Source: Deltaproteobacteria bacterium
Lineage (GTDB): Bacteria > Myxococcota_A > Polyangia > Polyangiales > Houyiibacteriaceae
Length of the DNA stretch: 39,891 nucleotides
Assembly (NCBI GenBank): GCA_013151775.1
Contig: JAADHO010000085.1
Location: 1-39,891, forward strand
Reading direction: 5' to 3'
Positions 1-39,891 of this stretch are shown here, one piece after another. Position numbers and translations under genes: made by a program. The notes under the pieces were generated by a model. That model ran no database searches and had not been told where the DNA came from. It saw nothing but the letters and a program-made list of their open reading frames with translations. Numbering within the stretch: the first letter of the stretch is position 1; each line of letters opens with the position of its first letter.

Positions 1-83
1 CCCGGCCCACGCAGCGCCCCGGCGTCGTCGTGCGTCCCGCTAACCCGCGTCCCGCCCGGCCCACGCAGCGACCCGGCGTCGTC
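1..83 (+). repeat. Two copies of a 29-nt coding repeat
   Basis: Positions 1-29 and 55-83 match at 28 of 29 bases, offset by 54 bases (18 codons). They encode the RPTQRPGVV linker twice. The array probably continues upstream of the window. Confidence 0.7.
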
Positions 84-323
84 CAGCCCACGCAGCTGCG
101 CTGCCGCATCGGCAGCAGCGTCGTCCCGCGCGGCGGCCTGTTGACCATCACGGGCAGCGGTCTCTCCGGAGCCACGGTGAGAATCGGAGGAATCGTCTCG
201 CCCGTCGTCAGCAACACGGATCGAATGATTCAGGCGCAGGCGGCCGGAGGCAGCGGAGCCGTCACCGTGGCGGCGGGTGGCCGACGCGCTAACTGCGGCA
301 ACGTGCGCGTCATGGGTCGCTGA
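1..323 (+). CDS. 3' end of a Pro/Arg-repeat protein with C-terminal IPT/TIG-like domain (partial)
   Basis: The reading frame is open from the first bases of the window (frame of position 3) and stops at TGA 321-323, so this is the C-terminal part of a longer gene. The visible part has a low-complexity linker with RPTQRPGVV occurring twice. A compact beta-rich domain of about 75 residues follows, containing PRGGLLTITGSGLSGATVRI, which resembles the first strands of IPT/TIG immunoglobulin-like domains. Two Cys (LRCRIG near its start and RANCGN near its end) could form a disulfide, which suits an exported protein. A GTG at 30 could be read as a start, but the repeat continues upstream of it, so I treat it as internal. 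The function of the full protein cannot be seen. Confidence 0.6.
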   Translation, partial: RPTQRPGVVVRPANPRPARPTQRPGVVQPTQLRCRIGSSVVPRGGLLTITGSGLSGATVRIGGIVSPVVSNTDRMIQAQAAGGSGAVTVAAGGRRANCGNVRVMGR

Positions 324-423
324 GACGCAGCGCCACGGCCAGGGGATCCGCCCTGAGCCGTGGCTGCGCTGATCGTTTCGGCAAGCGACGCGCTAGCCGA
401 GGGCGATTTGTCACATTTTCACT

Positions 424-473
424 GCCCGGGCATAGACGTTGCGGTGCCGGGCTCCATGTGTACGATGCCCGGC
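424..473 (+). promoter_or_regulatory. pdhA leader with three mutually complementary GC blocks
   Basis: Three short blocks precede the pdhA ribosome-binding site: 424-433 (GCCCGGGCAT), 446-452 (GCCGGGC) and 465-473 (ATGCCCGGC). Block 1 can pair with block 2 (424-429 with 447-452), block 2 with block 3 (446-452 with 467-473, 7 bp perfect) and block 1 with block 3 (426-433 with 465-472, 8 bp perfect). Such mutually exclusive pairings are seen in attenuators, but the blocks could equally be DNA operator half-sites. A weak promoter-like pair, TTGTCA 408-413 and CATAGA 431-436 (17-bp spacer), overlaps block 1. If it is real, block 1 is not transcribed and the operator reading is more likely. Confidence 0.3.
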
Positions 474-494
474 CCTCGCGCGGAGGAAGCACGC

Positions 495-1463
495 ATGACC
501 ATGGACACCCCACTGCTCTTCGATCTCTACCGACAGATGCTCCTCATCCGTCGTTTCGAGGAGGAGGCGGCGCGCGCGTACGCCCAATCCCACGCGGGTG
601 GTTTCCTGCACCTCTACATCGGTCAGGAGGCGATCGCCGTGGGCGCGTCCTCGGCCATGCGCGATGACGACTACGTCTTCCAGACCTATCGCGATCACGG
701 CATTGCCTTGGCGCGCGGCATGGCGCCCGGCGCGGCCATGGCGGAGCTCTTCGGCAAGGACACGGGCTGCTCCCGCGGCATGGGCGGCTCCATGCACTTC
801 TTCGATGCTGAACACGGCTTCTACGGAGGGTGGGGCATCGTCGGCGGTCACCTCGCCCTCGCGGCCGGCACCGCGTTCAAGAGTCGCTACCGTGGCGACG
901 ACTCCGTGACGGTCTGCTTCTTCGGTGAGGGCGCCACCAACATCGGCGGCTTCCACGAGGCGTTCAGCCTCGCAGGCCTGTGGAAGTTGCCCATCGTCTT
1001 CGTCTGCGAGAACAACCGCTACGCCATGGGCACGCCCCTCGAGCGCACCTCGCCGCTGACCGATCTGACGCTCAAGGCCCAAGGCTATGGCATGGCCTCC
1101 GACCGCTTCGAAGGCTCCGATGTCAGCGTCGTGCGAGAGCACCTCACGCCGGCCTTGGCGCGCGCACGCAGCGGTGAAGGCCCGACCTTCATCGAGATCG
1201 ACACCTACCGCTTCCGCGGTCACTCCATGAGCGACCCGGCGAAGTACCGCACGCGCGAGGAGCTCGAGGAGCGCAAGAAGGCAGATCCTCTGGCCGTGAC
1301 CCGCGAGCAGCTCGAGGCCGGCGGCGCGGAGGTCTCCGCCTTCGACGAGCTCGAGGAGGCGGTCGAGCGCGAGATCGCCAAGGCTGTGGAATTCGCCGGG
1401 GACAGCCCGCCCGCGCGTGAGCAGATCATGCTCGACACGGTGCTCGTGAAGGGAGACGCTTGA
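495..1463 (+). CDS. pdhA: Pyruvate dehydrogenase E1 component, alpha subunit
   Basis: With PdhB this forms the thiamine-diphosphate E1 that decarboxylates pyruvate and acetylates the E2 lipoyl group, feeding acetyl-CoA to the TCA cycle. The 322-residue product has the family's usual size. HLYIGQEA (about 38-45) and YRDHG are followed by the Gly-rich GCSRGMGGSMHF segment. The ThDP/Mg motif runs from GEG at about residue 144 to NN at 173-174. The frame is open further upstream to about 360, but ATG 495 is preceded by a strong GGAGGAAG (482-489) and gives the expected N-terminus. The stop overlaps the pdhB start (TGATG), so the two are translationally coupled. Acetoin or branched-chain E1 alpha are alternatives, but the three-gene E1a-E1b-E2 layout favours PDH. 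Confidence 0.93.
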   Translation: MTMDTPLLFDLYRQMLLIRRFEEEAARAYAQSHAGGFLHLYIGQEAIAVGASSAMRDDDYVFQTYRDHGIALARGMAPGAAMAELFGKDTGCSRGMGGSMHFFDAEHGFYGGWGIVGGHLALAAGTAFKSRYRGDDSVTVCFFGEGATNIGGFHEAFSLAGLWKLPIVFVCENNRYAMGTPLERTSPLTDLTLKAQGYGMASDRFEGSDVSVVREHLTPALARARSGEGPTFIEIDTYRFRGHSMSDPAKYRTREELEERKKADPLAVTREQLEAGGAEVSAFDELEEAVEREIAKAVEFAGDSPPAREQIMLDTVLVKGDA

Positions 1464-2452
1464 TGCGCATCATTCGGTATCGCGAGGCCTTGCGTGAGGC
1501 CATGTTCGAGGAGATGGAGCGCGACCCGGACGTGCTCCTGATGGGTGAAGAGGTTGGCCACTACCAAGGCGCCTACAAGGTCAGCGAGGGGCTGCTCGAG
1601 CGCTTTGGCGAGCGCCGCGTGATCGACACCCCGATCGCCGAGGCGGGCTTCGCGGGCATCGGCGTGGGCGCCGCCATGGTCGGACTGCGCCCGATCATCG
1701 AGTTCATGACCTGGAACTTCTCCTTCGTCGCCTTCGATCAGATCGTGAGCAACGCCGCGAAGATCCACTCCATGAGCGGCGGTGCGATCCGCTGCCCCAT
1801 CGTCTTCCGCGGACCCAACGGCTCGGCCAAGCAGGTCGCGGCGCAGCACAGCCACACGGTGGAGGCGCTGTACACGCACTTCCCCGGACTTCACGTGCTC
1901 GCGCCCTCGACGGCGCGCGACGCCAAGGGCCTGCTCAAGGCGGCCATCCGCGACGACAACCCCGTGATCTTCTTGGAAGGCGAGACGCTCTACGGCGTGA
2001 AGGGTGAGGTCCCGGACGAAGGCGTGGATGAGCTCGTGCCCATCGGCAAGGGTCGCGTCGCGCGCGAAGGCGACGCCTGCACCGTCGTCACCTGGGGTCG
2101 GCCCTACTACGACGTGATGAAGGCCGCGGAGCAGCTGGCCGCCGACGGAATCGAGCTCGAGGTGATCGACCCGCGGACCCTGAGGCCGCTGGACGAGGAG
2201 CTCGTCCTGAAGAGCGTGCGCAAGACCAACCGCTGCGTCATCGTGCACGAGCACTGGCCCTATGGCGGACCCGGCGCGCAGCTCGTGGACGTGATCCAGC
2301 GCGAGGCCTTCGACCACCTCGACGCGCCCGTGCTGCGCGTGACCGGCCTCGACGTGCCCATGCCCTACGCTTCGAACCTCGAGGACATGGTCCTGCCCAG
2401 CGTCGATCGTGTGGTCGACGCTGTGCGCCGCGTCACCTACATGGGAAACTGA
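1463..2452 (+). CDS. pdhB: Pyruvate dehydrogenase E1 component, beta subunit
   Basis: This is the second subunit of the E1 heterotetramer and carries the transketolase central and C-terminal domains. The 329-residue product includes MGEEVGHYQGAYKVSEGL (about 29-46), VIDTPIAEAGFAGIGVGAAM and the C-terminal DPRTLRPLD segment, all typical of PDH beta. A TTG at 1460 is in frame, but ATG 1463, overlapping the pdhA stop by one base, is the natural coupled start. There is no N-terminal lipoyl domain, unlike the beta subunits of many alphaproteobacteria. pdhC begins 3 bases after the stop. Confidence 0.93.
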   Translation: MRIIRYREALREAMFEEMERDPDVLLMGEEVGHYQGAYKVSEGLLERFGERRVIDTPIAEAGFAGIGVGAAMVGLRPIIEFMTWNFSFVAFDQIVSNAAKIHSMSGGAIRCPIVFRGPNGSAKQVAAQHSHTVEALYTHFPGLHVLAPSTARDAKGLLKAAIRDDNPVIFLEGETLYGVKGEVPDEGVDELVPIGKGRVAREGDACTVVTWGRPYYDVMKAAEQLAADGIELEVIDPRTLRPLDEELVLKSVRKTNRCVIVHEHWPYGGPGAQLVDVIQREAFDHLDAPVLRVTGLDVPMPYASNLEDMVLPSVDRVVDAVRRVTYMGN

Positions 2453-2455
2453 GCC

Positions 2456-3691
2456 ATGGCCAAGATCATCGGATTGCCCAAGCTCTCTCCCACCATGGAG
2501 GAGGGCACGCTCGTACGCTGGACCAAGCAGGAGGGCGACGCCGTCGAGGTGGACGAGCTGCTCGCTGAGGTCGAGACGGACAAGGCTACGATGGAGTTTC
2601 GCTCCTTCGATCGGGGCGTGTTGTTGAAGATCCTGATCGCCGAAGGTGAGTCCGCGCCGCCCGACGCGCCCGTCGCCATCATCGGCGAGGCGGGCGAAGA
2701 CATCAGTGATCTCTTGGCTCAGCTCGCGTCGAGCGCGTCTGTGTCCGAGGTGGCGCCCGCGTCTCCCGAGCGTCAGACCGCCGTGGCCCTGCCTTCGCCC
2801 GAGCCTGCGACGCCCGCGTCCCTCCCGTTCGCGCCACAGCCGACCGGCCGCATCCTCGCCTCGCCTCTCGTGCGTCGCCTCGCCCGCGAGCAGGGCGTGG
2901 AGCTCTCGGATCTGCGCGGCACCGGTCCCCGTGGGCGCATCATCAAGCGTGACCTCGAGGGCTACACGCCCGCGGTGGCGCCCGTCATCAGCGCAGGTCG
3001 ACTGCCCGCCCGTGTCGAGCGGGCGAGCGCCACGCGACGTACCATCGCGCGCAGGCTCACCGAGTCGACGCAGGGTGTGCCTCACTACTATCTCACCATC
3101 GACATCGACGCCGAGCCTTTGGTCGACGCGCGCCGCCGCATCAACGCGGAGCTCACGCAGCAGGGCGAGAAGGTCTCCCTCAACGATCTGATCCTCAAGG
3201 CCTGCGCCGTCGCCCTGCGCCGCGTGCCCGAGGTGAACGTCTCGTGGGTCGATGGCGATATCCACCTGCATCAGGTGGTGGACATCTCCGTCGCCGTGGC
3301 CATCCCCGACGGCCTCGTCACGCCCGTGGTGCGCGACGCCGACAAGCTCGGCGTGCTCGCCATCAGCCAACAGGTGCGCGAGCTCGCCGGACGCGCGCGA
3401 GACAAGCGCCTCTCGCTCGAGGAGATGACCAACGGCACCTTCTCCATCTCGAACCTCGGCATGTTCGGCATCGAGTCCTTCACCGCCGTGATCAACCCAC
3501 CCGAGGGAGCCATCCTCGCGGTCGGCGCGCTGCGCGAAGAGCCCGTGGTCAAAGGCGATGTGCTCGCGCCCGGCAAGCGCATGCGCATGACGCTGAGCTG
3601 CGATCACCGCGTGATCGACGGCGCCCTCGGCGCTCGTTTTTGCGCCGCCCTGAAGCGCCTGCTCGAGTCACCGGCCAACATGCTGATCTGA
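2456..3691 (+). CDS. pdhC: Dihydrolipoyl acetyltransferase (E2 of pyruvate dehydrogenase)
   Basis: This core enzyme moves the acetyl group from lipoyl-lysine to CoA. The 411 residues show one lipoyl domain (about 1-78) with the lipoylated Lys at 43 in ETDKATME. A Pro/Ala-rich hinge follows, then a peripheral-subunit-binding domain (about 132-170, ASPLVRRLAREQGV...GTGPRGRI) and the catalytic acyltransferase domain (about 190-411) with the active-site motif DHRVIDG (His 384, Asp 388). No dihydrolipoamide dehydrogenase (E3) gene lies in the window, so E3 must be supplied from elsewhere. The gene ends 4 bases before the convergent stop of the FAD oxidase. Confidence 0.93.
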   Translation: MAKIIGLPKLSPTMEEGTLVRWTKQEGDAVEVDELLAEVETDKATMEFRSFDRGVLLKILIAEGESAPPDAPVAIIGEAGEDISDLLAQLASSASVSEVAPASPERQTAVALPSPEPATPASLPFAPQPTGRILASPLVRRLAREQGVELSDLRGTGPRGRIIKRDLEGYTPAVAPVISAGRLPARVERASATRRTIARRLTESTQGVPHYYLTIDIDAEPLVDARRRINAELTQQGEKVSLNDLILKACAVALRRVPEVNVSWVDGDIHLHQVVDISVAVAIPDGLVTPVVRDADKLGVLAISQQVRELAGRARDKRLSLEEMTNGTFSISNLGMFGIESFTAVINPPEGAILAVGALREEPVVKGDVLAPGKRMRMTLSCDHRVIDGALGARFCAALKRLLESPANMLI

Positions 3692-3695
3692 CGGC

Positions 3696-5093
3696 TCAGC
3701 AGGCGCCGTGGCCGCGCCGCGCGGGGAAGATCTTGCCGGGATTCAAGATCCCTTTCGGGTCGAAGACCTGCTTGACGCGTCGCTGTGTGGCGATCAGCTC
3801 GGCGCTCTGCTCGAGCTCCAAATACGGCGCCTTCAGCGCGCCGATGCCGTGCTCACCGCTGAGCGTGCCGCCCATCTCGACCACGGCCTCGAAGAGCGCG
3901 CGAATGGCCGAGTCGACCTGCGGGCGCTGCGACTCGTCGTCCCAGAGCAGGTTCACGTGCAGGTTGCCGTCACCCGCGTGTCCGTAGGTCGGCATCTGGA
4001 TGCCGCGCTCCTCGGCGAGCCGCCCGCAGAGCTGCAAGAGCTCCGCCATGCGCGAGCGAGGCACGACCACATCCTCGCTGAGCTTGAAGTTCGCGCTCTT
4101 GCGCAGCGTCCGGCTCAGCTCGCGTCGCGCCGCCCACAGCCGCTCGCGCTCGCCCGCCTTCTGCGCCACCAAGACCTCGAGGGCGCCCGCATCGTCGAGC
4201 GCGCCGCCGAGCCGCTCCACGTCGCGCTCGAGCGCCGCGCCCTGCCCATCGAGCTCGATCAACAGCATGGCACGCGCACCCTCGGGCAGCGCCACGCCCG
4301 CGTCGCGCCGCATCAGCTCGAGGGCGATGGCGTCGACCATCTCCACGCAGCGCGGCGTGATGTTGCTAGAGATGGCGAGGGCGATGGCGGCCTGAATCTG
4401 CTCGAGGTCCGCCAAGAAGACCAGCAGCGTCGCCACCTCGGGCGGCTTTGAGCGCAGCCGTAGCGTCGCCTCGGTGACCACGCCGAGCGTGCCCTCGGAG
4501 CCCACCATCAGCGCGGTGAGATCGTAGCCTGTCACCCCCTTGGGTGTGCGCTTTCCGAGCTTCAGGATGGTTCCGTCGCCCGTCACCAGCTCGAGCCCGA
4601 GCACGTGGTCACGCGTCACGCCATACTTGAAGGCTCGAGGACCACCCGCTCCGGCGGCGATGTTGCCGCCGAGGGTGCAGGTCGCCAGCGAGTTGGGATC
4701 TGGCGGATAGAAGAGCCCGCGCGCCTCCACCGCCTCGTGCAGCTGTCCCGTGACCACGCCGGGCTCCACCACCGCGAGCAGATCGACCCGCTCGATGCCG
4801 CGGATCTCGTGCATGCCCTCGAGGCTGAGCACGATGCCTCCCTGCACCGCCACGGCGCCTCCCACGCGGCCTGTCCCGCTCGCGCGTGGAGTCACGAACA
4901 CGCCGTGGGCGCTCGCGGCGCGCAGAGTGGCGGCGACCTCCGCGGTGGTCCGCGCCCGCACCAAGGCGTCGGGCACCCGTGGCGTCACCTCGCTCTCGTC
5001 CGAGGCGTAGCCTTCGAGCACGTCCCGGTCGGTGATCACGGCGCCCGAGCGCACGGCGTCGATCTCGAGCAGCGCACGCGAGAGGGCGGACAT
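3696..5093 (-). CDS. FAD-linked oxidase, GlcD / D-lactate dehydrogenase family
   Basis: This is a flavoprotein of the family that oxidises 2-hydroxy acids such as glycolate or D-lactate and passes electrons to the quinone pool. The 465 residues carry an N-terminal FAD-binding PCMH domain (PRASGTGRVGGAV; GNIAAGAGGPRAFKYGVTRD; GSEGTLGVVTEATLRL) and a C-terminal FAD-oxidase domain with GHAGDGNLHVNLL and GEHGIG. The frame is open to 5147, but ATG 5093 is preceded by GGAGG at about 5101-5105 (minus strand) and gives the expected start MSALSRAL. It is convergent with pdhC, and no GlcE or GlcF partner is adjacent. The exact substrate cannot be read from the sequence. The neighbouring PDH genes would suit D-lactate to pyruvate, which is an inference. 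Confidence 0.85.
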   Translation of the reverse strand: MSALSRALLEIDAVRSGAVITDRDVLEGYASDESEVTPRVPDALVRARTTAEVAATLRAASAHGVFVTPRASGTGRVGGAVAVQGGIVLSLEGMHEIRGIERVDLLAVVEPGVVTGQLHEAVEARGLFYPPDPNSLATCTLGGNIAAGAGGPRAFKYGVTRDHVLGLELVTGDGTILKLGKRTPKGVTGYDLTALMVGSEGTLGVVTEATLRLRSKPPEVATLLVFLADLEQIQAAIALAISSNITPRCVEMVDAIALELMRRDAGVALPEGARAMLLIELDGQGAALERDVERLGGALDDAGALEVLVAQKAGERERLWAARRELSRTLRKSANFKLSEDVVVPRSRMAELLQLCGRLAEERGIQMPTYGHAGDGNLHVNLLWDDESQRPQVDSAIRALFEAVVEMGGTLSGEHGIGALKAPYLELEQSAELIATQRRVKQVFDPKGILNPGKIFPARRGHGAC

Positions 5094-5245
5094 GGGCACG
5101 AGCCTCCGGTGAGGCGTGGCGTGCGTCAAGGCCGGCGCAGATCTCACTCGAGATCAGCTCGTGAGAACTGAGCTCTTCGCGCGTCCATCGAGTCCGCTCT
5201 CACGGCAAAGGTGCGGACAGGCCGTGCTGCCGCTATCCTGGCGTC

Positions 5246-7369
5246 ATGACTTCGTCCCGTCGCGCCCTGGTCGTCTCGGTGCTGCTCTCGTTCGCGCTCG
5301 GCGCCTGCGGTGGCAAGAAAGCGCCTCCTCCTCCGCCTCCCGCAGACACGGGCCCACGGGATGCTGGCATCGACAGCTCCAGAGATGGCGCCATCGACAG
5401 CGGACGCGACGGCAGCGTAGACGGCTCGACCCTGGGAGACGGCGGCGCCGGCGAGGTCTTCCCGGGCTGCACCGAGACCATCTTCGAAGAGATCGACCTC
5501 GGCGCCGACGTGCGCGGCTTCCAGCAGACCGTGTCCGTCGCGCCCTCCGCCTCGAGCTGGGGCTTGGCGTGGAGCGACGCGAGCGACGCCTTCGAGAACA
5601 TCCGCGCGCGAGTCGTGCCGAGCAGCGGTGGGCTTGGGATGAACCGCGACGTGACGACGGGCTTCGCGATCTCCGAGGGCGCCGCGATCTTGTCCACGGG
5701 CTCGGGTTTCTTAGCCGCCTACTACGACAACTCGGACTTCGGCGCGGGCTACGAGATCTACGTGCGCGGTTTGGACTCCTCGGGCGCGCCCACCGCTGAG
5801 CCCGTGAGGTTGAGCAACAACACGGTGCGCGACGACAACCCCACGCTCTTGCGCATGGGCACGGCCAACCTCGTCGTCTGGGTCGAAGACGACATGACGA
5901 ACCGCGTCGCCAAGGGAGCGATCATCAGTGACGCGGGCGCCATCATGGGCTCGGTGCAGACGTTGACCACATCACCCGAGTCGCCATCTCTCCTGACTCT
6001 GGGGCCACTCGCCGGCGGCGCGGGCCTGGTGTGGACGGAAGCCAACACGGACGGCACCGACGCGGTCATGCTGCGCGTGGACAGCTCCGCCCGCCTGGTC
6101 GCGGGATCCAAGATCGTCTTGAGCACCGAGCACAACGCCTCCGGAGGCGTCGACCTCGCGACCGACGACGTCACGGGCGGCGCGGCGGTCTTCGACGTGA
6201 GCGTCGAGGGCGTGCGCGCAGAGGTGCGCTTCCGTGAGATCGGTGCGGACGGCACTCTGCCCGCTCCGGAGCGCATCGTCAGCGTGGCGCCTGCGACGGG
6301 CCGAGACGCGAGCCTCGCGCCGCTCGCCGGTGGCTACGTGGTGGCCTACCGCGCGCTGCCGGATGGGACCATCACCGAGCCGAGGCTGCGTTTGACGCTT
6401 CTCGACGTGCGCGGCGACGTACTCAGCAGCTTCGATGGCCCCGCCATGTTGGCGCAGGGCGGACGAACCACGGTTCGCGTCGCTGGTGATGGTCGGGTGC
6501 TCGTGGCGTGGGAGGATCAAGACACCGCGGATGGCAGCCGACGCATGCGCGCGGTGCGAGTGCGCTGCGCGGCCGACGGCCCGATCGTGGACGGAGGAAT
6601 GCCCGATGGGGGAACCGACGCGGGCGTGGACGGATCCGTCGACGGTGGTCCCGACGGCGGCGGTGGTGTACCGGACGGAGGCATCGACCCCTGCGACGCG
6701 ATCACCACGGAGCTCTGCGGGGCGGGCGACGCCTGTCCCACGACTCAGATCTGCCTGGACGATGGCTGCGGCGGACGGCGCTGTGTCGATTCGGGCCGGG
6801 TCTGCAGCTCACGCACGGATTGCCCAGCGGGCAGCTCGTGTGCGGCCGCCGCGGGTGGAGGAGTGTGCGTCAACCCCACGGGTGGCTGCACCGATTCGCG
6901 CGACTGCCCCCTCGGCTTCGCCTGTGAGGCGGACGCCTGCGTCGACAGGCGCAGCCCGTGCAGCCCCGCTCTGGACTGCCCACGGGGCTACACGTGTACG
7001 GGGTTGGGAGTCGGCGTGCCCTTCTGCGTGCCCGTACACATCCCCTGCGACGGGAGCTGCACCATCGGCGAGTGCTTCGACGTGGACGGGGATGGAGACA
7101 CGGAGTGCATCTTCGGCGGGGAGTGCTTGGTCAGCTCGGAGTGCCCCACGGGGCAGATCTGCGGCTCGGTGCCCGCCGGCACCTGCGGTGATTTCGGCCC
7201 GTGCAACGCCGCGAGTGGCTGTCCCTCGGGAGAGGAGTGCATCGACCTCGCGAGCGATGGTGTGCCGGTCTGCGTACCCACGGGTGGCACATGTTCCAAC
7301 GACACGGACTGCGCTCTCGGTCAGATCTGCGCCGTGCCCTTGGCCGGGGGTCCGCCGCGATGCATTTGA
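5246..7369 (+). CDS. Large Cys-rich lipoprotein with Asp/Gly linkers
   Basis: The 707-residue product begins with a lipoprotein signal peptide ending in LGAC (lipidated Cys 21), then a Pro tract and an Asp-rich spacer. The middle (about 75-440) is a beta-rich region without a motif I recognise. A second linker of the 'DGGMPDGGTDAG' kind follows. The C-terminus (about 480-707) holds about six repeats of the form xxDCPxGxxC...C, suggesting small disulfide-bonded modules. It is probably anchored in the outer membrane and surface-exposed. No enzymatic residues stand out. It is the first of three consecutive lipoprotein genes on this strand, separated from the next by 193 bp, so co-transcription is possible but not shown. 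Confidence 0.75.
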   Translation: MTSSRRALVVSVLLSFALGACGGKKAPPPPPPADTGPRDAGIDSSRDGAIDSGRDGSVDGSTLGDGGAGEVFPGCTETIFEEIDLGADVRGFQQTVSVAPSASSWGLAWSDASDAFENIRARVVPSSGGLGMNRDVTTGFAISEGAAILSTGSGFLAAYYDNSDFGAGYEIYVRGLDSSGAPTAEPVRLSNNTVRDDNPTLLRMGTANLVVWVEDDMTNRVAKGAIISDAGAIMGSVQTLTTSPESPSLLTLGPLAGGAGLVWTEANTDGTDAVMLRVDSSARLVAGSKIVLSTEHNASGGVDLATDDVTGGAAVFDVSVEGVRAEVRFREIGADGTLPAPERIVSVAPATGRDASLAPLAGGYVVAYRALPDGTITEPRLRLTLLDVRGDVLSSFDGPAMLAQGGRTTVRVAGDGRVLVAWEDQDTADGSRRMRAVRVRCAADGPIVDGGMPDGGTDAGVDGSVDGGPDGGGGVPDGGIDPCDAITTELCGAGDACPTTQICLDDGCGGRRCVDSGRVCSSRTDCPAGSSCAAAAGGGVCVNPTGGCTDSRDCPLGFACEADACVDRRSPCSPALDCPRGYTCTGLGVGVPFCVPVHIPCDGSCTIGECFDVDGDGDTECIFGGECLVSSECPTGQICGSVPAGTCGDFGPCNAASGCPSGEECIDLASDGVPVCVPTGGTCSNDTDCALGQICAVPLAGGPPRCI

Positions 7370-7519
7370 ATCACGGAGCAGGGGCCTCACAGCAGCGTGA
7401 TCACCGCACTTTTTGCGTAGCAGCGAAGGGGCTTGCGGCGCTCGAGCTAGCAGCAGGGCAGAAATCTGAACAATTACCGCATGTGTCGGCAGGCGCGGAG
7501 GTTGCAAGCATACGCGGTG

Positions 7520-7539
7520 GCGGCCTGACTTCAGGTCGC
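7520..7539 (+). promoter_or_regulatory. Dyad element upstream of the VWA lipoprotein gene
   Basis: GCGgCCTGA and TCAGGtCGC flank a CT centre, giving nine paired positions if one G-U is allowed. The dyad lies 15 bases before the GGAGGAA ribosome-binding site (7554-7560) of the next gene. It may be an operator or a leader hairpin; neither is shown. The rest of the 7370-7562 gap shows no gene. Confidence 0.25.
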
Positions 7540-7562
7540 GACGAGGTGACGGTGGAGGAAGT

Positions 7563-9611
7563 ATGAAGAGGATCCTGCTGTTCACCGTGGCCTTCGGGCT
7601 CGCGGGCCTGGGGTGCGCGGAACAGGCACCGGCCCCCGGAGACCTGACGGGCTCCAACCCGATCTCGCCGACACCCATCGCTCAGGATGGCGGCATCTGC
7701 GCGCGCCCCGAGGAAGGCTGCGCCTGCGCCGCCGGAGCCGGCCCCATCGAGTGCTTTGGTGACCCCGTCCCGGATGGAGCCAGTTTCATCTGCAACGAGG
7801 GCGCCATGTATTGCCGCGACGGCTCATGGAGCGCCTGCGAGACGATCCGCAGCTACACCCTCGCTCCGTCGGCGGCGGCTCTGGTCGATGGTCCGAGCGC
7901 CTGCAACCCTTGCAATCCGGGCTGCTCGGTCAGCCGTGACTACCCGACCACCGGCGATCTCACGCCTGCCACCTCCACCAACGTCACGTATGATCCCAGC
8001 GCAGGTGGCATCACGTTGCGCAGCCTCGGGACGAGCGGAGGTACGTTGACCGATAGCGATGGCGACGGCGTGCCGGACATCGCGGACGATTATCCAAGCG
8101 ATCCCACACGCTGGATCCGAGGCGGAGGCTTCTATCACACGCTGCCCTACGGCGGGCCGGCGGTGATCGACCCGCTCAACTTCAACGTGCAGGTCAAGAC
8201 CGCCGACGTCTACTTCGTGATGGACACGACTGGCTCCATGGGCGGCGAGATCAACAACCTGCGCGCCACCCTCACGTCGGGCAGCTTCATCGCGGGCTGC
8301 GGAGGCGGCGTCATCGGCGCCATCCGCTGCACCATCCCCGACGCTTGGTTCGGGGTCGGCGAGCACGCCGACTATCCCGTCTCGCCCTATGGCGGCGCCA
8401 TCGATATCGCCTACGTGAACCACCTCGACATCACGCCTTCGGTCTCGGCCGCACAGAGCGCGGTGAACGGTCTGCGTCTGCGCTGGGGCAATGACGGGCC
8501 GGAAGCTCAACTGCAGGCCCTCTGGTCCATCTCCACCGGAGGCGGTCTGTACCGGGTGCCGGCGCGGGGCGGCTGCGGCGGAGGGCGTTGGGGCTATCCA
8601 TGCTTCAGGCCAGGCACTATCCCCATCGTCATCCTGTTCACGGATGCGCCCTTCCACAATGGACCTTCGGGCTACAACTACACGGGCTGGCTGGGAGCGA
8701 AGACATGGGGTACGGCGGTGTCGGCGATGGCCGCTCGCCGCGTTCGCCTGATCACCGTGATGTCGGATGAGACCTGGTATTGGGGTACGGGCCCGGGTTC
8801 ACCCCTCTACGACGCGAACGTGGTGGGCAGCGCGAGCGGCTCGGTCGATGGAACGGGCCGGCCCTATGTCTTCCACATCAACTCCGACGGCTCGGGCCTC
8901 GGGCCTGCGGTGGTGAGTGCCGTGGTGACGCTGGCGAACTTCTCGCGCTTCGACGTGAGCGCCCGCGCGGTGGACAACCCCGGCACCGCCTTCGACGAGC
9001 GCGGCTTCGTGCAGGCCATTCGTGCTGTCTCCTTCCCAGCGGGGCGCTGCACCGGCATCAGCGGCGGCACGATATTCACCCAATGTCTCCCCGGCACCGC
9101 TGTGAATTTCTCCGTGACCTTCCGGAACAACGTGGTGATGCCGACGGCGGTGCCGCAGATCTTCAACTTCTCGATCCAGGTGCTGCTGAACGGCACGACC
9201 ATACAGGCGACGATCCCCGTGCGCATCGTGGTGCCTCCAGTGGTCCCGACCTTCCCGCCCAGCGGCAGCTACAGCCGAAACTACGACGCGACCATCCGCT
9301 GCACGATTCCGCCCGACCGACCCGACTGGGGCTCCTTCACCTGGACGGCGAGCACGCCGAGCGACTCGAGCATTCGCTTCGAGGTTCGCACCGCAGACAC
9401 CCTGGCGGCTCTGCCCAGCGCACCGGCCGTGAACATTCCCGTGCCGCCCACCGCACCGCCCATCGACCTTGGGGTGTTGCTCACGCCAGGAGCCGGAAAC
9501 TACCACCCCTACGTGCGGGTCACGGCGGTGTTGATCGCCGCCTCCGACCGTCTCAGCGCGCCGACGCTGACAGGCTTCGAGCTGCAGTACACCTGCGCAG
9601 CCGCGGAGTAG
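7563..9611 (+). CDS. VWA-domain lipoprotein
   Basis: The 682-residue product starts with a signal peptide ending in GLGC (lipid Cys at 18). A Cys-rich segment follows (about 40-130), including CNPCNPGC. A calcium-binding-like stretch DSDGDGVPDIADDYPSDP (about 163-180) comes next. A von Willebrand factor A domain begins at about 215, with a MIDAS-like DTTGSMG at Asp 221 and the later strand VILFTDAPFHN. The C-terminal 230 residues look beta-sandwich-like. VWA domains with a MIDAS usually bind a protein ligand through a divalent metal. The start is fixed by the ribosome-binding site GGAGGAA at 7554-7560. The next gene begins at the base after the stop, implying one operon. The ligand is unknown. 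Confidence 0.8.
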   Translation: MKRILLFTVAFGLAGLGCAEQAPAPGDLTGSNPISPTPIAQDGGICARPEEGCACAAGAGPIECFGDPVPDGASFICNEGAMYCRDGSWSACETIRSYTLAPSAAALVDGPSACNPCNPGCSVSRDYPTTGDLTPATSTNVTYDPSAGGITLRSLGTSGGTLTDSDGDGVPDIADDYPSDPTRWIRGGGFYHTLPYGGPAVIDPLNFNVQVKTADVYFVMDTTGSMGGEINNLRATLTSGSFIAGCGGGVIGAIRCTIPDAWFGVGEHADYPVSPYGGAIDIAYVNHLDITPSVSAAQSAVNGLRLRWGNDGPEAQLQALWSISTGGGLYRVPARGGCGGGRWGYPCFRPGTIPIVILFTDAPFHNGPSGYNYTGWLGAKTWGTAVSAMAARRVRLITVMSDETWYWGTGPGSPLYDANVVGSASGSVDGTGRPYVFHINSDGSGLGPAVVSAVVTLANFSRFDVSARAVDNPGTAFDERGFVQAIRAVSFPAGRCTGISGGTIFTQCLPGTAVNFSVTFRNNVVMPTAVPQIFNFSIQVLLNGTTIQATIPVRIVVPPVVPTFPPSGSYSRNYDATIRCTIPPDRPDWGSFTWTASTPSDSSIRFEVRTADTLAALPSAPAVNIPVPPTAPPIDLGVLLTPGAGNYHPYVRVTAVLIAASDRLSAPTLTGFELQYTCAAAE

Positions 9612-11366
9612 ATGAGCTCAGGCCAGATAGGATGTGTGCTCCTCATCCTATGCGGCTGTGGCGCGGGCTCTCCCAGCGCGCCGGACTCATCCACCGCGGA
9701 CGCCGCGACAGACTCTCTCGTTCCAGTCCTCGACGCCGCCTTCGATGCGCCGGTCGACTCGAATCTCTACGACGCGGACGTCGACGCGTCGCTCCTGGAT
9801 GCCGTGGGCGAACCCGAGCTCTGGTTCGAAGACGTGAGCCTCAGCAGCGGAGTCCACTTCGAGCGGCGCGCGGCGGAGGATTGGTCCAACTACGTGGACC
9901 GGCTCGGGGGAGGAGTCTGCGTCTTGGACGTGGACGGTCGTGCGCCCATGGACCTCTTCTTCGCCATGCGTCCGTGGGCGGACGGGGGTTCACACCTCTA
10001 CGTTTCGGATGGGCCGATGCATTTCGCGGACGAGACCTCGGCGCGCGGTCTCTCCGACGTCGGGGACGCCATGGGTTGTCTGGCCTTCGACGCGGACGGG
10101 GATGGTGACGACGACCTGCTCGTGACGGGCAAGGGAAGCATCCGGCTCTTCTTGGCGGAGGCCGGCACGTTTCGCGACGTGAGCTCGAGCCTGGGCATGA
10201 CCCCTCAGCCGAACGTAGCCTACACGTCTGCCGCGGCCGGCGACATGGACGGGGACGGCGACCTCGACCTCCTGATCGCAGGAGACCTCAGCTACGATTC
10301 GAGCTTGGGCGTCGACTGCGTGTCTTGTGGACTCGACTCGAGACGCTATGGGCGCGTTCCGAACTTGTTGCTGATCCGGGGATCTAGCGGCTCCTATCGA
10401 GACGAGGCCGCGTCGAGGGCACGCGCCTGGGCCGCCCCCGAACCGACGCTCTCTTTGCAGGCCATCGATCTAGATGACGACGGCCGCATGGACATGCTCG
10501 AGGGCAACGACTTCGGTTTTCGCTACCCGAATCGCGCGCTCTTTCAACGAGACGCGGGCGTGTTCGTCGATGAAGCTCATGAGCGAGGGCTCGACCAGAA
10601 CCGCAGGGGCTACGCCATGGATGCCATGGGCATGGCCAGCGGGGATCTCGACAGAGATGGGATCGTCGATCACGTGGTCAGCAGCTTCGAAGGCGACGCG
10701 ACGGCGGTCTTCGTCTGCGACGCGAGGGGGAATTGCGTCGACAAGAGCTTCGAGGTCGGGACCCTACCCCTCGACATCAGCTTTCGTTGGGGCGATGCGC
10801 TGGTCGATCTCGATCAGGACGGCTGGCTAGACCTCGTCGAGGCCACAGGTCACGTCTTCACTGACGCTGAGATTCGGGGTATCGGCCTGGAAGGAACCCT
10901 CGATCAGTTCCCCAACCTGATGGCCAACAACGGCGACGGCACCCTGCGCGCCATCGCGCCCACACCCGAGGATGGACGCGCCGTGCGGCGCTCGCTGCGC
11001 GGCATCGCCATCACGGACTTGGACGAAGACGGGCAGCCCGACGTGGTGTTCGCGCCAGCACTGGGCTCGCCGCTGTTGTTGCGCACCATCAGACCGCGTG
11101 TCGGCCACTACCTCCGCGTTACGCTGCGTGGGCGCGCGCCCAATACGGGTGGCATCGGCGCGAAGGTCACCATCCACGCTGGCGATCGGCTCTATGTGCG
11201 CCAGCGACTCGTGGGCGAAGGCTACCTCGGCAACTTCGATCCCCGCCTCTTCTTCGGCATCGCGGAGTCTGGACCTGTCGCCATCGACGTTCGCTGGCCC
11301 GATGGCCGCATAAGCGCGCTCAGCGATGTGGCCCTCGACACCGACCTGACGATCACGGAGCCCTGA
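9612..11366 (+). CDS. VCBS/FG-GAP-repeat lipoprotein with C-terminal ASPIC/UnbV domain
   Basis: The 584-residue product has a short lipoprotein signal (ILCGC, lipid Cys about 16) and an Asp/Ala-rich spacer. It then has a series of VCBS/FG-GAP calcium-binding loops: DADGDGDDD, DMDGDGDLD, DLDDDGRMD, DLDRDGIVD, DLDQDGWLD and DLDEDGQPD, spaced as in an integrin-like beta-propeller. The last 85 residues (GGIGAKVTI...VDVRWPDGR-like) match the ASPIC/UnbV domain usually found after such repeats. Its ATG directly follows the stop of the VWA gene, with GGAG 4-7 bases upstream, so the two are very likely co-expressed. It is probably a surface adhesion or carbohydrate/protein-binding lipoprotein; the function is inferred from the fold only. 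Confidence 0.82.
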   Translation: MSSGQIGCVLLILCGCGAGSPSAPDSSTADAATDSLVPVLDAAFDAPVDSNLYDADVDASLLDAVGEPELWFEDVSLSSGVHFERRAAEDWSNYVDRLGGGVCVLDVDGRAPMDLFFAMRPWADGGSHLYVSDGPMHFADETSARGLSDVGDAMGCLAFDADGDGDDDLLVTGKGSIRLFLAEAGTFRDVSSSLGMTPQPNVAYTSAAAGDMDGDGDLDLLIAGDLSYDSSLGVDCVSCGLDSRRYGRVPNLLLIRGSSGSYRDEAASRARAWAAPEPTLSLQAIDLDDDGRMDMLEGNDFGFRYPNRALFQRDAGVFVDEAHERGLDQNRRGYAMDAMGMASGDLDRDGIVDHVVSSFEGDATAVFVCDARGNCVDKSFEVGTLPLDISFRWGDALVDLDQDGWLDLVEATGHVFTDAEIRGIGLEGTLDQFPNLMANNGDGTLRAIAPTPEDGRAVRRSLRGIAITDLDEDGQPDVVFAPALGSPLLLRTIRPRVGHYLRVTLRGRAPNTGGIGAKVTIHAGDRLYVRQRLVGEGYLGNFDPRLFFGIAESGPVAIDVRWPDGRISALSDVALDTDLTITEP

Positions 11367-11392
11367 GGCTCTTCTCGGCCAAACGACTTCGA

Positions 11393-11407
11393 GTGATAGC
11401 CCATCAC
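11393..11407 (+). other. Small perfect inverted repeat between genes
   Basis: GTGAT-agccc-ATCAC lies 26 bases after the VCBS gene stop and 27 bases before the next ATG. It could be a weak terminator or an operator. There is no T-tract directly after it. Confidence 0.2.
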
Positions 11408-11434
11408 CGATTCGTCCTTTAGGATGCGCGCGCC

Positions 11435-12445
11435 ATGGCGCTCGAGTCCTCGGAAGAACAACTGCGCGACTCGGCGGCGCCTACGCCCCTGGAGGCCCAC
11501 GCGCCTCGACGCGTCAAGACGGTGTTCGGCCTGATGTCGTGGTCTCTGGTCGTGCTCGTCGCCTTGGTGGAGCTCGTGGGGCATTTCACGATTCAGTCGC
11601 GTGTGCCCACGGACGCGGATTGGGCCACCGCGGGTCAGTTCGTGCGGACGAACCTCGAGCCTCGCGACACCATCGTCGCCGCACCGGGCTGGGCCGATCC
11701 GCTGCTGCGCCGCGAGCTCGGTGATGTGATCAGCCTCGACATGGCGGGCATGAGTGATCTGGCGCCCTTCGACCGGCTGTGGGCGCTCTCGATTCGCGGG
11801 CATCTGCCCGAGGTCGCCCCCGCGCGTGCGCCGGACTTCGAGCAGCGCTTCGGTCGTGTGCGCGTGCTGCGTTGGGACCTCGGACCCAGCCGAGTGCTCT
11901 ACAATTTCGTCGACCATGTGAGCGAGGCGCGCGTGGATTTCGACGAGGGCGGTCGCACACGGAGCTGTCGCAAGACCCACGGCCGCTCGAGCCCGGGCGG
12001 CCTCAGCGCCGGGCCCTCGGTGCCTCACGACCGCTTCGTTTGCGATCCACAGCGGCCATGGCTGTGGGTCGGTGCCACCGTGGTCGAGGACTTGTCCCTC
12101 GCGCCGCGGCATTGCGTCTACGAGCACCCCATCGGGCCCACGCCCTTTCGCGTGACCTTCCCCAACGTGCCTCTGGGCGAGCGGCTCGTGCTCTACGCGG
12201 GCCTCTACTCCGAGCACGAGCGCATGCAGGTGTGGCCCGACATTCGCCTGCGGGTGCTGGCCGACGGACGTGAGATCGCCGCCATGAACCACAAGGATGG
12301 CGAAGGTTGGAAGCGGCTCGAGGCGCTGACGACCGCGGGTCGCGCCTCGGAGCTCACCGTCGAGGTCACGAGCGCGGTTCAGCACTATCGCACGTTCTGC
12401 TGGAGCGCCACGACGCGTCTCGGTGTTGAGGAGCGCACGCCATGA
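11435..12445 (+). CDS. Membrane-anchored protein coupled to the GT39 glycosyltransferase
   Basis: I do not recognise this 336-residue protein. It has a cytoplasmic N-terminus of about 30 residues, one hydrophobic anchor (about 31-50, LMSWSLVVLVALVELVGHF) and then a soluble, presumably periplasmic domain of about 285 residues. That domain includes TIVAAPGWADPLLRRELGD and a beta-rich C-terminal half. Its stop overlaps the start of the following glycosyltransferase (ATGA), so the two products are probably made together. It may be an accessory or specificity subunit for the glycosyl transfer; that is inference from coupling only. Confidence 0.7.
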   Translation: MALESSEEQLRDSAAPTPLEAHAPRRVKTVFGLMSWSLVVLVALVELVGHFTIQSRVPTDADWATAGQFVRTNLEPRDTIVAAPGWADPLLRRELGDVISLDMAGMSDLAPFDRLWALSIRGHLPEVAPARAPDFEQRFGRVRVLRWDLGPSRVLYNFVDHVSEARVDFDEGGRTRSCRKTHGRSSPGGLSAGPSVPHDRFVCDPQRPWLWVGATVVEDLSLAPRHCVYEHPIGPTPFRVTFPNVPLGERLVLYAGLYSEHERMQVWPDIRLRVLADGREIAAMNHKDGEGWKRLEALTTAGRASELTVEVTSAVQHYRTFCWSATTRLGVEERTP

Positions 12446-14208
12446 GTCGGCCCAGACGCATCGGGCGTTGGGATCATCTGCTCGGCGCCTTGCTGGCGGC
12501 GGCCTACGTGGCGCTGCTCCTGGCCACGGCGGGCGATCTCGCCATGAGTCGAGACGAGAGCTTCTACGTCACGGCCGCCCAGAACGAGGCCACCTGGTAT
12601 CAGCTGCTCTGGGACGACTCGAGCGCCGCCCTCGAGCAGCCCGCCATCGACCACGCCTGGGAGTTCAACCACGAGCATCCCGCGTTGATGAAAACGCTCT
12701 TCGCCTGGTCGTGGTTGGCGCAGCAGAAGTGGCATGTCTTCGAGAGCGACTCCGCCGCCTTCCGTTTCCCCGGCATGCTCACGGGCGGGCTGCTGCTGTG
12801 GCTGATCTACATCTTCGGCGCGCGCGCCTTTGGCAGACAGGTCGGCGCCTTCGCCGCCCTCGCCTTCGCGCTGATGCCCCGGGTCTTCTACCACTCGCAT
12901 CTCGACTGCTTCGACATCCCCATCGTCTTCTTCGACACCTGGGTGACCTACGCCTATTGGCGCTCGTTACGAAAACGTCGTTGGGCGATCTACACAGGTC
13001 TGATCTTCGGTTTGGCGCTCGCGACCAAGCACAATTCGTGGGTCTTGCCCGGCGTCTTCGGGATCCACTTCGTCTGGATGGCGTGGGCCGAGCGCGCTCG
13101 CCGCAAGCAGGGACACGACCCGGCGCGTCGCATGCGTCTCACTCCCTACTGGCTCTTGAGCATGCTGGTCCTGGGGCCGCCCATCATGATCGGGATCTGG
13201 CCCTGGGTCTGGCACGACACGCTGTCGCGTCTGGCCTGGTACGCGGGTTTTCACCTGCACCACGTCTACTACAACATGGCGTATTTCGGTCAGAACTACT
13301 TCAAGCCGCCATTCCCCATCAGCTTCCCTTTCGTGCTGACGGCGTTCACCGTGCCGGCGACCACGCTGCTGCTCGCGTTCCTGGGCCTCGGTTCTCGCTT
13401 CGGGGCGATCCTCCCGCAGCGCCTGGCGCGTCTCTGGCCGAGGGATCTCGCTCGGCCCGATCGTGCGCGCACGGATGTGCTCTTGGTCGGCTCACTGATG
13501 GCGCCGCTCTTGTTGATCGCGCTGCCCTCCACGCCGATCTTCGGCGGCACCAAGCACTGGATACCCGCCTATCCCTTCGTGGCGCTCTACGCGGGGCTCG
13601 GCACCTGGAGGGTGATCCGTCCGCTCCGCAAGCTGCTGAAGGCCAAGCTCCCGCGCGCCCGAAACGCCGCACGCGTGCTCGCGTCGATGCTGCTCTTGGC
13701 TCCGTCCGCCGTGGAGACCATCCACTCCCATCCCTTCGGCTTGAGCCACTACACCGCGCTGCCTGGAGGTGTGCCTGGCGCCGCGGATCTGGGCATGAAC
13801 CGTCAGTTCTGGGGCTTCACCACAGGTAGCCTCGTGCCCTATCTGCGCGAGGCCATGCCTGACGGCGGCACGGTCTGGATCTGCGACACCACCTGGGGCG
13901 CGTGGAACATGCTTCAGCGTGACGGGCTCCTGCCACGCAACATCCGCCCGGCGGCCAGCATGGAACAGGCGGACTTCGTCTTGGTTCACCTCGAGCACCA
14001 TTTCGTCGAGGTCGACTTCCAGGCCTGGGTCACCTACGGATCCGTCAAGCTCGTGCACGTCCTGACCTACGATGGCGTGCCCATCATCAACGTCTACGAG
14101 AACCCGCGGCACCGCGCCCGGCACGACGCCGCGCAGGCGATCCCGTCGCGTCCTCCGGCGCCGCATCGCCCCGTACCGCCTCGTCTGCTTCCGTCCCGTC
14201 GCCCGTGA
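12442..14208 (+). CDS. GT39-type (PMT/ArnT-like) membrane glycosyltransferase
   Basis: The 588-residue product is a multi-pass membrane protein. The first periplasmic loop holds the acidic pair of the GT-C fold in MSRDESFYVTAAQNE (Asp and Glu at about 36-37), followed by the typical WEFNHEHPALMKTLFA. Many hydrophobic segments follow, and then a soluble C-terminal domain from about residue 440. Such enzymes transfer a sugar from a polyprenyl-phosphate donor to protein or lipid on the periplasmic side. The start overlaps the upstream stop by 4 bases. The last 30 or so residues are a Pro/Arg-rich tail without similarity to anything visible, possibly read past the original end. The acceptor is unknown. 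Confidence 0.82.
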   Translation: MSRPRRIGRWDHLLGALLAAAYVALLLATAGDLAMSRDESFYVTAAQNEATWYQLLWDDSSAALEQPAIDHAWEFNHEHPALMKTLFAWSWLAQQKWHVFESDSAAFRFPGMLTGGLLLWLIYIFGARAFGRQVGAFAALAFALMPRVFYHSHLDCFDIPIVFFDTWVTYAYWRSLRKRRWAIYTGLIFGLALATKHNSWVLPGVFGIHFVWMAWAERARRKQGHDPARRMRLTPYWLLSMLVLGPPIMIGIWPWVWHDTLSRLAWYAGFHLHHVYYNMAYFGQNYFKPPFPISFPFVLTAFTVPATTLLLAFLGLGSRFGAILPQRLARLWPRDLARPDRARTDVLLVGSLMAPLLLIALPSTPIFGGTKHWIPAYPFVALYAGLGTWRVIRPLRKLLKAKLPRARNAARVLASMLLLAPSAVETIHSHPFGLSHYTALPGGVPGAADLGMNRQFWGFTTGSLVPYLREAMPDGGTVWICDTTWGAWNMLQRDGLLPRNIRPAASMEQADFVLVHLEHHFVEVDFQAWVTYGSVKLVHVLTYDGVPIINVYENPRHRARHDAAQAIPSRPPAPHRPVPPRLLPSRRP

Positions 14209-14230
14209 GCGCCGAACTCATCGCGAGGAT

Positions 14231-14806
14231 TCAGGGTCTGATGCCTGCGTCCACGGCCGGCGGAGGTGCCAGCGAGCCCGTACGATAAGGTAGCTCGAAG
14301 ACCTCGCCCGCGCAGGTTCCGCCTGTGCACGAGCCGCCGGAGCAGGTCGGTGTTCGCTGGGGTTCGAAGCGCAGGACCAGATCCGTGTTCGCCGGTAGCA
14401 GGCGGTTGTCGAAGGGGTTGGGTGTGCCCTTGTCGATCACGCCATCACCCGCCACGGCGTCGCCGTTCATGCCGTTGTCACGCAGCTCGAGCAGTGGGAA
14501 GTGGCCCTCCCCGATGCCCCCATCGGCCAAGGGATCCCTCGTCCTGGCGATGGCCGTCACGCTGACGACGAGCGTCCCGGGTGCGTCCGCGCCGCAGCTC
14601 TCGAGTTCGACGTGCACCTGCGCTCGCGTCAGCAGGTCGCCCACATCCAATCCGCTCGGTTCGAGCGTAGCCGAGCGCACGGCGGAGTACTCGTAGGGCA
14701 GGCAGCTCTCGACCGCGCGCCCATTGCAGCTGCGCGTCATGGGTTCGCTCGAGCCCGAGCAGGCCGAGAGCGCCATCAGCCCGAGGCAGACGAGCCCGAA
14801 GCGCAT
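14231..14806 (-). CDS. Small lipoprotein
   Basis: The 191-residue product has a signal peptide ending in LSAC (lipid Cys 16). The mature part has several Cys, a segment DNGMNGDAVAGDGVIDKG of the calcium-binding or beta-sandwich linker type, and a late Cys cluster (TCSGGSCTGGTC). Its start overlaps the stop of pssA by one base on the same strand, so it is coupled to phospholipid synthesis genes in a probable three-gene operon. I do not recognise a family. Confidence 0.68.
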   Translation of the reverse strand: MRFGLVCLGLMALSACSGSSEPMTRSCNGRAVESCLPYEYSAVRSATLEPSGLDVGDLLTRAQVHVELESCGADAPGTLVVSVTAIARTRDPLADGGIGEGHFPLLELRDNGMNGDAVAGDGVIDKGTPNPFDNRLLPANTDLVLRFEPQRTPTCSGGSCTGGTCAGEVFELPYRTGSLAPPPAVDAGIRP

Positions 14807-15606
14807 CAGAGCACCGAGTCCGTCGGAGGCTCGTCTTCCACTTTGGGGGCGGCGCCGCGCCGCCGGATGCTCTGGGCGATGTGGAAGACGGCCTCGAGGA
14901 TGCCGATCAAGATGTAGGACGTGAGCAGCCAGACCAACGCCACCGATGGGTGGAAGCGCATGGCCACGTAGGCAGTGGAGCCGATCGCCACGGCGATGAA
15001 CGCGCCCGTGCGCCAGTTCAGCTTCAGGTCCTTGAAGGAGCGGAAGCGGATGGTGCTGACCATGAAGAAAGCCATGGCGAGCACGACGCCCGTGATCACT
15101 GCCGGGGAACCGGGCAGCTTGCCCGTGACGGTGTTGGCCACCACCAATGACACCAAGATGCCCGCCGCCGCGGGTATGGGGAGCCCCGCGATGTACTTGC
15201 CCGGAGTCTTGGGCGCGCCGTGATCGCCCGTGGCCAGGACGTTGAAGCGTGCCAGGCGGATGGTGCCACCCGCGATGTAGACGAAGGCCACGAACATGCC
15301 CACATCACCCAGCGCAGACAGCGACCAGCGGTAAACCAACACCGCGGGCGCGACGCCGAAGGAGATCACGTCGGCGAGGGAGTCGAGCTGTACGCCGATG
15401 GCGCTCTGCGTCTTCGTCAGCCTGGCGACGCGGCCGTCGATGGTGTCGAAGAACATCGCGTAGACGATCAGCAGCGACGCCCGATAGAAGTCGTCGCTCG
15501 TGGCGTCACGGGTGCACAGGAGGATCGCGTAGAAGCCGCAGAACACGCTAGAGAGCGTGAAGAGGTTCGGAAGGATGAAGAGGCTCTTACGGAGGTTTAC
15601 TTTCAT
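14806..15606 (-). CDS. pssA: CDP-diacylglycerol--serine O-phosphatidyltransferase
   Basis: This integral membrane enzyme makes phosphatidylserine, the precursor of phosphatidylethanolamine, from CDP-diacylglycerol and serine. The 266-residue product carries the exact CDP-alcohol phosphotransferase motif D57-G58-x2-A61-R62-x8-G71-x3-D75-x3-D79. It has several hydrophobic segments and the usual N-terminal ILPNLFTLSSVFCGF. The C-terminal 60 residues are another membrane segment plus a short charged tail. The length fits the membrane (Bacillus-type) PssA subclass. No psd (decarboxylase) gene is adjacent. The downstream lipoprotein overlaps it by one base. Confidence 0.9.
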   Translation of the reverse strand: MKVNLRKSLFILPNLFTLSSVFCGFYAILLCTRDATSDDFYRASLLIVYAMFFDTIDGRVARLTKTQSAIGVQLDSLADVISFGVAPAVLVYRWSLSALGDVGMFVAFVYIAGGTIRLARFNVLATGDHGAPKTPGKYIAGLPIPAAAGILVSLVVANTVTGKLPGSPAVITGVVLAMAFFMVSTIRFRSFKDLKLNWRTGAFIAVAIGSTAYVAMRFHPSVALVWLLTSYILIGILEAVFHIAQSIRRRGAAPKVEDEPPTDSVL

Positions 15607-15730
15607 CCTACGTCCACGCGAGCGGTCTGCTCCCAGGTCCCCGAACCTGTCTCCGACCGACGTCCCACACTACGCCCGAGTCCCCTCCGTGTCCACCCGA
15701 CGCGCTGCGTCATGCTGCGTCATGTCCGCG

Positions 15731-16570
15731 TCATGGGGCGAGCAGGCTCGCGGCCATGGCGTGGTTACGCAGCCGAAGGTTGCCAGTTCTGCGGTAGGCC
15801 TCCTCGTACAGGGAGGAGGCCTCGATCCCTCGGCCGAGGGCGTAGAGCAGGGCGGCGCGCGCCTCGAGGGCGTGTTGGCCGCCCGCCGCCTCGTAGCGAT
15901 CGAGCGCGTCCATGCGCAACGCGGGATCCACCCGCGCACCCAGGGCGAGCCAGCCCCAATACGCGCGCGACTCCACACCCGTGAAGTCTTGCGTGGCGGG
16001 CAGGCCGAGCATGACGTTGAAGCGCGCCGCGTAGAGCACGCGCACCACGAAGTCGGGACCAACCACCCGACCTTCGCGCGTCAGCCCATAGCGCACCAAC
16101 ATCCTCGGGAAGGCGCCGAGCAAGGCCGCGTCCAGCTCCTCGTCGTCCGTCCCGGAGAGCGCTTGGGGAAGTCGCAGGAGCAGGCTCGCTCGCAGCGCTC
16201 GGATGGCGTCTTCTCCCTCGTGAGCCAAGACGGCGGAGACGGCGGCCCGCATGGCCGCGCTTCGAGAGACGCTGTGGCTGCCGCCACCGCCGGCCTCTGC
16301 CGCGCCCCAGTCGAGGTAGAGCGTGTGAATTTTCTCGAGGTCGGTCTGCGCGGGGCGTGAGCCGTCGGTCTGCGCGAACATCTGTCCGACTTCGCCTTGG
16401 TAGCGGCGAGCGAGCTGTCGGTCCCGGCGCTCGACCTGCGCGACGGCGGCTCGATCGAGCACCAAAGCGGGTGTGCCCCTCGGCGTCGTAGGCCTCGGAA
16501 GCGCGAGCAGGAAGCCCGCGCAGGAGGCCGCCGTGGCCCACACGATGAGCTTGGCTCCCGACTCCGTCAT
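15731..16570 (-). CDS. Membrane-anchored protein with helical repeat-like C-terminus
   Basis: This is unrecognised beyond its layout. From ATG 16570 the product is 279 residues: one N-terminal hydrophobic anchor (about 8-24) and a long mostly helical soluble region. It ends with Ala-rich helix pairs (YEAAGGQHALEARAALLYAL; SSLYEEAYRRTGNLRLRNHA) that look like tetratricopeptide-type repeats. I chose 16570 because AAGGCGG lies 6-12 bases upstream of it. An in-frame ATG at 16600 has no such site but would add ten residues, and the open frame further upstream runs into the divergent PilZ gene. It may be the first gene of the operon with pssA, 124 bp downstream. Confidence 0.6.
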   Translation of the reverse strand: MTESGAKLIVWATAASCAGFLLALPRPTTPRGTPALVLDRAAVAQVERRDRQLARRYQGEVGQMFAQTDGSRPAQTDLEKIHTLYLDWGAAEAGGGGSHSVSRSAAMRAAVSAVLAHEGEDAIRALRASLLLRLPQALSGTDDEELDAALLGAFPRMLVRYGLTREGRVVGPDFVVRVLYAARFNVMLGLPATQDFTGVESRAYWGWLALGARVDPALRMDALDRYEAAGGQHALEARAALLYALGRGIEASSLYEEAYRRTGNLRLRNHAMAASLLAP

Positions 16571-16669
16571 TCGCGCCGCCTTGACTCGCTCGGTGCTCAT
16601 GGTTAACCGACCAGCCGGGATCGAGGCGGTGCTTCGTGAGGGCTTCCCCCTGCTAGGATCGACGCTTCC

Positions 16670-16999
16670 ATGAGCACAGCCAAGAGCCGCCGTACCCATG
16701 CTCGCTTTCCATGCGACCTTCCCCTGAGGGTCGAGCACGAAGGCCGCGAGATCTCCATGCGCGCGCGCAACATCTCACTCGGCGGCATGCTCTGCGTGAC
16801 CGATGACGTGCTGGCGTATGGCGTGAAGGTCATGGTGCACATGGTGCTGCCCGCGTTGGGCGGTGGGACATCGTGCCTCATGGTCGTGCGCTGGCACAAG
16901 GACGGCGACGTGGGTCTGCAGTTCGGCAGCCTGCGCGCCAAGCAGGTCTGGGCGCTGAACCAATACTTCGTGTCCCTCGACAAGCCCGAAGAAGACTGA
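16670..16999 (+). CDS. PilZ-domain protein, probable c-di-GMP receptor
   Basis: The 109-residue product is essentially one PilZ domain. The ligand-binding RxxxR is present in RRTHARF (about 7-13), and the second motif N-x-S-x-x-G appears as NISLGG (about 34-39). These residues bind cyclic di-GMP in characterised members. The C-terminus (VGLQFGSLRAKQVWALNQYF) matches the family's last strand and helix. It lies 16 bp upstream of a GT87 gene on the same strand, so c-di-GMP control of a surface-sugar step is possible but inferred. The promoter region is shared with the divergent gene at 16570-16669. Confidence 0.85.
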   Translation: MSTAKSRRTHARFPCDLPLRVEHEGREISMRARNISLGGMLCVTDDVLAYGVKVMVHMVLPALGGGTSCLMVVRWHKDGDVGLQFGSLRAKQVWALNQYFVSLDKPEED

Positions 17000-17000
17000 C

Positions 17001-17014
17001 GGCCGGCGCCGGCC
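17001..17014 (+). other. Perfect 14-bp palindrome
   Basis: GGCCGGCGCCGGCC fills the gap between the PilZ stop and the GT87 ATG at 17016. It may be a hairpin limiting translation of the next gene, or chance in a GC-rich genome. Confidence 0.25.
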
Positions 17015-17015
17015 C

Positions 17016-18233
17016 ATGTTCGCAAGCGACGCAGGCTCGAGGCTGAGGCGCGTCGTTGTCATCGTCGTGTTCGCCTCGCTGGGCGCGCTGGCCGTGGTCA
17101 CGAGCGCGAGCTACGCGTGGGTCCTCGCGCCCGTGGCAGCGGGCTCGACGCGCGACCGCTTCGAGCGTCCAGCTGCGTGGGATTTTCGCGCGTTCTATTC
17201 AGCTGCGCATTTCGCCAGTCAGGGCCGACCCGCGGCGGCGTACGACGAAGCTCGCATGCAGGCCTACGGGCGCGAGCTCTTCGGCCAGGACACGCCTCTC
17301 ATTCCATGGCCCTATCCGCCCTCGACCGTGCTGCCTCTGGAGCCTCTGGGCGCGCTCGGCTACAGCCACGCCCTGCTGCTCTGGGTCGGTCTCGGTCTCG
17401 GATCCCTCGCGCTGGCCATCTTCGTCGCCACGCGCCCTCGCCACCTGCTGCTCCTCGGGCTGCTCAGCCCATCGGTGGCCTATGCCATCACGTCGGGACA
17501 GATCAGCGTCTACATGGCGGCGCTGCTGCTCGCGGGCCTCGGCCTGCTGCGGCGCGCGCCCTCTTGGGCCGGCGCCCTCTTGGGCTTGCTCGTTCTCAAG
17601 CCTCAGCTCGCGCTCTTGGTTCCGGTCCTGCTCTTCACGTGGCGCGACCGGCGTGTCCTCGCGGGGGCCTGCGCGTCGGCCTCGGGGCTCGTGCTGTCGA
17701 GCGTCCTGGTCTTCGGCTGGCGACCTTGGCTCGCCTTCTGGAGCGCGCTGCCGCACCACGGCGCGGATCTCTTCGCCCATGCCCGCCCCGACCTGTGGGC
17801 GCGCGTGCCCACCGTCTACGTGCTGCTGCGACAACTCGGCGCGAGCGCGTCAGGCGCCTGGTCTGGACACGCGCTGATCGCCCTGGTGTCCCTCGCTCTG
17901 CTCTGGCGGGGTCTGCGTCTCCCTGGTGTCGACGACGGGCGCCGGGCGCTCTTGCTCGTCTCCGCCACGTTGCTGAGCGTGCCCTACGTCTGGGACTACG
18001 ACCTGGTGATCCTGGTGGTCCCGGCGCTGTTGATCTGGCGCGACCGGGGATCGGACGAGCGCCCGCTGCTCGCCATCGTGCTCTTCTTCTTGGCGAGCCT
18101 TGGCCCCGGCTTGCGCTACCTAACGGCCTTCACCGGTCTGCAGCTCGGCCCCTTGGCGTGGGCCGCGTTGCTCGTGTGGGCGTCGTGGCCTCGCGTCTGG
18201 CCCCACGGCGAGCCGAGCCATGTATCGCCCTGA
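17016..18233 (+). CDS. GT87 (DUF2029) polytopic mannosyltransferase-like protein
   Basis: The 405-residue product has about ten hydrophobic segments. It has a conserved first periplasmic region, WDFRAFYSAAHFASQG (Asp-Phe near 52), followed by LIPWPYPPSTVLPLEPLG. Both are typical of the GT87/DUF2029 family, which uses polyprenyl-phosphate mannose. It is clearly paralogous to the minus-strand gene at 27206-28414: both share SRDRF or TRDRF, DFRAF, AAHFA, AAYD-ARM, RELFG and YPP in the same order. No strong ribosome-binding site precedes ATG 17016. The stop sits in the left arm of a hairpin shared with the convergent malic enzyme gene. Confidence 0.8.
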   Translation: MFASDAGSRLRRVVVIVVFASLGALAVVTSASYAWVLAPVAAGSTRDRFERPAAWDFRAFYSAAHFASQGRPAAAYDEARMQAYGRELFGQDTPLIPWPYPPSTVLPLEPLGALGYSHALLLWVGLGLGSLALAIFVATRPRHLLLLGLLSPSVAYAITSGQISVYMAALLLAGLGLLRRAPSWAGALLGLLVLKPQLALLVPVLLFTWRDRRVLAGACASASGLVLSSVLVFGWRPWLAFWSALPHHGADLFAHARPDLWARVPTVYVLLRQLGASASGAWSGHALIALVSLALLWRGLRLPGVDDGRRALLLVSATLLSVPYVWDYDLVILVVPALLIWRDRGSDERPLLAIVLFFLASLGPGLRYLTAFTGLQLGPLAWAALLVWASWPRVWPHGEPSHVSP

Positions 18234-18253
18234 GCGCGGGTCTGGCCCGGCGC

Positions 18254-18257
<4 letters not shown>
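18230..18257. terminator. Bidirectional terminator hairpin containing both convergent stop codons
   Basis: CTGAGCGC (18230-18237) and GCGCTCAG (18250-18257) are perfectly complementary, with GGG/CCC able to extend the stem inside. The TGA of the GT87 gene (18231-18233) lies in the left arm. The TGA of the malic enzyme gene (18254-18256 on the other strand) lies in the right arm. There is no T-tract on either side, so it would be a non-canonical or Rho-assisted terminator. Confidence 0.5.
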
Positions 18258-20542
<2,285 letters not shown>

Positions 20543-20585
20543 ACTCCCAGCGCGAGAAGGCGAAAGCAGAGTTGGCTCCGCCTGC

Positions 20586-21683
20586 TCAGCGGGTCACTCG
20601 ATCGCACATGTCGATGTAGGCTTCGGTCGAGAAGGCTCCGCGTTCGCCAGTGCCCGTCAGGCGCAGGAGCATCACGGGCGGAGCTGGATCTTCGGGCCCT
20701 GGCGTGGGCGGGATGGTCGGGCATGCGTCCATCCCGAAGGAATCCGTCATGCTCGACAGGTTCAGGCTGGTGTAGTCGCCGGGCACCGGCGCGGAGGACT
20801 CGTAGACGCTGGTGTCGAGGCCCGTGATGGTGAAGGGATCGACCGGCGTGCCGCCGAAGAGAGGATCGGCGTGGGGGATCACGCGCACGCTCGAGTCGAC
20901 GGATAGGATCGCTCCGCCGGGGCCGTGGGGCATGTTGATGTCGATGCTGGTGCTTGTGAAGGAGCCGTACGAGTCGACGCTCACGTAGTTGGCGTAGAAG
21001 GGCTGCCGGTCGACGTTCCGATGGCAGGTGATGCGCAGGGCTGGTGGCCAGCGGCTTCCGCTGTGTGCGTCGGCGCAGCGCGCCTCGAAGCTTCCGCCGT
21101 CGATTCGTCCGCGAACGATCAGCCCGAAGCCGCCGAAGCGATCCGTGTCTCCGGCGCAGCGCGAGATCATCTGCGGCATGGCCGGTCCACTGCCGAGCAG
21201 CGCGCCCTCGCTGTCGACGTTGAAGGCGCCGGCGCCCGCCAGCGTGCCGATGGTCGCTCCTCCCTCGGTCACCTCCACCTCGTCGATCACGGCGCAACCC
21301 CCTGCGGCCAGCCCGTCCGGGGACAGGCGCCCGAAGAGCTGGGCCTCGACGCTGCCGGCGCCGTCGTCGAGCACGGCCAACTCGAAGAGATCGCAGTAGC
21401 TTCCGCTCGTCGCCGAGCCGGAGGTCGGCACGCACGCGGGCGTTCCTGCGTCGCTCACGGGTCCCGCGTCGCTCACGGGCCCTGCGTCGCTCATCGGTCC
21501 CGCGTCGCTCACGGGCCCTGCGTCGCTCATCGGTCCGGCGTCGCTCATCGGTCCGGCGTCGCTCATCGGTCCGGCGTCTAGGTCCAGCGCGGAGTCACGA
21601 TCGGTCCCGGCGTCGGTGGGCGCGCCCGGGCTGCTGCCACAGGCGATGAGCAGGAGGCAAGTCAGCAGAGGAAACTTCGACAT
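20586..21683 (-). CDS. Lipoprotein with DAGP(M/V)S tandem repeats
   Basis: From ATG 21683 the product is 365 residues. It has a signal peptide ending in LIAC (lipid Cys 15), a spacer made of seven hexapeptides DAGPMS or DAGPVS (from the 18-bp tandem repeat), and a beta-rich domain of about 290 residues with scattered Cys. The frame is open to 21734, but 21683 gives a proper signal peptide. The spacer probably projects the domain from the outer membrane. No family was recognised. It is followed by maeB on the same strand and diverges from the methyltransferase operon. Confidence 0.7.
   Translation of the reverse strand: MSKFPLLTCLLLIACGSSPGAPTDAGTDRDSALDLDAGPMSDAGPMSDAGPMSDAGPVSDAGPMSDAGPVSDAGPVSDAGTPACVPTSGSATSGSYCDLFELAVLDDGAGSVEAQLFGRLSPDGLAAGGCAVIDEVEVTEGGATIGTLAGAGAFNVDSEGALLGSGPAMPQMISRCAGDTDRFGGFGLIVRGRIDGGSFEARCADAHSGSRWPPALRITCHRNVDRQPFYANYVSVDSYGSFTSTSIDINMPHGPGGAILSVDSSVRVIPHADPLFGGTPVDPFTITGLDTSVYESSAPVPGDYTSLNLSSMTDSFGMDACPTIPPTPGPEDPAPPVMLLRLTGTGERGAFSTEAYIDMCDRVTR
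21448..21573 (-). repeat. Seven-copy 18-bp tandem repeat (coding)
   Basis: Seven consecutive 18-bp units beginning GCGTCGCTCA on the plus strand, plus a partial eighth, encode DAGP(M/V)S on the minus strand. Two unit types alternate, TCACGGGYCCY and TCATCGGTCCS, which indicates recent slippage or homogenisation. Copy number is in-frame variable (6 residues per unit). Confidence 0.9.
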
Positions 21684-21727
21684 GCCTGACTCGTTGCTCC
21701 CGCGACGTGACGCGTTCAGTCCTTCGC

Positions 21728-21755
21728 TTGACATATGAACAGTACATCATATGAT
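21728..21755 (+). promoter_or_regulatory. Sigma-70 promoter of the methyltransferase-arsR operon
   Basis: TTGACA (21728-21733, perfect -35) and TATGAT (21750-21755, one mismatch to TATAAT) are separated by 16 bp, an unusually good match in a GC-rich genome. Transcription would start near 21762. An AGGAGA ribosome-binding site at 21778-21783 lies 6 bases before the ATG at 21790. Confidence 0.75.
21732..21753 (+). promoter_or_regulatory. Probable ArsR/SmtB-family operator
   Basis: CATATGA-N8-TCATATG (21732-21738 and 21747-21753) is a perfect 7-bp inverted repeat. The left half, ATATGAACA, resembles the half-site known for SmtB/CzrA operators. It fills the space between the -35 and -10 boxes, so a bound repressor would block RNA polymerase. 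Further half-sites follow: the perfect 14-bp palindrome ACATCATATGATGT (21744-21757) and CATCAT at 21761-21766. These may allow a second dimer to bind. Confidence 0.65.
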
Positions 21756-21789
21756 GTCTCCATCATGTATATGGAACAGGAGACTCGAG

Positions 21790-22470
21790 ATGCAGCTGAA
21801 GGACGTCCCCTCACACTACGATCGCGCGGCTCGCTGGTACGACGCCGGCCGCTCGATCCTCTTCGACCGCTTGCTCCACATCGAGCAGGAGCGGGAGCAC
21901 ACCATCGATCTGCTCGGTGATCTCTCGGGCGCTCGGGTGCTCGACGTGGGTGTCGGGACGGGCGCGAATCTGCCCTTCCTGGTCTCCAAGGTCGGACCGT
22001 CGGGGAGCGTGCTCGGCGTGGACTACTCCGAGGGCATGCTCGCTCGAGCGTCCGCGCGGGTGGAGTCCGAAGGCTACGCCAACGTGGAGCTGAGGCGCGG
22101 CGACGCCGTCGTGCTCGAAGGCGTGGAGGGCGACTTCGACGCCGTGATCTCCGTCTGGTGTCTGGGCATCGTGCACGATCTTCAGGCGGCCCTCGCGCGC
22201 GCCCTGGAGCTGCTGCGCCCCGGCGGGAAGCTCGCGATCATGGACTTCCGCAGCGTTCGCCCGGACCGCGGACCGCTGAATTGGTTTTTTCCACTCTACG
22301 CGCCCCTGCTGCGCGCGAGCGGGATCGACTCCCGCGAAGATCTCGACGCGGAGCGCTACGAGGCGCGCTGGCGAGACGCACGCGCGTGGCTCGATCCGAG
22401 GATCGACGTACTCCACGAGCAGCGCTACCTCGCGGACACGGGCTTCATCTTGGTGGGCGAGAAGCGATGA
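21790..22470 (+). CDS. Class I SAM-dependent methyltransferase
   Basis: The 226-residue product is a Rossmann-type methyltransferase. Motif I is VLDVGVGTG (Asp 52 to Gly 58), followed by LGVDYSEGML (acidic loop binding the SAM ribose), DFDAVISVWCLGIVHD and LLRPGGKLAIMDFRS. The overall pattern is UbiE/small-molecule-like, and the substrate cannot be read. ATG 21790 is chosen because AGGAGA is 6 bases upstream; an in-frame ATG at 21751 lies inside the -10 box. The stop overlaps the arsR start (ATGA). The CxxC or paired Cys expected of arsenite methyltransferases is not evident. Confidence 0.82.
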   Translation: MQLKDVPSHYDRAARWYDAGRSILFDRLLHIEQEREHTIDLLGDLSGARVLDVGVGTGANLPFLVSKVGPSGSVLGVDYSEGMLARASARVESEGYANVELRRGDAVVLEGVEGDFDAVISVWCLGIVHDLQAALARALELLRPGGKLAIMDFRSVRPDRGPLNWFFPLYAPLLRASGIDSREDLDAERYEARWRDARAWLDPRIDVLHEQRYLADTGFILVGEKR

Positions 22471-22766
22471 GGCAGCACGAGGCGCTCGCCCTCGAGCGCG
22501 CCGTCGACATTCTCTCCTGCCTCGCTCACCCCGTGCGTCTCGCCGTCGTCGCACGCCTCGAGCGAGACGGCGCGGCCACGGTGAGCACCCTGTGCCAGGA
22601 GCTCGACGTGGAGCAGAGCGCCATGTCGCATCACCTACGTCATCTGCGCGACGCTGAGCTCGTCATCGCCGAACGCCGAGGACGCGCCATGCGCTACGCG
22701 CTAGCCGACGCACACGTGGGACACATCGTGCGCGACACGCTCGCCCACGCAGCGGAGGATGATTGA
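22467..22766 (+). CDS. ArsR/SmtB-family metal-sensing repressor
   Basis: The 99-residue winged-helix regulator has the family helix-turn-helix (STLCQELDVEQSAMSHHLRH). Its C-terminus shows D81-x-H83-x10-H94-x2-E97, the same spacing as the alpha-5 zinc site of SmtB (D104, H106, H117, E120). An alpha-3 Cys is present (Cys 43), but the second ligand of the alpha-3N site is not in its usual place, so the alpha-5 site is probably the sensor. The gene overlaps the methyltransferase by 4 bases. An operator sits in the operon promoter, which predicts auto-repression relieved by a metal such as Zn(II). It was called from the ATG at the overlap, not the longer upstream frame. Confidence 0.85.
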   Translation: MRQHEALALERAVDILSCLAHPVRLAVVARLERDGAATVSTLCQELDVEQSAMSHHLRHLRDAELVIAERRGRAMRYALADAHVGHIVRDTLAHAAEDD

Positions 22767-22813
22767 GCAAGTGAGGCTGGGTTGTCGGAGAACGGGCCGC
22801 AACGCAGCGCCAC

Positions 22814-24454
22814 ATGTGCCAGGTTGCTCGCAGGGCGGTCTGCGGCAAAGCTCGTGGCCTCGTGTCCGATCCTGAAATCATCGATGCGGCGCCCGTAGAA
22901 CTCGTTGAGGCTGACGTGCCCGAGAAGGGTCCGGCGCCCGTGGTGCAGGCTCCGCTCGGCGAGCCCGTCTCACCCGCGGCGCTGCTCGCGGCGACAGAGC
23001 TGCTCGAGCGCGTGGTCGAGGACAGGCGCCTGCTCGTGCCCATCGAGGAGCCCCTGCGTCGGCGCATGTTGATGGCGGCGGGGCGCGTCTCGCGTCCGAC
23101 CAAGGACGAGCAGCGGCACTTTCATCGGGCGTATCGGCGCGAACGTCAGAAGGCGCGGCGACTCAAGCAGGAGGCGCTGCTCGACGGCACGGGCATCCGC
23201 GCGAGGCGTCGAGAGCAGGTCTTCGTTACGCCATGTCTCGTGGCCGAGAATGCGGCTGCGGCTGCGACGCCTCCCGTCGATCAGTGGGTGAAGCTCGACG
23301 AGCCGCGTGGCTGCTACGTCTGCAAGCAGGACTTCGAACGGCTTCACTTCTTCTACGACCAGATGTGCCCGAGCTGTGCCGTCTTCAACTATCAGAAGCG
23401 CTCGCAGGTCGCCGACCTCCACGGACGCGTCGCGCTGCTGACCGGTGGCCGCGTGAAGATCGGCTATCAGACGGGCATCCTGCTGCTGCGCGCTGGGGCC
23501 GAGCTTTGCGTCGCGACGCGCTTCCCGCGGGACGCTGCCAAGCGCTACGCGGCGGAGGCGGACTACGAAGACTGGCGCGAGCGCCTCCACGTCTACGGCA
23601 TGGATCTGCGGCACACGCCGAGCGTGCAGATCTTCGCCGACGAGCTGGTCGCCAATCACGCGCGCCTCGACTTCGTGATCCACAACGCCTGCCAGACCGT
23701 GCGTCGGCCCTCAGGCTGGTACGGCCACCTGCTCGAGGGCGAAGAGGATCACGCGGCTCTGCCGGCTCACGCCTCGTCGACCATCGAGCGCAACGACGCC
23801 TTCCGTCTGCGCCTGCGCGAGCGCGGCGTCAGCGGAAAGGCCGTCGGGCTCGAGGCGGCGCCACTGCTCACCCAACTCGCGCTGCTCGCCGAGGATCTCG
23901 ACCACAGCGAGCAACTCTTCCCAACGGGCGCGCTCGATCAGGATCTACAGCAAGTCGACCTGCGCGAGATCAACAGCTGGCGCTTGCCTCTGGCTCAGGT
24001 GCCGACGGTGGAGCTGCTCGAGGTCTTCCTCGTCAACGCCGTAGCGCCCTTCGTGCTCAACGGGCGCTTGAAGCCGCTGATGTTGAAGACCGCCACACGC
24101 GACAAACACATCGTCAACGTGTCGGCGGTCGAGGGGCAGTTCAACCGCTCCTTCAAGACGGACAAACATCCGCACACGAACATGGCGAAGGCCGCGCTCA
24201 ACATGATGACGCGCACCTCGGCGGCCGACTACGTCAAAGACGGCATCCACATGAACAGCGTGGACACGGGCTGGGTGACGGACGAAGACCCCGCCGAGAT
24301 CGCCGCACGCAAGCGCGCCGAGCATCGCTTTCATCCACCGCTGGATATCGTCGACGGCGCCGCGCGCATCCTCGACCCGATCTTCCACGGCCTGAACACG
24401 GGTGAGCATGTGTGGGGGCAGTTCCTGAAGGACTACAGGCCCGCCAAGTGGTGA
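22814..24454 (+). CDS. SDR-family protein with four-Cys zinc-ribbon-like segment
   Basis: The 546-residue product has a charged N-terminal part with a very basic helical stretch (about 90-145). It then has C167-x2-C170...C185-x2-C188, a likely zinc-binding knuckle, followed by a Rossmann domain of the short-chain dehydrogenase type. The cofactor loop is TGGRVKIG (210-217). NNAG is replaced by HNAC (290-293). The active-site Ser is present (VNVSAV, Ser 437), but the YxxxK position reads T455-NMA-K459. A long insert (about 300-400) separates these parts. ATG 22814 lacks a ribosome-binding site. GTG 22862 is an alternative start that would remove 16 residues. Catalytic activity is uncertain with Tyr replaced. 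Confidence 0.75.
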   Translation: MCQVARRAVCGKARGLVSDPEIIDAAPVELVEADVPEKGPAPVVQAPLGEPVSPAALLAATELLERVVEDRRLLVPIEEPLRRRMLMAAGRVSRPTKDEQRHFHRAYRRERQKARRLKQEALLDGTGIRARRREQVFVTPCLVAENAAAAATPPVDQWVKLDEPRGCYVCKQDFERLHFFYDQMCPSCAVFNYQKRSQVADLHGRVALLTGGRVKIGYQTGILLLRAGAELCVATRFPRDAAKRYAAEADYEDWRERLHVYGMDLRHTPSVQIFADELVANHARLDFVIHNACQTVRRPSGWYGHLLEGEEDHAALPAHASSTIERNDAFRLRLRERGVSGKAVGLEAAPLLTQLALLAEDLDHSEQLFPTGALDQDLQQVDLREINSWRLPLAQVPTVELLEVFLVNAVAPFVLNGRLKPLMLKTATRDKHIVNVSAVEGQFNRSFKTDKHPHTNMAKAALNMMTRTSAADYVKDGIHMNSVDTGWVTDEDPAEIAARKRAEHRFHPPLDIVDGAARILDPIFHGLNTGEHVWGQFLKDYRPAKW

Positions 24455-24470
24455 TCTGCAGGCGCGACGA

Positions 24471-27086
24471 TCAGCGCAGCACGCAGGTGCCGAAGGTGGT
24501 GCCCGCCGGAATATTGCAGCGTTCCGTGGTGCGGCAGTCCGAGTCGACGCCGCAGTTGGGTGTGCAGATGCGCTCCGGTGTACTCGGGGCGCCGTCCGCG
24601 TCGACGCAGGCGTAGCCGCTCCGGCAGTCCGTCGCCGAGCTGCAGTCGTGCATGCAACCGGTGACATCCCCCGAGCTTCCGTCGAGGTCGATGCAGGTCC
24701 CCGCGGCGCCGCAGACGTTGCTCGGTGTCCCAGGCGCCACGCAGTCAAGCACGGTGCAGTAGCCGCCGCGGAAGCCCGAGCCGTCCGCAGCAGGTTGTAG
24801 GCACAGACCTTGACCGAAGGGCGACCAGCACTCCGAGTCGTTTGCGCAAGCGGCGCCGATGTTGTTGGTGGTGACCGCGTTGAAGTTGCCAGGCAGGCAG
24901 CCGCCGTTGCTCGTCCCGGCTCCACCTGTGCCGTTCCAGGTGCACATGTAGCCGGTGCGACAGCCGCTCGTGTTGGTCAGCCACGCCGCAGTATCCGCCG
25001 TGGTGGCGCCGGCGGACACGCTGCAGGCTTGCAGGCAGGCGAAGACGCCGACGCGCCGATCCTGACACACGCCGGCTCCTGCGCAGGCGTTGCCTGGGAC
25101 ATCACAGCTGCGCTTGGAGCAGTACCCTCCGGGCCAACCGAAGGTGGCGGTGAAGCACTCTCCACCGGATTCACATTGGCTCGACCGGGCGCACGGGATG
25201 CCCGCCGTGGCGCCGGACGTCCCCGGGTTCGTGCAACGGAACGTGGCGGGGTCGCAGACCGCCGCAGAGGCCGAGTCGTAGACGAGGCGGTCGAAGTTCG
25301 TGTCGACGCCACCGCATACCTGCGAGGCAACGGGCCGCGTCGAATCGCCCGAGCAGGCGTTCGGCGTCTGGAGCCCCGGGATGCCGTTGCTCTCTTCGCG
25401 GGCTACGCGGCATTGGGCGTCGCTGGTGCAGCCCGGGTAGCAGGCCCCGACCACCAGGTTGCAATCGTAGCCGTCCTGGCAGACGTCGTTGTCGACGAGG
25501 TTCGGGGTACACGACTGCATGCACAGCCCCGCGCCACCCCCTAGGTTGACGCAGGTCCCGCAGTCGCCACACGAGGCATCCCTCGGATTGCGCACGTCGC
25601 AGCTCGTCGTCAGCGCGCCCGTGCCGCCGATGTTGGGCGAACAGTAGCCGCCTACCCAATACGTAGCCGATACGCTGGTTCCACCGCCGGGCAAACCCGC
25701 GATCTGATCTCCGCCTCCACCGATCAAGCTTGCCGTTTCGGGAATGCAGCCGCCGCCGAGACAGCCGCTGCCCGCCGTACAGTTTCCGCCGATGGATATG
25801 CAGGACTCCATCACGCACGTGGACCCGCGACGCGCATAGCCCGCGTCGCAGCGGAAGTCGCAGCTACCACCGGAGCAGGTCGCCGTGCCGTTGACCGGTG
25901 CCGCGCACACGGCGCAGCTCGCGCCACAGGCGTTGGCATTCGCGCTCGAGCCACAGGTCGCGCCACCCGGACACGTGAACTCTGCGCAGCTGACGCGGCA
26001 GCTCCCGGCGGAGCAAAACTCCCCCCCCGGACATGTGATCCCGCAGCCGCCACAGTTGCGCGGATCGGTCTGGGGGTCGACGCAGCCTCCTCCGCACAGC
26101 TCTCCGCCGGCGGCGCAGACGCAGCTGCCGGCGGCGCAGACCCAGGGCACGGCGCCGAGGCTGATGCCGCAGTCGTTGGCGCAGCTGCCGCAATGCTGCA
26201 CGTCGGTCGTCACGTCGATGCATCGGAAGTCAGCCCCGAAGCTGCCCGGGCAGGCTGCGGATCCCGCGGTGCCCGAGGTGCAGCTGCAGCTGCTCTCGAT
26301 GGCGAGGTTCTGGCAATCCAAGCTGCAGTCGAGAGCGTCCGCGCAGACGCCGATGGCGGTGGCCACCTCCGGCAGGTTCGAGCAGGGCAGGGCGGCCAAT
26401 CGCGCATCCGTCGCGCAGTCTTCGAATCTCACGGACGCGTCGCACTCCGCGAGGTGACCGCAGTAACGCTCGTGCTGACATTGGAGATCCGGCGTGGTCT
26501 CGTCCACCGTGCCGTCGCAGTTGTCGTCCACGCTGTTGCCGCAGACCTCACGCGCGTCGGGGTTCACGTTCGGGTTGGAGTCGTCGCAGTCCGTGCCGCC
26601 GCACACACGAGGTGGGTCGCCATCGCCGTCGCCGTCGAGCGGATCGCGCAGGCAGGTGCGAGAAGCGGGATCGCAGCGTTCGTCCATGGTGCAGGGATCG
26701 TCGTCCACGCAGTCCGCGTCGGAACCGCAGGCCATGCCCGCCTCGCATCCACGCTCGGGGTTGCAGCTCGCACCCGCGGGGCAGAGGGCCGGCACGGGTA
26801 CATGGCGGCAGACGCGCGTCTCCGGGACGCAGCTGTCTTCCGTGCAGTCGACGCCGTCGTCGCAGTCCGCGTCGCTCGCGCACGTGTCCACGCCCGAGTC
26901 GGCGGAGCCGTCCATCGCGACGGAGCCGTCCACCATGACGGAGGCGTCAGGGCCGGGCCGCGGCGGGCTGCCACCTCCGCAGCCGATCAGACCGACCAGG
27001 CCAGCTAGGGCGCCCACCCACAGGTTGCGCACGAACGCCCCGCCGAACGCAGAACGCGTGCACGTGTCATCTCGGTCCACCCTCAT
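24471..27086 (-). CDS. Very Cys-rich lipoprotein with MopE-like motif
   Basis: The 871-residue product has a long signal region ending in LIGC (lipid Cys about 36) and an Asp-rich spacer. An array of short disulfide-type modules continues to the C-terminus; roughly one residue in ten is Cys. Near residues 150-195 is a MopE-like calcium/metal-binding motif with GGTDCDDSNP and DDNCDGTVDE. Later modules resemble 'CxxDxxCxxGxxC' repeats. ATG 27086 is supported by GGAGGG at 27092-27097; a GTG at 27032 would also leave a signal peptide. It is probably outer-surface and structural or binding; no enzyme motif was seen. The GT87 gene lies 119 bp upstream on the same strand. Confidence 0.78.
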   Translation of the reverse strand: MRVDRDDTCTRSAFGGAFVRNLWVGALAGLVGLIGCGGGSPPRPGPDASVMVDGSVAMDGSADSGVDTCASDADCDDGVDCTEDSCVPETRVCRHVPVPALCPAGASCNPERGCEAGMACGSDADCVDDDPCTMDERCDPASRTCLRDPLDGDGDGDPPRVCGGTDCDDSNPNVNPDAREVCGNSVDDNCDGTVDETTPDLQCQHERYCGHLAECDASVRFEDCATDARLAALPCSNLPEVATAIGVCADALDCSLDCQNLAIESSCSCTSGTAGSAACPGSFGADFRCIDVTTDVQHCGSCANDCGISLGAVPWVCAAGSCVCAAGGELCGGGCVDPQTDPRNCGGCGITCPGGEFCSAGSCRVSCAEFTCPGGATCGSSANANACGASCAVCAAPVNGTATCSGGSCDFRCDAGYARRGSTCVMESCISIGGNCTAGSGCLGGGCIPETASLIGGGGDQIAGLPGGGTSVSATYWVGGYCSPNIGGTGALTTSCDVRNPRDASCGDCGTCVNLGGGAGLCMQSCTPNLVDNDVCQDGYDCNLVVGACYPGCTSDAQCRVAREESNGIPGLQTPNACSGDSTRPVASQVCGGVDTNFDRLVYDSASAAVCDPATFRCTNPGTSGATAGIPCARSSQCESGGECFTATFGWPGGYCSKRSCDVPGNACAGAGVCQDRRVGVFACLQACSVSAGATTADTAAWLTNTSGCRTGYMCTWNGTGGAGTSNGGCLPGNFNAVTTNNIGAACANDSECWSPFGQGLCLQPAADGSGFRGGYCTVLDCVAPGTPSNVCGAAGTCIDLDGSSGDVTGCMHDCSSATDCRSGYACVDADGAPSTPERICTPNCGVDSDCRTTERCNIPAGTTFGTCVLR

Positions 27087-27121
27087 CCTGACCCTCCAAA
27101 TCTGTGGCGATTGTCACCCCA

Positions 27122-27133
27122 TGTGGCACCACA
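27122..27133. promoter_or_regulatory. Short dyad upstream of the Cys-rich lipoprotein
   Basis: TGTGG-CA-CCACA lies 36 bases upstream of the ATG of the minus-strand lipoprotein gene; a further TGTGG is at 27105-27109. It may be an operator. No convincing -35/-10 pair was found nearby. Confidence 0.2.
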
Positions 27134-27205
27134 GCTGTAGCAACGCTGCGCGCAGGGGGCGTAGATGTCAAGACCTGGTACTCGAGCGCAGTCGACCGGC
27201 AGGAG

Positions 27206-28414
27206 TCAGATCTGTGCGCTGCGCGGGTGAGCCGCAGCACGCCAGCTCGCGTCGCGCGCTCCCCAGGCGAGCAGCGCGATCCAGAGCAGCGGGAAGAGCT
27301 GCAAGCCCACGGCGTCGACGGCGAATCGCAGCCAGATCCCAACGCTCGCCATCACGACCAGGGCTAGCGCGACGAGCGGCGTCAGACGGCCTCGGCGCTC
27401 GCGGTAGATCAGCACGGCGGGCGCCAGCAGGATCACGAGATCGTAGTCCCATGCGTAGGGCACGAGCAGCAGCGTCGCCGCGACGAAGAGCAGGGCACGC
27501 TGTCCGTCCGTGGCGCCCGGCCGTCGCCATCCACGCACCAGCGTCGCCACGCCCACGAGCGCGAGGCCGAGGTGCACGACCCAGGCGGCGCTCGCGCCGG
27601 CACCGAGCTGACGCGCCAGAATGTACGTCGTGGGGATGCGCGCCCACTCGACGCGCGCCTCGGTGAAGGCCGCCGCACCGTGCACCAGTAGGTCCCGCAC
27701 GAAGAGCGTCCACGGTTCTGGACCGAGCAGCGCCAGGCTCCCCAGGCACAGCGCCAACACCATCACGCACGCGCCCACGAAGGCGCGTCGCTGACGTCCG
27801 GCCAACAGCGCCACGGGCACCAAGAGCGCGAGGTGAGGCTTGCACATCAGCGCGCCGAGGCAGAGACCGGCCAGCAGGGGCGAGCGCTTCAGGTGGCCCA
27901 GACCCGCGAGGGCGAGCGCCGCGAGGAAGAGGCCGATCTGTCCCGTCACGACGACGAAGGCCACGCATGGGCTCAGCAGCACGACGGCCGTCACGTCGAG
28001 GCGCCGTGACACGGAGAAGGCCGCGACGCCGAGCGCCAAGAGTCCCAAGGCGACCCACAGCGCGAAGGCGCTCGCGTACCCGAGGACGCCGAGAGGTCGA
28101 ATCAACATCAGCGTTGGCGGCGGATAGCGCCAGGCGATCAGACCCGTCGACTCGCCGAAGAGCTCGCGCTGAAACGACGTCATGCGCGCGTCGTCGTAGG
28201 CCGCATCGGGTTCCCCTGCATACGCGAAGTGTGCGGCGGCGTGGAAGGCGCGAAAGTCAGCTCCCGCCACGCGTCCGAAGCGGTCCCGGCTCGAGCCCTC
28301 CAGCACCGGTGAGAGCAGCCAGGCGTAGCCCGTCGCCTCCACCACGCAGACCGCGCCGAGCAGCACGCACGCGCTGATCACCAGCGCCCGCCGCATCCCC
28401 TTCTCGATCGCCAT
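27206..28414 (-). CDS. GT87 (DUF2029) polytopic mannosyltransferase-like protein, second copy
   Basis: The 402-residue product has about ten hydrophobic segments and the family signature ADFRAFHAAAHFAYAG followed by LIAWRYPPPTLMLIRPLG. It is a paralogue of the gene at 17016-18233, similar along its whole length. The open frame extends upstream to 28885, but that part is the shadow of the divergent Fe-S gene. ATG 28414 gives a length matching the paralogue (402 against 405); 28432 and 28396 are alternatives, none with a clear ribosome-binding site. Its donor is likely a polyprenyl-phosphate sugar; the acceptor is unknown. Confidence 0.8.
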   Translation of the reverse strand: MAIEKGMRRALVISACVLLGAVCVVEATGYAWLLSPVLEGSSRDRFGRVAGADFRAFHAAAHFAYAGEPDAAYDDARMTSFQRELFGESTGLIAWRYPPPTLMLIRPLGVLGYASAFALWVALGLLALGVAAFSVSRRLDVTAVVLLSPCVAFVVVTGQIGLFLAALALAGLGHLKRSPLLAGLCLGALMCKPHLALLVPVALLAGRQRRAFVGACVMVLALCLGSLALLGPEPWTLFVRDLLVHGAAAFTEARVEWARIPTTYILARQLGAGASAAWVVHLGLALVGVATLVRGWRRPGATDGQRALLFVAATLLLVPYAWDYDLVILLAPAVLIYRERRGRLTPLVALALVVMASVGIWLRFAVDAVGLQLFPLLWIALLAWGARDASWRAAAHPRSAQI

Positions 28415-28501
28415 GGGCAAGCCGGAGAGCATAGTCGGTCGCGGGAGCTCATGTCGGCCTGCCCGCTGGCGTCCTTGGCTCGTCGGCCTTACACATGGAG
28501 C

Positions 28502-28858
28502 ATGACGGAAGCTGCCCTCGAAGGACACATCGACCTCACGCCCGCCGCCATCGACGAGGCCAAGAAGAAGCTCGTGGACGCGCCCGAGGGCACCGTGGCC
28601 TTCCGCGTCGGCCTCAAGGGCGGAGGCTGCGCCGGCTTCAGCTACGCCTATGATTTCGCCAAGAAGGTCCGCGACGGCAAGGACCACCTGCTCGACTTCG
28701 ACGGCCTCGCGGTCGTCATCGACAAGAAGAGCCTCAGCTTGCTCGACGGCGCCACCCTCGACTTCACGCGCGAGCTGATGAGCTACGGTTTCCGCTGGCA
28801 CAACCCGCACGCCGTCGACGCCTGCGGTTGCGGTCAGTCCTTCGACATCAAGCGCTGA
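28502..28858 (+). CDS. A-type iron-sulfur cluster assembly protein (IscA/ErpA/SufA family)
   Basis: This protein carries or assembles [Fe-S] clusters for delivery to apo-proteins. The 118-residue product has the three conserved Cys of the family: Cys 43 in GGGCAGFSY and Cys 108 and 110 in DACGCGQSF. The fold signature (LTPAAIDEAKKKL at the start, SYGFRWHNPHA near the end) fits. ATG 28502 is chosen because the longer upstream frame adds only a low-quality leader. No isc or suf genes are adjacent, so which A-type protein it is cannot be decided. Confidence 0.9.
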   Translation: MTEAALEGHIDLTPAAIDEAKKKLVDAPEGTVAFRVGLKGGGCAGFSYAYDFAKKVRDGKDHLLDFDGLAVVIDKKSLSLLDGATLDFTRELMSYGFRWHNPHAVDACGCGQSFDIKR

Positions 28859-28945
28859 GCGACCGCAGCGTGCCGAAGGCGCCATCTGCGTCCTATCCAG
28901 GCGGCTGCGTTGATGCCCACGGGGCGCACGCGGCTGCTCGAGGCG

Positions 28946-30100
28946 TCAGCGGGCGACGGCGCTGAAATGCTCGGTCACGGCGTCGTGTACGCTTGGACGC
29001 AGCGCGCGGATCCCGTCCAGCTGAGCTCGGCCGGGGAGCGTCCTATTGGTGAGTAGCGCCACGCTCAGCCCGCGGTCGAGGTCGAGCACCAGGGACGTGC
29101 CCGTGAACCCGAGGTGCATCACGCCGCCGCGTGCACCGCGCCCGAGCACGCGCCCGGCGAGCGAGTCTTCGCCCTCAGGTGTGTCCCAACCCAGGCAGCG
29201 CTCTCCGCGCCGAGCCGGCCGGAACCATCGCTGCATCTGCTCGCTCGCGCCCAGCACATCCGCTCCGCGCGACTCCTTCATCAGCCCACGTCCGAGCTGC
29301 GCTAGGCAGCGAGCTGTGCCGAAGAGTCCCGCGTGCCCGGCGACCCCGCCGAAGGCCCAGGCGTTGTCGTCGTCGACCTCTCCGGGGACGAGACGCGCTG
29401 ACTGCGCGGGCACGTGCAGCAGCTGCTCTTGGCCCGGCGCGGGTTCTCGCGGTCGCGTCGTGCCCGTGGGCAGCACGTGCTGCTGCGTCGGCTGTTGACC
29501 GTCGATCAGATCGAAGAAGAGTAGCTCCTCCAGACCGAGAGGCGCGGCGACGAGATCCGCGAAGAGTCGGTCCAAGGGATCGCGCCCGAGCTCTTCGAGC
29601 AGCAGCCCGAGGAGCATGAAGCCGAGGTCGCTGTACACGCGCTGTCCACGCACACCGCTGACCTCGGTCGCCAGGATGGCGCGGCGCATGCGCTCTCGCG
29701 GCCTGCGAAACTCGCGTGGTCGTGGGTTGACGTTGCCGAAGAGATCGGACGCGGCCTGCATGAAGAGCGGCTCCCAGGCCGTCAGGCCGCTCGCATGCGA
29801 GAGCAGCTCCCGGGCGCTCGCGTCCGAGGCGCAGCGCAGCACGCGCGAGGCGGGCATGTCGAGGTCGAGCAGGCCGCGCGCCATCAGCACAGCCGCGACG
29901 CTCGACGTGCAGGCCGCCTTGGTGACGCTCGCGAGATCGAAGTAGCTTTCGGCTGTCACCGGAGCGCCCTCGGGATCGGCCCCGGCGTAGCGCTCTAGGC
30001 TGCGCCCCTCGAGGTCGGTCGCGCACAGGGCGACGGCGGGAACGCCCGCCTCGATGGCTTCTTGCAGGATGTCGTCGAGCGCATCGTTCGGCTGGTTCAT
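28946..30100 (-). CDS. Serine hydrolase of the beta-lactamase/PBP4b family, apparently without signal peptide
   Basis: The 384-residue product has the SxxK catalytic motif S58-V-T-K61 in FDLASVTKAAC, a YSDLGFMLLG motif in place of YxN, and a C-terminal HLGFTG in the KTG-like position. That is the class C beta-lactamase-related (COG1680) layout, which includes D-aminopeptidases, esterases and PBPs. No signal peptide or anchor is seen (MNQPNDALDDILQEAI), so it would act in the cytoplasm unless the start is wrong. Its ATG overlaps the stop of the upstream AmpG-type permease (ATGA), which suggests a role on imported muropeptides or similar. The substrate is not determined. Confidence 0.82.
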   Translation of the reverse strand: MNQPNDALDDILQEAIEAGVPAVALCATDLEGRSLERYAGADPEGAPVTAESYFDLASVTKAACTSSVAAVLMARGLLDLDMPASRVLRCASDASARELLSHASGLTAWEPLFMQAASDLFGNVNPRPREFRRPRERMRRAILATEVSGVRGQRVYSDLGFMLLGLLLEELGRDPLDRLFADLVAAPLGLEELLFFDLIDGQQPTQQHVLPTGTTRPREPAPGQEQLLHVPAQSARLVPGEVDDDNAWAFGGVAGHAGLFGTARCLAQLGRGLMKESRGADVLGASEQMQRWFRPARRGERCLGWDTPEGEDSLAGRVLGRGARGGVMHLGFTGTSLVLDLDRGLSVALLTNRTLPGRAQLDGIRALRPSVHDAVTEHFSAVAR

Positions 30101-31325
30101 GTCGTCGCCTCGGGATCCCGCGCTGCCTCGGCCAGAGGCCGCGCCCAGAGCACGAGGATGGCAGGAGTCGCCAACAAGGTCGTAAGGATGAAGAAGACGG
30201 GCCAGCCGAAGCCCTCGGCGATGTAGCCACCGCTGGCGCCGAAGAGGCGCCCCACCACGCTCATGGCGCTCGAGAGCAGCGCATATTGGAAGGCCGTGTA
30301 GCGATGATCCGAGAGGCTCATCAAGAGCGCCACGAAGGCCGCCGTGCCAAGGCCGTTCATCAGATTGTCGACGCCGATGGCCGTGACGAGCAGCAGGTGG
30401 CTCTGACCCACATGCGCGAGCCAGGCGTAGAGCAGGTTGGCCATGGCCTGCAGAACGCCGAAGATCAGCAGCGCCCGGCGTAGACCCAAGCGCGCGGTGA
30501 AGCCTCCGCCGAGCAGCGCGCCGACGATGGTGGCGATCAGGCCGAAGACCTTCTGCACTCCGCCGATCTCCGTGCGGGAGAAGCCGATGTCCATCAAGAA
30601 GGGCGTCAGCATATGGCCTGCGACGGAGTCGCCCACCTTGTAGGTCAAGACGATCACGAGGCTGAAGAGCACGCCCTTACGGCTGACGAACTCCTTCAGC
30701 GGTTCGATCAGCGCGGCGTTCAGAGTGGACGGCGCCTTGGGCACGATCTCCGGCTCGGGCGAGAAGAAGGTCACCACGGGACCCAGCAACATCAGCCCGG
30801 CCATCAGGCGATACACGACCTGCCACGAGACCTGATCGCTGAGTATCAAGGCGCCGCCACCGGCGAGCAGGATGGCCAAGCGGTAGCCGAGCACGAAGAC
30901 CGCGGCCGCCGAGGCGCGCTCGTTCTCACGCGTGGCGTCCGTGAGACGATGTCCTGGCTGGCGGAGAAGAAGGTGAGACCGAGGATGGCCCAGGCCAGAA
31001 GCGAAGGCTGCGCGCTCGGATCGATGGCGCTGACGAAGAAGAGCCCCACGGAGAGCGCGAGCTGACTGAGCACGAGGTAGCCGCGCCTGCGCCCCAGGAA
31101 GGGAGGTGCGTAGCGATCGAGCAGCGGCGCCCACAGGAACTTGAGATTGTAGGGCAAGCTGGTGAGCCCGAAGAGCCCGATGGTGTGCAGATCCACGCCC
31201 GCCGTGGCCATCCAGGCCGTGAGCGTGCCCGTCACCAGCGGGTTCGGCAGCCCGCTCATCAGGCCGAGGGGCAGCATCATGCCCACACGTCGGCTCTTGT
31301 AGGCTTGGATGAAGGGCAGCGTCAC
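30097..31325 (-). pseudogene. ampG: AmpG-like muropeptide permease, frameshifted
   Basis: AmpG imports anhydro-muropeptides for cell-wall recycling. The N-terminal half is in one frame (from GTG 31325: RRVGMMLPLGLMSGLPNPLV ... GLTFFSASQDIV). The C-terminal half is in another (DATRENERASAAAVFVLGYR ... GTAAFVALLMSLSDHRYTAF). The two meet at 30937-30947. There, GAC ATC GTC is followed by only TCACG before the next conserved Asp codon. In E. coli AmpG, as I recall it, six residues (FDAWKT) lie there, so about 13 nt appear missing. Neither fragment alone would fold. An assembly error is the main alternative. The stop overlaps the hydrolase start. Confidence 0.75.
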
Positions 31326-31452
31326 CGCCCGAGTATGATCGCCTCGCGCCTGCTGTCAGCTTTCGGGCGAGCGCGCAGACCTGATCGGCGGCGGGGAGCC
31401 CAGTCCTCGACCCGATGGAACAAGTCGGGCCGCTCCGGCGTAGTCCTATACG

Positions 31453-32868
31453 ATGCGACACACCTTCAACCTCCTCGCGCTCGCGGGCGTCCTCGCCTTC
31501 ACCCTAAGCTCGGTGGCCAACGCGGATCCGCCCGCCGCGTCCGCGTCGGCTGCGGATCCCATCGCCACGGCGCAACAGCTGGGAGACGCCTTCAGCCGCG
31601 TGGCGGAGAGCATCTCGCCCTCCGTGGTGTCGATCCATGTCGAGATCGAACGTGCCAGCATGCCTCGCCGCGAGATGCCCTCCCCCTTCGGGCGCGGGCA
31701 GCCGCGAGGTGGTGTGGTGCGCGGCGGAGGTTCGGGCGTGATCTTCACGGCGGACGGCGACATCCTCACCAACCGCCACGTCGTGGGAGACGCTCGACGC
31801 ATCGAGGTGCTCTTGCGCGACGGTCGCACGCTGCCCGCGCGCCTCGTGGGCGCAGATGAAGCCACGGATCTGGCGGTGATCCACGTCGACGCCACGGGGC
31901 TCGTGCCCGCGTCCTTCGCCAGCTCCGAAGACGCCCGGGTGGGCCAATGGGTCGTGGCCGTGGGTTCACCCTTCGGGCTCGACTACACCGTCACGGCGGG
32001 CGTGCTCAGCGCCAAGGGTCGCGGTGGCCTCGGCGCCAACGAGATCGAGGACTACCTGCAGACGGACGCCAGCATCAACCCGGGCAACTCGGGTGGCCCC
32101 CTCGTCGATCTCGAGGGTCGCGTGCTCGGCATCAACACCATGATCATCGGTCGCGGCACGGGCATCGGCTTCGCCGTGCCCTCGGACATCGCCGCCCACG
32201 TGGCCGATCAGCTGCGTCAACACGGGGTCGTGCGTCGCGCCTGGCTCGGTGTCGGGTTTCAGGAGGTCACGCCCGAGCTCGCCTCGAGCTTCGGTGTCGC
32301 TGCTCATGGCGGCGCCTTGGTGAACACGGTGGAACCCAACAGCCCCGCCGCTCGCGCAGGTCTGCGTCCCGGGGACGTGGTGGTGCGCGTCGGCTCTCGC
32401 GCGGTCACCGACGGACGCGATCTCTTCGCCGAGGTGCTGCGCCACGACGTGGGCGACACGCTCGCCGTGGGCATTCGTCGGCGTGGTCGCGCCCAGACCC
32501 TGAGCGTCACCACCAGCGAGCGACCCGGCACGGAGCAGCAGGTTCGGCGTCAGGCGCCCGTGCCTCCGCAGGTGCCGCACGAGCGGAGCGCCTTCGGTCT
32601 GCGCATGGATCCCCTGACGCCCATGGTGCGACGTCAGATGAGCTACGACGGACCGGGCACCATGTACCTCAGCGGGGTCGACTCGAGCTCCGCCGCCGAG
32701 CGCGCAGGGCTGCGCCCGGGTGATGTGCTGATCGAGGCCGACCGCCGCCCCGTGCGCAACAAGGCCGACTTCACACGCGCTGCCCGCGACGGACGCGTCG
32801 TGCTCTACGTGGGCCGTCAGGAGCGTCGCTTCTACACCGTGCTCACACGCACTCGCGGCGCGCGCTGA
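31453..32868 (+). CDS. Periplasmic HtrA/DegP-type serine protease
   Basis: This is a quality-control protease of the cell envelope. The 471-residue product has a Sec signal peptide (cleavage likely after VANA, about residue 24). The trypsin-like domain has the triad His 109 (NRHVV), Asp 139 (TDLAV) and Ser 213 (GNSGGPL). Two PDZ domains (about 240-350 and 380-470) each carry a GLRPGDV motif. Length and order are standard for DegP/DegQ. No ribosome-binding site is obvious before ATG 31453. A 7-bp hairpin follows the gene before the next lipoprotein gene. Confidence 0.92.
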   Translation: MRHTFNLLALAGVLAFTLSSVANADPPAASASAADPIATAQQLGDAFSRVAESISPSVVSIHVEIERASMPRREMPSPFGRGQPRGGVVRGGGSGVIFTADGDILTNRHVVGDARRIEVLLRDGRTLPARLVGADEATDLAVIHVDATGLVPASFASSEDARVGQWVVAVGSPFGLDYTVTAGVLSAKGRGGLGANEIEDYLQTDASINPGNSGGPLVDLEGRVLGINTMIIGRGTGIGFAVPSDIAAHVADQLRQHGVVRRAWLGVGFQEVTPELASSFGVAAHGGALVNTVEPNSPAARAGLRPGDVVVRVGSRAVTDGRDLFAEVLRHDVGDTLAVGIRRRGRAQTLSVTTSERPGTEQQVRRQAPVPPQVPHERSAFGLRMDPLTPMVRRQMSYDGPGTMYLSGVDSSSAAERAGLRPGDVLIEADRRPVRNKADFTRAARDGRVVLYVGRQERRFYTVLTRTRGAR

Positions 32869-32875
32869 AGCCGTA

Positions 32876-32899
32876 GCCCTCGCCAGATTGCCCGAGGGC
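32876..32899 (+). terminator. Hairpin after the HtrA gene
   Basis: GCCCTCG (32876-32882) and CGAGGGC (32893-32899) form a perfect 7-bp stem with a 10-base loop, 7 bases after the htrA stop. No T-tract follows, so it may be a Rho-assisted end or a processing site. Confidence 0.4.
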
Positions 32900-32939
32900 G
32901 CTCGGCCAGCTATTCCGTCGGCTAGGCAGGGCGCGACAT

Positions 32940-33446
32940 ATGGGCAGAATTTGGATCCTCGGGATCGTCACGATGGCGATCTCTCTCTGGGGCTGTGGGC
33001 CGGGCACTGACCCGACGCCGGACGCCTGTGCGATCGCGGGCGATCCCGTGGTCGAGCTCGGTGTGCCGGATCCCATCACCTTCCTCGACTACGCGGACGT
33101 GGGCGCCGCCGGACGCATCCCCGTGTCGTCCAACGGCCAGACCTTCCTCGCCGTGCAGCTCGCGCTCCGAGGTCAGAACCTGGGCGATCGCGTTCAGGTC
33201 GGGCTGCGCGTGAGGTCCGACGCCACCGGCGCTACGACGGAGCTGCGCGTCGCGGACGCGCCCGTGGAACGCTTTCGCTGCCGCGACGACGGCTTCCGCT
33301 ATCTCGTGCCCGTGGTCGTGACCACCGAGGGGCTCGGCGACGAGGCCATGCTGCAGGACACTCCCGTGACGGCGGACGTGACGGTTCTCGATCAGGACGG
33401 ACGTATGGCCACCGCCTCGGTCAGCGGCGTGTTGGAGCGTCTGTGA
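32940..33446 (+). CDS. Small lipoprotein coupled to the multihaem cytochrome
   Basis: The 168-residue product has a signal peptide ending in LWGC (lipid Cys 19) and a beta-rich domain with two further Cys (DACAIAG near 29 and RFRCRDD near 100). I do not recognise a family. The stop (TGA 33444-33446) overlaps the ATG of the multihaem lipo-cytochrome by one base, so the pair is coupled and may form one outer-membrane complex. Residues that would bind haem are absent. Confidence 0.68.
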   Translation: MGRIWILGIVTMAISLWGCGPGTDPTPDACAIAGDPVVELGVPDPITFLDYADVGAAGRIPVSSNGQTFLAVQLALRGQNLGDRVQVGLRVRSDATGATTELRVADAPVERFRCRDDGFRYLVPVVVTTEGLGDEAMLQDTPVTADVTVLDQDGRMATASVSGVLERL

Positions 33447-35473
33447 TGTGCGCTCGCAGGATCTTCGCCTTGGTCGCTGCGCTCAGCGCGCTCGTCCTCG
33501 TGGGCTGCTCGGGCGATCCAGCGGATCCCGATCTCGCGTCGCGCCAGAGCTGTGAGGCCTCTTCGTGTCATGGGCGCGCCGGCAGCGATCGCGGCATCGA
33601 GCTCGCGCACAGAGGCTTCGCCCTGACCTGCACGGACTGCCACGGTGGCGACGGGACGACGCGCGACAAGGAAAGCGCCCACGTCGCGCCGGCGCCCGCG
33701 TGGGTCGCCGAGCGTCGCGGCTACATCCGCAACCTCTCGGTGAACGAGCTCGACAGGGTGGACCCCGACTACCTGCGCTTCGAAAACCCAGGTGACTATC
33801 GCGTGGCCGCGACGAGCTGCGGCTCCGGATCGCCCGCCAACCCAGGCTCCGGCTGTCATCAGGACGTGGTCTACTCCGCCGCGCGCTCCGTGATGAGCAC
33901 CTTCGTCGGCCACTTCGGGCCGCCGCGCTTCGAGAACGGCATGCAGGGCCGCGACGCCGAGCTCGGCAGTCGGGCCATCGAAGACCCCGAGGGTGTGGAC
34001 CCCTTGCCCGAGGGCGCCGTGCGCTCTCTGGTGCAGGCGCGGGTGCCCGCCGCCGACGCGCCGCGCGACTCGGTCGCCACCGCCATCGATCACTATCTGC
34101 CGAAGAACTGCACCCACTGCCACGCATGGAGCTACGGCCGCAACGACGCGCGCGGCAACTTCCGCTCCGCCGGCTGCAGCTCGTGTCACTTCGTCTACAC
34201 CAACGACGGCGTCTCCGAGTCGAACGATCCCTCGGCCATCAGCGACCGACCGCCCCACCCGCGCACGCACGAGCTCGTGACCGCGATCCCCGGCAACAAC
34301 TGCGAGCACTGCCACTATCAGGGCGAGCGCATCGGGCTGCTCTTCCGCGGGGTGGTCGAGTGGGGGCTGACCGACGACCCGCCCTTCCCGAACATCGGCG
34401 AGTCGCTCCACAACCACCCGCCCGAGTTCTACCTGCAGGCCTCGAGTGACCCCGCGCACCCGGCGGACCTGCACTACACGGCGGGCATGACCTGCGTCGA
34501 CTGCCACGTCGGCCGTGACGTGCACGGCGACGGACGCATCTACTCCTCCGCCAAGCAGCAGACGGCCATCCGCTGCGAGAACTGCCACGGCAACGTCGAC
34601 GAGGCCTTGATGGAGGGTCGCGTCACCAAGCCGCTGACGCGCGACGGAACGGATCCGACCTGCACGCCGAGAGAGGGCGATCCGGGCAGCTTCTGGAACT
34701 GCGCCGGCGACTCTCTGCGTCGACTCAGCCGACACGACGACGGCAGCATCTGGCTGACGCCGGCCGGTGGCAGCGCAGATCTGCGCGTGCCTCAGATCGC
34801 CGAGGTGCTGGCCGCGGGACTCAACCCCAACATGCAGCGGGCCATGGGACGCGATGCCTCGACGGGGCTCAGCCACACCCAGGTGCTCGAGTGCGAGAGC
34901 TGCCACACGGCCTATCGGCAGTATTGCTTTGGCTGCCACGTGACGATGGACTACGGGCAGGAGAAGAGCGATCTCCTGAGCGGTGAGCGCACGCCGGGCG
35001 CGGAGCTGACCTCACGCAGCTTCACCAGCTTCGACCTCTTCTTCGTCGGCGTGAATCGTCGAGGCAAGATCGGATCCTTCTGCCCATCGATGCAGGTCTT
35101 CTTGACGGCGACGGGCCGAGACGCCAGCGGCGCCGAGGTGACCTACTTCGAGAACCGCATCCGGCGAACCGCCAGCGGGCGCCGTGGTTTCAACTGGGCC
35201 GTGGACGCGTCCCACGTCAGCTCGCGCCGACCTCAGCCCTGCAGTCGTTGTCACGCCAACGAGCGCGACGCCTGCTCCACGGACGAGGCGCGCGAGACAT
35301 TCGGCTTCGGCACCGGGCGCTACGAGTGGACCGACGATACGGGCACCACCTACGACCTGACGCGGCTGCTCGATCCCGACGGAACCCCCGTGGTCGACTT
35401 CGCCCACGAAGGCCAAGGCGCCGTCCCCATGGACGTGATCGGCCGCGCCCTGGACATCTGCGTGAGCAACTGA
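33446..35473 (+). CDS. Multihaem c-type cytochrome lipoprotein (about 9-11 haems)
   Basis: The 675-residue product has a lipoprotein signal ending in LVGC (lipid Cys about 21). Canonical CxxCH motifs start near residues 62 (CTDCH), 222 (CTHCH), 244 (CSSCH), 286 (CEHCH), 350 (CVDCH), 377 (CENCH), 483 (CESCH), 494 (CFGCH) and 599 (CSRCH). CEASSCH at 36-42 (CX4CH) and Cys 125...Cys 137-His 138 (CX11CH) look like extra, non-standard haem sites. Such proteins relay electrons on the outer surface. ATG 33446 is preceded by an in-frame GTG at 33443; the ATG overlaps the upstream stop. The substrate or partner is not evident. Confidence 0.85.
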   Translation: MCARRIFALVAALSALVLVGCSGDPADPDLASRQSCEASSCHGRAGSDRGIELAHRGFALTCTDCHGGDGTTRDKESAHVAPAPAWVAERRGYIRNLSVNELDRVDPDYLRFENPGDYRVAATSCGSGSPANPGSGCHQDVVYSAARSVMSTFVGHFGPPRFENGMQGRDAELGSRAIEDPEGVDPLPEGAVRSLVQARVPAADAPRDSVATAIDHYLPKNCTHCHAWSYGRNDARGNFRSAGCSSCHFVYTNDGVSESNDPSAISDRPPHPRTHELVTAIPGNNCEHCHYQGERIGLLFRGVVEWGLTDDPPFPNIGESLHNHPPEFYLQASSDPAHPADLHYTAGMTCVDCHVGRDVHGDGRIYSSAKQQTAIRCENCHGNVDEALMEGRVTKPLTRDGTDPTCTPREGDPGSFWNCAGDSLRRLSRHDDGSIWLTPAGGSADLRVPQIAEVLAAGLNPNMQRAMGRDASTGLSHTQVLECESCHTAYRQYCFGCHVTMDYGQEKSDLLSGERTPGAELTSRSFTSFDLFFVGVNRRGKIGSFCPSMQVFLTATGRDASGAEVTYFENRIRRTASGRRGFNWAVDASHVSSRRPQPCSRCHANERDACSTDEARETFGFGTGRYEWTDDTGTTYDLTRLLDPDGTPVVDFAHEGQGAVPMDVIGRALDICVSN

Positions 35474-35482
35474 CGCAGCCGA

Positions 35483-35502
35483 GGCCCGCGATTCACCGGG
35501 TC
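35483..35502 (+). terminator. Hairpin after the multihaem cytochrome gene
   Basis: GGCCCG (35483-35488) pairs with CGGGTC (35497-35502), six pairs including one G-U, and is followed by TTTCG. It is a weak terminator candidate. It lies between the cytochrome and the convergent RCC1-type gene. Confidence 0.35.
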
Positions 35503-35547
35503 TTTCGCCAGATGGCACACCGAGCCCGAGATTGACGGGGGCCAGAG

Positions 35548-37788
35548 CTACAGGGGCCAGACCCTCACGGGGCTGCTCCGACTCACGAAGGTACCGTCTC
35601 CAAGCTCTCCCCACCCATTCCTTCCCCAGCACAGCACCTCGCCGCTAGCCCGGCGGGCGCAGGTGTGCGCGCCACCCGCCACGATCTCGACGGCATCCGG
35701 CAAGCCCAGCACCTCCACCGCCGAGTCACGATCCCGCGTGCCACCGTCTCCGAGTTGGCCCCCCCCATTCTCTCCCCAACACGAGACCGTCACCGAGAGC
35801 CTGCGAGCACAGCTATGCCGAGAGCCAGTGGCGATCTGCACGGCGTCGCTCACGCCCCAGGCGTATACAGGCGTCGGCGCGTCCCAAGTGGAGGAATTTC
35901 CGAGCTGCCCCGACCTGTTCCTGCCCCAGCACACGACTTGCCCGGAGCTTCGCCTCGCGCAATTGAATCCTCCACCTGCGGAAAGCTCTGCGGCATCTGG
36001 TAGCGCCATCACCCGCACGCCCGTGGGACTACTAGTTGTGGTGTTGTCTCCCAATTGGCCCCGGCTATTACTCCCCCAGCAACTGACGTCGCCCGACGTG
36101 TGGCGTGCGCATGTCCAGTAGCCTCCTGCTTCCACCTCCTCTGCGTCCGTGAGCCCCATGACAGCGACTGGCGTGTGACGTTCCCTCGTCGTCCCATCTC
36201 CGAGTTGACCAGAATAATTGTCGCCCCAACATTTGGCGGTTCCATCGGCTAGGCGCGCACAAGTGTGCCGCGACCCCAAGCTAATCTCGATAACCCCAGA
36301 TAGCCCCACCACGGCCGTCGGAGTCACTTGGGTCGTGGTCGTTCCATCGCCGAGCTGACCGTGGTCGTTTCTTCCCCAACACACCACACGACCAGATGCC
36401 CTACGTGCACAGGTATGCCCATCTCCTGCCTCAAGTTCCACTGCATCATCGATGCCGACCACCTCGACTGGACGGTTGTGGACACGACGAGTTCCATCTC
36501 CCAAACTACCGAAATCATTCAACCCCCAGCAGACGACGTGACCAGACGCCAGACGCGCGCAGCTGTGCGACTCACCAAGCGCTAGTTGAACCGGTGGATC
36601 GCAGACTCCGTCGACACATTCCAAGTCGCAACGCATACCACACCCACCGCAGTTGAAACCATCGATCGACGGATCACTCTCGCACCCGTTGGCGTAGGCC
36701 CCGTCGCAATCATTTTTCCCGACGGGGCAACTCGCAACGGTGCATGACCCGTCTGAGCACGCCATCGTGGTCTCAGGAAGAGTTCGGCAACTTTCCGCCG
36801 CAAAGGGCGCCTCATCGACAGCGCCGTTGCAATCGTTGTCGAGCCCGTCGCACACTTCAGGCAGACCCGGATGAACGCTGCGTTGACGGTCGTCGCAGTC
36901 GTCCGCCGGGAGAGGTCCCCCTGAGCAACTCGAGGTCATCGGGGCGTGACCATCTTCGTCGGCGTCCTCGGAAACGTCGATTCCACCAGTGCCCGAACAG
37001 TCATTGTCCAGGCGGTCGCAGATCTCTGGAGCTCCAGGGTAGACGATCGGGTTCGAATCGTCACAGTCCGTGCCTCCGCAATCCATGGAGGAGAAGCCGT
37101 CACGATCCATGTCCTCCTCGATCGATAGTTGACCATCACAGTCGTCATCTATCGCGTTACACATGATTTCCATACGTGCAGGGTTGATCGTATCGTCGGT
37201 GTCTATGCAATCCAGGTGGTTGTTCGACCAGCTAGGCGCAGCACCCCAGACGCACATGGGACTCGCCATCGGCTGTGCACACGCAGTAACCGCTGACGAT
37301 TCATCACTTCCAAAACCATCGCCATCACAGTCCGGATAGAAATCGATTAGCTCGAGGCCATCATCTTCCATCCCATTGCAGTCATCGTCCTTCCCATCGC
37401 AGCGTTCCGGATTTCCGGGGTAGCGGTCTGGGTCCGTATCGTCGCAATCGTCGCCGCCACACTCGACAGCGTCATGACCGTCAAGATCCGCATCCTGGGT
37501 TTCATCGCATATCGTTACGCAATGGTCCGTCTCCTCATCGCAGATTTGGTTTTCGATGCAGGGGCTTTCCCCCGCGATGCACAATCCGATCCGTGCTGGC
37601 GGTCCGGGCAATTCACAATGCTCCACTCCGTTGCAGTAGATGCCATCGTCACAGCGATCTAACGCCGTGCACGTCGAAGCATCGGCATCTCCGGTGCCGC
37701 CGTCCAGGTGGGGCGCGTGGGTTGGTCCCGATGTGCCGCACGCCGCCAGTGCTATGAAAGAGAGTGAAATGAGTCGTCCCAGGGTCAT
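35548..37788 (-). CDS. Lipoprotein with MopE-like repeats and a seven-blade RCC1-type propeller
   Basis: The 746-residue product has a signal peptide ending in LAAC (lipid Cys 17). Its first half (about 30-390) holds Cys-rich repeats of the MopE type (DCDDTDPDRYPG, DCDDSNPIVYPG, DCDDRQRSVHPG with CD or CN partners), likely metal-binding. The second half (about 400-746) has seven RCC1/BLIP-II-like repeats of about 49 residues. Each contains CARxxxxxxxCWG (C-x9-C) and most contain a GQLGDGT loop, so each blade of a beta-propeller would carry its own disulfide. Base composition is close to 50% G+C in parts (sampled near 37150 and 37500), much lower than neighbours. A surface ligand-binding role is inferred. 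Confidence 0.82.
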   Translation of the reverse strand: MTLGRLISLSFIALAACGTSGPTHAPHLDGGTGDADASTCTALDRCDDGIYCNGVEHCELPGPPARIGLCIAGESPCIENQICDEETDHCVTICDETQDADLDGHDAVECGGDDCDDTDPDRYPGNPERCDGKDDDCNGMEDDGLELIDFYPDCDGDGFGSDESSAVTACAQPMASPMCVWGAAPSWSNNHLDCIDTDDTINPARMEIMCNAIDDDCDGQLSIEEDMDRDGFSSMDCGGTDCDDSNPIVYPGAPEICDRLDNDCSGTGGIDVSEDADEDGHAPMTSSCSGGPLPADDCDDRQRSVHPGLPEVCDGLDNDCNGAVDEAPFAAESCRTLPETTMACSDGSCTVASCPVGKNDCDGAYANGCESDPSIDGFNCGGCGMRCDLECVDGVCDPPVQLALGESHSCARLASGHVVCWGLNDFGSLGDGTRRVHNRPVEVVGIDDAVELEAGDGHTCARRASGRVVCWGRNDHGQLGDGTTTTQVTPTAVVGLSGVIEISLGSRHTCARLADGTAKCWGDNYSGQLGDGTTRERHTPVAVMGLTDAEEVEAGGYWTCARHTSGDVSCWGSNSRGQLGDNTTTSSPTGVRVMALPDAAELSAGGGFNCARRSSGQVVCWGRNRSGQLGNSSTWDAPTPVYAWGVSDAVQIATGSRHSCARRLSVTVSCWGENGGGQLGDGGTRDRDSAVEVLGLPDAVEIVAGGAHTCARRASGEVLCWGRNGWGELGDGTFVSRSSPVRVWPL
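35551..36587 (-). repeat. Seven diverged ~148-bp tandem coding repeats (RCC1 blades)
   Basis: Seven protein repeats of about 49 residues, each with a CAR...CWG pair followed, in most, by a GQLGDGT-type turn. The copies have diverged at DNA level but keep constant spacing. Confidence 0.85.
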
Positions 37789-37955
37789 GGCGGGACGACT
37801 ATATCACGTGGACCGAAGCTCGATAGCCGGTCGCGAACCGCGCCCTCAGACGCGCGATGCGTACGTTGAACGGCACCGTAGGTGCCAGTGCGTATACCCC
37901 ATCGGCCCCGCGCCCGCGCCGCCGAGACGTCCCTGCTGCACATGAAGGCGTGATC

Positions 37956-38240
37956 GTTGCTCACACGGATCGGTCGCACGCGCGCCACGCCAGCGTCGAT
38001 CAGCGCGCGATCCAGCGCGACGTGTGCCGGACGTGCCGTCTCCATCACGTAGAACACGCCCACCTCCACCATGGTCATGCCCATCATCGAGGAGATGTTG
38101 AGCGCCGTGTGCGTGATCCAGAGGCCGGCGAACACGGCGCACATGGCGAGCAGCGCCACCCAGAGCATTGAGATGGCGACGCGCAGCCGCTCGAAGGCGA
38201 TGAGCAGCACCAGAAAAACAGTGAACAGCGCTGCACATTC
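37956..38240 (-). pseudogene. Relic of an RND-family efflux pump gene
   Basis: A minus-strand open frame (37785-38330) has a core matching the membrane part of RND pumps. ECAALFTVFLVLLIAFERLR is followed by a hydrophobic segment and TALNISSMMGM, where intact pumps have LNISSxMGxxxxxGI. ALDRALIDAGVARVRPI then matches the conserved ALxEAGxxRxRPI. After RPIRV the conserved MTT motif is lost and the flanks no longer match. Only about 95 of some 1,000 residues remain. It lies in AT-richer DNA, which suits a decaying, perhaps acquired, gene. The subfamily (metal or drug) cannot be told. Confidence 0.6.
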
Positions 38241-38330
38241 CATGCACATAATGCACGCCGCGCCCCAAATGCTTCCAGCATTCCTCCTGAGCGTAGTACC
38301 GCGGCGGGGTGCGCGTCCTACGGCGCTCAA

Positions 38331-38760
38331 GAGATATCAGGAGCGTGCCGAAATTGTGGCGAAGGCAATCGCGACCATGGGCACCTACAAGAAACGGACG
38401 GTCTTGGGACACGAGGGAGCAGATGCGTATACGCCGAGAAGCCACTCCCAGATTAGGAAGCCAGTCGCCAGTCGAGGTAGCGCACACCACGTAAGCTGAA
38501 GTTATCGTAAGGTGCGCAGCCGGGAGGTTTCGTTAGAGGACGCACATCGGATCCACTGCGCAAAGTATGGTTGCATTGCGCCGGCGACCATCACCTAGAC
38601 CACCCACACGCTGGCGCGCTATTCATATACTTCAGCCGTATCAAGATATCCTACTACCCAAACAAAAGCCAAACGTCAGTCTATAGTGCACTTGCACGAA
38701 TATCATCTGCAGACCAAGACAGCAGTCATATCAAGCGTCCTATCTGGAGCTGCCGATACA
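38331..38760. other. Gene-poor AT-rich stretch
   Basis: I see no supportable gene here. Open frames on both strands are short and have no family motif. G+C falls to about half or below around 38620-38760. The stretch probably contains more decayed sequence next to the RND relic and the promoter of the following glycosyltransferase, but I could not identify promoter boxes with confidence. Confidence 0.5.
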
Positions 38761-39855
38761 ATGTTACGACTTGCCGTGACTTACGAAAATACTCTGCCAT
38801 GTAGCCAGGCCGATGCAGAACAGTTCATCGCGAATGCCTCCGCGCTCGCGAAGCGTGATGGCATCGAAGCGAGCCTCTACGTCCCACCACCCAGCACACG
38901 TCTCGAAGACGTCCGGCGTCTACACAGCGTAGCAGACGAGTTGAAGCTGGAGGTGCTCCAGAGCCATAGCGCGCTCATCGGTGTGCAGCATCTCCACCAC
39001 GCCGCGGCCGTCTCGCGCGCCGCTGAAGTACGCAGGTCAACACTGGTCTACACCCGGAACCTGACGGTGATGCTCGCGGCGCTGGCCGCGGGACATCGGG
39101 TCGCCTACGAGCATTACCGCCCGTGGCCTGTGCAGATTCCGCCGCTCCAGCCCTTGCTCCGCTGGTCGATGCGCCACCCCAACTTCGTAGGTGGTATCCT
39201 TCATTCGAACTACGCGCGCCGTAGCTATCTCGAACTGGGTGTGGCGCCGAATAAGCTGCGTACGTTCCACAATGGCTTCGACCCTGGACGATTCGAACCG
39301 AGGTTGACGAGAGCTGAGGCTAGAGCCGCTACTGATCTTCAGTTCGATGGGCCTGTGATCGTTTACACCGGTCGTATCAACGAGAAGAAGGGGCTCGAGC
39401 TGGTTCTCGAGATCGCCGCCCGCATGCCAGAGGCGAACTTCGTTCTCGTCGGATCCGAGCAGCAGGGATGCATCGAGGCCGCCGCTGCTCAGCACGCGAA
39501 CGTTCACATCCGGCCGTGGCAGCGCTTCGAAGAGGTTACGAAGTTCCTGTTCGCCGCCGACGTGTTACTGATCCCCCCCTCCATGAAGCCGCTCGAGGAG
39601 TTCGGATGCACCGTGGTTCCGCTGAAACTTTTTAGCTATCTCGCCGCGGGTCGCGCGATCGTAGCTGCAAATGCGCCCGACGTGCGAGAGCTTCTGCATC
39701 ACGATGAAAACGCCTTCTTGCTCAAACCGGACGACGCTGAGCGTGCTACGGCTGACCTCCGGGTACTGCTCTCTGACAACGATCGTATGGAGCGCCTGGC
39801 TGTGCCGGCCCGCGTAGTTGATGGGGAGTCGTCCCGGGCTTGTCGCGGGGTCTGA
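38761..39855 (+). CDS. GT4-family glycosyltransferase
   Basis: The 364-residue product is a GT-B enzyme of family 4, which transfers a sugar from a nucleotide donor, usually in lipopolysaccharide or capsule assembly. The linker motif is HNGFDPGRF. The C-terminal donor-binding domain has VIVYTGRINEKKGLELVLEI, VLVGSE and the E-x7-E-like region PLKLFSYLAAGRAIVAAN. The frame is open from 38686, but ATG 38761 begins the usual N-terminal strand. The last 20 or so residues (VPARVVDGESSRACRGV) do not look like the family's C-terminal helix, so the 3' end may be altered. It may be the first gene of a surface polysaccharide locus continuing past the window. Confidence 0.82.
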   Translation: MLRLAVTYENTLPCSQADAEQFIANASALAKRDGIEASLYVPPPSTRLEDVRRLHSVADELKLEVLQSHSALIGVQHLHHAAAVSRAAEVRRSTLVYTRNLTVMLAALAAGHRVAYEHYRPWPVQIPPLQPLLRWSMRHPNFVGGILHSNYARRSYLELGVAPNKLRTFHNGFDPGRFEPRLTRAEARAATDLQFDGPVIVYTGRINEKKGLELVLEIAARMPEANFVLVGSEQQGCIEAAAAQHANVHIRPWQRFEEVTKFLFAADVLLIPPSMKPLEEFGCTVVPLKLFSYLAAGRAIVAANAPDVRELLHHDENAFLLKPDDAERATADLRVLLSDNDRMERLAVPARVVDGESSRACRGV

Positions 39856-39891
39856 GGCTGGGCTCACGGAGCCGTGACCACGGCGACGGTG

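Follow-up and report, generated by a model that had tools for sequence, protein, structure and literature searches.

Repressors of the SmtB/CzrA family bind DNA in the apo form and are released by metal bound at the α5 site. What such a sensor governs when the gene next to its own encodes a SAM-dependent methyltransferase is the question raised by the locus described here, which lies in a 39,891-nucleotide stretch of deltaproteobacterial DNA (contig JAADHO010000085.1; hereafter the window). On the sequence evidence, the locus is probably a reduced, two-gene metal-tolerance operon of the zinc type, composed of an SmtB-type repressor and a methyltransferase (MTase) of metal islands. The pair has no adjacent exporter here, which counts against this reading.

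Layout of the Cassette

The features of the locus are as follows.

21728 to 21755, + strand: promoter, with −35 TTGACA (21728–21733), −10 TATGAT (21750–21755), and a spacer of 16; 11 of 12 consensus bases
21733 to 21768, + strand: candidate operator triad, ATATGA-N8-TCATATGA-N8-TCATGT, conserved 5′ of the operons of SmtB relatives
21777 to 21783, + strand: Shine-Dalgarno-like AGGAG, preceding ATG 21790
21790 to 22470, + strand: class I SAM-dependent methyltransferase (MTase), 226 aa, Methyltransf_25/UbiE-like
22467 to 22766, + strand: ArsR/SmtB-family repressor (ArsR), 99 aa, with the α5 metal site D81-x-H83-x10-H94-x2-E97
22862 to 24454, + strand: SDR-family gene, 96 bp 3′ of arsR

Promoter and gene order are as given in a preliminary description of this DNA. 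The TTGACA-16-TATGAT promoter is the only sigma-70-like site within 20000–24500, and the methyltransferase gene is followed by that of ArsR, its stop overlapping the ArsR start codon at 22467 (ATGA). For the MTase, ATG 21790 is the most likely start, since AGGAG stands in front of this codon and the orthologues begin at the same residue. The SDR-family gene is probably outside the cassette, although read-through into it from arsR is possible because no terminator was found between the two. Its product carries an internal zinc-ribbon-like CxxC…CxxC stretch (CYVC…CPSC) and is conserved across the order. Synteny of this flanking gene yielded no empty site; the neighborhoods are scrambled, and the contig of genome G040 stops just upstream of the gene. 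A minus-strand lipoprotein-like gene with SDAGPM/SDAGPV repeats (21430–21600) also adjoins the cassette.

The ArsR/SmtB Regulator

ArsR has the winged-helix fold of its family, scoring 80.1 bits against the NCBIfam model HTH_metalloreg (cut-off 55) and exceeding the cut-offs of Pfam HTH_20/HTH_5. The PDB entry closest to it, both by sequence and by fold, is SmtB of M. smegmatis (8qkf; 44% identity, TM 0.85), followed by CzrA and SmtB in a Foldseek search with the predicted model (pLDDT 94). The C-terminus, DAHVGHIVRDTLAHAAE, was described previously as D-x-H-x10-H-x2-E; all four residues (D81, H83, H94, and E97) are present and are placed by the predicted model on helix 82–97 or just before it. 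Their match to the α5 Zn site supports the assignment of ArsR as an SmtB-type α5 sensor. Loss of these residues in orthologues, which had been named as a possible objection, is not seen: each of the 14 aligned relatives of SmtB type retains D-x-H-x10-H-x2-[E/H]. Two other ArsR-like proteins encoded in the genome are distant (33–36%) and lack the motif. In the regulator tree, ArsR groups with proteins of genomes G377, G555, and G443 with a support of 90/98, which misses the strict mark of the tool.

The surroundings of ArsR relatives were surveyed in 22 loci with close relatives. Genes for CDF proteins, Zn P-type ATPases, or CzcCBA adjoin 17 of the 22, an ICMT/PEMT-type membrane methyltransferase is the sole recognized partner in four (L057, L214, L216, and L222), and one relative (L210) has no recognized partner. 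SmtB relatives stand directly beside ICMT/PEMT-type proteins in L057, L214, L216 (identical to L035), L222, and L061; most of these loci have the triad, and four have no adjacent exporter. In three further relatives (L037–L039), the regulator is accompanied by znu genes or by a Fur/Zur-like gene, an arrangement akin to the smtB-zur and zitA regulation of mycobacteria (PMC7174638), which also supply the best structural match. The window pair differs from the mycobacterial systems in having neither an adjacent CDF gene nor zur.

The Operator

The perfect CATATGA-N8-TCATATG dyad reported to fill the promoter spacer was located at 21732–21753. It is not alone, as a second copy with two mismatches, absent from the earlier account, follows at 21748–21769; at up to three mismatches, the window holds two copies of the pattern vs 0.27 expected by chance. 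Together they form a triad (21733–21768) of two overlapping inverted repeats that have the middle half-site in common, giving three half-sites with a 16-bp period. The proposal of a promoter-embedded SmtB-type operator thus stands, while its description as a single dyad gives way to a tandem triad. The triad overlaps the −35 element, the −10 element, and the start site, and its inverted repeats with a TGA-N8-TCA core over the promoter have the form of an SmtB-type operator at the level of sequence. The three half-sites may offer room for two adjacent dimers.

As a class, perfect 7-8-7 dyads are fairly common (six in the window), and a Markov null gives a probability of about 0.012 for one in the 107-bp intergenic gap. 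The triad, which spans 36 bp, is rare by comparison: it has no mismatches here, and when the intergenic region was shuffled 3000 times under a Markov model, the closest result still had three. Across the genome (6.05 Mb in 460 contigs), the dyad without mismatches and the triad at up to three mismatches each occur once. The remaining dyad sites, with two mismatches, fall within or next to genes that have no recognized metal link, and they were rejected as operators.

Among the 22 relative loci, the triad is found at zero or one mismatch in 15, a count that is descriptive given that the consensus derives partly from the same loci, and at up to three mismatches in 17. The gap to the 39 control loci is wide, their best triads having five to eight mismatches. 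Several relatives have a TTGAC or TTGC element directly adjoining a half-site, and the promoter-embedded operator looks like the rule within this group. Matches to the triad pattern elsewhere in the class include TetR-like GTCATATGAC tandems, which are probably not SmtB sites. These tandem palindromes, found in G099, G115, G292, G302, and G044 (L070, L071, L083, L084, and L087), share the 16-bp period, have a different core, and are probably TetR operators; a similar site (L072, G151) lies upstream of a TetR-like gene.

The fold, the D/H/H/E signature, the position of the repressor inside the operon that it controls, and the TGA-N8-TCA core overlapping the promoter are all shared with SmtB, CzrA, and NmtR, the α5 sensors of Zn(II)/Co/Ni. 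The present system differs from them in (i) its target, a methyltransferase alone, and (ii) its operator, a compact triad of half-sites with a 16-bp period. The standard form of SmtB operators is inverted 12-2-12 repeats over promoters (PMC8790569).

The Methyltransferase and Its Metal Islands

The MTase fits the broad Pfam models Methyltransf_25 and Ubie_methyltran and misses all curated NCBIfam equivalogs, including ArsM, UbiE, and PmtA, by far. Its SAM-binding motif I is essentially kept, and a single-sequence AlphaFold model of the protein has a pLDDT of 36. Full-length orthologues at 46–57% identity occur in five genomes and form, with the window enzyme, a clade of six (support 97/96) whose sister group holds copper-island methyltransferases of haloarchaea and bacteria.

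All five orthologues lie in metal islands, compared with one of 40 controls, which are more distant generic methyltransferase matches in related genomes scored for metal genes within 6 kb. Fisher's test gives a p of about 5 × 10−6, a descriptive value given that the orthologous loci are small in number and share descent. The relative genomes are mostly drafts with gene calls made in the present analysis, and a contig end lies close to some of the loci. The islands are arranged as follows: (i) in G377, CzcC-CzcB-CzcA-MTase2-triad-SmtB-CDF-MTase-HMA/CDF with short gaps or overlaps, the SmtB being 67% identical to the window's ArsR and the MTase, with an ATGA overlap, 48%; (ii) in G555, the same order as far as the MTase; (iii) in G330, a Zn P-type ATPase, then the MTase, another ArsR, and CzcBA; (iv) in G409, a Zn P-type ATPase about 2.5 kb or less from the MTase; and (v) in G009, CopA, an outer-membrane factor, a multicopper oxidase, the MTase, a ZIP protein, MTase2, and HMA/CDF. 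MTase2, a second and different class I methyltransferase, recurs in the same Czc/Cop islands (L186:5188–5805, L184:2253–2864, and L054:5456–6151) and is absent from the genome of the window at an E value of 10−12 (1e-12).

The nearest plasmid homologues below orthologue level occupy copper islands of Pelagibacterium, Methylomonas, Stanieria, and haloarchaea, often beside a P-type ATPase; those of Natrialba and one of Natrinema lie outside such islands. On haloarchaeal and other plasmids (L060, L065–L068, and L127–L131), the related methyltransferase gene adjoins that of a copper P-type ATPase, whose stop codon it overlaps in L067 and L127. No DNA-level relative was found on plasmids, and no close viral relative was found.

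The preliminary description had called for a search for the ArsR-methyltransferase pair with the same dyad in related genomes, and pair and triad do recur together in two (G377 and G555), which supports the proposed metal-linked methylation operon. Its statement that the methyltransferase is the only coupled gene holds for this genome; elsewhere the enzyme is usually coupled to exporters. Metal-transport neighbors mark the metal-island clade as defined here, while the window's own neighborhood contributes SmtB only, and the MTase-only operon appears to be a stripped-down form of the exporter-bearing loci. Four loci also combine SmtB with a methyltransferase and no exporter, but there the enzyme is the unrelated ICMT/PEMT type. 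Since relatives of both genes share export islands for zinc, cadmium, and copper, the MTase is probably not an odd target but an uncharacterized factor in metal tolerance. A conserved neighborhood is not proof of function, and the MTase could be a passenger of mobile islands.

If it behaves like its homologues SmtB and CzrA, the apo-repressor would sit on the triad and block its own operon. Zn(II) or a similar ion (Co or Cd) would then fill the D/H/H/E site between two α5 helices and release the repressor, upon which MTase and repressor would be made together. The MTase would methylate some constituent of the cell, with a membrane lipid or other small molecule as the most plausible candidate, and thereby lessen metal damage. 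It may act alone or beside exporters encoded elsewhere in the genome, which has three CDF genes, none of them in the window.

Possible Substrates and Competing Explanations

A narrower form of the zinc-type tolerance operon holds that the MTase modifies a membrane phospholipid or quinone in the manner of PmtA or UbiE and so shields the envelope from metals. This proposal is tentative, and its odds are somewhat under even. It draws on weak similarity to a phosphatidylethanolamine N-methyltransferase (PDB 8ys9, E value 1e-9), to PmtA (50 bits, cut-off 390), and to UbiE/MenG quinone methyltransferases (at most 65 bits, cut-offs 158–420); on a next ring of plasmid relatives in Paracoccus and Ruegeria that lie directly 3′ of psd-pssA; and on the SmtB relatives with the same operator that adjoin ICMT proteins matching Pfam Phospholipid methyltransferase, so that ICMT/PEMT proteins fill the slot beside SmtB in sister operons (L057, L214, L216, and L222). 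Every score is, however, far under its curated cut-off, PmtA-like proteins sit on a separate branch outside the MTase clade, and class I methyltransferases are diverse. Methyltransferases are known as accessory genes of metal-resistance clusters: in czc/ncc clusters this place is taken by CzcN and NccN, membrane methyltransferases of the ICMT type (PMC7563307), and merR-copA islands of Alteromonas carry ICMT (PMC8478169). The window enzyme is of a different family, being a class I Rossmann methyltransferase. Given the ICMT/PEMT proteins beside the same operator and the weak PmtA/UbiE similarity, the likeliest class of reaction, on present sequence comparisons, is methylation of a lipid or quinone.

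It is unlikely that the cassette has lost its function and merely survives as the decaying remnant of a metal island. The exporter genes that accompany it elsewhere are missing, its distribution is patchy, and a truncated MTase gene fragment (residues 67–127, 82% identical) lies fused out of context at G000:C293:5354–5536 (L052 and L053), which suggests the remnant of a second copy and hence mobility or duplication. Decay is nonetheless hard to reconcile with the cassette itself, in which both frames, the ATGA overlap, the RBS, the promoter, and the triad are intact, SAM-binding motif I is essentially kept, and the sensor residues are complete.

Methylation of arsenite or another metalloid, with ArsR as an arsenic sensor, is more doubtful still. 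Its precedent is Thermus thermophilus, where TtSmtB controls the SAM methyltransferase TtArsM, an arsenite enzyme reported to have an ArsR-like N-terminal part and a catalytic Cys77 (PMC8649762). Both systems place an SmtB-type regulator over a SAM methyltransferase, and the best of the weak matches to the MTase include NCBIfam models of arsenite methyltransferases. The 67 bits of these models, however, fall far under every curated ArsM cut-off (263–575) and equal those of UbiE-type models. The preliminary description had seen no Cys pattern of arsenite methylation, and the MTase indeed has a single Cys. Neither the two or three conserved catalytic Cys of ArsM nor a conserved single Cys like that of TtArsM is found, as no Cys is invariant among the six orthologues, window enzyme included. 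The absence of an invariant Cys disfavors Cys-based arsenite methylation, the single-Cys Thermus type included. The sensor, moreover, bears the α5 D/H/H/E site, and the orthologues accompany Zn/Cd/Co/Cu exporters.

Metal uptake systems are normally under Zur rather than SmtB derepression. Modification of a metallophore, raised in the preliminary description, is accordingly very improbable: it has in its favor that methyltransferases can decorate metallophores, and against it that no metallophore synthesis genes were recognized near the orthologues or in the set of window genes inspected, the neighbors of the orthologues being exporters, oxidases, and ZIP proteins.

Implications for the SmtB Family

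The zinc-type tolerance operon favored here combines a canonical SmtB system with an output that is unusual for one, namely a methyltransferase without an adjacent exporter. No published account of this class I clade with SmtB was found in the part of the literature covered, and we know of no settled role for the methyltransferases of czc, ncc, and cop clusters. It is possible, though short of an even bet, that the members of this undescribed clade are metal-induced enzymes dedicated to tolerance and shared by zinc and copper islands in bacteria and archaea, in which case methylation alone would be the response of the present operon to excess metal. With its clean promoter-operator, the two-gene SmtB-MTase operon represents a minimal system in which the role of the MTase can be tested without interference from exporters, and the conserved triad can serve as a sequence signature in searches for the regulon to which this SmtB subgroup belongs.
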